Shown here one piece after another: positions 1 through 64,000 of a DNA stretch of 64,000 nucleotides. Within the stretch, counting starts at the first letter, position 1. Each line of letters opens with the position of its first letter. Source of the DNA: Cenarchaeum symbiosum A. GTDB lineage: Archaea > Thermoproteota > Nitrososphaeria > Nitrososphaerales > Nitrosopumilaceae. Below the pieces are notes generated by a model, which did not search any database, was not told where the DNA came from, and saw only the letters and a list, made by a program, of their open reading frames with translations. Made by a program: the position numbers and the translations under genes. The stretch is taken from assembly GCA_000200715.1 (NCBI GenBank), contig DP000238.1:1476009-1540008 (forward strand), in the 5' to 3' direction.

Positions 1-496
1 CAGCTTCACGGGGCCCGCGCGCGGGGCTCCGCCCCGCGGAGCGGCGCGCAAGCCGCCTCTCTGCAGCACCCAGGACTATCCGCGCGTTCTCGTATGTGAC
101 CTTTCTCATTGACTCGCCGTATCCCAGCCACGTGTACCCGCGGTGCTCGTGCGATATGGTCACGCTGCTGGTCCTCGTCCGCGCAAGGTGGAATATCACC
201 TTCTTTTGGACGGGCCTGCCGCGGAGCCGGAACTCGTACCTTATCACCCGCTCCATTCCGCCGACAAACTCTAGATCGTCTATGCCAGTCTCCTCCCGGG
301 CCTCGCGCACTATGGTCTGCCGCGGCGACTCGCCGCCCTCCATCCGCCCCTTGACAAAGTCCCAGTGCCCCGACGGGTAGTTTAACAGCAGGTACACGCG
401 CGAGCCGCGCTCCTCCCTGAATATGACCGCGCCCGCGGACGTCTCCCTCTTGGGGGCCGTGCACGTGCCCGCGGCCTGCCGGCCTGTCCCCCCCAT
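1..496 (-). CDS. Nudix hydrolase, 3' end outside window
   Basis: A Nudix pyrophosphohydrolase, a family that cleaves nucleoside diphosphates linked to another moiety. The minus frame starting at the ATG at 496 gives MGGTGRQAAGT, then a core with the Nudix box: G-x5-E, seven residues, then REAREETGI (about 260-370), preceded by YPSGHWDFVKG. The frame stays open to base 1, so the C-terminus lies outside the window. The last visible residues (RRSAGRSPARGP) are low complexity and come from a GC-rich inverted repeat, so the native end may be near or altered. It starts one base after the stop of the upstream prenyltransferase gene, so the two are probably co-transcribed. The substrate cannot be deduced. 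Family call is firm; the 3' end is unresolved. Confidence 0.85.
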   Translation of the reverse strand, partial: MGGTGRQAAGTCTAPKRETSAGAVIFREERGSRVYLLLNYPSGHWDFVKGRMEGGESPRQTIVREAREETGIDDLEFVGGMERVIRYEFRLRGRPVQKKVIFHLARTRTSSVTISHEHRGYTWLGYGESMRKVTYENARIVLGAAERRLARRSAGRSPARGPREA

Positions 497-497
497 C

Positions 498-1286
498 CTA
501 CTTTCCTATCCTCCTCTTTCTCTTCTGGAACATCCTAATCGCCCTCATCAGGTCGATCTTCCTAAAGTCCGGCCAGAACACATCCATAAAGACAAGCTCG
601 CTGTATGCGCTCTGCCAGAGGAGAAACCCGCTGAGCCTCTTCTCCCCCGACGTCCGGAGGATCATGTCCGGCGAGGACTGCGGCAGGTGCGAGGTGTACA
701 GGTTGGACTCTATCTCGTCCTTGTCTATCTTGTCGGCATCAAGCTCTCCGTCCTGTATCTTTTTGCCTATCTTTTTTACCGCGTCGAGCATCTCGTCCTG
801 GCCGCCGTACGCCACCGCTATGTTGAGAAAGTGCTCATCGTACCCCTTTGTGGCCTCGTCGAGCCTGTCGAGCACATCCCTTACCGGAGGGGGCATCAGC
901 TCCTTTCTGCCCATCGCCTTTACGCGCATCTTCATCCTGTGGATCCGCGGATCAACGTACAGCTTCTCAAGCCTGGCCCGGATCAGGTCGTATAGCAGGT
1001 CGAGCTCCTCGTCCTTGCGGTCCAGGTTCTCGGCGGACAGCGCGTACAGCGTGACTATCTTGATGTCAAACTCCTCGCACCAGTCAAGAAGGTTCTCTAC
1101 TGCATCCGCGCCCCTCGTGTGCCCCGCCCCCGAAAAGTCAAGGTTCCTCCGGGCCCACCTGCGGTTGCCGTCGAGTATCAGGGCCACGTGCCGGGGTATG
1201 TCCCCCCGGCGGATCTCGCCCTCGAGGCGCCTCGAGTACAGCCGGTACAGCCCCGTCATGTGGAGGGCGGCCCCGCGCAGGTCCAT
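498..1286 (-). CDS. uppS: cis-prenyltransferase (polyprenyl diphosphate synthase)
   Basis: Condenses isopentenyl diphosphate onto an allylic diphosphate in cis, making the long polyprenyl carrier used for N-glycosylation and surface glycan assembly. The 262-residue protein has the family signatures in order: HVALILDGNRRWAR near residue 33 with the catalytic Asp, an SAENLDR segment near 85, the AYGGQDE region near 160 and the C-terminal ILRTSGEKRLSGFLLWQSAYSEL substrate-binding region near 210-235. Its length fits the family. It lies 28 bp downstream of the DUF373 gene and one base upstream of the Nudix gene, all on the minus strand, suggesting one transcript. The archaeal lipid product may be decaprenyl or longer and is sometimes partly saturated; that is family knowledge, not visible here. 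Confidence 0.93.
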   Translation of the reverse strand: MDLRGAALHMTGLYRLYSRRLEGEIRRGDIPRHVALILDGNRRWARRNLDFSGAGHTRGADAVENLLDWCEEFDIKIVTLYALSAENLDRKDEELDLLYDLIRARLEKLYVDPRIHRMKMRVKAMGRKELMPPPVRDVLDRLDEATKGYDEHFLNIAVAYGGQDEMLDAVKKIGKKIQDGELDADKIDKDEIESNLYTSHLPQSSPDMILRTSGEKRLSGFLLWQSAYSELVFMDVFWPDFRKIDLMRAIRMFQKRKRRIGK

Positions 1287-1314
1287 CTATTCCCCCCCGC
1301 GGGCCGCTGCGCGG

Positions 1315-2451
1315 TCAGTCACCGGGCTGCTCGTCCCTCCGCCTGAACCGCCGGAAGAGCACCATGGCTGCAACCAAGGTTGCGGCAAGCCCGCCCAGCA
1401 GGGGCGGCACCAGGGTAAGCGAGCCCTCGCCGTGTATCAGTATGTTGGTAAACTGGTAGACCGTCGGGAACAATGCGGCGAGCACCACCAGCCGGAGGGT
1501 GTCGCTTATCTCGTGGCGCACGCCGCCAAGCCAGTTGCTCAGCAGTATCCCCGCAAATATCGTGCCCACCCCCGCCCACAGGGTGGGCAGCAGCCCGGCG
1601 ACGAACTTTCCCATTATCATCCTGTCGGATATCATCGATACAAGCTCCACGCCCTCCGTCAGCAGGGCGGGATCCACCTGGGCTACTCCCGCGGGAATGG
1701 ACGCCATCATCAGCACGGCGCCCGCCACCAGCGTGAACATCCTGACAAAGCCCGACGGCGTCGGCTTGGTCCATTTCGACCACGCCTTGTCCACGTCAAA
1801 TGCCCTGATCAGAAACGCGCCGCCCAGTATGCTGACGAGCACGGCGAGGATCTCGGCTGCATACCCGAGGACGGTGGCGACCCCGCCTATCAGCAGCAGC
1901 ATCCCCGGCAGCCCCAGAAAGAACTTTGAATACCGGGAATCGTATGCAATCATCTTTAGGTACTTGCCGAACACCGCATACGAGTACTCGACGCTCCTGC
2001 TCACCCTCATCACCACCCTCTGCACGGATATGACCGGCAGCACGTTCTGTATCACGGGTATTACGCTCTCGTCGTCGTTTCCGTCGGAGACTATCACTGC
2101 GCCGTTGGCAGAGTACACGTCCAGTACAGACCGTACCTCCTTTGCAATCTTTACGTCTGCGCGCACGCCCCTGTCCGGGACCCCCGCGACCGTGGTCACC
2201 TCCACTTCATACCCCTTGCTTATCAGGTCTTCATAGGTCTTGACCGAGGCGAATATCGCGTTGGAATCCGCATCCTCAGGGTCCACAAGCGCCAGCCGCT
2301 GGGCCGCCTCGATGCACGCATCCCGGCCCACCACCGGCGTGGCTATCCCCGCCTTCTCGCCCACGTCGTTGTCGCGGTCGACACAGATTACAAGCAGCCT
2401 GTTCGCGGAGGACGAGTGGACGTCCTTCTCAACCTTGGTGTCCTGTGACAT
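1315..2451 (-). CDS. DUF373 family membrane protein
   Basis: An archaeal DUF373 protein of unknown function. The N-terminal half is a soluble alpha/beta domain (LLVICVDRDNDVGEKAGIATP near residue 20, GAVIVSDGNDDESVIPVIQ near 105). The C-terminal half has about six hydrophobic helices (for example LGLPGMLLLIGGVATVLGYA and ILAVLVSILGGAFLI) and ends in a basic tail. A longer frame extends to 2556, but a TTTTAA box at 2476-2481 lies 27 bp before the ATG at 2451, so a leaderless start giving MSQDTKVEK is preferred. DUF373 proteins are widespread in archaea; a membrane sensor or transporter role is possible but unproven. Head of the probable DUF373-uppS-Nudix transcript. Confidence 0.85.
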   Translation of the reverse strand: MSQDTKVEKDVHSSSANRLLVICVDRDNDVGEKAGIATPVVGRDACIEAAQRLALVDPEDADSNAIFASVKTYEDLISKGYEVEVTTVAGVPDRGVRADVKIAKEVRSVLDVYSANGAVIVSDGNDDESVIPVIQNVLPVISVQRVVMRVSRSVEYSYAVFGKYLKMIAYDSRYSKFFLGLPGMLLLIGGVATVLGYAAEILAVLVSILGGAFLIRAFDVDKAWSKWTKPTPSGFVRMFTLVAGAVLMMASIPAGVAQVDPALLTEGVELVSMISDRMIMGKFVAGLLPTLWAGVGTIFAGILLSNWLGGVRHEISDTLRLVVLAALFPTVYQFTNILIHGEGSLTLVPPLLGGLAATLVAAMVLFRRFRRRDEQPGD

Positions 2452-2475
2452 CCCACTGCTGTGCGCGGGATCGCC

Positions 2476-2481
2476 TTTTAA
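2476..2481 (-). promoter_or_regulatory. TATA box for the DUF373 gene
   Basis: TTTTAA on the minus strand, centred 27 bp before the ATG at 2451. This is the archaeal TATA spacing for a leaderless transcript, and it argues against the longer upstream reading frame. Confidence 0.6.
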
Positions 2482-2551
2482 CAATTTCCAACGGGGGCTC
2501 TGGTCAGCCATTACGAATTTTCTCCCAATTATCGTCAGAGCTGGAGCTCTA

Positions 2552-2575
2552 GGCACCCCCCCCCCCCTCGGTGCC
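2552..2575. repeat. C-tract flanked by short inverted repeat
   Basis: GGCACC at 2552-2557 and GGTGCC at 2570-2575 can pair around a C-rich loop. It lies between the cupredoxin gene (stop 2687) and the DUF373 promoter, and could be a transcription-end structure or a replication-slippage tract. No function is shown. Confidence 0.35.
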
Positions 2576-2632
2576 CCCGTTACCAGCGTGGGTGAGACGT
2601 CGGATTAACTTACCAGAACCCAAGATTGACCG

Positions 2633-2656
2633 GATTCTGCGATATATCACGGAATC
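2633..2656. repeat. imperfect 24-bp palindrome
   Basis: The two 12-bp halves, GATTCTGCGATA and the reverse complement of TATCACGGAATC, match at 10 of 12 positions and centre on GATATATC. It lies 31 bp past the stop of the cupredoxin gene. It could be a regulator operator or part of a terminator; nothing else supports either. Confidence 0.35.
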
Positions 2657-2686
2657 CCACCATGTCCGTTTCAGGCAATGACACGG

Positions 2687-4120
2687 TCACGGCTCCCGCA
2701 CCTCGAGTAAGCCTGCCTCCCACGGATGGAATATGCAATGGTACGCATAGTGTCCCGCATCAAGCTCGCCTGTATCAAGGGAGTATGTTTCGCCGGGCAT
2801 GATCACCCCGGTGGAAAACGCGCCATCCTTCTCAGAGTACGTGCCACTTTCAAACCCGTGTAATACCGGACTGTCATTGGACCATGTGACATTGAGGCCG
2901 CGCACAGCCACCACGGACACCTTGTCAAAGCACTTCTCGCACATGCCGTGCTCAGTAGAGTGAGAATCTTCTAACAAGTGGATGACCGTATCATGCCTTA
3001 TCGCATAGGGCTCCCCTGTGGGATGCATCGGAATCGGCAGGGGCATGCTCCAGTATTTGCCATAGCCACCCCGCACTAGTTCCCGGGTTATCTCCTCCGC
3101 ATGCGCCAGCGCGGACTCATTCCCACTATCAACCCAGCTGCTTATCTCCTTGTTGCGTTCAATGAGCTGTCCCGTTGCATTTCTGAATTCTTCCCATGAA
3201 GGCGCCGCATGCTCCGGGACGACTGCGGCGGCAGATGCCGCATACACACTCTCCATGTGCTGCACGTCTCCCTGTGTAACCATGTAGAGGCGCGAAGAAT
3301 ATTCCCTGTCATTATACCTATCAATGGAGTCCGATATCTTCTCATTCCAATGTACGATTCTCTCCGCCACATACATGGTGTATTGTTCATGCCGCTCATT
3401 CCAGGCAGCGGGCTGGACTGCTTCGCCATTGTTCCAGGCTTGCACCTCCTTGTCTATGAAATACTTTAGTACGCTTCCGGTCCAGCGCACCTGGGAGATG
3501 TGCTCCCGGTCTGCATCCGTCGTGTTGCCCGCCTTCGTCAGTAACTCCCTGTGGGATTCAATCGTCATTTCCATGTAGTCGTGCATCATCTTTGTGGGTG
3601 ACTCCATCACGCCGGGCTGTTTTAGCGCGTTGAAAACGTGGACAAAGAATTCAAGCTTTCCTATGCCACTAGAGATTGACGACTCAATCAGATTGTCTGA
3701 TGACCGGTCCGCTAAATGCTGGGCGTATCTGTCGTGTATCGAAGTGTCTACTTCCATGAATGCATCGGGCAGGACCGACATTATTTTGGAATATTCCTCT
3801 TTCATCACTTCGGGTGTGAAAAACCCGCCGCTATAGGCCAGTATGCCAACCTCTACCAGGTCCTCACGTAGTTGGTTGTATCCCTCATTGGGCAATACAT
3901 CAATCCGGTATCTGGGTAGCGTCCCTCTATCCTCCACTAGGAGATCTGCCGCCGGGGGAGCCGAAGGATCGCCTGAGGATACGGCCCACGCCGGGGCATC
4001 CGGTAGGCCCGCCCCCACAGGTGCGGCGTCGGAGGAGTCCCGTATGTCATAGACCGATAATGCCGCATATGCGGCAGTGGCCACCATTACTACGGCAGCA
4101 GCAAGGTATACCCGCCTCAC
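2687..4120 (-). CDS. exported protein with C-terminal plastocyanin-like domain lacking Met ligand
   Basis: A 477-residue exported or membrane-anchored protein. An N-terminal hydrophobic segment (RRVYLAAAVVMVATAAYAAL, GTG start) is followed by a mostly helical acidic domain of about 300 residues that I do not recognise (residues 70-370). The last 90 residues resemble a type-1 copper cupredoxin: VTWSNDSPVLHGF supplies the first His, and GHYAYHCIFHPWEAG the Cys and second His. In this family a Met normally sits six residues after the Cys; here that residue is Glu (CIFHPWE), whereas the paralogue ending at 6584 keeps it (CIIHPWM). A CEKC motif sits near residue 400. Such proteins usually carry electrons outside the membrane. 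Copper binding may be altered or lost here. Domain call is firm; function is inferred. Confidence 0.8.
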   Translation of the reverse strand: MRRVYLAAAVVMVATAAYAALSVYDIRDSSDAAPVGAGLPDAPAWAVSSGDPSAPPAADLLVEDRGTLPRYRIDVLPNEGYNQLREDLVEVGILAYSGGFFTPEVMKEEYSKIMSVLPDAFMEVDTSIHDRYAQHLADRSSDNLIESSISSGIGKLEFFVHVFNALKQPGVMESPTKMMHDYMEMTIESHRELLTKAGNTTDADREHISQVRWTGSVLKYFIDKEVQAWNNGEAVQPAAWNERHEQYTMYVAERIVHWNEKISDSIDRYNDREYSSRLYMVTQGDVQHMESVYAASAAAVVPEHAAPSWEEFRNATGQLIERNKEISSWVDSGNESALAHAEEITRELVRGGYGKYWSMPLPIPMHPTGEPYAIRHDTVIHLLEDSHSTEHGMCEKCFDKVSVVAVRGLNVTWSNDSPVLHGFESGTYSEKDGAFSTGVIMPGETYSLDTGELDAGHYAYHCIFHPWEAGLLEVREP

Positions 4121-4568
4121 CGGGCGGCAACTCCGTACGCTGAATCATGCCGGAAATGGCATGTGGAAATTACAGTCGGCACAGGTGTAAAGACTGCCGT
4201 GGTGGGAATCATCGGCATGTTCATCGTACATGCTCTTCCACGTGTCCGTATAAAAGACGTAGCCGGCGTGCAGGCGAGTACTAGGTTCAAGCGTAGAAAA
4301 AAGTTGGCGAAGACGCGCGGCCGCCGAATATAATTCTCGAGTTGACCGGCGTGTGCAGCAGGCACTCCACCTGCATAAACAGAACCCCCGATGCATGGGC
4401 CGTCCCGGCGGCCCGTGCTCATGCGGGTCTGGTTTTCGCCAAGCATTCACACACGACAGATATCCCGGACATCCGGTCGATGGCCGTCCTGCGGGGCAAC
4501 GAACCCATGCTTGCAACCGTGGTTAGATGGCAGCCGTTGTGCGTAGCCGGATGCTGGCTCGGATGCTC
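4121..4568. other. 448-bp gap without a convincing gene
   Basis: Lies between the cupredoxin and protease A genes. Overlapping minus-strand frames of 109 and 123 codons exist (4117-4446 and 4145-4516), but both have arbitrary composition and no recognisable domain; one ends in a Cys/His-rich stretch (YTCADCNFHMPF). I cannot support either. The gap may be debris from rearrangement of the duplicated cluster. Confidence 0.4.
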
Positions 4569-5249
4569 CTACCCTGGACGCACTAGATTCAGACTATCCT
4601 CCACGTTTTCCCAAGCGCTGAATATCTTGTAAAAACGGTATAGGGGATCATCGCGACACAAACTGCTGCCGCTGACGTCAACTTGAGGGAAACCCTCAGA
4701 AGCGGCATCAAACATACAAAGTGACCCCCTGTGGACGCCTACTAGGGTAGCCGTATCCCCCCCATGGTATACTATGGCGGACCCACTATCCCCTGTCTGT
4801 GTCTCATATTCGGATATCCCCATGTTGCGGAATGTAATACCACCGTGAAACTCTGTGACATTCTTGAACATGAGGTTGCCAAGCCCGTTGTTGAACCAGC
4901 CATAAGCGGTAAGGTGCTGTCCGCGCTCCACGTCGGCCAGTCGCCCCCAGGCAACTTCGGTCACCGTTCCGTTGTGAGCCCTTACCTTGCTGCCAATGGT
5001 AACATCTGATGCCGTTATGGGTATGAAGGCGACATCAACATTTCCACCTTTGCGGAGCATTCCGTGCTCGCCTGACAAAAACTTTGTCGAGTTATACTCT
5101 TTGCTCGTTATATTGTGCATGTGGAAAATCTCCCCGGGGGTTTTTTCCTCAATGCTGTGCGCCGCAACAACGATACCCGAATGGGACTGATTGCGGGCCC
5201 CAATGGTTACACTGCCGACATAAGGCTGAAGAAACTCACCGTCTTTCAT
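4569..5249 (-). CDS. trypsin-fold serine protease, copy A
   Basis: A chymotrypsin-family (S1) serine protease of 226 residues. The triad is visible: His in SGIVVAAHSIE (near residue 31), Asp in GGNVDVAFIP (near 72) and Ser in QTGDSGSAIVYHGGD (near 157), followed by the typical LVGVHRG strand. The fold is complete, but no signal peptide or propeptide precedes it, although most microbial S1 proteases are secreted; the reading frame continues open upstream of the ATG at 5249 without a better start. It is clearly paralogous to the protease at 7511-8206 over its whole length. The product may act outside the cell if an exporting start has been missed, or be an N-terminally truncated duplicate. Confidence 0.8.
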   Translation of the reverse strand: MKDGEFLQPYVGSVTIGARNQSHSGIVVAAHSIEEKTPGEIFHMHNITSKEYNSTKFLSGEHGMLRKGGNVDVAFIPITASDVTIGSKVRAHNGTVTEVAWGRLADVERGQHLTAYGWFNNGLGNLMFKNVTEFHGGITFRNMGISEYETQTGDSGSAIVYHGGDTATLVGVHRGSLCMFDAASEGFPQVDVSGSSLCRDDPLYRFYKIFSAWENVEDSLNLVRPG

Positions 5250-5476
5250 AAAAACAACATGTTTGTCGGCTCTGGTCCATAAGTGTGATCTTCTCCCAAT
5301 TCTGGTCAGCGTGGTGCACTAAATATGGCACTAATCCAAATGTGTGCGCGAGTATAAACAGCAGATTCTGAATTTTCTCTGGAATGAACGGGTGCCTGGA
5401 ACGTCCCTGCCAGGTCCTCGTGGTGGGGGTTCCCTGAAGGACGTACCATACGGCGTGCCAAATACGGCACAATCTT

Positions 5477-5962
5477 TCATCGCTTTACCGGCCCGATATG
5501 TTTGGGTCCATAACCGCCATCCGGCTGTCCATAACAGTTACGTACGTCCGGGCACCCCGGCGGCGGGGGGAGTCCCCGTCCGGGTTCAGAACGTATGGGA
5601 TCCGGAAACCCATTGGTCCCCAGGGGACGACCCGAGAGAATGTCCACCAGATGCTGCCAGCCATGCGCGCATTTCTGTGGAATCTCTGTGCATATTCTTA
5701 CATCCTCCCTGGTAAGTCTCTTGTTATCACCAAATGCATTGACATTCATCCCGGCCAGTACGCCACGCTCTACTTCGTTGAGGTCGTCAAAATCATTGCA
5801 GATCATTCGGGTAAAAGCCGCGTCCGGAGGATGATAACACCTTACCTCGGTCAACATATGGGCAGATACGGCGACTGCAGCAATGCATGATACCAGTATG
5901 ACGGCCCTCCTGACGGTAATCCGCCGGCGCAGGCGGCCTGATGCAGCTCCGGACAATGCCAT
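5477..5962 (-). CDS. small Cys-containing membrane-anchored protein, copy A
   Basis: A 161-residue protein of unknown function. The N-terminus is basic (RRRITVRRAVI) and runs into one hydrophobic segment (AVILVSCIAAVAVSAHML), so it is exported with an anchor or signal peptide. The outer part contains spaced Cys residues (RCYH, MICNDFDDL, VRICTEIPQKC) shared with the paralogue at 6973-7368, probably forming disulfides, and a Pro/Gly-rich tail. A longer frame reaches 6127, but a TATATAAA-type box at 5985-5992 sits 26-27 bp before the ATG at 5962, which I take as the leaderless start. No named family recognised. Confidence 0.65.
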   Translation of the reverse strand: MALSGAASGRLRRRITVRRAVILVSCIAAVAVSAHMLTEVRCYHPPDAAFTRMICNDFDDLNEVERGVLAGMNVNAFGDNKRLTREDVRICTEIPQKCAHGWQHLVDILSGRPLGTNGFPDPIRSEPGRGLPPPPGCPDVRNCYGQPDGGYGPKHIGPVKR

Positions 5963-5984
5963 CGTGCGCAGTGGCACGTGCAGC

Positions 5985-5992
5985 GATATAAA
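5985..5992 (-). promoter_or_regulatory. TATA box for small protein A
   Basis: TTTATATC read on the minus strand, about 26 bp before the ATG at 5962. The flanking sequence is nearly the same as the promoter at 7391-7398, so promoter and gene were duplicated together. Confidence 0.65.
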
Positions 5993-6098
5993 CCGCCTCT
6001 GCGAGGCCCGGCCAAGTTGATGCGTCAGTTCACGGGTGTTGGCAAATAGATTCCTCGCCGGCGCAGAACCAGCATCTTCCCCAAACGTTGCCCGTTCT

Positions 6099-6587
6099 CT
6101 ATGGCGCATCTCCGTCAAGGACCACATAGGAGAAGCAGTCCGTCCTCACACTGTCTTCCATAAAGAGACCACGGCGCAGGACTTTATCGGAGCACTGGTG
6201 TGAAAAATCCGAGGGTTCCCGGTCGTAATATCTGATGATCAAGTATGCGCTTCTGTTGTCATCACTTGCAGCATAGTCGAACTCGACAGGATTCATGCTA
6301 TAGTTGGTGAATACTATGTCGCGCCCCCCGTACATCTCGTGGAATGCCTCCACCTCCGGGAGGCCCCTTATCTCATCCATGTGATCCTCCACGGAACCAT
6401 AGTAGGTGGAGTTTTCAAACGGCCACAGAGACTTCATGTGTCGCTCGTGCCTGTCCACCGCATGGAACACCCAGACGGCAACCGAGACGGCAACCCAGGC
6501 GGCCACGACCAGCAAGACTATGATGATCGCTATCACTACCAGCCGGTTGATGGTCGGGTCATCCGCCATACGCAGTTGTACGGTCAT
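6099..6587 (-). CDS. single-pass membrane protein, unknown family
   Basis: A 162-residue protein with a strong N-terminal membrane helix (RLVVIAIIIVLLVVAAWVAVSVAVWVF, split across residues 15-41) and a soluble outer domain with two Cys (SHQCSDK, RTDCFSYV) and aromatic-rich strands (AYLIIRYYDREPSDF). I do not recognise the family. The ATG at 6587 overlaps the stop of cupredoxin B by four bases (ATGA), which suggests translational coupling and that both proteins act together at the membrane. An alternative start is the internal Met at residue 7. Confidence 0.6.
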   Translation of the reverse strand: MTVQLRMADDPTINRLVVIAIIIVLLVVAAWVAVSVAVWVFHAVDRHERHMKSLWPFENSTYYGSVEDHMDEIRGLPEVEAFHEMYGGRDIVFTNYSMNPVEFDYAASDDNRSAYLIIRYYDREPSDFSHQCSDKVLRRGLFMEDSVRTDCFSYVVLDGDAP

Positions 6588-7120
6588 GGTTCCCGCACCT
6601 CAAGCCAGCCTTGCATCCACGGATGGATTATACAATAATATCCATAGTGTCCCCTGTCAAGCCCGCCGGTATCAAGGGAGTATGTCTCGCCGGGCACGAT
6701 TATCCCGGTCTCAAACGCGCCGTCCGGCCCCTTGCCAGGCGAGAAGCTCTCAGAACCAGGCGAGCCGCTTGCCAGATTGTGCCATAGCGGGCTGTCATTG
6801 GGCCAGGCAATGTGAAGGCCGCGCGCAGCCACCACCTTGTCAAAGCACCCCCCGCACGGATTAAGACGGGCATCCTTCAGTATGTGGATGTCCGTATCGT
6901 TCTCCGTCACGTGGGGATTACTAGCAGAATGCTGCAGAATCAGAAAGTCCAGAAAACCCCCCTGCGCGCAGTTTACCGGCACCGGGGTACCTCGACTCTG
7001 CCTGTGAGTATGTCCATACTGGAGGGCTCCGGGCCCACCGGAGTCCACAGGGGCGGTCCGAGATGATATTCCCCCCAATTCTGCCAGTTGGGCACACACC
7101 TCTTCACGGGGCTCTTGCAT
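6584..7120 (-). CDS. plastocyanin-like cupredoxin, copy B, start uncertain
   Basis: The C-terminal 110 residues form a type-1 copper domain with all expected ligands: His in SPLWHNLASG, then Cys, His and Met in GHYGYYCIIHPWMQG. A CGGC motif precedes it, matching CEKC in the longer paralogue at 2687-4120. It lacks that paralogue's helical domain and signal peptide. The ATG at 7120 overlaps the small membrane protein B gene by 148 bp in another frame; a GTG at 6982 would reduce the overlap to 10 bp and leave 132 residues. Another possibility is that a frameshift separated this domain from the membrane anchor encoded upstream. Domain call firm, N-terminus weak. Confidence 0.7.
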   Translation of the reverse strand: MQEPREEVCAQLAELGGISSRTAPVDSGGPGALQYGHTHRQSRGTPVPVNCAQGGFLDFLILQHSASNPHVTENDTDIHILKDARLNPCGGCFDKVVAARGLHIAWPNDSPLWHNLASGSPGSESFSPGKGPDGAFETGIIVPGETYSLDTGGLDRGHYGYYCIIHPWMQGWLEVREP

Positions 7121-7368
7121 ACCATGACATCCTGCAAGCTAAAGGCCTTGGAATCTTGATCCAGTATGGCGTACTCCTTTTCAGTGAGGTCACAAAAATT
7201 ATTACAGACCGTCCTCGTCAGCCCCGACCCCGAGCCATAGTAACACTTCGTCTCAGTCAGCATATGGGCGGATACGGCGACCGCGGCAATGCATGGAACT
7301 AGTATGACGGCCCTCCTGACGGTAACCCACCGGCGCATGTAGACCAATGCAGTTCCGAGCAGTGCCAT
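6973..7368 (-). CDS. small Cys-containing membrane-anchored protein, copy B
   Basis: Paralogue of the protein at 5477-5962. The two share the anchor (VTVRRAVILVPCIAAVAVSA), the CYY/CYH motif, the VCNNFCDLTE/ICNDFDDLNE segment and a later VxxC...C pair. It is 131 residues long and diverges at the C-terminus, where its frame overlaps the cupredoxin B frame. The ATG at 7368 is chosen over a GTG at 7383 because a TATA box lies 26 bp upstream of it. Function unknown. Confidence 0.62.
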   Translation of the reverse strand: MALLGTALVYMRRWVTVRRAVILVPCIAAVAVSAHMLTETKCYYGSGSGLTRTVCNNFCDLTEKEYAILDQDSKAFSLQDVMVCKSPVKRCVPNWQNWGEYHLGPPLWTPVGPEPSSMDILTGRVEVPRCR

Positions 7369-7390
7369 CGTACGCAGTGGCACGTACGGC

Positions 7391-7398
7391 GATATAAA
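7391..7398 (-). promoter_or_regulatory. TATA box for small protein B
   Basis: TTTATATC on the minus strand, 26 bp before the ATG at 7368. The surrounding sequence matches the promoter of copy A. Confidence 0.65.
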
Positions 7399-7510
7399 CC
7401 GCCTCTACGGGCAGTGTGTGGTTCGCGCATCACGGAAAAATCCAAGCGGTTGTCCGGGTATGGAAAGTGGTTCTGCTCAAGCAGACTCTTGTTGCGCGTA
7501 CAACATATCC

Positions 7511-8206
7511 CTACCACCATCCCGGACGCATTAGATTCAGCTCATTCTCCACATTCTCCCAGGCACTGAACACTTTGTAATACGAATTAGGAAGACACCA
7601 TTCGGTGCCATTGACGTCTAGCTTTGGCTGATATTCCGAAAGGGACTCAAACGTGCAAACACTTCCCCTGTGGACGCCCACTATGGTAGCCGCATCTCCA
7701 CCATGGTAGACTATGGCAGAACCGCTATCTCCTAGCTGGCTTGGATATGTTCCTATCCCCATGTTATGGAATGTAGAATGGCCGGTAAACTCTGTAGCAT
7801 TCTTGAACAGGAGGTAACCCGGACCATTGTTGAACCAGCCATAGATGGTAATGTCCTGCAGGCGCTCTACGTCTGCCAGTCGCCCCCAAGCCACTTCTGT
7901 CTCTGTCCCGTTGTGAGCCCTTACATTGTTGCCGATGGTGATGCCTGCTTCCGTTATTGGTATGAAGGCTGCATCAACAGTTCCACCTTTATAGAGTATT
8001 CCATGCGCGTCTGACAAAAATTTTGTCGAGTTATGCTTTTTACTTGTTATATTGTGAATTTGGAAAGTCTCTCCGGATTTTATTTCAATACTGTGTGCCG
8101 CAACAACGATACCGGAACGGTGCTGATCACGGGCCCCGATGGCCATAGTGCCAGCCACACAAAGTCCGATTTCAGGATGGATTTTGTCTTGGAATCTTTT
8201 CCCCAC
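7511..8206 (-). CDS. trypsin-fold serine protease, copy B
   Basis: S1-family protease of 231 residues, paralogous to copy A. Triad residues: His in SGIVVAAHSIE, Asp in GGTVDAAFIPI, Ser in QLGDSGSAIVYHGGD. The GWFNNGPGYLLFKN region and the C-terminal YYKVFSAWENVEN helix also match copy A. The GTG start at 8206 is only 12 bp from a transposase relic on the opposite strand, and no signal peptide is present, so the true 5' end may have been removed by the insertion. Activity is plausible since the catalytic residues are intact; export is not shown. Confidence 0.78.
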   Translation of the reverse strand: MGKRFQDKIHPEIGLCVAGTMAIGARDQHRSGIVVAAHSIEIKSGETFQIHNITSKKHNSTKFLSDAHGILYKGGTVDAAFIPITEAGITIGNNVRAHNGTETEVAWGRLADVERLQDITIYGWFNNGPGYLLFKNATEFTGHSTFHNMGIGTYPSQLGDSGSAIVYHGGDAATIVGVHRGSVCTFESLSEYQPKLDVNGTEWCLPNSYYKVFSAWENVENELNLMRPGWW

Positions 8207-8217
8207 ACCAGAACCTA

Positions 8218-8388
8218 AACTCTCACGGGTTTGCCACCAAGCTGAAGAATGTGGAATCGCGCCTGTTCACGTTCCTCAAGTACAAGGACGTCGAGCCCAC
8301 CAACAAGGCGGCCGGAGGCACGGATATATTCAACGTACCCCCGACGTGTCGGGAGATGTGGAAGAGAGAAGACATCCGACGGCCCTAG
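8218..8388 (+). pseudogene. C-terminal relic of an IS66-like transposase
   Basis: An open frame without a start codon reads NSHGFATKLKNVESRLF, then FLKYKDVEPTNKAAGGTD, and ends REDIRRP at the TAG 8386-8388. The segment VEPTNKAA resembles the conserved C-terminal PTNNxAER block of IS66-type and related DDE transposases, with the AER replaced by AGG. Everything 5' of it is missing because the protease B gene starts there on the other strand. I infer a decayed insertion; the family assignment rests on one short motif. Confidence 0.5.
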
Positions 8389-8870
8389 GGCCTTGCCGCA
8401 CGGGAGGCGTCTATCAGGTCCTGGATGGCAGACTTTGCCTGCTCGGCCCTGTCCTGCCCCTCTCCCGGGCCCCCGTCCTTCATCGACTCGGCCACCACCA
8501 TGGTCTCCCGTATGTACGAGTTGGTCTGCCGGAGGGCCTCCATGTACTCGATATAGCTCGCCTGCCACTCTTCAGGGGCGCCGCTCTCGACGAGCCCTAT
8601 CACCTGGGAGTTGACCTGGGACGAGGCGACTTCTGCCATCAGGATGTAGTCGTCGGATTCCATCCCGCCGTCATAGAGCCTCTGCAAGTCGGCGTCAAGG
8701 TCGAGCAGTATTATCGAGTGGATGTTCTCCACCCCGTCAAGATGGGCCCCATAGTCTGTTATCACAAACGACTGGTTCGTAGCCTGCGGGACCAGCCAGG
8801 TCAGGAAGCTAGCCAGCGTGATGACTGCCAGTATCCCCCCCGTTATTATCATCCCCTTTTTCGATGCCAT
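8385..8870 (-). CDS. single-pass membrane protein with helical outer domain
   Basis: A 161-residue protein starting MASKKGMIITGG, with one membrane helix (MIITGGILAVITLASFLTWLV) and a charged, mostly helical outer domain (about residues 50-160, e.g. SGAPEEWQASYIEYMEALRQ) ending in an Ala/Asp-rich helix. I do not recognise the family. A longer frame begins at 8918, but a TATA-like box at 8893-8902 lies 26-27 bp before the ATG at 8870. The stop overlaps the end of the transposase relic by four bases. Confidence 0.65.
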   Translation of the reverse strand: MASKKGMIITGGILAVITLASFLTWLVPQATNQSFVITDYGAHLDGVENIHSIILLDLDADLQRLYDGGMESDDYILMAEVASSQVNSQVIGLVESGAPEEWQASYIEYMEALRQTNSYIRETMVVAESMKDGGPGEGQDRAEQAKSAIQDLIDASRAARP

Positions 8871-8892
8871 GGCACGCCAAGGCCCGCAAAAG

Positions 8893-8902
8893 CTTGTAAA
8901 TC
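8893..8902 (-). promoter_or_regulatory. TATA box for the 8385-8870 gene
   Basis: GATTTACAAG on the minus strand, about 27 bp before the ATG at 8870. Confidence 0.45.
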
Positions 8903-9077
8903 TACCTATCCGGCACACGCCCGTTTGTCATCATAATTTCGGGCTAGGCCTGTGAGAGGGCCAAAAATTATAGAAAAACGGGGATTTATTATAGAAAAAT
9001 CACATTACCCCAAGTTGGGGCGGATCCAAAACTTACACTCCTCTAGCCTGTGGTTAAATAATTTTTACAATATTCTG

Positions 9078-9085
9078 CTAAATAT
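9078..9085 (+). promoter_or_regulatory. TATA box for the zinc-ribbon gene
   Basis: CTAAATAT centred 27 bp before the ATG at 9109. The preceding 150 bp is AT-rich and contains the repeated ATTATAGAAAAA (near 8967 and 8985) and the inverted repeat CCCCAAGTTGGGG near 9010. Confidence 0.5.
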
Positions 9086-9108
9086 GGCCGATCCCGCCCC
9101 ATTGCAGC

Positions 9109-9252
9109 ATGGTTGAAGCATATTGCGTAAAATGCAGGAGCAAGAGGGAGATCAAGAACCCCAAGAGCGTCAAGCTCAAGAACGGACGCCCGGCTGTCAA
9201 GGGAACCTGCCCCGAATGCGGAACCAACGTATTCCGCATAGGAAAGGCCTAG
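9109..9252 (+). CDS. 47-residue zinc-ribbon protein (DUF5679 type)
   Basis: A tiny protein, MVEAYCVKCRSKREIKNP through FRIGKA. Two CxxC knuckles, YCVKC and TCPEC, are 27 residues apart and predict one zinc site; the middle is Lys-rich (KNPKSVKLKNGRPAVKG). This matches the archaeal DUF5679 type of single zinc-ribbon protein, often annotated as hypothetical; nucleic-acid binding is a guess based on charge. The leaderless start is supported by a TATA box at 9078-9085, and a T-run follows the stop at 9266-9271. Confidence 0.82.
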   Translation: MVEAYCVKCRSKREIKNPKSVKLKNGRPAVKGTCPECGTNVFRIGKA

Positions 9253-9263
9253 TCAGTCACATC

Positions 9264-9272
9264 TCATTTTTT
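9264..9272 (+). terminator. T-rich terminator after the zinc-ribbon gene
   Basis: CATTTTTTA, 12 bp after the stop codon at 9252. Archaeal intrinsic termination uses such T-runs without needing a hairpin. The rest of the 290-bp gap to the isomerase gene is GC-rich and shows no gene I can support. Confidence 0.45.
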
Positions 9273-9531
9273 AGAACGTCATACACGCCTGCGCGTGCGC
9301 CCTGTGGGTGCGGCTCCCTGCAAGCCGTGAAACCAGCAGGGGCCCCGTCCGGAGGCAGGCCTCCGTAGGATGCCAGCCCAGACGCCCCAGGGGGTACATG
9401 CACGGGGAAGCCCCGCGCAAGCCCCAGGCATACAGTGCGGGCCGCACCGCCATGCCTGCCCGTCCCGGGACCGGGCGTGGACTTCCCCGGAGGCCCCCCA
9501 CGCCTGAACCCCTACGCACCCGCCCTCAAAC

Positions 9532-9538
9532 TTTTAAT
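9532..9538 (+). promoter_or_regulatory. TATA-like box of the isopropylmalate isomerase cluster
   Basis: TTTTAAT lies only 8 bp before the ATG at 9543 but 26 bp before the in-frame GTG at 9561, favouring the GTG as leaderless start of the first large subunit. Confidence 0.45.
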
Positions 9539-9560
9539 CCCCATGAAAGATATCGCAGCC

Positions 9561-10832
9561 GTGAACGTTACCGAGAAGATCCTTGCGCGGGCATCAGGAA
9601 GGGAGTCTGTCTCGCCGGGCGACGTCATATTTGCGGACGTCGACAAGGCGATGGTTCACGACGTCTCGGGCCCGGGCGTCATGAAGGTATTCGAGAGGAT
9701 CAGCGGCCAGGGTGTAGACACGAAAAAACTGTGGGACCCGTCAAAGGTCTGGATAGCCGAGGACCACTTTGTGCCGTCAGCCGACAAGATATCCGCAGGC
9801 AACATAATCAAGCTGCAGGACTTTGCCAGGAACTATGGCATACGCAGGCACTTCAAGTACGGGATGGGCCAGTACGGGATATGCCATACGTTATCCCATG
9901 AGGAGGCGCTCGTCCTGCCCGGAGAGGTCTACGTGGGGGGCGACTCGCATACAAACACCACGGGGGCGCTCGGGGCCTTTGCGTGCGGTCTTGGCCACAC
10001 CGACATGGCGTATGTGCTGTTATACGGAAAAATCTGGTTCAAGGTTCCAGAGACTGTACTGTTAAGGCTCAACGGGGCTCTGCCCCCCCATGTAATGGCC
10101 AAGGACTACATACTGCGGATAATAGGGGACATGGGGACCGACGGCGGCGCGTACAGGACCATGCAGTTTGCAGGCACCGGGATAACCGAGATGTCCGTCG
10201 AGGGGCGCCTCACCCTTGCCAACATGACCACCGAGGCTGGCGCAAAAAACGGCATAATAGAAGCGGACAAAAAGACCGCCGGCTACCTGTCAAGCAGGGG
10301 AGCCACGGGTATAAAACCGGTCATTGGAGACGATGACGCAGAATATTCAGAGGTCTTTGAATACGAAGGGAGCGAGATGGAGCCCCTCGTCGCCAAGCCG
10401 TACTCGCCGGAGAACGTCTCGATAGTCAGGGAGGCCCCGTCTGTCGAGCTCGACAAGGCGTACATAGGATCCTGTACCGGGGCCAAGATGGAGGATTTGG
10501 AGGCTGCCGCCCGCATCCTCAAGGGCCGGAAGGTGAGAATACGCACGGAGGTGCTGCCGGCGGCCATCTCGATATACAGAAAGGCCGTCGAGCGGGGCCT
10601 TGTGGGGATATTCCTCGATGCAGGCGCGACTGTGGGGCCGCCCACGTGCGGCGCGTGCTGCGGGGCCCACATGGGGGTATTAGGCAAGGGCGAGGTGTGC
10701 ATCAGCACGACCAACAGGAACTTTCCCGGCAGGATGGGCGACATAGAATCCCAGACGTACCTGGCCTCGCCGCTGGTGGCGGCGGCCTCCGCCGTTACCG
10801 GCAAGATCACCGACCCGAGGGACCTGAATTGA
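9561..10832 (+). CDS. leuC: isopropylmalate isomerase-type aconitase, large subunit (short archaeal type)
   Basis: Large subunit of a 3-isopropylmalate dehydratase-type enzyme, which interconverts 2- and 3-isopropylmalate (leucine synthesis) or a homologous substrate. The fold signatures are clear: YVGGDSHTNTTGALGAFACG near residue 125, a Cys of the 4Fe-4S cluster in YIGSCTGAKMEDL near 300, and GPPTCGACCGAHMG with two more cluster Cys near 360. About 423 residues, the length of the archaeal isopropylmalate/homoaconitase group rather than the bacterial 470. GTG 9561 is preferred from the TATA spacing; ATG 9543 adds six residues. It overlaps its small subunit by four bases. The substrate could also be citramalate or homocitrate. 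Confidence 0.88.
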   Translation: MNVTEKILARASGRESVSPGDVIFADVDKAMVHDVSGPGVMKVFERISGQGVDTKKLWDPSKVWIAEDHFVPSADKISAGNIIKLQDFARNYGIRRHFKYGMGQYGICHTLSHEEALVLPGEVYVGGDSHTNTTGALGAFACGLGHTDMAYVLLYGKIWFKVPETVLLRLNGALPPHVMAKDYILRIIGDMGTDGGAYRTMQFAGTGITEMSVEGRLTLANMTTEAGAKNGIIEADKKTAGYLSSRGATGIKPVIGDDDAEYSEVFEYEGSEMEPLVAKPYSPENVSIVREAPSVELDKAYIGSCTGAKMEDLEAAARILKGRKVRIRTEVLPAAISIYRKAVERGLVGIFLDAGATVGPPTCGACCGAHMGVLGKGEVCISTTNRNFPGRMGDIESQTYLASPLVAAASAVTGKITDPRDLN

Positions 10833-11314
10833 AGGGCGGGGTGATAAAGTACGAGCGCGACAACATCGATACTGACGTGATAATACCCGGCATGTACCTC
10901 AAGATACACGACTATGCGGAGCTGGCGACCCATGCCATGGAGGGCCTCGACCCGGGGTTTCACGGCAGGGTCAAGGAGGGGGATTTCATACTGGCGGGCA
11001 GCAATTTCGGGTGCGGCTCCTCGAGGGAGCACGCGCCGATAGCCCTCTCACACTCGGGGATAAAGGCGGTGATAGCGGTATCGTTTGCCAGGATATTCTA
11101 TAGAAACTGCGTGGACGGCGCGTTTTTGCTGCCCATAGAGGTGGACCGGAGCACGTATGAGCGCATATCAGACGGATCCCAGCTGGACATAGACGCAGAC
11201 GCGGGGACCATAACCGACCTGACCGGGGGCGGCACGTACCCCATGAAGCCGTTTCCGGGGATAATAGCGGAGATCATAAAGGCGGGCGGGCTCTTCAAGT
11301 ACAGGCCGGGCTGA
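10829..11314 (+). CDS. leuD: isopropylmalate isomerase-type aconitase, small subunit (short archaeal type)
   Basis: Swivelling small subunit of the same enzyme. [13 protein letters not shown] near the N-terminus and the substrate-binding [15 protein letters not shown] near residue 60 are diagnostic. 161 residues, matching the archaeal short type. The start is a TTG at 10829, which overlaps the large-subunit stop (TTGA) and aligns with the usual MxGxVxKF beginning; a GTG at 10841 is the alternative. Tight coupling with the partner gene suggests equal synthesis. Confidence 0.88.
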
Positions 11315-11315
11315 G

Positions 11316-12734
11316 ATGGCAAGGACGCTCTTTGAAAAGATATGGGACTCGCATACCATCGCGGGGGAGAAAGGCGGCCCCTCTCTTCTGTACATAGACA
11401 GGCACATGATCCACGAGGTCACATCGCCGCAGGCCTTTGACGGGCTGCGCGCGGCAGGAAGAAGGGTCCGCAGGCCGGACCTCACTGTCGCCACGATAGA
11501 CCATGGCGTCCCCACCAGCGACCGGTCGGCGCCAAACCCCGACAAGGCATCGGCCGCCCAGATAAGGGCGCTCGAGGAGAACTGCCGCGAGTTCGGGGTG
11601 AGGCTGTTCGGAACAGACAGCCCCGACCAGGGGATAGTGCACGTGATCGGGCCGCAGCTGGGGATGACGCTTCCCGGCGCCACCATAGTCTGCGGCGACA
11701 GCCACACGTCGACCCAGGGCGCGTTTGGCGCCCTTGCCTTTGGGATAGGGACCAGCGATGTAGAGCACGTGCTTGCGTCGCAGACGGTATGGATGGAAAA
11801 GCCCGGCTCCTTTGAGATCCGCTTCGAGGGGGAGCTGCCGGAATCCCGCGCCGTGACATCAAAGGATATCATACTATCCGTGATAAGGGAGATAGGGACC
11901 GCCGGCGGGACGGGCATGATAATAGAGTACCGCGGAAGCGGCATAGCGGGGCTCTCCATGGAGCAGAGGATGACAATATGCAACATGTCCATTGAGGCTG
12001 GCGCCCGGGCGGGCATGATGGCGCCCGACGAGCGCACCTTCGAGTACCTCAGGGGGAGGAGGCACATCCCGGAAAACTATGAGGAGCTCGTCGAGGAATG
12101 GCGCGGCGGGCTGTTTACAGACCCCGGTGCGTCCTTTGACAGGTCGTATACGCTCGATATATCGGCGGTGGCGCCCCAGGTAAGCTGGGGTACAAACCCC
12201 GAGATGACCTGCGATGTGACCGGCGAGGTCCCCACGCCAGAAGAGTATTCGGGCGGGGATCCCGGCAGGCTCCAGGGCGCGCGCAGGGCGCTTGAATACA
12301 TGGATCTGGAGCCCGGCACGCCCATGACGGAGGTAAAGGTGGACAGGGTCTTCATAGGATCATGCACAAATGCAAGGCTCGAGGATTTAATCGAGGCGTC
12401 CCGGATGGTAAAGGGGAGAAAGGCATCATCAGGGGTCAGGGCGATGGTCGTGCCCGGCTCGCAGGAGGTCAAGAGGGATGCTGAAAAGATGGGCCTCGAC
12501 AGGATATTCACGGACGCCGGCTTTGAGTGGAGGGAGTCGGGGTGCAGCATGTGCCTTGGCATGAACCCAGATGTCCTGGCCGGCGGCGAGAGATGCGCGA
12601 GCACCTCCAACCGCAACTTTGAGGGCAGGCAGGGGGCGGGCGGCAGGACCCACCTGGTCAGCCCCGTGATGGCGGCAGCTGCCGCAATCGAGGGGCGCTT
12701 TGTCGACGTGAGGGAGTTGGATGCGGCCGTTTGA
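11316..12734 (+). CDS. leuC: 3-isopropylmalate dehydratase large subunit (bacterial-length type)
   Basis: A second, longer large subunit (472 residues) in the LeuC group found in bacteria. It begins [15 protein letters not shown] and has [31 protein letters not shown] near residue 130, cluster-ligand [14 protein letters not shown] near 345 and [12 protein letters not shown] near 407, then [12 protein letters not shown]. It starts one base after the stop of the preceding small-subunit gene and overlaps its own small subunit by 14 bp. It is far from identical to the first large subunit, so the pairs are ancient paralogues or one was acquired. This pair is the better candidate for leucine synthesis. 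Confidence 0.93.
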
Positions 12735-13299
12735 GAATGTAAGCTCGGTAGTCACGCCCCTGTGCAGGCCCAACGTGGATACGGACCAGATAGTCCCAAA
12801 GCAGTTTCTCAAGCTGCTGACAAAGACCGGCTTTGGCGACTTTTTATTCTTTGACTGGAGGTACGGCGCGGGCCGCGAGCCCGACCCGGAATTTGTATTA
12901 AACGATCCTGCGTATGCAGGCTCCCGGATACTTGCCGCCGGCGAGAACTTTGGGTGCGGCTCGAGCCGCGAGCACGCAGTGTGGGCGCTCAGGGATTACG
13001 GCTTTGCGGCGGTAATTGCGCCCTCGTTTGCCGACATATTCTACAGCAACTGCTTCAAGAACGGAGTGCTCCCGGTGGTGCTCGGCGAGGAGGCGATAAG
13101 CGCCCTGGCGGGATCCGAGGCTACAGTCGACTTGGACAGCCAGGAGGTAAGAAGTGCAAAGGGCACATTCCACTTTGATGTCGACCCGCACAGAAAGAGG
13201 ATGCTGCTAGAGGGGCTCGATGACATATCGCTTACACTCGAGCACGAATCCGAGATAGCAAAATTCGAAGGCGGGCCTAGAGCCCCATCTTCCGTATGA
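12721..13299 (+). CDS. leuD: 3-isopropylmalate dehydratase small subunit (bacterial-length type)
   Basis: Partner of the preceding Leu[17 protein letters not shown] near the N-terminus and [16 protein letters not shown] near residue 75 are the LeuD signatures; 192 residues is the bacterial length. The ATG lies inside the end of the large-subunit gene. The last 23 bp overlap convergently with the nucleotidyltransferase gene on the other strand. Confidence 0.92.
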
Positions 13300-13996
13300 T
13301 CCCCGACGCGACACCCATGTTGCGCTCGAGCAGGACGGGCGATTCCACGTCGAGCCACGGCCCGTCAAGCTCAAAGGCGCTCACCTTTCCCCTCTTGGAG
13401 AGTCCCTCAAGTATGTCGTATGAGAGGTTTACCTGCCGCGTGCCAAGGGCCCTTATCTCGCCGAGCAGTTTTGTAGACAGCACATAGACGCCCAGGCACT
13501 CTGGGATTGGGAGCTCGACCTCGGGCTTTTCCCTAAACTCGGCCACCACGCCGTCCTTTACGACTGCAAAGCCGGTCTCTTCCTTTCTGCGGGTCCTGAC
13601 AAGGACGCATGCGAGGCTGTCCTTTTCGATATAGCGCCGCCTCATGCCGGCTATGTCGACTCTGCACAGGTTGTCGCCAAACCACAAAAGAAACTCGGAT
13701 TCGCCCTCCAAAACAGGGGCTAGATGCAAAAGATCGCCCCCTGTAGACGACTGTGAATCCTGCACGTATGTGATCTTTTTGGAGCCGGATCCCCCCCGGA
13801 TGTAGTTTTTGATCTGCCCGCCGTGCCCCGCCAGGTCGGTCAGTATTATTATCTCGTCTACATCAGATGATTCCAGGAACCTGACAAGATAGCTTATCAC
13901 CGGCCGGCCCTCCAGTGGGATCATCGCCTTTGGAATGTACTCTGTATACGGCTTTCCGCGGGTGCCCTTGCCGCCTGCCAGGATTACTGCCTTCAC
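13277..13996 (-). CDS. NDP-sugar pyrophosphorylase-like nucleotidyltransferase
   Basis: A 239-residue nucleotidyltransferase that joins a nucleoside triphosphate to a sugar 1-phosphate. VILAGGKGTRGKPYTEYIPKA is the nucleotide-binding signature (in two halves at residues 4-24), EGRPVISYLV follows, and WFGDNLCRVD is the metal-binding loop near residue 104. It lacks the C-terminal beta-helix of acetyl- or succinyltransferase fusions. It begins with GTG three bases after the uS9 stop, so it is probably transcribed with the ribosomal genes, an unusual partner. Which sugar it activates is not visible; a role in surface glycans would fit the polyprenyl synthase elsewhere in the window. Confidence 0.85.
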   Translation of the reverse strand: MKAVILAGGKGTRGKPYTEYIPKAMIPLEGRPVISYLVRFLESSDVDEIIILTDLAGHGGQIKNYIRGGSGSKKITYVQDSQSSTGGDLLHLAPVLEGESEFLLWFGDNLCRVDIAGMRRRYIEKDSLACVLVRTRRKEETGFAVVKDGVVAEFREKPEVELPIPECLGVYVLSTKLLGEIRALGTRQVNLSYDILEGLSKRGKVSAFELDGPWLDVESPVLLERNMGVASGIIRKMGL

Positions 13997-13999
13997 TTT

Positions 14000-14449
14000 C
14001 TACCGGTATGATTTCTGCTTGCGTCTGCGGGCGCCCGGGCCGCCGAACTTTTTGGGCTCTTTTCTCCGCGCATCCCCGCTGATCAGATACTTGTCAAAGT
14101 CCCCTATTCTTTTGCGCAGATCCTCCCTTGCAGTCTTTGTAAGCGGGTGGTTTCTCGGCTCCCTCCTGGACTTTGTCCAGCCTATGAGGGCCCGCGATAT
14201 TCCGGTAGCTGAAGCTCCCGCCTGCCCCATAAAGCCGCCGCCCTTTACCCTTACGGATATGTCCACCTTTTTTCTTGCATCGCCTGCTATGTCGAGCGGC
14301 GCCAGTATGGCCTCGCGCGCAGACTCATGCACTATCATCTCGGCTGGCACGTTGTTGATTCTCACCCTGCCGGTGCCCTTTATTATATAGACGTGCGCGC
14401 TGGCGGCCTTTCTTGTTGCAAAGTATATCTCGGTCTTGGGCGAGGTCAT
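14000..14449 (-). CDS. rps9: 30S ribosomal protein uS9
   Basis: Small-subunit protein whose C-terminal tail reaches the P-site tRNA. EIYFATRKAASAHVYI at the start, KGGGFMGQAGASATGISRAL in the middle and the basic C-terminal RRKQKSYR are all typical; the final -KSYR is the conserved end. The start ATG at 14449 overlaps the uL13 stop (ATGA), so I prefer it to the ATG three codons upstream. 149 residues. Confidence 0.95.
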   Translation of the reverse strand: MTSPKTEIYFATRKAASAHVYIIKGTGRVRINNVPAEMIVHESAREAILAPLDIAGDARKKVDISVRVKGGGFMGQAGASATGISRALIGWTKSRREPRNHPLTKTAREDLRKRIGDFDKYLISGDARRKEPKKFGGPGARRRKQKSYR

Positions 14450-14889
14450 TTCGTCCACCCTACGGTCTCGCCGAGGTCCGCCATTGTCGTATAGTTGGCA
14501 GTCGGCCGCGTTATCTCCGCGCCTTTGAGCTTTCTCTTTTCAAACGACTTTAGGTGCCCTGGGGATCCAATGTACGCCCTGAGCCGCGAGTGCGCCGCCT
14601 TGCCCGACGGCTTTTTCCTTGGCAGCATGCCCCTGATCATCCGCGTCATTATCGTGTCGGGCCTCCTCGGATGGTACGGCCCGTGCTCCGGGTGGATTAT
14701 GCTCGCTATCTTTAGAAAGTCCCTGTACTCCCGGACTATGCTGGCCCTCTTGCCGCTGATCATCACCTTTTCACAGTTGATTATCGAGACCCTGTTGCCC
14801 TCGAGCAGCATCTTTGCCACGTTGGATGCAAGCCTGCCCGCGATGTGGTCTGTTGCGTCGACCACTATGGGCCCGCCTTCATTAGCCAA
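14446..14889 (-). CDS. rpl13: 50S ribosomal protein uL13
   Basis: Large-subunit protein uL13. IVVDATDHIAGRLASNVAK at the N-terminus and TRMIRGMLPRKKPSGK in the middle are diagnostic; 147 residues fits archaea. The start is TTG at 14889, overlapping the eL18 stop by eight bases; no in-frame ATG lies near. Confidence 0.95.
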   Translation of the reverse strand: MANEGGPIVVDATDHIAGRLASNVAKMLLEGNRVSIINCEKVMISGKRASIVREYRDFLKIASIIHPEHGPYHPRRPDTIMTRMIRGMLPRKKPSGKAAHSRLRAYIGSPGHLKSFEKRKLKGAEITRPTANYTTMADLGETVGWTK

Positions 14890-15229
14890 GCAGGACGACC
14901 CCCTTTCCAGTGGGAAACTCTTTTGTCAGCTCGGCAAAGCCCGTCACCCGGCCGCCCGAGCTTAGGACCTTCTCCGCTGCAGCCCCCGATATGCCAAAGG
15001 GGCAGAGTGTGATCTTGTGGGGCATGCTACCGGTGCCGAGCACCCTGCCGGGCACCACCACCACATCGCCTTCTTTTGTATACCGTGCTATCTTGTTGAG
15101 GTTGAGCGTCCTCCGGGCCCTGGTAGGCTTCTGGGCCAGCCGGGAGAGCCGCAGCCAGATGGGGGCGTCGTTTGCCCTGGAGGCCCTCTTCAGGTCGTGC
15201 GCCAGGCGCGGGGTAATCTGGCTTGCCAT
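14882..15229 (-). CDS. rpl18e: 50S ribosomal protein eL18
   Basis: Archaeal/eukaryotic large-subunit protein. APIWLRLSRLAQKPTRARR, then VVVPGRVLGTGSMPHKIT and the ending FPTGKGVVLL are characteristic. 115 residues from the ATG at 15229, which lies 26 bp from a TATA box; an upstream frame to 15283 is therefore not used. First gene of the eL18-uL13-uS9-nucleotidyltransferase transcript. Confidence 0.94.
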   Translation of the reverse strand: MASQITPRLAHDLKRASRANDAPIWLRLSRLAQKPTRARRTLNLNKIARYTKEGDVVVVPGRVLGTGSMPHKITLCPFGISGAAAEKVLSSGGRVTGFAELTKEFPTGKGVVLLG

Positions 15230-15250
15230 GATTGCGCGCCCCCCGGCACC

Positions 15251-15260
15251 CAAATATAAC
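15251..15260 (-). promoter_or_regulatory. TATA box of the ribosomal operon
   Basis: GTTATATTTG on the minus strand, 26 bp before the ATG of eL18 at 15229. Confidence 0.7.
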
Positions 15261-15459
15261 ATGAACTGATCCCCCGCCTGCAAGAACGGCAGGCCAAGGC
15301 CCGGGGCACCTCCCGGCCCGGTATATGGGCAGGCCCCAACGGTCCAGACGCATTAGCGTAAGGCTAAAAACACAAGGGCCCGCCTCCGGGTATCATGTAT
15401 GCAGGGCCGGGGCAGGCGGGTACTGCCGCATATCGGCCGTATCCGGGCATCAGCCGCAT

Positions 15460-18400
15460 ATGCGCACGCCGGGGCCCGCCCGCAGGAACCCCATGATGGC
15501 GCCTGCTTCCGGGATCCGTATAATGGTGATCTTTGCACTGCTTGCAGTTGCGGCATCCGCCCTTGTTCCGGCCCATGCCCAGCAGCTAGTCGCGGCTACA
15601 CTTGATGACAACATACTGGAGATATTCTTTGACGGGCCTGTAAACGCATCCAATGTAAACAGCAGGCTGATTACATTTACCGACGGGATATCGGTAGCCA
15701 CGGGCACTGTCCTGAGGAATAACGATCTTGACAAGAGTCTCACCGGGAACAAGCTGCGCTATACGCTAAACGACGCCAGGTTGAACCTCATAACCGGGTA
15801 CGGGGATCCCAGATTGCGGGTTGACGCTAACGCGCTTGGGCCCGGCCTGCCGGATGTGGCATACGGGCTGCCGGGCCCTGACTATGCGTATCCGCACACT
15901 TTGGACCGGGCCTCGTTTGTGTCTACAGAGGGATCCCCGCAGGGGCTCGCGGTATCGCCTGACGGCAGCCTGATATTTGTAACCGGATCCCAGAGAGACG
16001 AGGTCCTGCGGTATGTTATGAGCCCGCCCTATGATGTGAACTCGGCGGTGCTGGACGGCTCGCACGATATAAGCTCCGAGGAGGGCGCTTCCCGCGGAAT
16101 TGCATTCTCTGATGACGGCATGACGATGTTTATTATCGGCGACAATGATATCGTATACCAGTATTCCCTGGGCACGCCGTTTGCATTTGATGGAACAGTA
16201 TCGTTTGAGGCCAGCTATGATGCCGGCAGCCAGGACAACCAGATGTCGGGCATTGATTTCTCATCAGGGGGCCGCAGGATGTACCTTGTGGGGGACGGCA
16301 GCAACAACGCATACCATTACAACCTTGACAGCCCGTACGATGTAACCGCAGGCGTCACACATGTCGGAACCTTCAATGTAGGGGGCGAAGAGGCGGGGCC
16401 CCGCGGCGTGGCAGTCTCGGCGGACGGCCGTGCAATGCTGGTGCTGGGGCAGTCAAGCGACGGAGTGCACAGGTACGACATGGACGAGCCGTACAATGTG
16501 ACCACTTCGTCGTACGCTGGCTCCCTGGATGTAAGTGATCAGGGAAGCAACCTCCGGGGACTTGCAGCCTCGGCAGACGGAAGGCGAATTTTTGTATCCA
16601 ACACCGATGGAGCAGGCTCCATCCACCGGTATGACCTTGGCTCGCCGTACGATGCGGCCATCGAGGGCGTGGGGGCGGGCCCCAACCTGGATGTGTCGGT
16701 CCAAGAGAGCAACCCCTCCGGAGTGGCGTTCTCCGCCGACGGCACGCGCATGTTCGTAACCGGGTCCGGCGCCCGGAATGCAGACATACACGAGTACTCC
16801 CTGGACGGCCCGTACGATGTGTCATCGGCTACATTTGTGCAAAGTGCGCCCGCCTTTGTGCTCAGAAACGGAAGCGAGGGTTTTGAATTACTGCCACAGC
16901 GCATAATGAGAGATACGGGCACTCTGATAACTGCAGATTCTGCCCAGGATGTGGACTTTTCAGCGAACGGCAGGAAGATGTATGTCGTCGGCATTCGAAG
17001 CGGGTTTCTATACCAGTATGCACTAGACTCCGCCTATGCGATAAACACGGCGCGGCTGGAGGAAGCATACAACGTATCCCAGCTCCACGGCGACAGCTTC
17101 ACGGTTCGCGGGGAGCGGTCCCCGACGAGCATAGAGTTCAACCCGGCCGGGACCGTAATGCTGGTCACCGGGCGCGACTCAAACGACGTACACGAGTATT
17201 TTCTGGACGAACCGTTCAACCTGGACGGGAGGACCGAGAATAATGGGAACCGCCGCATAAACAACGTGGCTGATGTCCCGACGGGCCTCGCATATTCGTC
17301 TGACGGGAACAGGCTCTTTGTTTCGACTGTCGCAGGGCTGGTCATCAGGTACGACCTTCCAAACCCCTACAGCCTGAGTGGTGCAAAATACGTGGACTCG
17401 CGGAATATACTGGATGACGACAGGAGCATGCAGGACGTGGCATTTACCGCCGACGGCAGGAAGATGTTCGCCGTCGGGAGGATAAGCGACCAGGTATTCA
17501 CGTACAATCTGACCGCCCCGTTTGATATAGCCGCATCCGGACAGGACCTGCGGCTGCGCTTTTCTGGCGACAACCTTGTCGCCGATGTCTCCTTTGGCGA
17601 CATGGGCAGGGAGCTCTTCGTGCTAGAGGCCACCAGTGCCACCGTGCTACGGTACAGCCTGGGAATCCCGTACGACATGGTCACGGCCGTGCCGCAGGAC
17701 AGCTCCACCGCACTGACCGATGCCTCGCTGCGCGCCCTGGAGTTCTCGCCCAATGGTACGTTGATGTTTACAGCCGGATGGGAACACCTACGTATAGATG
17801 CATACAACATGAGCACCCCGTTTGACGTATCCACGGTACAGCTTGCCGGGGACAGCTTTGACCCCGATGATGCGGCAAACAAGCCCCCTGACGACGTAAA
17901 CCGCCCCACCGCGCTGAGGTTCTCGTCAGACGGGACGATGTTATTCGTGCTGGACCAGACCGTCAGAAAGCTGTTCCAGTATGATCTTGAAAGCCCGTAC
18001 TCTATAGACGGTACGCCGCGGTTTGTAAGATCACTTGATGTGGTCAGTCAGCTGACCGCCCCACAGGGGTTTGCATTCTCTGCAGACGGCACATGGCTGC
18101 ATATAGTGGGCTCCAGTAACGACCGCATAGCCCGGTATGCATTGGGCACCGCGTACGACCTTTCAACGGCAAGCCATGTTGGATCGCAAAGCATAGCGGA
18201 TTTGGAAGATTCCCCATCCGGAATTGCATTCAACAACGACGGCACAAGGATGTTTGTTTCCGGCAGCAACAGTGAGCTTGCCGACAGCGAGGACAACGTA
18301 TACGCGTTTGCCCTGTCGCCTTCCGTCCCGATCACCCCTCCCCCCTCTTCGATCACGACCCGCCTGCTCTCGGCTGTCCTGGACGGCACGGTTCTCTCCA

Positions 18401-21400
18401 TAGAGTTTGACAATCCGGTGGATGCCACAAGCGTTGTGCCCGGCAGGATACACGTCCGGGACGGCCATGGAGCGCCAGTCGGTGGCGTCACACCGGGAAG
18501 CTTTTCAGTCTCAGGGATGACAGTCTCGTCAACACTGTCCTCTGATGATGCTGCCGAGATATCCCGATATGCCGACCCGGTGGTGCAGTTTGAGGGCTCC
18601 GCCCTGTCCGGCGCGTCCGGGGACTCGTTCCCTGTTTTTGACGCGGAGAGCCTGCACCCTATAATCAACAGGTTTGCAGTATCGGGCGACCAGCGAATCG
18701 GGGTTGCGGGCTCGTTCCGCGTGAACACTGAATCTAACAATCCCGAGGGGCTCGACTTTAACCCCGACGGGACCATCATGTTTGTGCTCGATACCAACGG
18801 GGAGAGGCTGCTGGCATACAACCTGTCCGTCCCGTACGAGGCGAGCACGGCCGTGCTTGATGGAACGGCAGACATAGATGTGTCCGCATTCATCCCCCGC
18901 GGGCTCCACGTCAGTCCAGACGGCACCCAGTTCTATACGGTGGGATACGACAACCTGGTCCGGCTGTTTGAGATGTCTATTCCGTTTGATATAACCAGTG
19001 CGGTAAACTCTAGCACAACGTTCAATGCAAGCCGGGCCAACACCGTCGGGCGGATCAACGGGTTGGAGCTCTCCCCGGATGGCACGCACCTGTTCACGGC
19101 AGACGAGTTTGGCGACAGGGTGCACCGGTTTGACATGTCGACTCCAAACGACATAAGCACCGCCGTATACCACTCTGATTTTAATCTCGGGCAGCGCGTG
19201 CCGCTGGCCGAGGACGTGACGTTCTCTCCTGACGGCCTGATCATGCTGTTAACCGATACTGCCAGTGATACTATAGTAAAGTACACCCTAGATGAGCCAT
19301 ACGGGATAGCCGGCGCCGTTTATGCGGACACCATATACATCGGCGACAGGGCCAGCACCTTGGGAGCCCTGTCGTTTACCCCCGACGGCCTCAGGATGAC
19401 GGTGTCAGATATACGGGGCGTTAGAATGATCCAGTACGACCTGCCGGGCCCGTACGAGCTGTCGTGGCCCGGGCAGCCCGTTACGGGGGGGCTGGTCGTG
19501 TCCCCGAGGGATAACCTTCCAGGGGGCGCCACGTTTGTGCCGGACGGGGAGACGCTGATATACGTAGGTGCCACGAATGACGAGCTGTACGTCTGCAGGC
19601 TGGGAATCCCGTATGATGTCAGCACGCTCTTCTGCGTGGATGAAGCGGAGATTCCCGGCTCGGTGAACCGTCCAACCGGCGTGGTCTTTGCGGATGACGG
19701 CCTTTCTGTGTTCATATCGAGCAAGGATGGCAGCGGCAGCAACGATCCCGACGGCGCGATATACCAGTTCGGGCTGGAACACGCGTTTGCCCAAGACGGG
19801 GATAGCCATGAGATTACTTTCACAACCGAGACAACGCTTGACGTATCGGGCACGGCCAACAATACCGAAGGCCTGGCGTTAAGCGAAGACGGCAATACGC
19901 TGTTTGTTCTGGGAAACGTCGGGGTCGCATCGTCGAATATCTCATACGGCATACAGACGTACAACCTTCCTACACCGTTTGAGCTGGCCGGCGCAGTGCA
20001 GGGGGAGAGCGTGGAACTGGGGCTGGTTGAGCCGACGGGCTTGGCATTTACAAGCGACGGGATGCGATTATACATTGTAGACAAGGGGACAGGGCTGCTC
20101 TGGTGGTACGACCTGCCGCTCCCCTACAGCATACTGGGGATCAGCGCCTCGGGATTCCTCGATGTGGGGTCGGTTGATACTGCGATGGAGGATGTCATAT
20201 TGCACAACAGGGATTCGGCCATATACCTGCTGGGCTCCGGCAGGGACGCAGTATACGGGTACGGCCTCGGCATAGACGGCCTTGCAAGCTATGCATTGAT
20301 CACCCCCGACCGGCCGGAGCTCGGGATAGAGTCCGCAGTGTACGACAGCGGAACGGGCGCCCTGAAGGTGGTATTTACGGACGATATAGAGGGAGGGTCG
20401 CTGGACCCCGCGGGCCTCCGCATGATAAACGGGACGGGCGAGGAGGTGCCGCTATCACGCGCGGACGGGCTCGTTCTCGCCGGCAGCACGGCCAGCTTTG
20501 AGCTGGGAACAGAGAGGAACTTTACCGGGCCGAGCCTGGCATTTGACACGCTTGCCGTGCATGGGACGGACGGGGGGGTATTCCCGTCCCAGTTTGCATT
20601 CCCGGAGGAGCCGCTGGAGTATGCGGGCGAGTTTGTCCCCCCCGGCGGCGGTGCGGCCTTTACGGGGATGGCGTTATCAGCGGACGGGACGAAGATGTTC
20701 TTATCCCAGGATGACGCGGACTTTGATAGCATAATCCAGTACCTGCTGACTGATTCCTTTGACACCTCGACTGCCTCTAATCTTACCCTGCGCCGCGTGG
20801 GCGCGTCGGCGACGGGGATAGAACAGGACGAGACGGGCGGCCCCTCCGGCGTGGCATTCTCGCCCGGCGGGACAGAGATGCTCGTCTCGAGCCACGAGAC
20901 CGGGACGGTGGCCCGGTACCAGCTGGCCTCGCCGTTTGAGATAGCAGGGGCGGCATATCTCTCAAACTTTGATACCAGCGGGCAGGATGCAAGCCCCACA
21001 GGCCTGGCACTATCTGCTGACGGGGGCACCCTGTTTGTCTCCGGGGATGATACTGATTCAATATACAGCTATGAGCTATCCCTGCTTGATGTCGAGGGCG
21101 CCAGCCACACGGGCACGCTGGACGTCTCTGCGAATACCACGGAGCCCGCCGGTGTCTCGCTCTCCGGGGACGGCCAGGAGCTGTTCCTTGCGGCGGGCGA
21201 GACCGGGGAGATACACCGGTATGCGCTGGCCCTGCCGTATTCGCTGGACGGGGCCGAGTATGACGGCAGCTTTGGCACCGTCGAGGGCGATCCACAGGGC
21301 ATGACATTTGCAGCAGACGGCCTGGACCTGTATGTTGCGGGGCCCCGTGGCATACACCGGTACCTTCTGGATACGGCCGCGCTGGAAATAACCGAGACCA

Positions 21401-23277
21401 ACCGGACCATTATCAGACCCCTTGACAAGCCCGTGGTCAACGATACAAGCGCGTACGAGTATACGGACGTGCAAGAGATGTACAATTTAACAGCAGAGGA
21501 CATACCCGGGCTGGAAGACGACCATGACTTTGACGTGCCCCCGCCAATGCTATATGCAAACGACACGCTAGCATTTACGGACAGGGCGATGCGCGCGGGG
21601 GATCCAATCCCGGTCATTGGTTTTGACGGGCCCTCCGTCAATGATACGGGGGCGACAAACCATACGATGGCGTTGATTGCTTTGAATATAACCGGCAGTG
21701 ACATGCCGGATGTAGGAGACAACGGCACGTCCAAAGTCGGCATGGTTGCAACATCCCCGACGTACAATGAAACACTCATTGATAGCCCTCTAGTCGGCGA
21801 TATGCTGGCTCCCGATATGGACGTCATGCAGCCGATGATGCTGGATATCAACGGAACAGACGGGCCCGCAGTAAATGATGCGGGCGTGCCTGTCCGTGTC
21901 GGTGCACAGGTACAGCACGCGGCCGAGGCAAACGAGACGTCCTCGGTGGCAGATGCCGCCATTGCAAACCACACTGTGATGCCGAATGTTTTGGTGATCA
22001 ACCGGACCGATGCGCCCTCTGTATCCGACGCAGATGTGCGGGTCCATGACGGAGGGCCAACCGTGCTTACGCCATCAGATACGCTCTCTGTATCCGACGC
22101 AGGTGTGCGGGTCCGTGACGGCGGGCCAATCGTGCTTATGCCATCCGAGACACCCACTGTATCCGACGCAGGTGCTAGGGTCCACAACAGGGGGCCAATC
22201 ATAGTTACGGCATCAGATACGCCCGACGTAGCAGACGCAGGTGCTCGGGTACACGACGGCGGGCCAATCGTACTTATGCCGTCCGATACGCCCACTGTAT
22301 CCGACGCAGGTGCTCGGGTACACGACGGCGGGCCAATCGTGCTTATGCCGTCCGATACGCCCACTGTATCCGACGCAGGTGAACAGGTACACGACATTAG
22401 GCCAATCACGGTTACGCAACCAGATGTACCGGTTGCCAGGGCCCGCGGGGGCGGAGGCGGCGGCGGGGGCGGCGGCGGTGGAGGAGGAGTGCTCAGCCCA
22501 TCATCATTTGGGCCGTCAGGGCCCAATGTGAACTTTGAGTTCTCTGCAGGAAATGAAGATCCCATGCAGGGCCGCTACCTCCTGCACCTTGCCCCCGGCA
22601 CGCCGCTGACGATATACCCCCGGCTGGAATCGACGGAGACGCCCAGCGTCTTTGACATGGAGATAGTGTTCAGCGGCCCCGACGGCAGGATGGCAGACGT
22701 ATACTACAACAGGATAGGGGCCCTGCTGGGCAGGGCGTGCGACGGCTCCACGTCGGTATCCGAGTTTGCATACGTGTGCGACATATCGTCGATCATGTCC
22801 GGCGCGGACGCGGCAGTATCCATAAACGGCGGGGCCCTCGATAGCATCACCGTGCCCCTGCAAGGAGGGTTCTCTGGAACCATGAGCATGATGATACGCG
22901 ACAGCCATGGGCTGATCCTCGCCTCGCATAATTCCGACAGATACACCGTCAATATAGCAGGCTTGGAGGAGCCGGCGGCTGCAGGCCCGGTACCCGGGAT
23001 GGAGCAGCCGCAGGTATCTGAGCCTGAAGTGGTAGAGCCCGTGGAGGTCCCGCAGGTATCTGAGCCTGAAGTGGTAGAGCCCGTGGAGGCGGAGCCTCCG
23101 CAGGTCGCCGAGCCTGAAGTGGTAGAGCCCGTGGAGGCCCCGCAGGTTGTGGAGCCCGAGGTGGTAGAATCTGAAGTGGCGGAGCCCGTGGAGGCGGAGG
23201 GGCCCGTCGCTGATACAGAAGGGGAAAGTTTCGTTGACATGATAATAGGGTTCTTCAGGTCGATCTTCGGATCCTGA
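15460..23277 (+). CDS. giant exported propeller-repeat surface protein 1
   Basis: About 2605 residues. Signal peptide [20 protein letters not shown], probably cut before QQ. Three blocks follow, each opening with an immunoglobulin-like strand motif ([19 protein letters not shown] near residue 40; [19 protein letters not shown] near 968; a third near 1620) and continuing with dozens of roughly 45-50-residue units of the form FSxDGxxMFVxGxxxDxVxxYxLxxPYDxS, typical of beta-propeller blades. Residues 2187-2325 are 23-residue repeats. A run of Gly near 2330 leads to a beta domain with two Cys (GRACDG, AYVCDI), a PEVVEPVE-rich spacer and a terminal helix [16 protein letters not shown]. Starts at 15460 or 15493 are both possible. 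Likely cell-surface, perhaps adhesive. Paralogue of the next gene. Confidence 0.85.
22021..22434 (+). repeat. 69-bp tandem repeats in giant protein 1
   Basis: Six units of 69 bp (23 codons) begin at about 22021, 22090, 22159, 22228, 22297 and 22366, each carrying GTATCCGACGCAGG or a close variant. Encoded unit resembles [23 protein letters not shown]. The later units are almost identical, so expansion is recent. Confidence 0.85.
22480..22530 (+). repeat. 51-bp block identical in both giant genes
   Basis: The stretch from the end of the Gly run through the codons for [14 protein letters not shown] is the same, base for base by eye, at 30602-30652. It marks a region kept similar by recent duplication or gene conversion. 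Confidence 0.75.
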
Positions 23278-23638
23278 CCCCCCAATACCCTGCATGAGTA
23301 CACCCGGAGATCATGCGGGGGAGAGCGTGCCGGGGGCCGGGCCTTGTGCCGGGGCATTCCTGTGAAGACTGCAGCCCGGAGGCTGCCGCCAGGGCCCTTT
23401 TTCGGGCCCCGGCCATTCCTGTGCAAGGGTGCGTGCGCATCTGCCCCGGCGGGGGATCATGCCGGCCCCGGGGCATATTATTTAATACGGCCAACCTGTT
23501 GGGGCCCGTATGCAATATACGCCCCATATTATACAGTCCTCCGCCGGAACTTTGTGGAAAGGGAGTGCGCCGTCACGGCCGTCCCCCGCACGCGGCCTCG
23601 CGTGGCGGGTAGAGCCGCAGGGATAGGGCGTGCATCCG
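23278..23638. other. 361-bp gap between the giant genes
   Basis: No gene seen. It contains an inverted repeat GGGCCC-TTTTTC-GGGCCC near 23393-23410, which could end transcription of the first giant gene, and two TATA-like stretches, TATTATTTAATA near 23476 and CATATTATACAG near 23524. The nearer one is about 110 bp before the next start, so the second giant gene may have a leader. Confidence 0.4.
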
Positions 23639-26600
23639 ATGAATGCCGCGCCCGCGGCGGTCCTGCTTGCGGCCCTGGTCGCCGTGCTCGCCGCGCCTGC
23701 CGCGCATGCCGAGCTCATCTCCGCCACGCTAGACGGCAACGGCGTGCTCGAGCTGACCTTTGATCGCGTCATAACCATAAGCGGAATAAACCCCGCGCTG
23801 ATCCAAATAGGGGACGGACGTTACTTCTCGGCCGCCGGCCTGTCCCCGGGGGAGCTCGAGACCACTGCGGATTCCGATACCATACGGTTCGCCCTGAATG
23901 GCAGCAGGGAAAAGGTGTCGGGGTACACAGACCCCCACGTGATCATAGCCGACGGGGCGCTTGGCCCCGGCGACCCCTCCACCGCCTTTGATCTCCCCCG
24001 GTCGCTGTACCCGCACCATCTCAACACATCCTCCATCACGCTCCCGGGAGGGGAGGGATCCCCGCAGGGGCTTGCATTCTCGCCCGACGGCACGCTCATG
24101 TTCATGGTTGGAAGCCAGAGGGATGTGGTCTTCCGGTACGAGCTGGACCCTCCCTACAACATAACCTCGGCGGTGCAGGCCGGCTCGTATGATGTAGGCT
24201 CCGAGGAGAATGATCCGCGCGGGCTTGCCTTTTCTGCCGACGGCTCCAGGATGCTGGTTACCGGAAGCTCGGACTTTGTACACCAGTATTCCTTGAGCAC
24301 GCCGTTTTCATTCGATGGAACAGTGTCGCTGGATGCAAGCTATAATGCCATGAGCCAGGACAACCAGGTCTCGGGCATTGATTTTTCATTGGGAGGCCTC
24401 AGGATGTACCTGGTTGGGGACAGCGGCAACGGCGTATACCAGTACAACCTTGACAGCCCGTATGATATCACCGGGAATGTCTCGTACATCGGAGACTTTG
24501 ATGTCGGAATGGGCGGGGCCGGCAGTGAGGGGGGGCCCCGCGGGGTGGCAGTCTCGGCGGACGGCTATACAATGCTGGTGCTCGGACAGGGAAACGACAA
24601 CGTGTACAGGTACGACATGGCCGAGCCGTACAATGTAACCACCTCGTCGTATTTGGGATTCCTGGACATAAGAAGCCAGGGAAACAACCTCCGGGGATTT
24701 GCGGCATCGACAGACGGGAGGCTCATCTTTGTCGCCAACACAGACGGCAACGGCGCCGTATACAGGTACGACCTCGGGGTGCCGTATGACGTGGTGAGGG
24801 ACCGGCCCGATGCGAGGACAGGGCCCGATCTCGGCATAATGGCCGACGATACGGAGCTGACGGGCGCCGCCTTCTCCGACGACGGGCGGCGGATCTTTGT
24901 CACCGGGAGAGAAAACAGGATGATATACTGGTACGACATGGCGACGCCCTACAACCTGGCCGGCGCCGCGCTTGCCGGGAGCGCCCCCGCAAACACGAAC
25001 TCGCCCCAGGGGCTGGCGTTCTCAAACGACGGCCGCGTAATGTTCATCGTTGATGATAGCGGCAACGATATAGACCAGTACACGCTGGGCGGCCCGAACA
25101 ATCCAAGCACCGTCTCGTATGTCGCCAGCTTTGACGTCAGCGGATGGGACGGTCAGCCCTCGGGCATAACTTTCAGCAGCGGCGGCGACGAGATGTTCAT
25201 AACTGGGCGCCTGTCCAATTCCATACACAGGTTCCTGCTAGAAGAGAGGTTCGATCTTGCCTCCCAGGTTACATACCAGGGCAGCCTCGGAGTCCTGGAG
25301 TATGAAAGGCGCCCGACGGGGCTCGATTTCTCATCCGACGGGCACAGGCTGTTTGTGGGCGGGTTCGTATCGGATACCGTGCACAGGTTTGACATGGACG
25401 TTCCGTACGACATAGCAAACGCGGCGTACGCCGGGGGGCTGTACGTGGGCGGAGAGGACGGTGAGTTCCATGACGTCAGGTTCTCGCCTGACGGCAGGAG
25501 GATGTTTTTGGTCGGGGATGAGAACAAGTTTGTATACACGTACAACCTTACGTCCCCGTTCGATATTACATCGTCTGCGCGCAGCCCGTCCTATCATGTG
25601 GGAGGCCAGGCGTCGGTCCCAAACGACCTGGCGCTGTCCCCGGACGGCAGGTTCATGATGGTGCTCAACAACCACGGCAGCGACAGCCGAGTATACCGGT
25701 ACGAACTGCCCTCGCCATACGACCCGGCCTCCGCCTCATACATCAGTGACGAGAGGTCTTCTGCAATAGTGCACAGCCAGGACAACACGCCCCACGGGCT
25801 GGCTTTCTCCTCAAACGGCTCGCTCATGTTTGTCGCGGGGCAGCAAAACGATATGATCCACGCCTACTCGATGAATCCGCCCTATCGTGTGGACATGGCC
25901 GTCTCCACGGGCGTATCTGCCGACATGGGCACGAGTGCAAGCATGGACAACCCTTCCGCGGTAGAGTTCTCGGCAGACGGCCTGCACATGTACGTCGCAG
26001 ACCAGGTGCTTAGCACGGTATACCATTTCTTGCTCGATGATCCGTATTCCCTGCAAGAGACCCTCACGGTTGCCGATATGATCGACGTCAGCGCCCGGGA
26101 GGACACCCCCAGCGGGCTCGCCGTATCCGACGACGGCAGGCGGCTCTTTGTATCCGGGCAGGGCAGCGACAGCATAAACAGGTACGACATGGGCACGGCG
26201 CACGACCTGTCCACTGCAGTGTACGCAGATTCTATCTATGTCGGGGGGCTGGACACCATCCCCAACGGGCTGGCCTTTGCAGGCAACGGAAGCAGGCTGT
26301 ACTTTATGGGCGGGTTGACGGATTCTGCCTACCTTCTTGACCTGTCCATTTTGCAGAGGGTGGAAGAGGCGCCGCCTGGCCCCCGGCTGCTCTCCGCAGT
26401 CCTTGACGGGAGGGATCTTACGCTGGAGTTTGACGGGGAGGTGGACTCTGTTAGCGCCGAGAGGATCCGCATAGGGGACGGGGCCCGCCACGACGTGGGG
26501 GGCGTGACCCTGTCCGGCGTGGCAGTTGCAGGGTCAAGCACGGTCACATCCACGCTGTCAGAGGATGAGGCCGCCGAGGTGCTCGGGTACACGGACCCGA

Positions 26601-29600
26601 CGCTGCACTTTGAAGTCCCGGTCCTGTCCGGCGCATCAGGGGGGACGTTTCCCGCACCGGCGGACGCCTCCGGCTTGGCGCTATCGGCGCAGAGGCTGCG
26701 GGGGTCGCCCGACGCGGCAGGGTTCGGGGAATCCGGCAGGTTCGATTTCGGGACGAGATTTGCCGCCAACGCCTTTGGGGCCTACTTTGCCGCCGGCGGG
26801 CTGCAGATGTTCGTCAACGAGGCCACCAGCGGCGTCGTGGAGGCCTACAATCTTACCGTTCCATATGATGTGACGTCGGCCGTCTTCAACGCATCAATGA
26901 ATACGGACGCGGTGCCCACCCAGTTCGATGCCGGCATGGACTTCAACCCCGACGGCAGCAGCTTCTATCTGGCGGACTTTACCAATGACGTAGTGAGGCA
27001 GTACGACATGTCTGCCCCGTTTGACATAACTACTGCGGGGCACTCGGACACGCTAAACGTGTCCGACCGCGAAAGCGGCCTCACCGCAGTGGTGATGTCG
27101 TCCGACGGCGGGTACATGTTCATATCGGGGATCGTAAACGAGATGGTGCACCGCTACAACCTGACCACCCCCTACGAGATAACAGGTGCGCAGTACGTGG
27201 ATACCTACGACGGCGGCAACTTCATCACCTTCCCCAGTGATATCGCCTTCTCCCCAGACGGCCTGCTCATGTTCGTGTCGATTCTGGATTCCGGCACGGT
27301 GCGCAAGTTCGTGCTCTCCGAGCCGTACGAGATAACCACTGCAGAGCCAGTCGACTTGCTGTTTGTCGGCAGCGGGGCGGAGCCGCGCGACATATCTTTC
27401 ACGCCGGACGGCCGCAGGATGTTTGTTACTGATATAGACAGGGACGACATGGTGCAGTTCGACCTGCCGGGGCCCTACGATTTCACGTGGCCCGGGCAGC
27501 CGGACGCGCTGGGGACCCGGACTTATGTAAACGAGAACAATCCGAGGGGCGCGGCCCTCTCCCCCGACGGCTCCAGGCTACTCTTTGTAGGGATCAGCCT
27601 GGACAAGCTGATGACTTGCAACATAAGGGAGCCGTTTGACATAACGACCGGGCTCTGTTATGACGTCAACTTTGCGATAAACGACAACGCGCCGACGGGC
27701 GTGGCGCTCTCGCCGGACGGGGTGTTTGCATTCGTTACCGGCAGAAACAGCAAGCAGTCCGGCCTCGACGGCGCCGTGTACCAGTACACCATGCCCAGCC
27801 CGTTCGGGGCGGATCTGATAGGGGCGCTGGACAGGAGGATGACGCTGGACACGTCTGGCGGGGCGGGCCTGCCCGAGGACCTGGCCTTCTCCGGTGACGG
27901 CAGGATGATGTTTTTGGTCGGGGACGCAGAAGGCCCCGGGGTATACAGGTACGACCTGCCCACCGCCTACCTGCTGAGGGGCGCCGAGTACTCTGGGGTG
28001 CATTATCTGGTGGGTGAGCAGGAGCAGGAGCCCACCGGGATGGACTTTGCGCCCGACGGGCTCCGGATGTTCATCTCCGGCCGCCAGAGCGGGCTCGTCC
28101 ACTGGTATGATCTGCACCAGCCATACGACATATCCCGCCCCGTCTACGGGGGTTTCTTTGACGGGGGCTCGGCAGATGCGGTGCTGGAGGATGTGATCAT
28201 CTCCAGCACCGGGGGCGACCTGTACACGGTGGGAAATGGCGGCGACGCAGTCTACCGGTACAACCTGAACATCCGGCCGCTGAGCGTCCTCCAGATGGGG
28301 AACGGGTCGGGCGAGATAAGGGCCGCCTCTGCAGCATTCAACTCGAGCACCGGCGATCTCACTATAGAGTTCACTGGAATAGTGGACGCCTCCTCGGTGA
28401 ACCCCTCCGGAATCCACGTGCGCAGCGGGGTCGGGGCAGAGGGCGGAACAACCCTCACCCGCGCGGACTATGATGCCGATACCAACTCCGACGGAATGAT
28501 AAACGGGAGTGACGACTCAGATGCGCTGGCCTTTGGCCTCTCGGCAGAATCCATTGCGGGCATCAGGGCGCTCGACGATCACAGGATACACTTTGACGAG
28601 TTTGCGCTGTACGGAGCAGACGGGACGGAATTCCCCCCCAGGTTCACCCTGCCGGGCGGGTATGATGATACTCGCGACGTCAGCGCGCAGGATGCGGGGC
28701 CCTCCGGTGTTGCATTCACACCCGACGGAACAGTCATGTTTGTGCCCGGGAATGGCAGCGGCTCTGTGCACCAGTATTCCCTGGGAGTCGCCTTCAATGC
28801 GAGCTCCGGGAGCTTTGAGCGCTCTGCTGATGTCACGGGGGAGATGGGGAGCACCGAGGGCGTCGCCTTTGCGGCCAGCGGCCTGCGCATGTTTGTTGCC
28901 GGAAGGACCGCCGATGGCTCCGGCGGGCAGGTGCAGCAGTACGGCACGGACTCGCCGTTTAACGTGAGCGGGATCACGGCCGAGGGATCCCTTGCGGTGG
29001 ACGAAGACGGCTCGCCCACGGGAGTCGCATTTTCGCCGGACGGGCTGCGCCTGTTTGTTTCCGGAAACGAGAGCAGTTCTGTGCACAGGTACGACCTGTC
29101 CTCTCCGTACGACCTGCGCGGGGCGGTGGCCCCCGCGGGGTCCTTTTCTGCTGCAGGACAGACGAACGGGACGGCCGGCGTCACCTTTGCCTCCGGGGGC
29201 CTGCGCATGTTCATTGCCGGGGACGGGGCCGTGCACAGGTACGGCCTGACCGCCCCGTACAACATAGGCCAGCCGGAGCATCACAGCTCGTCCGATACGG
29301 CCCCGGAGGACGGCCCTACAGGGGTGGCGTTCTCTGCCAGCGGGCAGAGGTACTTTGTGTCCGGGCCGGGCGGTGTCCACCAGTACGCCCTGAACGAGCT
29401 TGACCTGGCCGTGCACATAGGGGCGGGCCGCGTCGCGGCCGACGGGCTCCCGCTGTCGGATGGCGCCGTGCTCTCAGTAGCCCGGGTTCTGACAGGTTCT
29501 GACACTATAGCGCCGGTGGATCTCCCCGCAGTGCGGACGGGAGCAGCTGCGCCAATGCCCATGGATATCCCCGTCGTCCGGGATTCTGTGCGCATCGGGG

Positions 29601-31369
29601 CATCAGTATCCGCGGTGGACGAGATAATGCAGGCCAGCTTGGACTCGGCTGACGTCATGGCAATGCTGACATTGGATCTGCATGACAGCCTGAGGCCGGT
29701 CGAATCACTCAACAGCACCGGGTCCGCCGTGCGGCACATGCTTGACGGCCTCGACGCGCCGGTTCCGGTAACGATGGGCGCGGCAAATCTAATTGATGCG
29801 CCGAATATGACCAAGCTCAATGCCACTGATATACTGGTGCTGAATAGCACGGGCGACAGGAATTTCACAAAGGCTATGCAGGTGCACATGCTGAATGGCT
29901 CCGATGCGCCGGTGCCTGCAATCATGGGCGCGGCAAATCTCACTGCGGGGCCGCAGATGCTCGCGGCGGATGGAGCCGATGCGCCGGTATTGACGAGCAG
30001 CGGCGCGGCGGATCATACCCGCGTGCCGCAGATCCACACGGTCAACGTCTCCGATGATCCCGTGCCGGCAACCATGGGCAATACAAACGTCACAGGGCGG
30101 CAGCAGCACATGGCGCCTGGACTTGATAAGCCCCTGTTGACGAGCAGCGGTGCGGCGGATCACACCCGCGTGCCGCAGATCCACACGGTCAACGTCTCCG
30201 ATGATCCCGTGCCGGCAACCATGGGCAATACAAACGTCACAGGGCGGCAGCAGCACATGGCGCCTGGAGTTGATACGCCCCTGTTGACGAGCAGCGGCGC
30301 GGCAGATCATACCCGCGTGCCGCAGATCCACACGGTCAACGTCTCCGATGCGCCGGTTCCTGAAACCATGGGCACGGCAAATATCGCAGGGATGCCGCGG
30401 GTGCACATGATAGGCGGTCTTGATAAGCTGATACTGGGATCCGCGGGCACCACAAATGCCACCATGGTACACGTGGTAAACGGCCAGAGCACGCCTGCCG
30501 CCAGCGATCTTGCCGGGCGCATTCACTCTGTGGAGAGGACGGAGACCCCGACGGCCCCGGTGGCCAGGCCCCGCGGTGGCGGTGGCGGCGGGGGCGGCGG
30601 CGGAGGAGGAGTGCTCAGCCCATCATCATTTGGGCCGTCAGGGCCCAATGTGGGCTTTGAGTTCTCTGCAGGAAGCGGCGATCCGCTGCGAGGCCATGCT
30701 CTGCGCCTATCCCCCGGCACGCCGCTGACGATATACCCCCAACTAACATCGGCAGAGTCTCCGAGCATCTTTGACATGGAGATACTGCTCACCGGTCCCG
30801 ACGGCAAGGTGGCAGATGTGTACTACAGCAGGATAGGAGCCCTGTTTGGCAGAACGTGCGACGGCCTTCCGTCAGTATCCGAGTTCGTATACACGTGTGA
30901 CGAAACGTCAATCATGTCCGGGACGGGGGCAGCCGCATCCGTGAACGGCGGATCCCTCGAGAGCATCACCATGCCCCTGCAAGGCGAGTTCTCTGGAACC
31001 ATGAGCATAATGATGCGCGACAGCCAGGGGCTGATCCTTGCCACTCACAACACTGACAGGTACGCCGTCAGCATAGCCGATTTGATAGAACCGGCAGCCG
31101 CAGAGCCGGAGGCGGCAGAGTCCCTGCCGGAGGCAGAGACCGTGGATGATTCCGTCATGGAGGCAGAGCCCGCGCTGGACGCAGAGCCCGCGGAGGATTC
31201 CGTAATGGAGGCAGAGCCCCCGCGGGACGCAGAGCCCGCGGAGGATCCCGCAGAGTCGGCAGAGGCTGAAGATGCAGAGATGTCGGATGCAGAAGCCGTC
31301 GCGGATTCCGAATCAGATAGTTTCATTGACACGATAATAGGATTCTTTAGATCGCTATTCGGATTCTGA
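23639..31369 (+). CDS. giant exported propeller-repeat surface protein 2
   Basis: 2576 residues, paralogous along its whole length to giant protein 1. Signal peptide AAVLLAALVAVLAAPAAHA, cut before ELIS. Ig-like openers occur near residues 1, 913 ([19 protein letters not shown]) and 1559, each followed by long arrays of FSxDGxxMFVxGxxxxxVxxYxLxxPYD blades. Near residue 1610 lies DADTNSDGMINGSDDSD, an EF-hand-like calcium loop. Residues 2117-2270 contain 49-residue repeats, then a Gly run near 2315, the Cys-containing beta domain (GRTCDG, VYTCDE), an AEPAED-rich acidic spacer and the terminal helix SFIDTIIGFFRSLFGF. ATG 23639 chosen over a GTG three codons upstream. Likely exposed at the surface. 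Confidence 0.85.
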   Translation: MNAAPAAVLLAALVAVLAAPAAHAELISATLDGNGVLELTFDRVITISGINPALIQIGDGRYFSAAGLSPGELETTADSDTIRFALNGSREKVSGYTDPHVIIADGALGPGDPSTAFDLPRSLYPHHLNTSSITLPGGEGSPQGLAFSPDGTLMFMVGSQRDVVFRYELDPPYNITSAVQAGSYDVGSEENDPRGLAFSADGSRMLVTGSSDFVHQYSLSTPFSFDGTVSLDASYNAMSQDNQVSGIDFSLGGLRMYLVGDSGNGVYQYNLDSPYDITGNVSYIGDFDVGMGGAGSEGGPRGVAVSADGYTMLVLGQGNDNVYRYDMAEPYNVTTSSYLGFLDIRSQGNNLRGFAASTDGRLIFVANTDGNGAVYRYDLGVPYDVVRDRPDARTGPDLGIMADDTELTGAAFSDDGRRIFVTGRENRMIYWYDMATPYNLAGAALAGSAPANTNSPQGLAFSNDGRVMFIVDDSGNDIDQYTLGGPNNPSTVSYVASFDVSGWDGQPSGITFSSGGDEMFITGRLSNSIHRFLLEERFDLASQVTYQGSLGVLEYERRPTGLDFSSDGHRLFVGGFVSDTVHRFDMDVPYDIANAAYAGGLYVGGEDGEFHDVRFSPDGRRMFLVGDENKFVYTYNLTSPFDITSSARSPSYHVGGQASVPNDLALSPDGRFMMVLNNHGSDSRVYRYELPSPYDPASASYISDERSSAIVHSQDNTPHGLAFSSNGSLMFVAGQQNDMIHAYSMNPPYRVDMAVSTGVSADMGTSASMDNPSAVEFSADGLHMYVADQVLSTVYHFLLDDPYSLQETLTVADMIDVSAREDTPSGLAVSDDGRRLFVSGQGSDSINRYDMGTAHDLSTAVYADSIYVGGLDTIPNGLAFAGNGSRLYFMGGLTDSAYLLDLSILQRVEEAPPGPRLLSAVLDGRDLTLEFDGEVDSVSAERIRIGDGARHDVGGVTLSGVAVAGSSTVTSTLSEDEAAEVLGYTDPTLHFEVPVLSGASGGTFPAPADASGLALSAQRLRGSPDAAGFGESGRFDFGTRFAANAFGAYFAAGGLQMFVNEATSGVVEAYNLTVPYDVTSAVFNASMNTDAVPTQFDAGMDFNPDGSSFYLADFTNDVVRQYDMSAPFDITTAGHSDTLNVSDRESGLTAVVMSSDGGYMFISGIVNEMVHRYNLTTPYEITGAQYVDTYDGGNFITFPSDIAFSPDGLLMFVSILDSGTVRKFVLSEPYEITTAEPVDLLFVGSGAEPRDISFTPDGRRMFVTDIDRDDMVQFDLPGPYDFTWPGQPDALGTRTYVNENNPRGAALSPDGSRLLFVGISLDKLMTCNIREPFDITTGLCYDVNFAINDNAPTGVALSPDGVFAFVTGRNSKQSGLDGAVYQYTMPSPFGADLIGALDRRMTLDTSGGAGLPEDLAFSGDGRMMFLVGDAEGPGVYRYDLPTAYLLRGAEYSGVHYLVGEQEQEPTGMDFAPDGLRMFISGRQSGLVHWYDLHQPYDISRPVYGGFFDGGSADAVLEDVIISSTGGDLYTVGNGGDAVYRYNLNIRPLSVLQMGNGSGEIRAASAAFNSSTGDLTIEFTGIVDASSVNPSGIHVRSGVGAEGGTTLTRADYDADTNSDGMINGSDDSDALAFGLSAESIAGIRALDDHRIHFDEFALYGADGTEFPPRFTLPGGYDDTRDVSAQDAGPSGVAFTPDGTVMFVPGNGSGSVHQYSLGVAFNASSGSFERSADVTGEMGSTEGVAFAASGLRMFVAGRTADGSGGQVQQYGTDSPFNVSGITAEGSLAVDEDGSPTGVAFSPDGLRLFVSGNESSSVHRYDLSSPYDLRGAVAPAGSFSAAGQTNGTAGVTFASGGLRMFIAGDGAVHRYGLTAPYNIGQPEHHSSSDTAPEDGPTGVAFSASGQRYFVSGPGGVHQYALNELDLAVHIGAGRVAADGLPLSDGAVLSVARVLTGSDTIAPVDLPAVRTGAAAPMPMDIPVVRDSVRIGASVSAVDEIMQASLDSADVMAMLTLDLHDSLRPVESLNSTGSAVRHMLDGLDAPVPVTMGAANLIDAPNMTKLNATDILVLNSTGDRNFTKAMQVHMLNGSDAPVPAIMGAANLTAGPQMLAADGADAPVLTSSGAADHTRVPQIHTVNVSDDPVPATMGNTNVTGRQQHMAPGLDKPLLTSSGAADHTRVPQIHTVNVSDDPVPATMGNTNVTGRQQHMAPGVDTPLLTSSGAADHTRVPQIHTVNVSDAPVPETMGTANIAGMPRVHMIGGLDKLILGSAGTTNATMVHVVNGQSTPAASDLAGRIHSVERTETPTAPVARPRGGGGGGGGGGGGVLSPSSFGPSGPNVGFEFSAGSGDPLRGHALRLSPGTPLTIYPQLTSAESPSIFDMEILLTGPDGKVADVYYSRIGALFGRTCDGLPSVSEFVYTCDETSIMSGTGAAASVNGGSLESITMPLQGEFSGTMSIMMRDSQGLILATHNTDRYAVSIADLIEPAAAEPEAAESLPEAETVDDSVMEAEPALDAEPAEDSVMEAEPPRDAEPAEDPAESAEAEDAEMSDAEAVADSESDSFIDTIIGFFRSLFGF
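29990..30430 (+). repeat. 147-bp tandem repeats in giant protein 2
   Basis: Units of 147 bp (49 codons) start with TTGACGAGCAGCGG at 29990, 30137 and 30284. The first two units differ at only a few positions; the third is diverged at its end. Encoded repeat includes LTSSGAADHTRVPQIHTVNV and ATMGNTNVTGRQQHMAPG. Confidence 0.85.
30602..30652 (+). repeat. 51-bp block identical to 22480-22530
   Basis: Second copy of the block shared with giant gene 1, directly after the Gly run. Confidence 0.75.
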
Positions 31370-31561
31370 CCCCCCATTTCTGAGTGTGCCGCCCAAGCGG
31401 CCATTACAAATCGGCTATTCCAAAGCAGTCATTACAAAACAGCAAACCAGAGTGCCGCCACAAGCCGCGCGGATCCCCCAGGCCAAACCATCCCACACAG
31501 CTGTCAAACGCAGGCGCCTTTGTCCAGGCATATGATGAATGTACAAAGGATGCGCGGCGCG

Positions 31562-31861
31562 CTACTTTAGGTCGTACTCGGGCTTCCAGATCTTGACGTT
31601 TGCGGGCGCCACGATTATCCTCTCCTCGCCGAGCCGGGCTATCTCGGCGCCGGATTCCCTTGCCATCGTATAGAGCTCCTCGACGACCCCCCTCAGCTGG
31701 CCCACGTCCCTTTGCGCCAGCGGCGTGACCCGCAGTATGAGTATGAGGCCCTTTTTTATGTCGGATTTTATCGCATTGACATCGCTGGGGTCCCTTATCG
31801 TTATCGCCTTGAGGTACGTCGTGACGTGCTTCTGCATACCGCTTTTTGGTTGTTCACTCAT
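31562..31861 (-). CDS. sepF: SepF-like cell division protein
   Basis: A 99-residue archaeal SepF/DUF552 protein. In archaea with FtsZ, SepF links FtsZ to the membrane at the division site; thaumarchaea also use the ESCRT-like Cdv system, so its exact part here is open. YLKAITIRDPSDVNAIKSDI, then GLILILRVTPLAQRD and EERIIVAPANVKIWKP follow the family pattern. The usual N-terminal membrane helix is weak, with only MSEQPKSGMQKHV before the core. It lies in the opposite direction to the giant genes, 192 bp beyond the end of the second. Confidence 0.8.
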   Translation of the reverse strand: MSEQPKSGMQKHVTTYLKAITIRDPSDVNAIKSDIKKGLILILRVTPLAQRDVGQLRGVVEELYTMARESGAEIARLGEERIIVAPANVKIWKPEYDLK

Positions 31862-31898
31862 TCAAAAACTCTTCCTTGAAAGGCGCCGCATCCCGTGC

Positions 31899-32909
31899 CT
31901 AGATTCTCAGCGGGAGGTAGTCGGACTCGGTGGCACACTCTGCGGACACATCGCCGGGATCCCCGTCTGCCGTCACTATAACCGCGTGGCCCCCGCCGGC
32001 CGGCGCGTCAGAGTACCGCAGGGTAACAGCCGCGGCAAATCCAGTATGGCGCGCCGCGCTGCTTCCCCGTATCATGGATATCGGGCCCGTGTGGTCCTTT
32101 GCCTCCAGCAGGACATCCCCCGGCAGCGCGAGCGCCTTTATCACCTCGTTCTCGTCGTGGTTCCTCCCCACTATCAGCTTTGATTCCTCGTCTAGCCTAA
32201 AGTGCCTGCCAACCTTTAGCAGGTCTATGTCGTTGGTGGTGGGCGTCTCCGTATGGGAGAATAGATCCTTTGCCCTCTTGCCAAATGCCGGGTCCGTAAG
32301 CAGGCACCCGCCGCCCGCGTTTGGCGGATCCCGTATGCCGTACTCTTCCGCCATGGCCAGCTGCGGCTTTCTTGATCTGCCGCGGACCTTGCCCTGGTCG
32401 TCGCGCTGTATCAGGCCGTCCTTTTCCGGGTCCGTCGACGGCAGCAGCCCCGCAGACAGGGGGCGCACTATCTTGCCCTCAAGCCCCGATTCCTTTTCTA
32501 TCGTCCTCAGTGCGGGCCTGTGCTGGCTCATCGGCCTCTGTCCCACGACCTCTCCCGATATGATAAACTCGGCGCCGATCTCATCCATGTGCTTTTTTGC
32601 CGCCTCGAACATCATGGCGCGGCAGTCTATGCACGGGTTCATCCCGGCGCCAAAGCCGTGCTTGGGCTTTTTGAGCATCTCGATGTATTCATCCCCAAGG
32701 TATACCGTCTTGAGGTTGACGCCAAGGTCGTCGGCCCTCTTGTGGATTTCAAAGCCGCATCCCCTGCCGCAGTCAAAGTCGCAAAACGGGGTCTTTATGG
32801 CAACGGCCGAGACCTCAAAGCCCTGCTTCTGCATCATCTTGACTGCCAGCTGGCTGTCGAGCCCGCCTGAGAGCAGCGCGACTACCTTCTTTTTCTTTGG
32901 CTCGGCCAT
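31899..32909 (-). CDS. PP-loop tRNA thiouridylase-like protein
   Basis: A 336-residue protein with an N-terminal ATP pyrophosphatase fold: VVALLSGGLDSQLAVKMM (PP-loop SGGxDS) near residue 10, followed by FCDFDCGRGCGF and NPCIDCRAMMFEAA, Cys pairs that could act in sulfur transfer or bind an iron-sulfur cluster. The middle part (GQRPMSQHRPALRTIEKES) and the C-terminal domain match proteins commonly labelled MnmA-like tRNA 2-thiouridine proteins, but they are not true MnmA by domain order. ATG 32909 is preferred to the frame opening at 32924 because a TATA box lies 25 bp before it. Confidence 0.75.
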   Translation of the reverse strand: MAEPKKKKVVALLSGGLDSQLAVKMMQKQGFEVSAVAIKTPFCDFDCGRGCGFEIHKRADDLGVNLKTVYLGDEYIEMLKKPKHGFGAGMNPCIDCRAMMFEAAKKHMDEIGAEFIISGEVVGQRPMSQHRPALRTIEKESGLEGKIVRPLSAGLLPSTDPEKDGLIQRDDQGKVRGRSRKPQLAMAEEYGIRDPPNAGGGCLLTDPAFGKRAKDLFSHTETPTTNDIDLLKVGRHFRLDEESKLIVGRNHDENEVIKALALPGDVLLEAKDHTGPISMIRGSSAARHTGFAAAVTLRYSDAPAGGGHAVIVTADGDPGDVSAECATESDYLPLRI

Positions 32910-32929
32910 GTTCCGGCACGGCATCCGGG

Positions 32930-32937
32930 ATATACAA
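32930..32937 (-). promoter_or_regulatory. TATA box for the PP-loop gene
   Basis: GTATATCC on the minus strand, about 25 bp before the ATG at 32909. It is about 20 bp from the divergent promoter for the peptidase gene, so the two start sites are close enough to interfere. Confidence 0.6.
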
Positions 32938-32951
32938 ACCTTGCATCATAC

Positions 32952-32958
32952 ATAAATT
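32952..32958 (+). promoter_or_regulatory. TATA box for the M24 peptidase gene
   Basis: ATAAATT, 26 bp before the ATG at 32981. Confidence 0.55.
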
Positions 32959-32980
32959 GGCGGGACAGGATCCGCCCTTT

Positions 32981-34042
32981 ATGAAGGCCAGGCGCGGCCG
33001 GCTGCTCAGGCATGCGGCGGGGATCGGCTGCGACAGCATGGTGGCGTTTGAGCCGGAGAATCTTCACTATATCACGGGGTTCTGGGGGGAGGCTGCCTGC
33101 ATCCTAAAGGGGGGCCGGGCCGTCATAATCGCCCCCGAGCTTGAAGCGGGCAGGGCGCTCGACGAATCAGTTGATACAGAAGTGGTGGTGTCGGGCCGCG
33201 GCTCGGGGCTGCTCGGAGCGGTGGCGGAGAGGCTCAAGGGCTCACGGCCCTGCACCGACTGCCGGGACCACTCTACAATGGAGTCGCTCCGGGGCCGGGT
33301 CCGGGGTTTAAAGCACGAACCGGGGCCGTTTGAGAAGGCACGCATGGTAAAGGACGCAGGCGAGATCACCATTCTAAGGAGGGCATCGAAGATAATAGAC
33401 GGCATGTTCGAGCTGTGCGCCCGGGAGATGAAAAAAGGCCAGAGGGAATCGGAGCTCCAGGCCGCTCTCATGGGGCATGCGGCCGAGCGCGGCATGTTCG
33501 ATACGGGATATAGATCGACGCTCAACCCCCTGATAGTGGCGGGCGGGCCCAACGGGGCGCTCCCCCATGCGCAGGTGACCGGCAGAAAGTTCAGGGAGGG
33601 CGACCTCGTGGTCGTGGACCTGACGCTGCGGTACAAGGGGTACGTCTCGGACGCGACCAGGACGTTTGCCGTCGGCCCGATATCCCCCAAGGCGCGCAAA
33701 ATATACGAGACGGTAAAAGAATCCCAGAAGGCTGGCCTGCGGGCCGTAAAGCCGGGTGTATCGTGCAAGGAAATAGACGGGGCCTGCAGAAAGGTGATAG
33801 ACAAGGCAGGCTACGGGGCGCGCTTTATACATTCGACGGGGCACGGCATAGGCCTCGAGGTCCACGAGGGCCCCGCAGTATCACCGGGCAGCACTACAAA
33901 GCTGGCGCGGGGAATGGCGATAACCGTCGAGCCCGGAATATACATTCCGGGCAGCCTCGGCGTCAGGATCGAGGATTCGCTGATAGTCGGCAGCAGGGCC
34001 TCCGTGATGCACCGCTTTACAAAGGAGCTTGTAACGGTATAG
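32981..34042 (+). CDS. pepQ: M24 family Xaa-Pro peptidase
   Basis: Creatinase/prolidase-fold metallopeptidase of 353 residues, probably releasing proline-containing dipeptides or N-terminal residues in the cytoplasm. The C-terminal pita-bread domain has the metal ligands: Asp in DLVVVDLTLRYKGYVSDATRTF (two Asp, split over residues 205-230), His in HSTGHGIGLEVHEGP near 285, Glu in ITVEPGIYIPG near 320 and a final Glu in VRIEDSLIV. The N-terminal creatinase-like domain (MVAFEPENLHYITGFWGEAA) is shorter than usual. Leaderless start at 32981 supported by the TATA box. Confidence 0.88.
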   Translation: MKARRGRLLRHAAGIGCDSMVAFEPENLHYITGFWGEAACILKGGRAVIIAPELEAGRALDESVDTEVVVSGRGSGLLGAVAERLKGSRPCTDCRDHSTMESLRGRVRGLKHEPGPFEKARMVKDAGEITILRRASKIIDGMFELCAREMKKGQRESELQAALMGHAAERGMFDTGYRSTLNPLIVAGGPNGALPHAQVTGRKFREGDLVVVDLTLRYKGYVSDATRTFAVGPISPKARKIYETVKESQKAGLRAVKPGVSCKEIDGACRKVIDKAGYGARFIHSTGHGIGLEVHEGPAVSPGSTTKLARGMAITVEPGIYIPGSLGVRIEDSLIVGSRASVMHRFTKELVTV

Positions 34043-34043
34043 C

Positions 34044-34865
34044 CTAGTCAGTCGCGGCCAAGAGTATGACCTCCCAGGGGAAGGTTATCGTGTTCCCGTC
34101 CTCGTAGGGCTCCACGTTTTTTCTCACATGTTCCTCCAGAGCGGCAAGCTCTGCCGCGGGCAGGCCCAGGATCCTCGACCTGGATTCTTCTGCCACATAC
34201 GACAGGTGGCCCGCCCAGTACTCGTCAAAGCTGCCCGGGCTGTACAGGAATGTGAGCACCTCCGTCCTTATCCCGCCAAAGCCCGCCTCCTCTGCTGCTG
34301 CAGCCAGCGCCCCGCGGTCGCCGAACCTGTCAAGATCCGGCGAGTCCTGCGGAAAATAATCAGGTATGGAATCCCTCATCGCGTCTAGTATGCACGTAAA
34401 GAATGGCGCGTTGTGGCCGTGCACGGAGGCGGCCAGCGTGCCGCCGATGCGGAGCAGGCGCCGCGCACTGCGCAGAACTGCTGCAGCATCCGGAAAGTAG
34501 AACAGGGCGTACTGGCATGTAACGGCGTCAAACGGGCCCCTCAAAAACGCCCCTTCGGCGTCCCCGCGGACTAGGTCCACGTTTTCCCCCACCCGGCCCC
34601 TCGCTATCGAGAGGGCGCCCGATGATATGTCAACCCCCACCACCGACCCTTGGGGGCCCGCTGCAGCAGCCGCCCGCCCGGCCACGATGCCGGTCCCGCA
34701 GGCTATATCCAGGATGCGGTCGCCCTCCCTGATGCCGGCAAGCTCGACCAGCCTGCCCGTGGCTCCAAAGGGCCCCCTGGCGGGGCCGGCCCAGCGCCCG
34801 TGGTACCGGGGCGCCACCTCGTCCCAGAGCTTCATGGTCCTCATCTTGTACTCTTGTGGATCCAT
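34044..34865 (-). CDS. class I SAM-dependent methyltransferase
   Basis: A 273-residue Rossmann-fold methyltransferase. ILDIACGTGIVAGRAAAAAG is motif I near residue 47, VVGVDISSGALSIARGR motif II, and GPFDAVTCQYALFYFPDA motif IV near 110. It resembles the UbiE/COQ5 or generic methyltransferase-11 group; the substrate cannot be named. It ends two bases past the converging peptidase gene and is 22 bp downstream of the CoA operon on the same strand, so it may be the last gene of that transcript. Confidence 0.8.
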   Translation of the reverse strand: MDPQEYKMRTMKLWDEVAPRYHGRWAGPARGPFGATGRLVELAGIREGDRILDIACGTGIVAGRAAAAAGPQGSVVGVDISSGALSIARGRVGENVDLVRGDAEGAFLRGPFDAVTCQYALFYFPDAAAVLRSARRLLRIGGTLAASVHGHNAPFFTCILDAMRDSIPDYFPQDSPDLDRFGDRGALAAAAEEAGFGGIRTEVLTFLYSPGSFDEYWAGHLSYVAEESRSRILGLPAAELAALEEHVRKNVEPYEDGNTITFPWEVILLAATD

Positions 34866-34887
34866 GGCCCGGCCGTGCCTGCCGCCC

Positions 34888-36168
34888 TTATGTTTGATCC
34901 GGGGCGGGCCCTGGCAGGGCCTGGCGCCCGTCCCGCTTTGTGTAGGCCTTTCCTATCTCGCGTATTATCATCGCGGCGATCCTCTCCTTGCCGGTCCGGC
35001 GGGACCACCTCTTTCCGCCCTGGGAGAGCACAAGCACCCTGTTCCTGTCCGGGTCCCGCAGGTAGGCGGCGCCCACGTCGTTTGCTATCATCATGTCCGA
35101 GCCTGACTCGCGCATCTTTCTTGCGGCCGCCGCCTCGAGTTCTCCGTCGGAGACGTCGGCCTCAGCCTTGAACCCCACCAGGAAGACGCCGGGCCGGATC
35201 CCCTTTATCCGGTCTATGATCTTTGGCGTGCCCGAGAGCTTTAGCGTGATCTCCCCTTTGCCGCTCTTGATCTTTTTCTTTGATGGCTTGCGCACGGTAT
35301 AATCAGAGACTGAAGCTGCCATCACCACTATCTCGGCGCCTTTTTTTACCTCCCTGTATACGGCATCCGCCATCTCGGCGTGCGTTGTCACGGGGACGTG
35401 CCTTGCACCCGCCGGCGGCTGCTCCCTGCCCGGCCCGTACACAAGGGTCACACGGGCCCCCGCGGATACCATCCCCGCGGCCAGCAGCACCCCCGTTCTC
35501 CCGGTGCTCCCGCTGGTGATAACCCTGACGGGGTCTATCTTCTCTATAGTTGGCCCCGCAGCAATAATCACCCTGGCGCCGGCGAGCGCAGAAGACCGGC
35601 CGAACCTGTCCAGCACGCGCCCCAGCACGTCTGCAGGCTCGGGCGCCTTTGCCTTGCCCTCTGTTATCAGCGGCTCCACAAACTCGACCTTTCCGCCGAG
35701 AAACCCGATGTTTCTCCGGACAGCCGCATTATCATACATTGATTCGTGCATTGCAAGGCATATCATTATCGGAATTCCAGCGCCAAGGGCCACTGTCAGT
35801 ACAGTCGAGACCGGCGTGTCGTCTATCCCGTTTGCCAGCTTGCCCAGCGTGTTCGCAGTTGCCGGGTACACTATTATCATGTCCGAGCCGCCGCGGTCGG
35901 CCAGCCGGATATGCTCGAGCCCCCCCGTCAGCTTTGTTATCACATTGTTTCCTGTAGCCCATTTGAGATAGTCCGGCCGTATCAGCTTCATTGCCGCGCC
36001 GCTTGCAACGCATGTAACATCGGCGCCGTGTCTCATCAGCATCCTTGCAAGCTCTATTGCCTTGTATGCCGCCACGCTTCCCGATACACACAGAACAATC
36101 CGCCTGCCGGCGAGCCCCGTCCCGTCTGATCCCGTTATGTCACGCGACGGGTGAGCGCTACCTGTCAA
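34888..36168 (-). CDS. coaBC: phosphopantothenoylcysteine synthetase/decarboxylase
   Basis: Bifunctional enzyme that joins cysteine to 4'-phosphopantothenate and decarboxylates the product to 4'-phosphopantetheine. The N-terminal flavin-binding CoaC part has RIVLCVSGSVAAYKAIELAR, PATANTLGKLANGIDD and LAMHESMYDN; the C-terminal CoaB part has IIAAGPTIEKIDPVRVITSGSTG (in two halves near residue 185) and VGFKAEAD. The open frame runs to 36273, but that part has no homology; the best start is TTG at 36168, overlapping the panB stop by 11 bases. Last CoA gene of the operon. About 426 residues, normal for the fusion. Confidence 0.9.
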   Translation of the reverse strand: MTGSAHPSRDITGSDGTGLAGRRIVLCVSGSVAAYKAIELARMLMRHGADVTCVASGAAMKLIRPDYLKWATGNNVITKLTGGLEHIRLADRGGSDMIIVYPATANTLGKLANGIDDTPVSTVLTVALGAGIPIMICLAMHESMYDNAAVRRNIGFLGGKVEFVEPLITEGKAKAPEPADVLGRVLDRFGRSSALAGARVIIAAGPTIEKIDPVRVITSGSTGRTGVLLAAGMVSAGARVTLVYGPGREQPPAGARHVPVTTHAEMADAVYREVKKGAEIVVMAASVSDYTVRKPSKKKIKSGKGEITLKLSGTPKIIDRIKGIRPGVFLVGFKAEADVSDGELEAAAARKMRESGSDMMIANDVGAAYLRDPDRNRVLVLSQGGKRWSRRTGKERIAAMIIREIGKAYTKRDGRQALPGPAPDQT

Positions 36169-36976
36169 GCCCGTCCGCCTCGCCTGCGTCCATGTAAAAC
36201 GAGTTCTCAGGGCGCGGAAACTGTGAAGATTCCACCTCCGCCTTGAACCCGGCCACCGCCCCGGCCACCTCACCGGAGAGATCCGCGTACACCTTGGCGA
36301 ACTTTGGCCTGAACCTGCCGTACAGGCCCAGCATATCGTGCAATACCAGCACCTGGCCGTCGCAGCCCGCGCCGGAGCCTATCCCGATGGTGGGAACACC
36401 CACCGATTTTGTCACCATGCGGGCCGCCTCCTCTGCTACCATCTCGAGCACTATCGCAAAGGCGCCCGCCTCCTCGAGGGCCTTGGCGTCTTCGGCGAGC
36501 CGCAGCGCCGACTCCCTGGTCCTGCCCTGCACCCTGTACCCGCCGGATAGCGCCGCCGTCTGGGGCAGCAGCCCTATGTGGCCCATCACGGGGATGCCCG
36601 CCCCGGTTACGCCGCGCACTGCATCCGCTACAGCGGCCCCGCCCTCGAGCTTTACCGCGTCGGCCCCGGCCCTCACCAGCCTGCCCGAGTTCCTTATCGC
36701 ATCTGCCGTGCACGCCTGGTACGACATGAACGGCAGGTCTCCGACCACCATTGAATCCTTCCGGCCCCGGGATACAGCACCCGTAAACAGGCACATCTCG
36801 TCCATTGTCACCCTGGTGGTGCTGTCATACCCGAGCACGACCATGCCGGCGCTATCGCCGACTAGCAGCATGTCCGCCCCGTCGCACAGTGCAGCCATCG
36901 AATAGTCATAGCAGGCGACCACCGTGATTTTCTCCGACCCCTTCATGCGGGATATCGCATCCGCTGACCTAGGCAA
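36158..36976 (-). CDS. panB: ketopantoate hydroxymethyltransferase
   Basis: Transfers a one-carbon unit from methylenetetrahydrofolate to 2-oxoisovalerate to give ketopantoate, the first committed step to pantoate. Diagnostic segments: ITVVACYDYSMAALCDGADM, MLLVGDSAGMVVLGYDSTT (metal-binding Asp), DAVKLEGG, GIPVMGHIGLLPQ, and IGIGSGAGCDGQVLVLHDMLG. 272 residues is normal. It overlaps the ligase gene upstream by eight bases and coaBC downstream by 11, evidence for one coupled operon. Confidence 0.95.
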   Translation of the reverse strand: MPRSADAISRMKGSEKITVVACYDYSMAALCDGADMLLVGDSAGMVVLGYDSTTRVTMDEMCLFTGAVSRGRKDSMVVGDLPFMSYQACTADAIRNSGRLVRAGADAVKLEGGAAVADAVRGVTGAGIPVMGHIGLLPQTAALSGGYRVQGRTRESALRLAEDAKALEEAGAFAIVLEMVAEEAARMVTKSVGVPTIGIGSGAGCDGQVLVLHDMLGLYGRFRPKFAKVYADLSGEVAGAVAGFKAEVESSQFPRPENSFYMDAGEADGLDR

Positions 36977-37727
36977 TCCACTGCCTCCGCAGCCCCGCGG
37001 TCATCTCCCGTATGCATGCTGCCAGGTTGGCCCCGTTGTCAAAGTTGCGCACAATCCTAGATAGCGCGGGCGCCCCCCTGGCGGAATACTCCCTGCACAG
37101 CCGGGCCAGCTCATCCATCCCCCTCGTTATATTGTCCACTATTGTAATATCGGCCGTGCGCGCGGTCCTGGAAAGAGGGTTGAGATCAAACGTTATCACC
37201 TGCTTGCCTGCCGCCTTGAGTGCACTAGTCCTGTCGCCATCCTCCAGCGGCACCACGACAACATCCGCCGCAAGTATCCCTTCTTTGTCTGCGGCACCGC
37301 GCGAGCGGCTCGTCCCTGCCAGGCGCCCCCGCGATTCAGGGTTGGCGCCAAGCACCCCCCGCGCCCCGCGCCTCTCCAGCTCGGCAGCTATCCTGGCCCT
37401 GCGGCCCCCGTCCCCGTAAAACGTGTTCACCTCCATCCTGGCTCTGGCGGCGCGCGCCAGCCGGACCGCCTCTGCCGCGCACAGTGCGGCAACGTTTCCG
37501 TTTACAGATATTATCGGCCGCTCCGCCAGCAGCAGAACAGCTGCAGCAGCCCGCAGTGCCTTTCTGGCGTGGCGCCCCGTCGCCTCCCCCAAAAGATAGT
37601 CAAACGCCTCGCCCCTGCCGTGCGCCATGAGCCCCTCCCTTGCGACAAGGCCTCGCTCGAGCCCCCGTACGAGCTTCTCCCTAACTAGCAGCGACTCGCG
37701 CCGCGGATGCGACCTTGGCACGGCCAT
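36969..37727 (-). CDS. archaeal phosphopantothenate synthetase (4-phosphopantoate-beta-alanine ligase)
   Basis: Joins 4-phosphopantoate to beta-alanine with ATP, replacing the bacterial PanC step order. The family marker is PRSHPRRESLLVREKLVRG at the N-terminus, ISVNGNVAAL near residue 75, EVNTFYGDGGRRARI, VLGANPESRG and DLNPLSRTARTADITIVDN. 252 residues. It lies six bases after the pantoate kinase stop. With pantoate kinase this defines the archaeal route to phosphopantothenate. Confidence 0.92.
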   Translation of the reverse strand: MAVPRSHPRRESLLVREKLVRGLERGLVAREGLMAHGRGEAFDYLLGEATGRHARKALRAAAAVLLLAERPIISVNGNVAALCAAEAVRLARAARARMEVNTFYGDGGRRARIAAELERRGARGVLGANPESRGRLAGTSRSRGAADKEGILAADVVVVPLEDGDRTSALKAAGKQVITFDLNPLSRTARTADITIVDNITRGMDELARLCREYSARGAPALSRIVRNFDNGANLAACIREMTAGLRRQWIA

Positions 37728-37733
37728 GCAGTC

Positions 37734-38606
37734 CTACCTCGCGCCGCGTCCGTCTATCCGGGAGGTAATCACGGCGGCCTGCGGCAAATCCGGCAGCGCC
37801 TCCCGGACTAGGTGATCCTTGCCGCGCGGCACCAGCGCAAAGACGGTCTCGCCGAACAGCGCCACGCCGCACCCGTATCCCGCCCCGACCAAGGCGCCTA
37901 TCACGTCATCCATCCGCCGAGTCACCACCCCCGCGTGCCTTGCAAACTCAAGCGACATGTCCTGAAACTCTTCAGGGTCGCCGCTGCCAGCTAACTTCTC
38001 GGCCATCCTCCCCCCGAGCCCGTTTACCGTATCCATCTTTTCATCAATGAACCTGCGCGTCGACACAGGTGCAAGGCAGACTATCACGGCAGTCGCATCC
38101 GTCTCCATCTTCTCGACGGCGCCCACCCCGGGAGCGCCGGGCGCCGTCCTGAGCTCAAAGCCCCCGTGGTATGCGGCAAGCACGTCCCCAAGTCCGGTCC
38201 TGCAGCGCACTTCTGCCTCGTGGGCTATCCGGCCGGCCCCCTCTGGGCCCAGCCCTGTGTCTAGCGCCCGGTCCAGGGCCATAGACAGAGAGAGCGCCAC
38301 GGCCCCGCTTGCACCAAGCCCGTACCCCACCGGGATGCCTATATCGTGGATAACCTCCAGCGGCGGCAGGCCGCCTGTCAGCTCGTCAAACCTCTCCAGT
38401 ATATGCTCAGATACGCGCGTATCATCCGCAGGATGTCCCCTCGTGGTTATGGCACGCCCGCCCTGGGCCTCTTGGACCGTGCTCTTGACACCGTCCTCTA
38501 TCGAGAAACCGGCCCCTATCGTTCCCTGTGCCGCCAAACCGGGCCCGCCCTTCTCCACCTTGAAGAAACCCGTTACATGTGCGGGACAGAAAGCCTCCCC
38601 CTTCAT
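37734..38606 (-). CDS. pantoate kinase (GHMP family)
   Basis: Phosphorylates pantoate to 4-phosphopantoate in the archaeal CoA route. GHMP fold signatures: FCPAHVTGFFKVE at the start (the archaeal pantoate kinase form), GYGLGASGAVALSLSMALD (Gly-rich ATP loop near residue 98) and GAGYGCGVALFGETVFAL near the end. 290 residues. First gene of the operon; the ATG at 38606 lies about 28 bp from the TATA element at 38631-38638. Confidence 0.92.
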   Translation of the reverse strand: MKGEAFCPAHVTGFFKVEKGGPGLAAQGTIGAGFSIEDGVKSTVQEAQGGRAITTRGHPADDTRVSEHILERFDELTGGLPPLEVIHDIGIPVGYGLGASGAVALSLSMALDRALDTGLGPEGAGRIAHEAEVRCRTGLGDVLAAYHGGFELRTAPGAPGVGAVEKMETDATAVIVCLAPVSTRRFIDEKMDTVNGLGGRMAEKLAGSGDPEEFQDMSLEFARHAGVVTRRMDDVIGALVGAGYGCGVALFGETVFALVPRGKDHLVREALPDLPQAAVITSRIDGRGAR

Positions 38607-38630
38607 CTGTCTAGTTTAAACCGGACAGAA

Positions 38631-38638
38631 AATATAAG
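38631..38638 (-). promoter_or_regulatory. TATA box of the CoA operon
   Basis: CTTATATT on the minus strand, about 28 bp before the ATG at 38606; a second AT-rich element, GTTTAAAC-like, is at 38614-38620. The divergent promoter of the PhoU-like gene begins only a few bases away. Confidence 0.5.
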
Positions 38639-38644
38639 AATATG

Positions 38645-38670
38645 GCTTAAACAGTATAAACCGGTATAAA
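38645..38670 (+). promoter_or_regulatory. promoter region of the PhoU-like gene with GTATAAA repeats
   Basis: GCTTAAAC at 38645-38652 sits about 23-26 bp before the TTG start, followed by two copies of GTATAAA (near 38654 and 38665) right before the start. The close copies could serve as alternative TATA boxes or a regulator site. Confidence 0.4.
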
Positions 38671-39648
38671 TTGGCTAAATTCATCAGAAAACTGCAGAGG
38701 ATAGGGAGCAGCACGCTGGTATCGCTCCCAAAGGAATGGGTGGAGGCCAACGGGCTATCCAAGAATGTCGAGGTAGAGGTGGAGACGGTCCGGGACGCAG
38801 TAGTCATAACTGCCGGCAGAAAGGGCCGGCCGTCAAGGGAGATCACCATACCATACCCGCTGCCTCCGGGCGAGAACATCGCGGCCGATCTTACCGGGGC
38901 GTACCTGCTGGGATACGACGGCATCACGGTCAGGGGGGCGCACTCGATACACGCCGACGACAGGGAGAGGATAAGAAACTCGACGAGGCGCCTTGCCGGG
39001 ATGGAGATAGTCGAGGAGAACGCCGCTACTGTAGAGATGCGCTTTCAGCTCGACCCCGGCACGCTGGACCCCCGGAGGATACTCCGCAGGATGAGCAGCA
39101 TGGTGCTCGGCATGTACAATGATACGATCTCCGGGCTTGCCGGCGGGGACCGGTCTGATCTTGGCGCCATGCCGAGCAGGGACGACGAGGTGGACCGCCA
39201 GTACTTTTTGCTGGTCCGGCTGATAAGAAGCACGATGGTCGACAGGCGGCCCGCGGGCGGGTTCGACCTAGAAGACACGGACATACTGGATTACAGGATG
39301 GCGGCAAACCTGCTCGAGGGGGCGGGCGACGCGGTAGTCGAGATTGCCGCCGCTGTGGCCACCACCTCCCTCCCGCAGGAATACCTCGGGAGGATATACG
39401 ATGCTGTAAAAAGACTCGAGCTCATCGAGCCAAAGGTGATAGACGCGTTTGTCAACAACGACCGCGGGCTGGCGATAGAGGCGATAACCATGCACCGTTC
39501 CTTCGAGGAGGCAATCCAGTCGATAAAATCGCCCGTCGGCAGGCGGCAGATCCCCATAGACTACCTGGATCTTGTCTACATGTTCGAGCGCGCCGAGCGC
39601 TGCTGGGCCGACATAGCGGATCTTGTAAAGCCCGTCTATCCCGGCTGA
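38671..39648 (+). CDS. AbrB-domain PhoU-like regulator
   Basis: A 325-residue archaeal phosphate-uptake-regulator-like protein. The N-terminus is a SpoVT/AbrB DNA-binding fold (FIRKLQRIGSSTLVSLPKEW, then NVEVEVETVRDAVVI), and the remainder consists of two PhoU-type helical bundles (about residues 100-200 and 215-320, e.g. YDAVKRLELIEPKVIDAFVN). Such proteins are thought to act in phosphate-responsive control, though no phosphate genes are near. Start is a TTG, leaderless by TATA spacing. It converges with the Lrp-type regulator, overlapping by 13 bp. Confidence 0.85.
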   Translation: MAKFIRKLQRIGSSTLVSLPKEWVEANGLSKNVEVEVETVRDAVVITAGRKGRPSREITIPYPLPPGENIAADLTGAYLLGYDGITVRGAHSIHADDRERIRNSTRRLAGMEIVEENAATVEMRFQLDPGTLDPRRILRRMSSMVLGMYNDTISGLAGGDRSDLGAMPSRDDEVDRQYFLLVRLIRSTMVDRRPAGGFDLEDTDILDYRMAANLLEGAGDAVVEIAAAVATTSLPQEYLGRIYDAVKRLELIEPKVIDAFVNNDRGLAIEAITMHRSFEEAIQSIKSPVGRRQIPIDYLDLVYMFERAERCWADIADLVKPVYPG

Positions 39649-40580
39649 GCGGGCACGCGGGCGATCCTGTTCGACAAACGCAGCGTCGGCGACCTGCCGG
39701 CATCCTCTATTACCGAGCGGATCCACCCCGGGGGGAACAGTATGCTTTTTGGTATGAATAGATCAGCCGAGCCCACGCCGGGCACGTCCCTTGCCCGCTG
39801 CGTCAGGTCGTCGAGCTGGAACACATCCCCCCCGTACATGAAGAGCACAACATGGTTCTTTGCGATAAACGGGGCCTGCAAAAAGTGATCAGAGAATACA
39901 GCCTCAAGGCCCGGGAGCGCGGCGCGCGCGTCTTGCGCCCATGCCATTACAGCAAACGGTATGAAGGCGCCCATCTTAGTCGGATCGTACACCAGCGTAA
40001 AGTATACAGAGTCGCTGCGGTGCAACTTCTCTATCGAGCGCGCGACAGTCTTTGTCGAGAGCCCTGCGGCCCTTGCAACATCCTCTATCTTGCGCCGCGG
40101 ATCTTCCACCAGCTCGCCCATGATAGCAAGGTCGGTCCTCGTCAGGCCCGGGTCTATCTCCGGGCCGCCCGCCTCAAAGATGCTCAGCACCCGAACATCC
40201 CTCATCAAATTTTTAGCAAGCTCTATTCTCTCCTGCACATCATCTTCTGCAACAATCCCGCATACGGTGACTCCCCCCACACACGGCGCCACCAAATACG
40301 GCTCGCCTACAAACCTCGCCTGCCGAAGTATCTCGTCGGGGTCGCGGCCGGTGACTACAATATAGAACAGGCCGCGGCCGAGCATCGGGGGCTCCACCCT
40401 TAGCGCAAAGCGCTCTATGACACCTGCTTCTTGCATCTTTTTTACCCTCGACCTTACCGCCCCGCCGGATATCCCAAGCTCGCGGCCCACCTGCCTGTCG
40501 GATTCCCTGCAGTTGTTGAGGAGCCTGCCGAGTACCTGCATATCTAGTTCATCCAATATTTCACCAACCGTCCTGTACAT
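39636..40580 (-). CDS. Lrp/AsnC-type regulator with two helix-turn-helix domains
   Basis: A 314-residue transcription regulator. The first winged helix (DELDMQVLGRLLNNCRESDR, ELGISGGAVRSRVKKMQEAG) is the Lrp type. A second helix-turn-helix follows near residue 165 (IMGELVEDPRRKIEDVARAA, GLSTKTVARSIEKLHRSD). The rest resembles ligand-binding regions. A frame opens at 40595, but the TATA element at 40598-40607 is about 25 bp from the ATG at 40580, so that start is used. Two-HTH regulators of this kind are common in thaumarchaea. Targets are unknown; the ABC exporter operon is divergent and could be one. Confidence 0.82.
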   Translation of the reverse strand: MYRTVGEILDELDMQVLGRLLNNCRESDRQVGRELGISGGAVRSRVKKMQEAGVIERFALRVEPPMLGRGLFYIVVTGRDPDEILRQARFVGEPYLVAPCVGGVTVCGIVAEDDVQERIELAKNLMRDVRVLSIFEAGGPEIDPGLTRTDLAIMGELVEDPRRKIEDVARAAGLSTKTVARSIEKLHRSDSVYFTLVYDPTKMGAFIPFAVMAWAQDARAALPGLEAVFSDHFLQAPFIAKNHVVLFMYGGDVFQLDDLTQRARDVPGVGSADLFIPKSILFPPGWIRSVIEDAGRSPTLRLSNRIARVPAQPG

Positions 40581-40597
40581 CAGAGGCCGGGACATCG

Positions 40598-40607
40598 TAT
40601 ATAAAAA
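40598..40607 (-). promoter_or_regulatory. TATA box for the Lrp-type regulator
   Basis: TTTTTATATAC-type element on the minus strand, about 23-25 bp before the ATG at 40580. It would lie too close to the ATG at 40595 for that to be the start. Confidence 0.6.
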
Positions 40608-40701
40608 TGTCCTATATGCAATGTAAATTCAAGACATGATGATACATCATACTTTTCATATTGTAAAATGTCCTGTTTATTGGCACTAGCGATCAAATGC
40701 A

Positions 40702-40709
40702 TTAAATAT
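40702..40709 (+). promoter_or_regulatory. TATA box of the ABC exporter operon
   Basis: TTAAATAT, 25 bp before the GTG at 40730. Confidence 0.55.
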
Positions 40710-40729
40710 CAGACGGATCCCCAGAATAT

Positions 40730-41909
40730 GTGGAATACCGGCTGAACCTGGCAAAGCGCATGCTGTTCAACAAGAGGGGCAGCCTCATGGGCGCGGTGCT
40801 CGCGGTGACCATCGGCATACTTGTCATACACGTCAACTTTGTGATCTTTCAGGGTCTGTTCGATGCGATAGTCAGGGACCTTGAGGATTACAGGTTCGGC
40901 AATATCGCCGTAACCGACGATGAAGGGTACATAGACAAGTCGGATCTTGCGCTGGTCAGCTGGTTTGAGAGGATACCGCAGGTAGAGGCGGCCACCTCGA
41001 GACTCTCGGCTGTTGCCGCAGTAAATGTCACAAAGAACGGCATGCGAATAGAAGAGACCCGCATTCCAGTGGTGGGAGTAGACCCGCTCAGGGACGTCAG
41101 GGCATCAACGGTCCACAAGACTGTAACGGAGGGGCAGTTTGTATTTTCGAGAAACTCTATCGTGGTGGGCTCCAGCGTGGCGCGCGACCTGGGAAATGTT
41201 ACCGTGGGTGACAACCTGGCAGTCAAGATTGTGGACAGGCTTGGGGACACCCAGATAAGGAGGTTCATAGTGACGGGCGTGGCCAACTCGCCAGGCGGCC
41301 AGGGGTTTGACTACAGCATTGTAATGCACATAGACACCCTCCGCGACATGATGGCGAGACCCGGGCAGACAGGGCAGATAATGGTGCGCCTCAACGACCC
41401 CGACATGGCAGTCGAGATAAAGAACCACTTTCTTGCATCGTTCCCCAACGACGACTTTGAGGCGGAGACCATAGAGGAGGCCGCCGAGTCGCAGCTGGCG
41501 GGCTTTAGGTCCGGGATTGCAATGATAAACATGATCGGGTACTTTGGGATGATGTCGTCGGCGTTTGCGATAGTGACAATACAGATGATGCTCGTCAACG
41601 GAAAGACCCGAGAGATAGGGGTGATGCGGGCGATAGGCGCAAGGCGGCGCGACATAATGATAATCTTCCTCTTCCAGGGGATGATAATAGGCGCCATAGG
41701 CGCCGGGGCGGGGACCGCGGCGGGGCTCACCTATACATTTTATGCAAAAGAGACCAAGATGTCGTTCAACAACAGCCTGCCGCTCGAGGTGAGCTACGAC
41801 TGGGCCAAGGTGGCACAGACCGCCATGACGTCCTTTGCACTGGCGATACTCGCGTCATTGTACCCGTCGTACAGGGCGACGAAGCTGCTGCCCGTGGAGG
41901 CGATGCGCG

Positions 41910-41917
<8 letters not shown>
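40730..41917 (+). CDS. MacB/LolC-type ABC transporter permease
   Basis: A 395-residue FtsX-superfamily permease with four membrane helices: one at the N-terminus (MGAVLAVTIGILVIHVNFVIF), a large outer domain (residues 50-260), and three near the C-terminus (MINMIGYFGMMSSAFAIVTIQ; IIFLFQGMIIGAIGAGAGTA; TAMTSFALAILASLYPSY), with the EIGVMRAIGARRRDI coupling motif and the closing YRATKLLPVEAMR. This class moves lipoproteins, peptides or drugs out, or drives envelope processes. GTG start; an ATG two bases earlier is out of frame. Confidence 0.88.
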
Positions 41918-42595
<678 letters not shown>

Positions 42596-42599
<4 letters not shown>

Positions 42600-43867
42600 A
42601 GCGGGCATTGGCGGTGCCGCTTGCGGCCCTGCTGGCGGCTGCCATGATACCTGCGGCCTCTGCGCAGCTCGGCACGGGCGACTCGCCCTTTGAGCGCAAG
42701 TTCGGCGACGTCAAGTTTCTTGACGCGTACTTTGGGACCTCAGACGAGAAGCTCGAGGTGACCCCCGGGGACCAGAACGTGCCGTTTACTGTTGTGCTCG
42801 CCAACGTGGGCACCCAGGACATAACGGGGATCAAGGGCCAGCTGTCTCTTCCGTTTGGCTTTTCGTCATCCGCGGGCCCCGGCATGGTGATAGAGGCCGA
42901 CAGCGATACAAACTCGCTGGCGGGCGAGAACTTTGTGCTCACGTTCTTTGTGAACGTCGAGGAGCAGGCGGACATAGGCAACTATCCCGCATCGGTCCGT
43001 GTCGAGTACTCGCGGCTGCGCGAGTCGGGGCTGCGCAACACGTTCTTTGACTTTGACTTCAAGGTGACCGGCGACAGCGTGATAAACCTCCGTGCGCTCG
43101 ACCCGTTTCTGACGTCCCTCCGGCACAACCACGTGGTCATAGAGATCTCCAACGACGGGACGGCGCCGGCATCCGGCATCGACATGGAGCTGCAGAACAC
43201 CGAGGTGAGCGCGACGATGTCCCAGTCGATGACCAATACTGAAAACGTGGTCATAATGGAGAGCAACTGGGATCTCGGGCACCTGGGCCCCGGGGAGTCC
43301 AAGGTCGTCGAGTTCGACCTGTATGTGCCCGGCTCGCTGCGGGGCGAGACGCTGCGCACTCCCATGGATATAACCTACTTTAACTCGCACGGCGACAGGC
43401 AGTCGGTCTCGAGGATAGCCGACTTTTACGTCAGGGGTTTAGTCGAGGCGTCAGTGTACAATGTGGGGGTTATCGAGCTCTCAGGGAAGCAGACGATAAT
43501 AGGCGAGATAATAAACGAGGGCAACCAGGATGCGCTGTTCGCATTCGTTACGGTAGAGCCGCTCAACGGCTCGTCCATAAGGCCCACCACCCAGTTCATA
43601 GACGAGATAGAAGTGGACTCGCCCGTGCCTTTCAACGTGCCCGTCGAGTTTGACGGCGCGCCCACGTACGGCGAGAACGACGTCAAGATCAGCGTCAGGT
43701 ACAAGGACGACGTCAGGGAGGAGACGATAATCGTGTACGATACGACCGTGATGATCGAGTCCTTCGAGGCAGAGGAGGAGGGCTTTGACATGCTGCAGCT
43801 GATGGTGCTGCCCCTTGCAGCCGGCGTGGGCATCTTTGTGTTCCGCAGGTACAAAAAGCGCAAATAG
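42596..43867 (+). CDS. exported NEW3/COG1361-like protein with C-terminal anchor
   Basis: A 423-residue envelope protein: signal peptide LAVPLAALLAAAMIPAASAQ, then repeated beta-sandwich segments typical of COG1361/S-layer-related proteins (FTVVLANVGTQDITGIKGQL near residue 65; VVIEISNDGTAPASGIDMEL near 180; IGEIINEGNQDALFAFVTVE near 302), and a C-terminal helix LMVLPLAAGVGIFVF followed by RRYKKRK. The topology is outer face with a short basic cytoplasmic tail. It is coupled to the ATPase by ATGA overlap, so it is probably the periplasm-side partner or the cargo receptor of the transporter. Confidence 0.82.
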
Positions 43868-43886
43868 CAGGCACGGCCCCGCGGAA

Positions 43887-43895
43887 AATTATTTA
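43887..43895 (+). promoter_or_regulatory. TATA box for the 43919 gene
   Basis: AATTATTTA centred 28 bp before the ATG at 43919 and overlapping the alternative ATG at 43895, which argues for the downstream start. Confidence 0.55.
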
Positions 43896-43918
43896 TGCCC
43901 GACGGCAGGCCATGGATC

Positions 43919-44428
43919 ATGCCGTATGGGGATGCAGGGTTGGATGGCGAGGGCGCCGGTGTTGGCCAGCACACTGCCGACTATGGTACAATCTCCGATG
44001 AGGAGCTGACGTACCAGCTGCAAAAAGAGCTGGGGGACCAGTCTTCTGGCACGGCCAAGATAACCATCCCCAAGGGGATTAGACAGCACATGCCGCCGTG
44101 GTTCGAGGAGACACGCCTCGGATACCCCATGGGGTCCACAAGGCAGTACCGGTTCGGCAGGCTGCACGTGCATGAATATGAGGACAGGTACGTGGCCCAC
44201 ATGGACAATGCGAACCCGCGCTATGACCCGCTGGGCCACCTGGTAAAGGACGCGCCCGAGGTGCTCATAGGCCTGGGAGGCGCCGCGTTCGGCGGCAAGA
44301 TAGTGGCGGACATATTACGGAGTGACATGCCCCGCGGATACAAGATAGCGGCGGTCATAGCATCGTCGATCGCCGGGATAGCCGCCACCTACATGCTCTC
44401 AAAAAAGTTCAAGGAGCCCTCGGGGTGA
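43919..44428 (+). CDS. conserved-looking membrane protein of unknown function
   Basis: A 169-residue protein I do not recognise. An acidic N-terminal region (LDGEGAGVGQHTADYG, SDEELTYQLQKELGD) leads to a compact domain (KITIPKGIRQHMPPWFEETR, YRFGRLHVHEYEDRYV) and two C-terminal hydrophobic helices (EVLIGLGGAAFGGKIVADIL; YKIAAVIASSIAGIAATYML) with a basic end. It lies 16 bp upstream of the UbiB-like kinase gene in the same direction, suggesting co-transcription and possibly a shared membrane role. Confidence 0.65.
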   Translation: MPYGDAGLDGEGAGVGQHTADYGTISDEELTYQLQKELGDQSSGTAKITIPKGIRQHMPPWFEETRLGYPMGSTRQYRFGRLHVHEYEDRYVAHMDNANPRYDPLGHLVKDAPEVLIGLGGAAFGGKIVADILRSDMPRGYKIAAVIASSIAGIAATYMLSKKFKEPSG

Positions 44429-44444
44429 GGGCACTCTGTCCACG

Positions 44445-45989
44445 ATGAGGACCGTCCGGGTCCTGTACAAGCTGCTTCCGTCAGTGCTCGCGCTGAGAAA
44501 GGACAGGAGGCAGTGGGTAAAGCAGGAGGGGAGGAACGTCCAGGTCGAGAGGTACCGCAAGAACGCCCGGAGGGCGCTTGAGGCGTTCATCTCGCTGGGC
44601 CCAGTCTACATCAAGCTAGGACAGTGGCTCTCGTCTAGGGCCGACATACTTCCCCAGCCGTACATGGAGGAGCTCTCGAAACTGCAGGACAGCGTCCCGC
44701 CAGCACCCTTTGAAGAGGTGAGGCCCGTCATAGAGGGGGATCTTGGGCCCCTGGACCGGGCGTTTGACGGAATGGAAAAAGAGGCCTTCTCGGGCGCATC
44801 CCTCGGCCAGGTGTACAAGGCCACGCTCGGGGGGCAGAGCGTGGTGGTAAAGGTCAAGAGGCCCGGCATCGAGAGGGTGGTAGAGGAGGACCTGAGGGTG
44901 CTCAAAAAGATCCTGCCGCTGGCCATGAGGTTTGTGGACCCGAACCTGCAGCTCTCCGCCAGGGCCATGCTGGCTCAGTTCACCGAGACCATACGGGAGG
45001 AGATGGATTATACCCGCGAATCGGCCAACCTCAAGAAGATAAAGGAGAACATGCAGAGGCATCCTGGCGTGGTGATACCGGATGTATACGATGACAGGAC
45101 TACCCGGAACGTGCTCACCATGCAGTACCTGCCGGGCACCAAGGTGACCGACATAGAGGCGCTTGACCGCATGGGGATAGACCGGCGGCAGCTCGTCATT
45201 GATGTACACAAGATCTTCTTTAGCATGCTGCTCCACGATGCGATATTCCACGCAGACCCCCACCCCGGGAACATATCCGTTACAAAGGACGGCAAGCTCA
45301 TCCTGTACGATTATGGCATGGTGGGCAGGCTGGACAACGAGACGAGGCTGCAGCTAGTCAGGCTGTACCTTGCGCTAGTAGAAAAGGACCCGTCAAGGAC
45401 GGTAGATGCGATGAGCGCCCTTGGCATGATAACGCCCGACTTTAACCGGACCGTGATAGAAAAGGCGATAGAGCTGACAGTGCGGGCAATGCACGGCAGG
45501 AAGCCCGAAGAGATGGAGATCCAGGGGCTCATGGAGATAGCCAACAAGACGATGTCGCGCTTTCCGTTCATGCTGCCAAAGCACCTGGCCCTGTACATGC
45601 GGATGGCCTCGATAATAGAGGGCATATACAAGACGCACAAGGTGGATTTCAAGTTCGTCAAGGTGCTCAAGGAGATACTTGCAGAGGAAGACCTCATCAA
45701 GGAGGCGTATGTGGAGGAGATAAAGCACTCGCTGGGGAAGTTTGCAAAGTCGGCAGAGGCGGCTATCCTGCTGGCGCCCGAGATCAGGAGGTTCATCGAC
45801 GACAGCCGCTCGATGAGCATGAGGCGCGGGGGCGGTACAGGCCACATACTGCCGGGCAGCATACTCTCTGCCGCCGTCTTTCTAGGCTCGGCGATAATGT
45901 ATACCTCGGATGCGGCGCTCGGCACGGCAGGCATGGCGGGGGCTCTGCTGATAATGGCCGCATTTGCAGTGCTCGGGCGGCGCCGGTAG
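44445..45989 (+). CDS. UbiB/ABC1-type atypical kinase
   Basis: A 514-residue member of the ABC1/ADCK/UbiB family, ATPases or kinases associated with membrane quinone and lipid metabolism. KxGQ motif in PVYIKLGQWLSSRADILP near residue 55, A-rich loop GASLGQVYKA near 120 in place of a P-loop, VVVKVKRPG with the catalytic Lys, ExD-like and HADPHPGNI near 268 with the catalytic Asp/Asn, and LILYDYGMVGRL as the metal-binding motif. Two C-terminal hydrophobic helices (ILSAAVFLGSAIMYTS; TAGMAGALLIMAAFAVL) anchor it in the membrane. In ammonia oxidisers menaquinone-type or plastoquinone-like carriers could be its target, but that is inference. Confidence 0.9.
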   Translation: MRTVRVLYKLLPSVLALRKDRRQWVKQEGRNVQVERYRKNARRALEAFISLGPVYIKLGQWLSSRADILPQPYMEELSKLQDSVPPAPFEEVRPVIEGDLGPLDRAFDGMEKEAFSGASLGQVYKATLGGQSVVVKVKRPGIERVVEEDLRVLKKILPLAMRFVDPNLQLSARAMLAQFTETIREEMDYTRESANLKKIKENMQRHPGVVIPDVYDDRTTRNVLTMQYLPGTKVTDIEALDRMGIDRRQLVIDVHKIFFSMLLHDAIFHADPHPGNISVTKDGKLILYDYGMVGRLDNETRLQLVRLYLALVEKDPSRTVDAMSALGMITPDFNRTVIEKAIELTVRAMHGRKPEEMEIQGLMEIANKTMSRFPFMLPKHLALYMRMASIIEGIYKTHKVDFKFVKVLKEILAEEDLIKEAYVEEIKHSLGKFAKSAEAAILLAPEIRRFIDDSRSMSMRRGGGTGHILPGSILSAAVFLGSAIMYTSDAALGTAGMAGALLIMAAFAVLGRRR

Positions 45990-46034
45990 GGGCCGCGGCC
46001 CCCCTGATTCTGCAAGGTAATCCTGTATGCAGGG

Positions 46035-46418
46035 CTATTCTATGGAGATGCTCTTGCCCCTGCCTGTCACGGGGAATATCAGTGTGAGGACGCCGTCTTC
46101 ATACTTTGCGGGGGCCACAGGTTCCTCGTCGCGCTTTACGTAGATAGGGAGGCGGATGCTCTTGTCTATCAGTTTGGGCCGCTGGGCGCAGACCGCCCTT
46201 CCGTGGCATGCGCGCCTCTCTGCGCTAATGTGCAGTATGTTCCTGCTTATCGACAGCCGGATCTCGTCTTTCTTGAAGCCGGGTATATCGATCAAGACCT
46301 TGAGTTCGGACGGGCCCATGTAGATGTCTACTGGCGGGAGCACAAACTCGTAGAACTCCCTTGACTTGCTGCCAAACTCCCTTGCCATCTCCCTGGCCAT
46401 CGACTTTATCAGACCCAT
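46035..46418 (-). CDS. hsp20: small heat shock protein (Hsp20/alpha-crystallin)
   Basis: A 127-residue holdase chaperone. The alpha-crystallin domain runs from PPVDIYMGPSELKVLIDIPGF (in two parts) through KKDEIRLSISRNILHISAER to KYEDGVLTLIFPV near the end. A short N-terminal helix (GLIKSMAREMAREFG) precedes it. The usual C-terminal IxI motif is present as SISIE. Leaderless start at 46418, 26-28 bp from a TATA element. Confidence 0.9.
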   Translation of the reverse strand: MGLIKSMAREMAREFGSKSREFYEFVLPPVDIYMGPSELKVLIDIPGFKKDEIRLSISRNILHISAERRACHGRAVCAQRPKLIDKSIRLPIYVKRDEEPVAPAKYEDGVLTLIFPVTGRGKSISIE

Positions 46419-46441
46419 CGGGATTGAAAGGGCCGGTTTAT

Positions 46442-46450
46442 GTTATAAAC
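46442..46450 (-). promoter_or_regulatory. TATA box of hsp20
   Basis: GTTTATAAC on the minus strand, about 28 bp before the ATG at 46418. It overlaps a small palindromic AT-rich stretch (GTTTATGTTATAAAC) that could bind a regulator. Confidence 0.55.
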
Positions 46451-46740
46451 GTTATACGCTGAGGCTCTGCACAACGGTGATGAGAAAATCTCCCAATCCA
46501 TGAAATTTTGTGTGATGGCACAAAGTTCTCACTCGTAGCTGAAAACCCAGCACCCTGCCCAAAATCTATACCAAACCCCCTTTCCAGGGAGTGGCTGCCG
46601 GCCTGCATGAACCCTCTGGGACGCTTCAAATGCCCTGCCAAAAATCCATGGAAACTGCCCCCTGGGAGAACAGGCACCTGGCACCCAAACACTTCATTAT
46701 TGGAGGCACAAAAATGCCCCTGCCAAAAATCCATGGCAAA
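46451..46740. other. gap flanking the IS, with 19-bp direct repeats
   Basis: No convincing gene; a 98-codon minus frame here has no domain. CCCTGCCAAAAATCCATGG occurs twice, at 46633-46651 and 46718-46736, 85 bp apart, the second copy ending four bases before the transposase stop codon. The stretch is A/C-rich unlike its neighbours and probably includes the left edge of the insertion sequence. Confidence 0.5.
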
Positions 46741-48261
46741 TCAGTCATAGCCGAATACCACCAGCGGCTCCTTGATGGTACAGCCCTTGGACCTGCATAT
46801 CAAGCAGGATTCCACCCCGTCATGTCTGTCCTCCATCATCTCACTGACGGCCTGTATTGTACATCCTATCCTCCAGCACCCCCTGCATGAGACAAGAAAC
46901 CTGTTGCGATGATATGGCCGGTCCAGGTTGTGCCTGGCAAGCCACATGTGCGGCAGCGACTGAACCTCGAACCTCCACCAGTCGTCATCACTGACCCTGC
47001 CGGAAAACCGGAAAGAGTTGGAGGTCTTTAGCTTGCGGTCAAGCTCATTCAAATCACTTCTCTGCACGCCCGGGACGGTTCGGAAATCCACATTGTGGGT
47101 AAAATCACTGACATATGCCAGCCCCTTGTGACTGTCTTCAAGTGAAAAGATGAACGATTTGTCATAATTGCGTGCCGCCCTGAGCATGGGACCGAACCCG
47201 TTGTACCATATCGGGTGACCGCCTGCCATGGCCGGCGTCTTGTTCATCTTATGCTCAATCTCCTCCGAGCGTGCAGTTACCTGTTTCTTATGCACGCTAT
47301 GGCCCTTGATGAAATTGTGCTGTATTATGGCAGCATGCATGACCTCCTTGAAGCCCTCGCCATACTCCTTGAGGAGTTTCTTCCGCTTGAGCCTGTTCCA
47401 CAAGGCCTCTATGTGGCCGTTGTGGCCGGTCTTTGACCTTCGCTGCATCAACTCGGTGTTCTGCGGTATTATGTCGTCTTCTTTCAGCCGGTCATACGCC
47501 GTCTCATATGCCTTGTAACAATCGGTGCGTATCTTTTTGGGAAATCCTGCCATTAATACACATGTCCGTATCAATCGGTACATTCCCTCATTATTGGGCT
47601 TCTCCTTTGTTATGATGTACCGCATGAGTATGCGGGTCTTTAGGTCTATGACACCTGTAACATACCACAATATGCTGTTCGCGCTGGTGTTCCCCTTGGA
47701 CCTCTGCACATTCCTGTTTGCGTTGCGCTTGGCGTTTTCCTTTCTTTTTATTTTCCAATCTTCCTTGTTCTCCTCCTGGGCATTCTTGTATGCCGCCGTT
47801 GCATTCTCCGCCAGCATGACCTTTTCGGGGTCCCCCTCGCCCGACTTGCCGCGCAGTGTTATCACGGTCTCGTCCATCCCCCAGTCTTTGCCGTATTCCA
47901 GGCAGGACAGTATGTCGTCTGTATACATCCTGATAATTGGAATGTATTTTTTCGTCCAGTTGGACACGGTCTGTGCCGATATGTCCAGACTGGCATATCT
48001 CAGGACGTTCTCCTTTACGTCCTTGATGTCATAGCCCTTTGCCCTGCCGTCCAGGATTATGCCCACCGCGTCCAGGTTGTCCCACAGCCTGGGCGTGTCA
48101 TATATGGTGTAAATCCGCTTGCACTTGCAGGTGTACCTTGTAAACTGTTTCTCCTCGTCGTGGAATTTGTAAAACTCGTGGGAATCACAGGTGCCGCATG
48201 TCCTGGGCCTCAGTTCCCGCTCGTCCATGCGTGGCACATACGGCAGGTGCTTGCGTTTCAT
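46741..48261 (-). CDS. DDE transposase of an IS6-like element
   Basis: A 506-residue transposase. An N-terminal zinc knuckle (PRTCGTCDSHEFYKF with YTCKCKRIY) is followed by a helix-turn-helix (SLDISAQTVSNWTKKYIPI). The DDE catalytic core shows Asp in DWGMDETVITLRG near residue 128, Asp in KKIRTDCYKAYETAYDRL near 244 and Glu in GHNGHIEALWNRLKRKK near 283. A C-terminal extension of about 200 residues ends with more Cys pairs (CRGCWRIGC, CLICRSKGC). Intact. A TATA box fixes the start at 48261 rather than 48318. The family is closest to IS6/IS240-type DDE enzymes by motif order, but it is unusually long. Confidence 0.82.
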   Translation of the reverse strand: MKRKHLPYVPRMDERELRPRTCGTCDSHEFYKFHDEEKQFTRYTCKCKRIYTIYDTPRLWDNLDAVGIILDGRAKGYDIKDVKENVLRYASLDISAQTVSNWTKKYIPIIRMYTDDILSCLEYGKDWGMDETVITLRGKSGEGDPEKVMLAENATAAYKNAQEENKEDWKIKRKENAKRNANRNVQRSKGNTSANSILWYVTGVIDLKTRILMRYIITKEKPNNEGMYRLIRTCVLMAGFPKKIRTDCYKAYETAYDRLKEDDIIPQNTELMQRRSKTGHNGHIEALWNRLKRKKLLKEYGEGFKEVMHAAIIQHNFIKGHSVHKKQVTARSEEIEHKMNKTPAMAGGHPIWYNGFGPMLRAARNYDKSFIFSLEDSHKGLAYVSDFTHNVDFRTVPGVQRSDLNELDRKLKTSNSFRFSGRVSDDDWWRFEVQSLPHMWLARHNLDRPYHRNRFLVSCRGCWRIGCTIQAVSEMMEDRHDGVESCLICRSKGCTIKEPLVVFGYD

Positions 48262-48283
48262 CTGTCGCTGGTTGCAAAGTATG

Positions 48284-48290
48284 TATAAAA
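48284..48290 (-). promoter_or_regulatory. TATA box of the IS transposase
   Basis: TTTTATA on the minus strand, 26 bp before the ATG at 48261. Confidence 0.6.
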
Positions 48291-48335
48291 GCGCGTGTGA
48301 TTTTATGCCCTGGAACATGGGTGCATTGTGGGAGT

Positions 48336-51300
48336 CTAGGCCAAGGGCTTTTCAGGTCTCTTGACCTTGCCGTTGGCGGGCTTCTTTTCCCCGGATATGA
48401 ACATGGCACCTATGAGTTTTAGTTTGGCCTTGCCCTTCGGGACATTTTCCTCCTCTACAACAACGGACACGCCTGCATCTAATATGCCATCTATCATCTT
48501 TTTGTAGTCCCCGTCCTTGGTATATTCACTCAACACCTTTGAGAGCGCTTTTTCACGTGCCAGCATCCTGTCCGACTGGAGCAAGGCATACGCCTCATCC
48601 TGTTTATCCGCTGAAACGGGTTCGTTATTTGACCTGTCGATTATCCTGCGGAGGTCGGACATGGTTTTGCCACTCTTGGCCGACTTTTCATGTAATGCCC
48701 TGTTCGTGCGTGCCGCGCCCACATTGAGACCGTGTATGGCCTCCACCGCCTCCTTGTCAAGTTCTACCAGTTTGTGGAATGATTTCCTGACATCCCCCAA
48801 AGGCATACTTGGTTCGTTCGGCTCACACTTCATGTAAGATAACATCTCCGACCGGTTAGTGGCAACCCTCGCTTTCTTGCCCGGCAGGAATTCGACCAGG
48901 TGGACGTTGCGGTCAATCTTCTCCTCATTATTTTTCTTGATGGTTCTCTCTGCCAGATATGCCAGGATTGTACGCTCTTCTCCTTTCTTGCCCGAGCGCC
49001 TGCCCATTGTCAGTTTGTCCATGTATTCAATGCTGATGTTGTTCATCAACTGCCTTAGCTCGTTGAAGGGGGACATGGTTGGCATGGCATCAGAATCGCG
49101 CTGTATGGCCTCCATTGCCTCCTTGCCTTTCTCGTCGCTACTACTGAGGGCCTTTATCCTGCCCTGGACGACCCCATACTGCTTTTCATTTGGCATCTCG
49201 CCCAAAAGTTCCATGTCCAGGCCTACCACCTTGTTTGCCGTGTCTATCTTGCCTGCTATCTTGGAGGTAAATTTGAGTATGTCATCAAGACCCTTGCTGG
49301 GGAAACACGCCCTGGCGTCCACGTATTCATACGTGCTGTTCAACCTGTTTACCCGGCCGTCCCGCTGGACTATTCTCATCGGGTTCCACGGCAAGTCATA
49401 GTTTAGAACATAGTTGCAGTCCTGCATGTTCTGCCCCTCGGAGAGTATCTCTGTCGATACGAGTATGTCCACCGGATTCTCCTCTACGTGATTTCTGTTG
49501 CTTGCAGACGGCGGGTTTGCATCAGGCGCAAACCGCTGTATTACGTCCTTTCTAGTCTTGTCATCATTCTTGCCGCTTATGACCTCCACCCTGCCCAGCT
49601 TGTCGAGCTTGCCACCGATATATTCTGCCGTGTCTGTAAATTCGGTAAATATTAGCGCCTTTCTCTTGCCAATGCCGTCACTCTTGAGGGCTTTTATGAT
49701 GGCATCGAGTTTGTTGTCCTTTTCCAGCCGGTTTATCATGCTCTGCATCTCGTATAACGTCTTTATGTCGGCCTCCAGGTCGGTTTCCATCTGCTCTTGT
49801 TTGTACTTGTTTTTGTCCAATGGAATAGACAGGTTGTCAAGTTCACGTTTTATGTATTCCAACTGGTTCTTCTCGGTTGCAGGCTTTACCTGCTTGGCAG
49901 CCCGCAACACATCATTTATCTCCGTTGCAGGTACAATCCTGTCCTTTTTGACCAGTGCCAGAAAGTGCTCGTACATTGATATGCGCCGTTCCAGGCTCTT
50001 TGTGGCCGCTACAATGCTGGACTCGAACCTCTTGAACAGGGAATATTTCTGAAGTCCGCCCAGATTCCTTTGTGCCTCCTGCTCCTTGGGGCTCAGGAGA
50101 TTGTTATAATATTCCACACTGTATGGAGCCATGGTAAGGCCCTGGGTTTTTTCTGCCAAATCCTTGAAAAAGTCGTGTGGCATTGCATATTCTATCTTTT
50201 TGTATTTCTGCTCCGGGAACTTGATTGGCCTGCCGTCTATCTCGTCCCCGCCGTCCACGGTCATTATATGGGAGCGTGTACGCCTGACCATTATCGTATG
50301 TAGTAGGTCTTCTATCTTGCCCAGGCCTACCTTTAACCCATCCACTTTTGCAGAAGATGTGAAATGCTTGTGCAGGTTGTGGATATACACGCTGTCGGCA
50401 AACTTTGTATCATCCCCGCCGGTAATCAGCGATATCTGATAATACAGGTCCATTATCGTATTGTTTACCGGGGTCGCAGACAGCAAAAGCACCTGTTTTT
50501 TCTTGCCTGTCGATATTATCTTCATTAGATTGTCCCTGCGTCCCGTCTCCTTTGAACGGAACCGCTGGCTCTCATCCACTATGATAAAGTCCGTATCTGC
50601 AAATTCATCAAACCTGTCAAAGTCCGCCCTGCCGAGCTCCTCCGTGCCTACCGTGTCTATTCTAAAACGCAGCTTGGCCAGCTCGATATCCCACATTGTA
50701 TCAAGTATCTGCCGCGGCGCCACAAGCAGAGCCCTGCCACCTTTGAGCATCTTTTGTATGGTCACTTCGAGGCCCGTGTTAGTCTTGCCAAGTCCGGTGG
50801 AGTCGGCCAGTATTGCACCGCCCATCTGGTCTATTATGGCCAGGCATGTCCCCACCGCCTTGCGCTGGAATTTGGCCAGTTTGACATTGTTCTGAAAGTT
50901 GATGTTCTCCGCTTCAAGGCGGGGACGGTGCATTTCATATAACACCTTCAAGTAGACATCGAACGGCTCTCCCGGTTCTCCATACTTTGATTCCCTGAGC
51001 ATCTTGACGAGCTCGTCCTTCCAGTTATTGGAGCCATCCCATGCCTTTTCAAACCATTTTTCAGTAGACTCCACGCCGTTTTTCCCATACAGACCTGCAT
51101 TGAGCTCCATGTTCTTGTGCAGGCCGCCGTAGGTAAGGTTGCTCGAACCGACAAACGCAGCCCCCCCTTTGTCGGTACTGACAATATAGCACTTGGAATG
51201 GTTGAACCGGCCGTCTCCCATGCGGACCTCCACATTGTTGTTCCGAACCAGGTTCATAAGGCTGGCAACATTGTCCATTTTGGTCACGTCCAATTTTCCA

Positions 51301-51611
51301 TCAAGGTCTGCGCTCATGGAAACATCGTTTGAAGCGTCATCATCCAGCTTGCCGTTGTTTGTGAGTTTTTTCTTGTATGTCTCAAATGACCTTTGTCCGG
51401 GTCTTAATGCATCTGTTCCAAGAAGCAGCCGCAGGGGGTGGCCCGACTTTATGTATGGTTCCAGAGTCTTCCGTATCTGGGCATATCCCTCCACGTTAAA
51501 GTATCCTGTGGATATGTCTATCTTGGATACCTCCGGTATGTACGCGTTAAGCATGTAATCCATGTGGGTGTCGACGTTGTCTATTATGTCGATGTTTGGC
51601 GGGAGTGTCAT
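48336..51611 (-). CDS. phospholipase D-type nuclease fused to SNF2 helicase
   Basis: A 1091-residue DNA-processing protein. The first 200 residues form a PLD-family domain with one HxK motif, NHSKCYIV near residue 137, and an AAFVGSSNLTYGG strand typical of PLD nucleases. A superfamily-2 helicase of SNF2 type follows: DSTGLGKTNTGLEV (motif I, near 270), FIIVDESQRF (motif II, near 344), LLLSATPVNN (motif III), and the C-terminal half with ALIFTEFTDTAEYI near 640 and VQRDGRVNRLNS near 757. The last 250 residues are helical and unassigned. Its ATG overlaps the methylase stop by four bases. Together they resemble restriction or DISARM/BREX-like defence components; no standard system matches exactly. 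Confidence 0.82.
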   Translation of the reverse strand: MTLPPNIDIIDNVDTHMDYMLNAYIPEVSKIDISTGYFNVEGYAQIRKTLEPYIKSGHPLRLLLGTDALRPGQRSFETYKKKLTNNGKLDDDASNDVSMSADLDGKLDVTKMDNVASLMNLVRNNNVEVRMGDGRFNHSKCYIVSTDKGGAAFVGSSNLTYGGLHKNMELNAGLYGKNGVESTEKWFEKAWDGSNNWKDELVKMLRESKYGEPGEPFDVYLKVLYEMHRPRLEAENINFQNNVKLAKFQRKAVGTCLAIIDQMGGAILADSTGLGKTNTGLEVTIQKMLKGGRALLVAPRQILDTMWDIELAKLRFRIDTVGTEELGRADFDRFDEFADTDFIIVDESQRFRSKETGRRDNLMKIISTGKKKQVLLLSATPVNNTIMDLYYQISLITGGDDTKFADSVYIHNLHKHFTSSAKVDGLKVGLGKIEDLLHTIMVRRTRSHIMTVDGGDEIDGRPIKFPEQKYKKIEYAMPHDFFKDLAEKTQGLTMAPYSVEYYNNLLSPKEQEAQRNLGGLQKYSLFKRFESSIVAATKSLERRISMYEHFLALVKKDRIVPATEINDVLRAAKQVKPATEKNQLEYIKRELDNLSIPLDKNKYKQEQMETDLEADIKTLYEMQSMINRLEKDNKLDAIIKALKSDGIGKRKALIFTEFTDTAEYIGGKLDKLGRVEVISGKNDDKTRKDVIQRFAPDANPPSASNRNHVEENPVDILVSTEILSEGQNMQDCNYVLNYDLPWNPMRIVQRDGRVNRLNSTYEYVDARACFPSKGLDDILKFTSKIAGKIDTANKVVGLDMELLGEMPNEKQYGVVQGRIKALSSSDEKGKEAMEAIQRDSDAMPTMSPFNELRQLMNNISIEYMDKLTMGRRSGKKGEERTILAYLAERTIKKNNEEKIDRNVHLVEFLPGKKARVATNRSEMLSYMKCEPNEPSMPLGDVRKSFHKLVELDKEAVEAIHGLNVGAARTNRALHEKSAKSGKTMSDLRRIIDRSNNEPVSADKQDEAYALLQSDRMLAREKALSKVLSEYTKDGDYKKMIDGILDAGVSVVVEEENVPKGKAKLKLIGAMFISGEKKPANGKVKRPEKPLA

Positions 51612-54600
51612 TGTTTTTTGGACCCCCTCTCCTTCTTGAGTTGTATGGCCTTGAATATCTGCATGGAACGGGCGGCCATCTCTCCATAAAACTCCTTGAT
51701 GTTATTATTATCCCATTTTATAGAATCAGTCTGGACAAGGTTCTTATTTCTCTTGAAAGCCGGGAATGAATCTATAACTGTCTGGTACTCCTTCTCGGTC
51801 AGACCGTAGGCATCTGCTACTAGAGCATTTATCTTGGCGTCATATTCTATGCGCTGCTTTGTAGTAACTTTTTTGTTGTCTATTTTCATGGATCGTGCCA
51901 ATTTTGCAAATTGAGGAATGCCTACGACGAGTTTGCCCGCTAGTCTAGTTATTTCGATTTTATGAGATGGAGGAGGAATTGGAGTGGATTTGATGATGGT
52001 AGGTAGGTTGGTTTGCATTTTAGAACGGATAACAAAATCGAACACTAGCGAATTAAATAATCCGCACATATACAATGACTGATTGGTATAATTTTCATCA
52101 AGTGGAATTTTGTCGTTATAACAAGGTATAACGGTTTCCAGCGAATCGGTATAGAATGTATTGGGTGGAATCATTGTCGCAATGCATGCCCTCATGTTAG
52201 TTGATGATGCAACCTTACGATAAACAAGTCTGGGTAGTTTATGTATCTGATTATACTGTTTATTAAAACATCTCTTGTTCTTCATCATTTCTAATCCACC
52301 ATCAACTTCAATAGACCGTTTTACAGTGCTCGTGCTCTCCCAGTCATCCATATACTGATGTATATTAGCACCGTAATACAACACACATCCATTTTTATCA
52401 GTTGTAAAAGGAATTGAATCATCAGAACCTTCAATTCCTCTACATGTATTTACCGACCAACCATCATTCCATCCATCATTTAGTGTGTTATGTGATTCCA
52501 ATATTCTCAATGCTGATAGCTTGTTACCTACGGTTTCTGGTATAATATAATCTTCGGATTTAAGAATTGTTTTCTTTGACATACATCCAAATTTCTCTTT
52601 TTCCGAATTATCATTAGTCAAGGATTCTAAATAATGCAGGTAAAACCCCACAGGGAAATTATCATCTCCATTACCATTGCGTACTGTCAAAAGAACAAAT
52701 CTGTAACTGGAATGGATTGAAAATATCTTTTTACGATTCTCAAATACGTACATTGACCTGATATCTCTTTTAAGAATGGCTTTACGTAGGTTTGATACAC
52801 CTTTGGCGGAAAGAATTGACGATGGTATTACTATTGATAGAACACCGTTTTTTGTAAGCATGTTCATGGATTTCACTAACATAAGCTTCCAAAGATCCCT
52901 ATCTCCCGAAGTTGGCATTAAATCAGTATTTCCTTTATTTCCCATCTGTGTGTAAAATCGATTTTTTTCGTTGATTGTTTCCTCATATGTATCCCATGCT
53001 GTTTTTATTTTCTTATCGCACAAAAGCTCGGCTTTTCTTTCACTCTTTTCTTTTGGCGGCAGTTTTCTGAAACCAATATCATATTTACTGAAAAATTCGT
53101 TATTTGATGGTTTGAGTACTTCCCAGGGTGGATTTCCCACTATCAAATCGAATCCCTTTCTGGCATCAGTAAATGCATCCCCGAACTCGTGTTCCCAGTG
53201 GAAAAAGGTATGACGTTCTTTCAACTCTGCCGCCCTTGATGCCTTTGCAGCATTTCCTTCATTCTTTGCGATTACTTCAATGTATGCTTTCTTCCCGGCC
53301 TCAGGCGTCTTCTTAGAAAAGAAATCCTTGTCAATTCTAGATGCTGTGAGCGCATCCAATGCCCTCCTTTTTTCTTCTGTGAGTTTTGTGTATTTTTCAA
53401 AAGCTTTTTCACTATCCCGAGCCTGTGATACTGTAATGTCGGCACTGTCCGTTATTTCCCCCATTGCTTCTATTGACTTTGGTGCTGGGGTTATCATTAG
53501 ATGTCCACTGCCTTCCATTTTCTGGAAATCCTCATTGAACAAACCCATAGTTGAATCCCCGCACCGCAGGTGGTGACCCATATACGTGAGTGGCATGCCC
53601 ATGGCAAACGAATCGAGCCACAGTGACAGCCGGGCCAGCTCGACCGCCATGGGCTGTATGTCAACTCCGAATATACATCGCTTCATTATGTGCCTCTTGA
53701 GCAGAACGTCTTGCGTCAGGAGGGCCTCAGCTATCTTAACTCCCTTCTTTTTTTGCTCGTCTATGACCTCGGTCCGATCGCTTCTTATGATCTCCATCAT
53801 CGGGTGTTCCGGATATTTGTTGAGCATATTGTTACACCAGTCGGTCATTCTATTTAGCGCCTCGACCAGAAAGTGGCCGGACCCCATTGATGGGTCGAGT
53901 ATCTGTATATCCGTGAGTCTATCTATACAGATACGCTTGTTTTCTTCGGTTTTATGCTCAACATATCGGCGGACATCTGTGCCGAGTTTGACTTCTCTTT
54001 TCTTGAGTATGGGTTCCAGCCCTCTCCACACCAAGAACTTGACCATATCCTCATTGGTGTAATAACTAGCAGACATCTTCCTTGATACAATGCCGCCCTT
54101 TGCAGCCAGATACAATTCATATTTGTTGAATGAGAGAGCGCCTTCTATCTTGCTCTTTACTTCCTTGAATACACCTTTCTCCTCGACCAAGTTGATATTC
54201 TCCCGCGCCTGCTTGACCGAGAATGACATCAGATTCTCAAACACGTTGCCCAGATGCCTCACACCAAAATCTGCATAATCGATTGCCTCGCCGTCCTTCT
54301 CTAGCAAACCACGCAGTGCTTGAACTATGTACTTGTTTGATATGAATATGCCGTCTATCTCTTTCTTGTACGCGAACAGATCCCCATTGTACTGGGGGAG
54401 ATTGTGTTTGGGGCTCCCCTCACTGATCAGATTGAATAGTTTTAAGAGGTCATCCCAACATTTATTGCCAGAATTTTCATAGGTGTCAAGCTTGCGCCGA
54501 ATCCTTTGAAGTGATATGGGTTCGTATTTCTTGTCATCAATCGGCAGTAGGTCTCTAGATTCTGCATATGCCACAAACCATATCCGATACATTATTTTCA

Positions 54601-55579
54601 TGGCAGTATCACGGGCTTCCTCTAGAATAATATCTTCATACATATTTTTGCCTGGATTGACCACACCTTTGACGATATCCAGGAATATGCCCTTTGGTTC
54701 GACCAGTTCCCGGGTAAGGTCATCCCTGGCCTTTGTAGCCTTTGCCAGGCTCTCATCAAATATTTTTTGTATGAGGGGATACTTTGCCGTATATGATGCA
54801 CGGCCAAACAGGACTGCCAGATATTTTACAGACGTCTGTTTGTCCAACACAATCTCCAGATAATTCATAGAGGTGGCTGATACATTGTCCGAATAAAGGC
54901 GCCATCTCTTTCCGTTGGTCAGTATGCACCATTTGCTTGTCTTGATTGCGGCATCAGCCATCATGCCGGGCGAAACCTCGCCCTTCTCCGCGATGCCAAA
55001 GTTTCTCTGGTTTGTTGTTATAACAGATACAGTCTTATCCTTGAACCCGCCGTCTTTGAGCTTCCATCCGAGCACCTCTAGCATCTTTTCCACACCGCCG
55101 CCTGGCAGCCTGTTCACGATACCGGCATCAGGGTTGTACTTGTCGAGCAGGTGCCTCTTGAGATAGTATGATGAGAACAGCCCCCTGTTGTCAAAATCGT
55201 CTGCCTCGTTCTGCATCTTGAGCAGTATCTGGTATAATCTCTGCCGGTAGTGGCGTTCTGACTTGGCCTGCAGCAGCTCCTCGCCCTTGATTATGTCGGC
55301 CACCGTGTCGGCCCCGCCGTTGTTCATCTCAGTAGCATGGTGCTCGTCATGGTTCTTGACAAAGAACACTCCCAGGGGGTCGCAGACTATCATGCAGTCC
55401 TCCAGTCTCTTGACTGATTTCCGGAGCTCGCCGAGGTTCTTGGGGCCGGACTTTACATGGATTATTTGGACATCAAAATTGTTGTCCTGTACAAGCTGGT
55501 ACGCCTTCCAGCCCACTGCAAGGTTTAGCTCATCTTTCTTTTTTGGGTCAACCCCCAGGGCATCGAATATCTGCTTCAT
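51608..55579 (-). CDS. Eco57I/PglX-like adenine-specific DNA methylase
   Basis: About 1323 residues. Motif I is DPSMGSGHFLVEAL near residue 561 (SAM binding), and the catalytic motif IV is GNPPWEVLKPS near 813, the N6-adenine type. Regions before motif I (CDPLGVFFV, KWCILTNGKRWRLYS) resemble the N-terminal domain of type IIG and type I-like enzymes; residues 900-1250 probably recognise the DNA target. I see no clear PD-(D/E)XK nuclease motif, so cleavage, if any, would come from the PLD-helicase partner. The middle and 3' part of the gene (about 51900-53500) is markedly AT-richer than the 5' part. ATG 55579 used; a GTG at 55597 is possible. Confidence 0.85.
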   Translation of the reverse strand: MKQIFDALGVDPKKKDELNLAVGWKAYQLVQDNNFDVQIIHVKSGPKNLGELRKSVKRLEDCMIVCDPLGVFFVKNHDEHHATEMNNGGADTVADIIKGEELLQAKSERHYRQRLYQILLKMQNEADDFDNRGLFSSYYLKRHLLDKYNPDAGIVNRLPGGGVEKMLEVLGWKLKDGGFKDKTVSVITTNQRNFGIAEKGEVSPGMMADAAIKTSKWCILTNGKRWRLYSDNVSATSMNYLEIVLDKQTSVKYLAVLFGRASYTAKYPLIQKIFDESLAKATKARDDLTRELVEPKGIFLDIVKGVVNPGKNMYEDIILEEARDTAMKIMYRIWFVAYAESRDLLPIDDKKYEPISLQRIRRKLDTYENSGNKCWDDLLKLFNLISEGSPKHNLPQYNGDLFAYKKEIDGIFISNKYIVQALRGLLEKDGEAIDYADFGVRHLGNVFENLMSFSVKQARENINLVEEKGVFKEVKSKIEGALSFNKYELYLAAKGGIVSRKMSASYYTNEDMVKFLVWRGLEPILKKREVKLGTDVRRYVEHKTEENKRICIDRLTDIQILDPSMGSGHFLVEALNRMTDWCNNMLNKYPEHPMMEIIRSDRTEVIDEQKKKGVKIAEALLTQDVLLKRHIMKRCIFGVDIQPMAVELARLSLWLDSFAMGMPLTYMGHHLRCGDSTMGLFNEDFQKMEGSGHLMITPAPKSIEAMGEITDSADITVSQARDSEKAFEKYTKLTEEKRRALDALTASRIDKDFFSKKTPEAGKKAYIEVIAKNEGNAAKASRAAELKERHTFFHWEHEFGDAFTDARKGFDLIVGNPPWEVLKPSNNEFFSKYDIGFRKLPPKEKSERKAELLCDKKIKTAWDTYEETINEKNRFYTQMGNKGNTDLMPTSGDRDLWKLMLVKSMNMLTKNGVLSIVIPSSILSAKGVSNLRKAILKRDIRSMYVFENRKKIFSIHSSYRFVLLTVRNGNGDDNFPVGFYLHYLESLTNDNSEKEKFGCMSKKTILKSEDYIIPETVGNKLSALRILESHNTLNDGWNDGWSVNTCRGIEGSDDSIPFTTDKNGCVLYYGANIHQYMDDWESTSTVKRSIEVDGGLEMMKNKRCFNKQYNQIHKLPRLVYRKVASSTNMRACIATMIPPNTFYTDSLETVIPCYNDKIPLDENYTNQSLYMCGLFNSLVFDFVIRSKMQTNLPTIIKSTPIPPPSHKIEITRLAGKLVVGIPQFAKLARSMKIDNKKVTTKQRIEYDAKINALVADAYGLTEKEYQTVIDSFPAFKRNKNLVQTDSIKWDNNNIKEFYGEMAARSMQIFKAIQLKKERGSKKQ

Positions 55580-55852
55580 GTCAGTACCCCTGGGCACGTT
55601 TCCGGGATACGTTTCTCGGATTCGGTTTGTGTCTCAAACAAGCTCTATCCACTTCCTGCTTTGTATGCTGATAATCAATATTTCCGAGGTAATGTACCTA
55701 TATTTAACATAATCCCTGACCGTTATCAAATCTATTCATACTTGAATGCAGGTGTATTTAGCTATTTTCAAGGGCTCCCGAAGGTTCTAGAACACCTATC
55801 ATGAGGTGGTATTTGGGAGAAGATTATGTTTTATGAAGAACGGTATTCTCTC

Positions 55853-56432
55853 TAAGTATCAGGCGTTGCCACGTTGAACGTATAAGTGTCATCCAGCACT
55901 CCGCCGTCATCCAAGTCCACACCTTCCAGTGGGTTCTGATGTCAAAAGTATACTCCATGCCCACCGTGTCATTGGTATCTACGGTTATCGACGGCGTCCC
56001 AACGCCTGCGAACGACTGGCCGGCAAAAGAACAGCTTTGCCCGAGTGAACCACTAGCTACTATATTGCAGACTATAACGGAGTTGATTGTCTGGTTCGCC
56101 ACCATGTTGGTGCCGCCCACGAACGTGGCATTCATGGCTGATATGCTAGGTATGCTGGTGTCGATTTCCGCTGTTACACAGGTATTCATACCGCCGCCAA
56201 ACGGGAAACTGGGGTCAAGCCCAATGGCGCTAAATTCAGTTAGAATTGTACCAGTTTCAACATTGGAGATGCACAACAGTGAGGGCATTTCATCTGCAGC
56301 AAGGGGCGTCCCAAAGGTTCCCTTGATTAGAATCGCCTCGCCGGCATCCACCAGCCTGTTGTGGACTGTATGTGATGATACAAGCTCGCCGCCGGCATCC
56401 CTGTGGACAACCTCCGCCATTGCATACCCCCT
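55853..56432 (-). pseudogene. broken member of the tandem exported protein family
   Basis: The frame from ATG 56420 reads MAEVVHRDAGGELVSSHTVH and continues with the conserved VHNRLVDAGEAILIKGTFGTP, matching four intact paralogues at 59017-62047, but the signal peptide is missing: upstream codons give TTYRGYA and then a stop. Near 55925-55940 the frame changes: after MEYTFDIR the reading frame becomes unrelated, whereas a one-base shift restores NPLEGVDLDDGG and DTYTFNVATPDT to the TAG at 55853, resembling the normal ending. So it is both 5' truncated and frameshifted. It lies at the edge of the defence gene pair. Confidence 0.7.
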
Positions 56433-56505
56433 ATACGTGGTTGTTTACCAGGTGGGCAAGGTACTGAAGCAGGTCTCATAACACCCCGCCGGTCGTGGAA
56501 CGTGC

Positions 56506-56727
56506 ATGACCGGGATAATAACGAAAAGAGGGGGACGCCCCTATTCTTATTTTGAATATCACGAGAATAACAAGACTGTCCAGGTGTACTGCGGGCCCGA
56601 GGGGAGTGTACAGGCCAGGAGAAAGGCCATTGAACTGGAGATTAGTTTGTTGGAGAAGCGTGTAAATGCGGATAGGGACAGGCTAGAACAGCTCAGAAAA
56701 GAGCTCGACAAACTGCCCAAGAAATAG
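56506..56727 (+). CDS. small coiled-coil protein, orphan relative of the IS-linked gene at 62331
   Basis: A 73-residue protein, MTGIITKRGGRPYSYFEYHE onward, with VQVYCGPEGSVQARRKAIEL in the middle and a C-terminal charged helix (LLEKRVNADRDRLEQLRKEL). It shares the YxYFEY, VQxYCGP and ARxxxxELE pattern with the 75-residue protein coupled to the transposase at 62558-63895. No transposase lies next to this copy. A role in transposition or its control is a guess; it may be a leftover of a lost element. Confidence 0.6.
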   Translation: MTGIITKRGGRPYSYFEYHENNKTVQVYCGPEGSVQARRKAIELEISLLEKRVNADRDRLEQLRKELDKLPKK

Positions 56728-56785
56728 GCCGGTCCTCCCGCCCGGCAGTACTTGGACTTGTATCATATGGCCACGTTCACGGGGG

Positions 56786-58705
56786 TCAGTTAAGCCCGAA
56801 CAGCGACCTGAAAAAGTCGCCTATCGCCTCAAAGAAGCCCTTTTCAGAATCCCCTGCGGGTTCTGCCGCCGGCTCTGAATCCTGCCTGTCTTCCGGGGCA
56901 TCCCTGTCCTGTTGAGGCTCTGCACGGGGCTCGTCCGCGGGCACTGCCGCCGGTTCCTCCGGGGCCTCCCTGTCCTGGATGGGTTCTGGCTCGTCGCGCG
57001 GCACAGGCTCCGTGCGGGGCTCTTCTACATCCGGACCCGTACCGGGGGCAGCCGTACCGGGCACTGCCGCCCCGCCGGCATTCAGGGCAAACCTGTCCCT
57101 GTCATGCGTGGCAAGCGTCAGCCCCTGGTTGTCGCGGAGCATGATGCTTACTGACCCCGCAAACTCGTCCTCGAGGGGTATGGAGACGCTCTCAAGCGAG
57201 CCTCCCACGACCACGGGCGTTGCCGCCCCCGATATTATCGACGATTCATCGCAGGTACGCATCATCCCGGACTCTGTTGCTTCGCCGACGCACTCGAGGC
57301 CAAAGAAGGCGCCCAGCCTGTTATAGTATATGCTGGCGCTCTCGCCGCCCGCCCCTGTCAGGAATATTTCCATGTCAAATATGGTAAGGAGGCCCGCAGG
57401 TGTGAGCAGGGGCTGTACGACCAGTATGTTTCCGGGTGCAATGCGTATGGAGGAGCCGCTTAGCACGCCCTCGCCCTCCGAGCTAAAGTCGAATCTTACG
57501 TCATATCCCAAGCTCGCGCCGCCGACGATGGAGCCGCCGCCCCCTCCTCCTCCGCCGCCACCGCCGCGAGGCTGTGGCGTCAAAATAGGTCCGGGACCAT
57601 TCTGGGGAGCCGGGGGCATGGGGCGCAGTTCCTCCACGTCTTCCGAAAATGCCGGCTTATCCATTGGCTCTATCAGTATCGGTATCCCCTGGATTCTCTC
57701 CATCCAGAAATGCCCGTCTTCCCCCATGATTACAACCCTGCATCCCGGCGAGCACGTCCGGCTGCCCGTATCGGATATTCCAGGCATGTCGAGGCCGCCT
57801 GCCTTGGCAGCCGAGCTGGCGGATGTCATCATGTCGTCGCTGACCACGGGGGCGTCGGTGGGTGTTGGCGTGAAGGTTGCCGGCGGGCGTTCCAACCCCG
57901 GGACACCGTCCACAATCTGTACACTTTCAGAGACCGTTATTTCGTGTATAATTCCAGCCGGACTGTCCAACTTCGTAATACTGTCCACGATTGGTATAGG
58001 TTCAGAGGATGCAACCCTGTGTATCCTCCCCGTCAGGCCATCTGGCCTCTCCCCGGCATCATCTACAACCAGTACAGGCTCATCGAATGCAACCCTGTGT
58101 ATCCTCCCCGTCAGGCCATCTGGCCTCTCCCCGGCATCATCTGCAACCGGTACGGGCTCATCGAATGCAATCTCGTGCCCCGTCCCAGTCAGCCCTGCCG
58201 GCCCCAACCTCCTGGCATCATCTGCAACCGGTACGGGCTCATCGAATGCAATCTCGTGCCCCGTCCCAGTCAGCCCTGCCGGTCTCTCCGTTGCACTGTC
58301 CACTATCGGTACAGACTCATCGAATGCAATCCCGAGCCCCATCCCCGTCAGACCGTTTATCCCCCTCGTGCCGTCATCTACAACCGGTACAGACTCATCG
58401 AATGCAATCTCGTGCCCCATTCCAGTCAACCCTGCCGGCCTCCTCGTGCCGTCATCTACAATCGATATGGGTTCAGAGAACGTGATATCGTGCATCGTTC
58501 CATTCAGTCCTGCCGGCCCCCCCTCCCTGGCGCGGTCTGCAAACGTTGCACCTTCAGAGAATTCAATCTCATGCATCACCGGTGATGTCTGGGCGTGGGC
58601 GGACATCAGGGTAAATGTAACCGCCACGAAGAGCGCCGCAAACAGCGCGGCTCCGTGCACGACACTTGTACGATTCGTGGTTGTTTTACACGGTGTCCCG
58701 TCCAT
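56786..58705 (-). CDS. exported repeat protein sharing the C-terminal module of the giant proteins
   Basis: A 639-residue exported protein. Signal peptide ALFAALFVAVTFTLMSAHAQ. Residues 40-275 are nine or so 26-residue units such as AGLTGTGHEIAFDEPVPVAD. A middle region has two Cys (SRTCSPGCRVV). A run of 11 Gly near residue 388 leads to a beta domain like that of the giant proteins (IYYNRLGAFFGLECVG, TCDESSIISG, SVSIMLRDNQGLTLATHDRD), then a Pro/Glu/Arg-rich spacer and the terminal helix GFFEAIGDFFRSLFGLN. The matching ends suggest a shared surface location or anchoring. It lacks propeller repeats. Confidence 0.82.
   Translation of the reverse strand: MDGTPCKTTTNRTSVVHGAALFAALFVAVTFTLMSAHAQTSPVMHEIEFSEGATFADRAREGGPAGLNGTMHDITFSEPISIVDDGTRRPAGLTGMGHEIAFDESVPVVDDGTRGINGLTGMGLGIAFDESVPIVDSATERPAGLTGTGHEIAFDEPVPVADDARRLGPAGLTGTGHEIAFDEPVPVADDAGERPDGLTGRIHRVAFDEPVLVVDDAGERPDGLTGRIHRVASSEPIPIVDSITKLDSPAGIIHEITVSESVQIVDGVPGLERPPATFTPTPTDAPVVSDDMMTSASSAAKAGGLDMPGISDTGSRTCSPGCRVVIMGEDGHFWMERIQGIPILIEPMDKPAFSEDVEELRPMPPAPQNGPGPILTPQPRGGGGGGGGGGGSIVGGASLGYDVRFDFSSEGEGVLSGSSIRIAPGNILVVQPLLTPAGLLTIFDMEIFLTGAGGESASIYYNRLGAFFGLECVGEATESGMMRTCDESSIISGAATPVVVGGSLESVSIPLEDEFAGSVSIMLRDNQGLTLATHDRDRFALNAGGAAVPGTAAPGTGPDVEEPRTEPVPRDEPEPIQDREAPEEPAAVPADEPRAEPQQDRDAPEDRQDSEPAAEPAGDSEKGFFEAIGDFFRSLFGLN
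58000..58560 (-). repeat. 78-bp tandem repeats in the 639-residue protein gene
   Basis: Units of 78 bp (26 codons): GTATCCTCCCCGTCAGGCC recurs at 58021 and 58099, and the rest of the region repeats the CATCGAATGCAA core with variation. The encoded unit is PxGLTGxxHEIAFDEPVPVxD. Confidence 0.8.
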
Positions 58706-58726
58706 CTGCCTATACCCACAAGGCGT

Positions 58727-58737
58727 CTTTTAAATAC
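58727..58737 (-). promoter_or_regulatory. TATA box of the 639-residue protein gene
   Basis: GTATTTAAAAG on the minus strand, 27 bp before the ATG at 58705. Confidence 0.6.
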
Positions 58738-59016
58738 TATTTTATGCGTGTTTACCCGCACTATCAGCCCTCGTCCGGGGGAACGGCCGGAAGGGACGGG
58801 GGCCGTATGGGCATGGATGCGGTGCGCTGCCGTACAAGTGCGACAAGGCGCTCATGCCCCTGCTGAAGAGGTGGCACCGGGCCATATCCGACATGGGGTG
58901 TGTTCATAATTGCGCCAGAGCCTGTCAACTATTTTGTAAAGGGGATGGATATGATGCCGAGTACAGGGGGCGTTGCCAACATTGGCAGGATTTCCAAGAA
59001 ACAGACCCCGTCCGCA
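58738..59016. other. gap with a possible gene relic
   Basis: No intact gene. One plus frame around 58813-58900 reads GCGALPYKCDKALMPLLKRW and HRAISDMGC, which looks like protein-coding sequence but has no start and soon breaks up. I cannot name the family. Confidence 0.3.
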
Positions 59017-59646
59017 CTAGTATGTATCGCTTGTGAGGTCAAAGACGTATGCTATGTCTACCGTATCGCCGGTCATTATGGTTTCCGGCGGTATTTCAAC
59101 ACTCGCGAATATCGAACCGGCAGTAGCGCAGGTTTGCAGGGTGGTACTAGGGTGGGAGGTATCGCAGACTAAAACTGAGTTGATTGTCTGGCCCGTCAAG
59201 AGGTTGGTGCCGCCCGCAAACGTGGCATTCATTATGGCCACGCCGCTTGTGTTGGTGTCAATATCCGCCATTATGCAGGTATTCAGAGCGGGGGCAAACG
59301 TGCTAAAGGGACTAAACCGGGCGGTTAAGGCACTCTCAATATCCCCGACAATACTACTGTGAAGTCTGTCGGAGATGCACAGGAGTGTGGGCTTGTCGTC
59401 TGCAGCAAGAGGTGCCACAAAAGTTCCCCTAATTATGGCCGACTCGCCCCCATCCACCAGTCTGTTGTGGACTGTATGTGATGATACAAGCTCGCCGCCG
59501 ACATCCCTGTGTACGACCTCCGCCATGGCATAGCCCGCCGGGCCGCCGCCCTCATTCGGGACGAACGACGCGCCTGCGGGGGTCAGCGCCAGCAGCGCAA
59601 ATACCGCGGCAAAGCCCGTCAGTGCAATTCCAAGCCGTGTATTCAT
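59017..59646 (-). CDS. exported protein of the tandem family, copy 2
   Basis: A 209-residue exported protein. Signal peptide RLGIALTGFAAVFALLALTP ending AGAS. The mature N-terminal half is the family's constant part (AEVVHRDVGGELVSSHTVHN, VHNRLVDGGESAIIRGTF, PTLLCISD); the rest is predicted beta strands with spaced Cys (TCIMADIDTN, VLVCDTSHPS, QTCATAG) ending IAYVFDLTSDTY. No known domain. The 5' part of the gene is identical over 170 bp to the copy at 60663-61304. Leaderless start from the TATA box at 59668-59676. Confidence 0.78.
   Translation of the reverse strand: MNTRLGIALTGFAAVFALLALTPAGASFVPNEGGGPAGYAMAEVVHRDVGGELVSSHTVHNRLVDGGESAIIRGTFVAPLAADDKPTLLCISDRLHSSIVGDIESALTARFSPFSTFAPALNTCIMADIDTNTSGVAIMNATFAGGTNLLTGQTINSVLVCDTSHPSTTLQTCATAGSIFASVEIPPETIMTGDTVDIAYVFDLTSDTY
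59462..59631. repeat. 170-bp block identical to 61120-61289
   Basis: By eye, every base matches between the two paralogous genes from the conserved VHNRL codons back through the signal peptide, while the 3' halves have diverged strongly. Confidence 0.85.
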
Positions 59647-59667
59647 GGTCTACCCCGGTATAATCCG

Positions 59668-59676
59668 CTTATAAAG
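59668..59676 (-). promoter_or_regulatory. TATA box of exported copy 2
   Basis: CTTTATAAG on the minus strand, 26 bp before the ATG at 59646. The same TTTATAA core recurs at the same spacing before the next two copies. Confidence 0.65.
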
Positions 59677-59745
59677 ATTATCCCATGCCTCAACATCCGG
59701 CTGCACGTTATATCCGGGCAAAAAGCACGTCCAAAGCCCGACATA

Positions 59746-60408
59746 CTAGCTGTTGGGAGATGTGAGGTTAAAGCTGTACGTGACCACTACCCAGTCGGTT
59801 GCGGGTATCGTAATGTCGTCTACGTTGACGGCAACAAACACATTGCCGGCAGCACCGCAGTTTGTAAGGGTAGTGCTGACGTTTTGATTGCATATAACCA
59901 GATGTGTAATCGTCTCGTCGGGCCCTATATGCGGGGCGGTGGTGGCGTTCGCACCAAGAAAGGTGGCAGTCATGGTGGCAATGCTTGTATCAGTTGTAGT
60001 ATCAATGTCCGCTTCTATGCAGGTATCAAACGTGGGGGCAAAATCCGTAGACGGATCAAAGTCGGCGGCCACAAGTTCCTCTTCTGTGGGAGCATCTGTA
60101 CCCACCGTGATGGATGAGATCGGCCTGTCGCTGATGCATATGAGCCGGGGAACCTCGCTTGCACTGATGTTGCCAAAGACACTTCTGATTAGGATATCCT
60201 CGCCCGTATTCAGCACCCTGTTATGGATTATCTGTGATGAGACTATCTCCCCGTCCCCGCCCATGTGGACAAGCTCGGCCATTCCGTAGAACATGTGGCT
60301 GTCGGCCTTATCCGCAGGCAGGAATGAGGCACTAGCAGGGGTCAGCGCCAGCAGTGCAAATATAGCGGCAAAGCCCGTCAGTGCGATTCCAGATACCCTC
60401 ATGTTCAT
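59746..60408 (-). CDS. exported protein of the tandem family, copy 3
   Basis: A 220-residue paralogue. Signal peptide SGIALTGFAAIFALLALTPA ending SASF, then ADKADSHMFYGMAELVHMGG and IHNRVLNTGEDILIRSVFG, followed by a variable acidic region (DAPTEEELVAADFDPSTDFA), Cys-containing strands (TCIEADIDTTTDTS; THLVICNQNVS; LTNCGAAGNV) and the ending WVVVTYSFNLTSPNS. A frame to 60513 exists, but a TATA box fixes the start at 60408. It is closer to copy 5 than to copies 2 and 4. Function unknown. Confidence 0.78.
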   Translation of the reverse strand: MNMRVSGIALTGFAAIFALLALTPASASFLPADKADSHMFYGMAELVHMGGDGEIVSSQIIHNRVLNTGEDILIRSVFGNISASEVPRLICISDRPISSITVGTDAPTEEELVAADFDPSTDFAPTFDTCIEADIDTTTDTSIATMTATFLGANATTAPHIGPDETITHLVICNQNVSTTLTNCGAAGNVFVAVNVDDITIPATDWVVVTYSFNLTSPNS

Positions 60409-60429
60409 ACCCTGCCCGGGGCTATGGCA

Positions 60430-60437
60430 TTTATAAA
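60430..60437 (-). promoter_or_regulatory. TATA box of exported copy 3
   Basis: TTTATAAA, 26 bp before the ATG at 60408. Confidence 0.65.
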
Positions 60438-60662
60438 CATTTTTCATGGTTCGATCGTAATACGTGCTGAGTGGTTTCCTCTCTTCTGACTGCACATGAT
60501 GTGCCGACTCCATATGCTATGGGTACTCATTAGACAGGTGTAGTCTGTACTCTTGAATACGTGTGGGCCGGCTGGTGCTGCTTGAACACCTTGCCCGCCA
60601 TACTTGACAATAGTGAAGGAGATGCGGCGGGAACTGTATTAAGCGGGAAACAAGCACCGGGC

Positions 60663-61304
60663 CTAGTCTCTAGGGGACGTAAGGTCAAAGATATACTCTA
60701 TGCTTAACGTGTCGTTGGCTCCAACCGTGGTGAGCGGTATGCTGATGATGGAGAATAAGTCGCCGGAGGCAAGGCAGTGAGTCCTAGAAGTGGCGCTATT
60801 CACGGTATTACATATAACTATGGTTCCTATTTCCGCGCCTGCATCAAGGTTGGTGGTACCTTCAAACGTAGCATACAAGGCGGCCAGACTTGAGTCGGTA
60901 GTGATGTCAATATTGGCATCTACACAGGTAGGCTGACCAGCATTGGCAAATAAGGAGTTTGCAGTCGAAAGGAGAGTAGCCGTAAACGTATCTGCCGTTC
61001 TGGTATTGAGTACATCGCTTGCTGCTAACGCATGGACGCACATAACCGTGGGCTTTTCATTATCAGCAATAGTGCCAAAGGTTCCCTGAATCATCAGTGC
61101 TTCGCCGGTATCCACCAGCCTGTTGTGGACTGTATGTGATGATACAAGCTCGCCGCCGACATCCCTGTGTACGACCTCCGCCATGGCATAGCCCGCCGGG
61201 CCGCCGCCCTCATTCGGGACGAACGACGCGCCTGCGGGGGTCAGCGCCAGCAGCGCAAATACCGCGGCAAAGCCCGTCAGTGCAATTCCCGGTACTCTGT
61301 TCAT
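60663..61304 (-). CDS. exported protein of the tandem family, copy 4
   Basis: A 213-residue paralogue. Signal peptide PGIALTGFAAVFALLALTPA ending GASF; the next 60 residues are identical to copy 2 (VPNEGGGPAGYAMAEVVHRD), then it differs: VMCVHALAASDVLNTRTADT, TCVDANIDITTDSS, GTIVICNTVNS, RTHCLASGDL and the ending IEYIFDLTSPRD. The longer frame to 61382 is not used because of the TATA box at 61326-61333. The swap from identical to divergent sequence is abrupt. Confidence 0.78.
   Translation of the reverse strand: MNRVPGIALTGFAAVFALLALTPAGASFVPNEGGGPAGYAMAEVVHRDVGGELVSSHTVHNRLVDTGEALMIQGTFGTIADNEKPTVMCVHALAASDVLNTRTADTFTATLLSTANSLFANAGQPTCVDANIDITTDSSLAALYATFEGTTNLDAGAEIGTIVICNTVNSATSRTHCLASGDLFSIISIPLTTVGANDTLSIEYIFDLTSPRD
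61120..61289. repeat. 170-bp block identical to 59462-59631
   Basis: Partner of the identical block in exported copy 2. Confidence 0.85.
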
Positions 61305-61325
61305 GCCCCGTTCAGGCATAATTCG

Positions 61326-61333
61326 TTTATAAA
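61326..61333 (-). promoter_or_regulatory. TATA box of exported copy 4
   Basis: TTTATAAA, 26 bp before the ATG at 61304. Confidence 0.65.
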
Positions 61334-61387
61334 GATTATCGCCTGTCCGGTTAATCATCGTGTAAAGGCATGTTCCAGACACCAGTG

Positions 61388-62047
61388 CTAGGTGTCAGGG
61401 CTAGTAAGGTCATAGGTGTACGTTACGAGCACCGAATCATCGGAGGCAACCGTGGTGATGCCTACGTTGATGGCGGCAAACGCGTCGCCGGCGGCACTGC
61501 ATCTTGTAAACGCCGAACTGTCTGTATCTTGGTTGCAGATGACCAGGTGCGTGATTTCCTGACCCGCCAGGATATTGGGAGTCGAGCTGGCCGAGCCGTT
61601 GAATGTGGCCGTCATGACAGCCATGCTCTCATCAGTGGAGGTGTCAATGTCTGCCATCTTGCAGGTGGATATTGTACTGTTGGCAAAACCACTCCCCGGG
61701 TCAAAGTCGGCAGATAAAAGCGTCTCTTCATCAGGGGTGTCTGTATTATTAGTAATGAGTATTCCCGGGTCATCTGTGATACAAATGAGCCTTGGCGCCT
61801 CGCCCGTATCGAGGGTGCCAAATATACCCTTGATTAGAATCCCCTCGCCGGTATCCAGCAGCCTGTTATGGACTGTCTGCGATGAGACTATCCCGCCGTC
61901 CCCGTCGATATGTACAAGCTCGGCCATTCCGTAGAATAATGGACTAGCCGCCTGGCCTGCCGGCAGGAACGAGGCGCCCGCAGGGGTCAGTGCCAGCGTG
62001 AATAGCACGGCCGCCAGGCCGCCTGTCATGTAGATGCCCTTGTTCAT
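61388..62047 (-). CDS. exported protein of the tandem family, copy 5
   Basis: A 219-residue paralogue. Signal peptide MTGGLAAVLFTLALTPAGAS; family core YGMAELVHIDGDGGIVSSQT and VHNRLLDTGEGILIKGIFGT; then ICITDDPG, DTPDEETLLSADFDPGSGFA, TCKMADIDTSTDES, THLVICNQDTDSS, TRCSAAGDAF and the ending VTYTYDLTSPDT. Start ATG 62047 rather than the TTG at 62062, from the TATA box at 62071-62076. First gene of the array in the direction of transcription; each copy appears to have its own promoter. Confidence 0.78.
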   Translation of the reverse strand: MNKGIYMTGGLAAVLFTLALTPAGASFLPAGQAASPLFYGMAELVHIDGDGGIVSSQTVHNRLLDTGEGILIKGIFGTLDTGEAPRLICITDDPGILITNNTDTPDEETLLSADFDPGSGFANSTISTCKMADIDTSTDESMAVMTATFNGSASSTPNILAGQEITHLVICNQDTDSSAFTRCSAAGDAFAAINVGITTVASDDSVLVTYTYDLTSPDT

Positions 62048-62070
62048 TGTACAGCTGGGCAAAAACTGTC

Positions 62071-62076
62071 TTTTAA
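62071..62076 (-). promoter_or_regulatory. TATA box of exported copy 5
   Basis: TTAAAA on the minus strand, 26 bp before the ATG at 62047. Confidence 0.55.
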
Positions 62077-62319
62077 CTCTATTCTACACCCTCGAACAGT
62101 CCTGGCGGGCGCCGGTTCAAGGGTTGAGAGAAGACCCGAATCCACGGGTTTAGACCCGTCTAGTGGGAACCCTCAGTGTACGGAGCCGGCCCGTCTGTAC
62201 CTTGTGGCTTGGTAGATTCCGGCCATATCACAAGCGAGCTTTGGTTGATGCCTGTCTGGTATCCATATCACAATCACGCACCGAGTTTTTGCCTATATCA
62301 CCGGTAGGCACCAGAGCCA
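62077..62319. other. non-coding gap between the exported array and the second IS
   Basis: About 240 bp without a gene. It contains the inverted repeat ACGGGTTTAGACCCGT near 62143 and a GGTTCAAGGGTTGAG stretch near 62113 that superficially recalls a tRNA T-arm, but no cloverleaf could be drawn. Confidence 0.35.
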
Positions 62320-62330
62320 ATCCACATGTC

Positions 62331-62558
62331 TCAATCTCCCCCAGACTTTAGATTCTTCCGCCCCACCTTGTTAGCTTTAATCCTCTCATCAAGCTCGCTC
62401 TTTTTCCTGTCCAAATACTCCTTTTCCAGCTCCAGGAACCTCGCTCTGGCCCTGTCCGAGCCCGCCGGCCCGCAGTATTCTTGGACGTGCTTGCCGCCCT
62501 CTGTATACTCAAAGTAATGGTATTCCTTCCCCTTGACGGTCTTTGTTCTTAGGGACAT
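62331..62558 (-). CDS. small IS-linked protein coupled to the transposase
   Basis: A 75-residue protein starting MSLRTKTVKGKEYHYFEYTE, then GKHVQEYCGPAGSDRARARF and a long charged helix (KEYLDRKKSELDERIKANKV). Its ATG overlaps the transposase stop by one base (TAATG), so the two are translated together and it probably belongs to the insertion sequence. It is related to the orphan at 56506-56727. A frame opening at 62717 is a shadow of the transposase gene. Function unknown; binding to DNA or to the transposase is possible. Confidence 0.7.
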   Translation of the reverse strand: MSLRTKTVKGKEYHYFEYTEGGKHVQEYCGPAGSDRARARFLELEKEYLDRKKSELDERIKANKVGRKNLKSGGD

Positions 62559-63895
62559 TATACTGGCATCCTCTTGCGCACGGCCACCGGCATGGCCTCT
62601 ATATCCGGGGCGTCCTTGAACAGTATCCAGCCCCTCATTATCGTAGTGAACAGCCACCTGAATCCCATGCCCCTCAATATGTGGTTTATCTCGTTCCAGG
62701 CGCCGTTCTCCACCCACTCCTTTGGCGTTACAACAATGTCCCCCCTGTTTACCACCTCGACATGGTCGGAATACCTGCCGAGCTTTGATGCTATCCCCGT
62801 GGCCGCGCTCGCACGTATCAGGGCGCCATACTTTGCACCCCTTACTTCAGGGACGGCAACGCCGCTCTCCTCCGCCGGAGTTCTCCCGTCGAGGCCCATG
62901 TGCGGCCTAACAAAGTTGTGGTGTATTCTCAACAAGTCCATGAATATCTGGGCCGAGTCCGCCGAGTGCAGGCCCCTGCATGACTTTAACTTCTCCCTAA
63001 TCTCGTTGTGGTATCTCTCTATGGCCATGTTGGTAAAGCCGTCCCTTATCGCCTTGGTCTTGATGTGTGCCGTTCTGGGAAGACACTTGGCCGCGGCAGT
63101 CGCGTATGACCTCAGCGAGTCGGTAATCATATAGTCGGGCTCCTCTGACATCTTTCTGGCCTCCCGTATCACGGATTCGGCATCAGGCAGTGTCCTGCTC
63201 CCCTCGGCTATCCTTGTGCATAACAAGTATCTCGTCCGTGGGTCTATGGCCGACCACAGCCAGTTGCCATGCCCCTTGTTCTCCAATACGGGCGACCTCT
63301 TTACGTTGACATACGCCTCGTCGACCGACCAAACGGGGCCTGTCAGGGGAAGTATGGCGTCCACATGCGCCTTGATTATCTGGGTGTATTTTCTGGTCCA
63401 GAACATTATCGTATTTGGGGACAGGTCTCTGCCATGTGCCGTGTTTACCTCCTCGGCGGTCTTTCTATATGACATGCCAGACATGACCTTGTTGAGGGCG
63501 GCCGATATTATGTCCTGGGAATACCGCGTCTTTCTGGCGCCAGGGCCGCGGGATACATACCTTGTCCTGCACTGTTTGCATTGGAACATCTGCCTGCCGC
63601 CGTTACGGCCTGCCTTTACACGCACGGTGGACGAGCACTTGGGGCACTCTGGCACAATTCCAGGGTCGGACAGCGGTATGGAGGGTTTTCTTGCAGTGCG
63701 CACCGGCGCCGTCTCCCCGCTGAACTGCATGCTGCATCTACAGCAGACATACCTTGGGACCGTCCCTTCCGCTCTCCTTACTGTGCCCTTGTTTCTTACA
63801 GTTTTGTTTCCACATGGGCAGACTACACCCGGTATCTCGTGGCCGCCTTCAATTAGCAGGCTGTCCATGCATTGTGTGATGTGCTCACATTCCAT
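62558..63895 (-). CDS. DDE transposase with two zinc ribbons
   Basis: A 445-residue transposase. Two N-terminal Cys-rich ribbons: VVCPCGNKTV with VCCRCSMQF, and PECPKCSSTV with FQCKQCRTRYVS. A helix-turn-helix follows (MSGMSYRKTAEEVNTAHGRD). Catalytic Asp in VWSVDEAYVNVK near residue 190, Asp in PDYMITDSLRSYATAA near 256 and Glu in NMAIERYHNEIREKLKS near 292 form the DDE triad of the IS6/IS240-like group. The frame stays open for 29 codons before the ATG at 63895 and reads like protein (RPYVWTCGCRVFFDG), but no start codon is found there, so either the native start is lost or it lies at a rare codon. Confidence 0.82.
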   Translation of the reverse strand: MECEHITQCMDSLLIEGGHEIPGVVCPCGNKTVRNKGTVRRAEGTVPRYVCCRCSMQFSGETAPVRTARKPSIPLSDPGIVPECPKCSSTVRVKAGRNGGRQMFQCKQCRTRYVSRGPGARKTRYSQDIISAALNKVMSGMSYRKTAEEVNTAHGRDLSPNTIMFWTRKYTQIIKAHVDAILPLTGPVWSVDEAYVNVKRSPVLENKGHGNWLWSAIDPRTRYLLCTRIAEGSRTLPDAESVIREARKMSEEPDYMITDSLRSYATAAAKCLPRTAHIKTKAIRDGFTNMAIERYHNEIREKLKSCRGLHSADSAQIFMDLLRIHHNFVRPHMGLDGRTPAEESGVAVPEVRGAKYGALIRASAATGIASKLGRYSDHVEVVNRGDIVVTPKEWVENGAWNEINHILRGMGFRWLFTTIMRGWILFKDAPDIEAMPVAVRKRMPV

Positions 63896-64000
63896 TCCCT
63901 CTCCCCTGCGTATGCCGTCGAAAAAGACCCTGCACCCGCACGTCCAGACATACGGCCTGCCCTGGCCACCACCGTATATTCCGAGTCATCATCGGTAACT

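Follow-up and report, generated by a model that had tools for sequence, protein, structure and literature searches.

Surface proteins that carry beta-propellers are already known from archaea. The YVTN/PKD surface-layer proteins of Methanosarcina mazei (1l0q) are exported and combine tandem blades with Ig/PKD-like domains; their propeller is seven-bladed. Five-bladed propellers, analogous to the units described below, occur in tachylectin-2, which is a GlcNAc lectin, and in the phi11 receptor-binding protein. The phi11 propeller contains a cavity of a size to fit GlcNAc (PMC4901313). In comparative work on Thaumarchaeota from sponges (PMC6697440, PMC7848895), other surface domains are treated, and the second study mentions NHL and WD40-like repeats just briefly. 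Cenarchaeum symbiosum A, a sponge symbiont of the Nitrososphaerota, has a single-contig genome of 2,045,086 bases; the stretch from base 1476009 to base 1540008 (64,000 nucleotides) is referred to here as the window. An earlier note on the window had described two giant exported propeller proteins encoded back to back.

The two genes, here called A and B, are as large as had been claimed (~2600 residues each), and both are open throughout (Table 1). Each begins with a signal-peptide-like hydrophobic segment, found by eye and with a regular expression, which ends with AHA before Q in gene A and AHA before E in gene B, in agreement with the signal peptides of the earlier note. The start assigned to gene A, 15460, is indeed an ATG, but an internal one (M46 of the frame); the true start is probably near 15493-15496, with the mature protein running from about 15580. 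A blade HMM trained on the blades of the Cenarchaeum symbiosum A genome itself placed blades about 51 residues apart in three blocks per gene, behind Ig-like openers, as the note had it. The blocks are separated by ~170 to 210 residues, counted from the start of the last blade to the start of the next. The stalks of A and B do carry different tandem repeats, as had been noticed.

Table 1. Features of genes A and B and of other members of the family (window positions; C1, genome coordinates)
Feature	Position	Strand	Basis or remark
Gene A, giant exported propeller protein	15325..23277	+	Open ORF, 2650 aa counted from first ATG
Gene A Ig-like domain 1, opener of block 1	15580..15900	+	Sequence; strands modelled in gene B equivalent
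Gene A block 1, 15 blades (3 x 5)	15928..18324	+	Blade HMM
Gene A block 2, 10 blades (2 x 5)	18736..20271	+	Blade HMM: 9 plus one weak (tenth)
Gene A block 3, 5 blades	20659..21375	+	Blade HMM
Gene A stalk	21376..22440	+	23-residue tandem repeats (69 bp) at 22007-22395
Gene A C-terminal anchor module (putative)	22446..23274	+	Poly-Gly, two-Cys beta-sandwich (predicted), acidic P/E linker, amphipathic tail at 23227-23274
Gene B, giant exported propeller protein	23630..31369	+	Open ORF, 2579 aa, GTG start, mature from about 23711
Gene B block 1, 15 blades	24053..26347	+	Blade HMM; AlphaFold2 model of Ig + 15 blades
Gene B block 2, 10 blades	26768..28270	+	Blade HMM
Gene B block 3, 5 blades	28691..29395	+	Blade HMM; AlphaFold2 model
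Gene B stalk	29396..30520	+	49-residue tandem repeats (147 bp) at 29990-30374
Gene B C-terminal anchor module (putative), ending SFIDTIIGFFRSLFGF	30560..31366	+	Module matches
Third family member in window, 639 aa, no propeller	56786..58705	-	Signal peptide, stalk repeats, same C-terminal anchor
Split pair 1	C1:676301-683608/683563-685434		Overlapping family frames
Split pair 2	C1:764062-768948/768747-804797		Overlapping family frames; >13,000 residues if joined
Split pair 3	C1:859578-875345/875183-877651		Overlapping family frames
Split pair 4	C1:533070-536612/523798-533127		Overlapping family frames

The propeller assignment made in the earlier note was borne out by profiles, AlphaFold2, and Foldseek. 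Pfam propeller families matched by the two frames include SGL (8.8e-28) and Lactonase (6.8e-22) in A, Lactonase (2.7e-31) and SGL (2e-25) in B, and also WD40; the archaeal surface-layer YVTN protein 1l0q (7.7e-15) is among the solved sequence relatives found by profile matching. The repeat of ~51 aa with strands A to D falls within the four-stranded repeats of 40 to 60 residues that define the beta-propeller superfamily. In the AlphaFold2 model of the Ig-like domain and 15 blades of gene B (mean pLDDT, 78.9; pTM, 0.49, with 0.40 for the second of two models), strands A to D are predicted in most blades, with a clear fourth strand in blades 1-4, 6-9, 12, and 14. After blade 5 no outer fourth strand is predicted, and after blade 10 it shrinks to three residues; these two borders also hold the array's two longest runs of low confidence (~367-372 and 626-638). 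Since outer strands are also weak or irregular at blades 11 and 13, the model supports, but does not prove, segmentation of the propeller array as 5+5+5. The five-blade unit of gene B was modeled with block-mean pLDDT values of about 78 to 95 (model residues 150-380); in that model the stalk is disordered, and the anchor is predicted at moderate confidence as beta strands and a final helix.

Foldseek searches of the PDB returned solved propellers at E values of 3.6e-11 and 5.2e-26; the best targets are seven-bladed and superpose with large rmsd, so this comparison leaves the ring size unsettled. The model of gene B block 3 superposes on that of an uncultured marine virus protein at 1.8 Å over 253 columns. 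The fourth strand is missing from the last blade of each block, as would be expected if each ring were closed by the strand preceding its first blade. Closed five-blade rings would agree with the sequence counts, the strand tables, and the superposition of models.

When blades were counted with the HMM per uninterrupted block over the stretches of the genome that hold family members, 112 of 123 blocks contained an exact multiple of five (26 blocks of 5, 60 of 10, 24 of 15, and one each of 20 and 25). Most exceptions can be traced to blades that were missed or frames that are split: between blocks of 1 and 8 and of 4 and 5 blades there is a gap the size of one missed blade, and those of 3 and 7 are one block severed by a split frame. 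A naive binomial probability for these counts is about 1e-64, but the blocks are paralogues and not independent, so that independent homologues weigh more than this figure. As five-blade counts recur in the archaeal and viral homologues described below, blade number is quantised in this family, with five as its unit in archaea and viruses alike. Rings of six to eight blades, as in the seven-bladed YVTN/WD40 type, do not fit multiples of five or isolated homologues with five blades. Similarity at a lag of five blades within blocks was only slight, which argues against a recent origin of the five-blade units by tandem copying; likewise, the identity between blades of 10-blade blocks is only about 30 to 37%, so the arrays are not fresh tandem copies. 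Spacing is no marker of propeller borders, since in 10- and 15-blade blocks overall it was no wider between blades 5 and 6 or 10 and 11. The 15-blade blocks taken together, and likewise the single-propeller homologues, proved too divergent in alignment for pattern scanning. A 1627-aa frame at C1:494319-499202, with at least six NHL-like blades, lies outside the family, and its blade count is not in fives.

The family to which A and B belong is spread over the genome and is far larger than the pair seen in the earlier note. A tblastn search gave 333 matches in the genome. Thirty-one frames with at least five blades together hold 1180 blades in 303 kb, and seven further frames have the anchor only and lack blades; these 38 open frames amount to 331.9 kb and so take up 16.2% of the genome. 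Their lengths range from 596 to 12,016 aa, the second longest being 10,048 aa. Four overlapping pairs of frames (Table 1) resemble genes split by frameshift, owing to assembly error or pseudogene formation, and we therefore count about 34 genes; no homopolymer tract at the four overlaps is long enough to suggest phase variation. In the third member within the window, 26-residue repeats (GLTGTGHEIAFDEPVPVADDA) lie between the signal peptide and the anchor.

The C-terminal module had been overlooked in the earlier note and is conserved across the family. Over their last ~300 residues, A and B are 62% identical, and this stretch has 33 matches in the genome. An alignment of 29 modules contains a PR-poly-Gly motif, an invariant Cys, a Cys-Asp pair, invariant Glu and Gly positions, an acidic Pro/Glu-rich linker, and the terminal consensus G-x-x-D-x-I-x-x-F-F-R-S-L-F-G; the region after poly-Gly is predicted to be a two-cysteine beta-sandwich. 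A profile of the tail only matched 34 places in the genome, nearly all at the extreme C-termini of family frames, and two 10-blade proteins (596 and 608 aa) carry the tail without the sandwich. The tail of ~16 residues is amphipathic, with 28 of 28 tails scoring above shuffles (p<0.05). The tail alignment contains neither a PEFG/PGF motif nor a membrane-spanning segment, and the search for NCBIfam sorting tails gave no match up to an E value of 0.1. Because the tail has too few residues to cross a membrane and resembles no such sorting tail, we infer that the module is a membrane-surface or envelope anchor. A signal peptide combined with a dedicated C-terminal module is consistent with proteins that are exported and anchored at the surface. 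Apart from marginal poly-Gly matches, the module was not found in 249 other genomes of the same taxonomic family, one congener included. Two partial copies lie in the frame C1:405841-408018, and a 108-aa remnant at C1:564447-564716 comprises linker and tail only.

The blades themselves are more widely distributed. A first scan of genome contigs found no match, which is weak evidence, since only exact patterns were looked for. A profile search of 400 genomes of the class gave strong matches in 17 others, none with a blade expansion of comparable size; 8 of 11 retrieved archaeal loci have exactly five blades, in single propellers within proteins mostly of 300 to 700 aa. The earlier note would have counted against its reading close homologues in free-living relatives with a known housekeeping role; half of this holds, in that relatives do have single-propeller homologues, which are not known to serve any housekeeping function. 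In a relative, Cenarchaeum sp. SB0675_bin_21, a lone five-blade unit sits within a different protein. The propeller/anchor family is missing from the congener genome (3.17 Mb) and is therefore no general requirement of sponge life. The congener has giant proteins of its own, built of different, NHL-like blades and Ig-like domains with another common C-terminus, and so makes use of giant propeller proteins in parallel. These giants are 7648, 7402, and 6541 aa long, with the C-terminus PGGTPPGGSVDVDFRINL...SQTVTFVANC; the G+C content of the congener is 70-77% in the stretches read.

Scanning viral contigs with the HMM trained on the archaeal genome added 13 matches, homologous in blade sequence, with blade counts of 5; 5,5; 5,5,5; and 10. 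The phage homologues are annotated as hypothetical proteins and adjoin tail-assembly chaperones and tail fibres, and PHROGs labels of their neighbours are tail fiber, tail fiber assembly, and endolysin. The protein of Roseobacter phage CRP-2 has the layout 5,5,5, and Lentibacter phage ICBM2, with protein AYP28110.1, is another marine-phage case of a propeller gene beside tail genes. In the uncultured phage LR756508.1, a 484-kb megaphage, 14 unannotated places match the five-blade domain.

The earlier note had read the pair as a recent diversification, a view that the comparisons contradict: the propellers of A and B are only about 39 to 54% identical, less than their anchors, the two are members of a family of about 34 genes, and a recent copy of A, 87% identical, lies elsewhere (C1:676361-682408). 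The anchor of this copy is only 43% like that of A, compared with the much closer anchors of A and B. Divergence between A and its copy is mosaic, with dS from 0.02 to 0.39 along the propellers, a spread that marks recombination or gene conversion. The overall dN/dS is about 0.44, and positive selection was not seen between the two. The repertoire may grow as five-blade propellers are gained or lost as wholes and as copies recombine with one another.

We regard A and B as members of a lineage-specific expanded family of exported strings of five-bladed propellers, presumably held at the envelope and probably acting as multivalent adhesin- or lectin-like arrays. Each protein would be exported, with its propellers grouped 3+2+1 behind Ig-like domains and borne on a variable stalk, and the common C-terminal module, whose last ~16 residues may form an amphipathic helix, would keep it at the cell envelope. 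Outside the cell, the strings could then offer a large number of weak binding sites, with the sponge matrix, other cells, particles, or mucus as candidate targets. Binding of glycans or of the sponge is proposed by analogy, the models being domains of phage tails and the phi11 receptor-binding protein; occurrence in marine phage tail regions is the sole functional hint for the five-blade domain. Neither the phi11 protein nor tachylectin-2 was among the listed PDB sequence matches, and no motif of a known glycan-binding site was identified in the propellers. We entertain more tentatively the idea that an unnamed five-bladed domain of marine phage tails and ammonia-oxidising archaea (AOA) was captured by the sponge-symbiont lineage and multiplied to ~1200 blades, as a combinatorial surface repertoire with an anchor of its own, making a phage-type receptor-binding module its main host interface.

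Alternatively, the proteins could be components of an S-layer-like coat or extracellular matrix with a mainly mechanical or shielding role and no specific ligands, as proposed for Methanosarcina YVTN/PKD proteins. The huge repetitive architecture, the common anchor, the envelope-suited acidic linkers, and the kinship with the surface-layer protein 1l0q all favor such a coat. However, an S-layer usually consists of one or two very abundant proteins, whereas here there are about 34 diverse members, of 596 to 12,016 aa, with a module absent from the congener and other genomes of the taxonomic family, and we consider a coat unlikely. It is still harder to credit that the members serve as decoys, presenting a changing surface to phage, sponge immune cells, or competitors while recombining copies create variants. 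The mosaic divergence of A and its copy, the different anchors that these two bear, and the four split pairs would suit such a surface, but the dN/dS value reveals no excess of amino acid changes, and the overlaps bear no sign of phase variation. A role of the propellers as SMP-30/lactonase-like enzymes, hydrolases or lyases with extracellular sugars as substrates, is highly improbable, for although SGL and Lactonase are the top Pfam names, they match repeats piecewise (in A, SGL as one stretch of 82 residues and Lactonase as three), full-length NCBIfam equivalogs score far under their cut-offs, and about 1180 tandem blades suit repeated binding more than catalysis.

The family is a testable candidate for the attachment of an AOA to its sponge, and its unit of about 250 residues suits expression and screening. 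One-sixth of a 2-Mb archaeal genome is devoted to a single family whose giant exported proteins obey a strict five-blade rule, and an archaeal surface family is thereby tied to a domain of marine phage tail regions. The five-blade unit common with phages, this genomic scale, and the anchor were not described in the literature searched; the genome paper (Hallam et al. 2006, PMC1643844) lay outside that search, and a prior mention as surface proteins is possible. Compared with proteins of the 1l0q type, the family has units of five, a different C-terminal module, and far larger arrays. The marine phage proteins (Roseobacter CRP-2/CRP-13, Lentibacter ICBM2, and viral contigs) have the same blade family and unit of five but belong to tail modules, with one to four propellers each and no signal peptide, stalk, or archaeal anchor. 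The exported single-propeller proteins of free-living AOA have the same blades, usually exactly five, but are mostly small, with other partner domains and no anchor module. Finally, PEFG-CTERM and PGF-CTERM tails are likewise common to many exported proteins, but the tail of A and B falls outside that sorting class in both motif and membrane span; as an amphipathic ~16-mer, it is a new candidate C-terminal anchoring signal.
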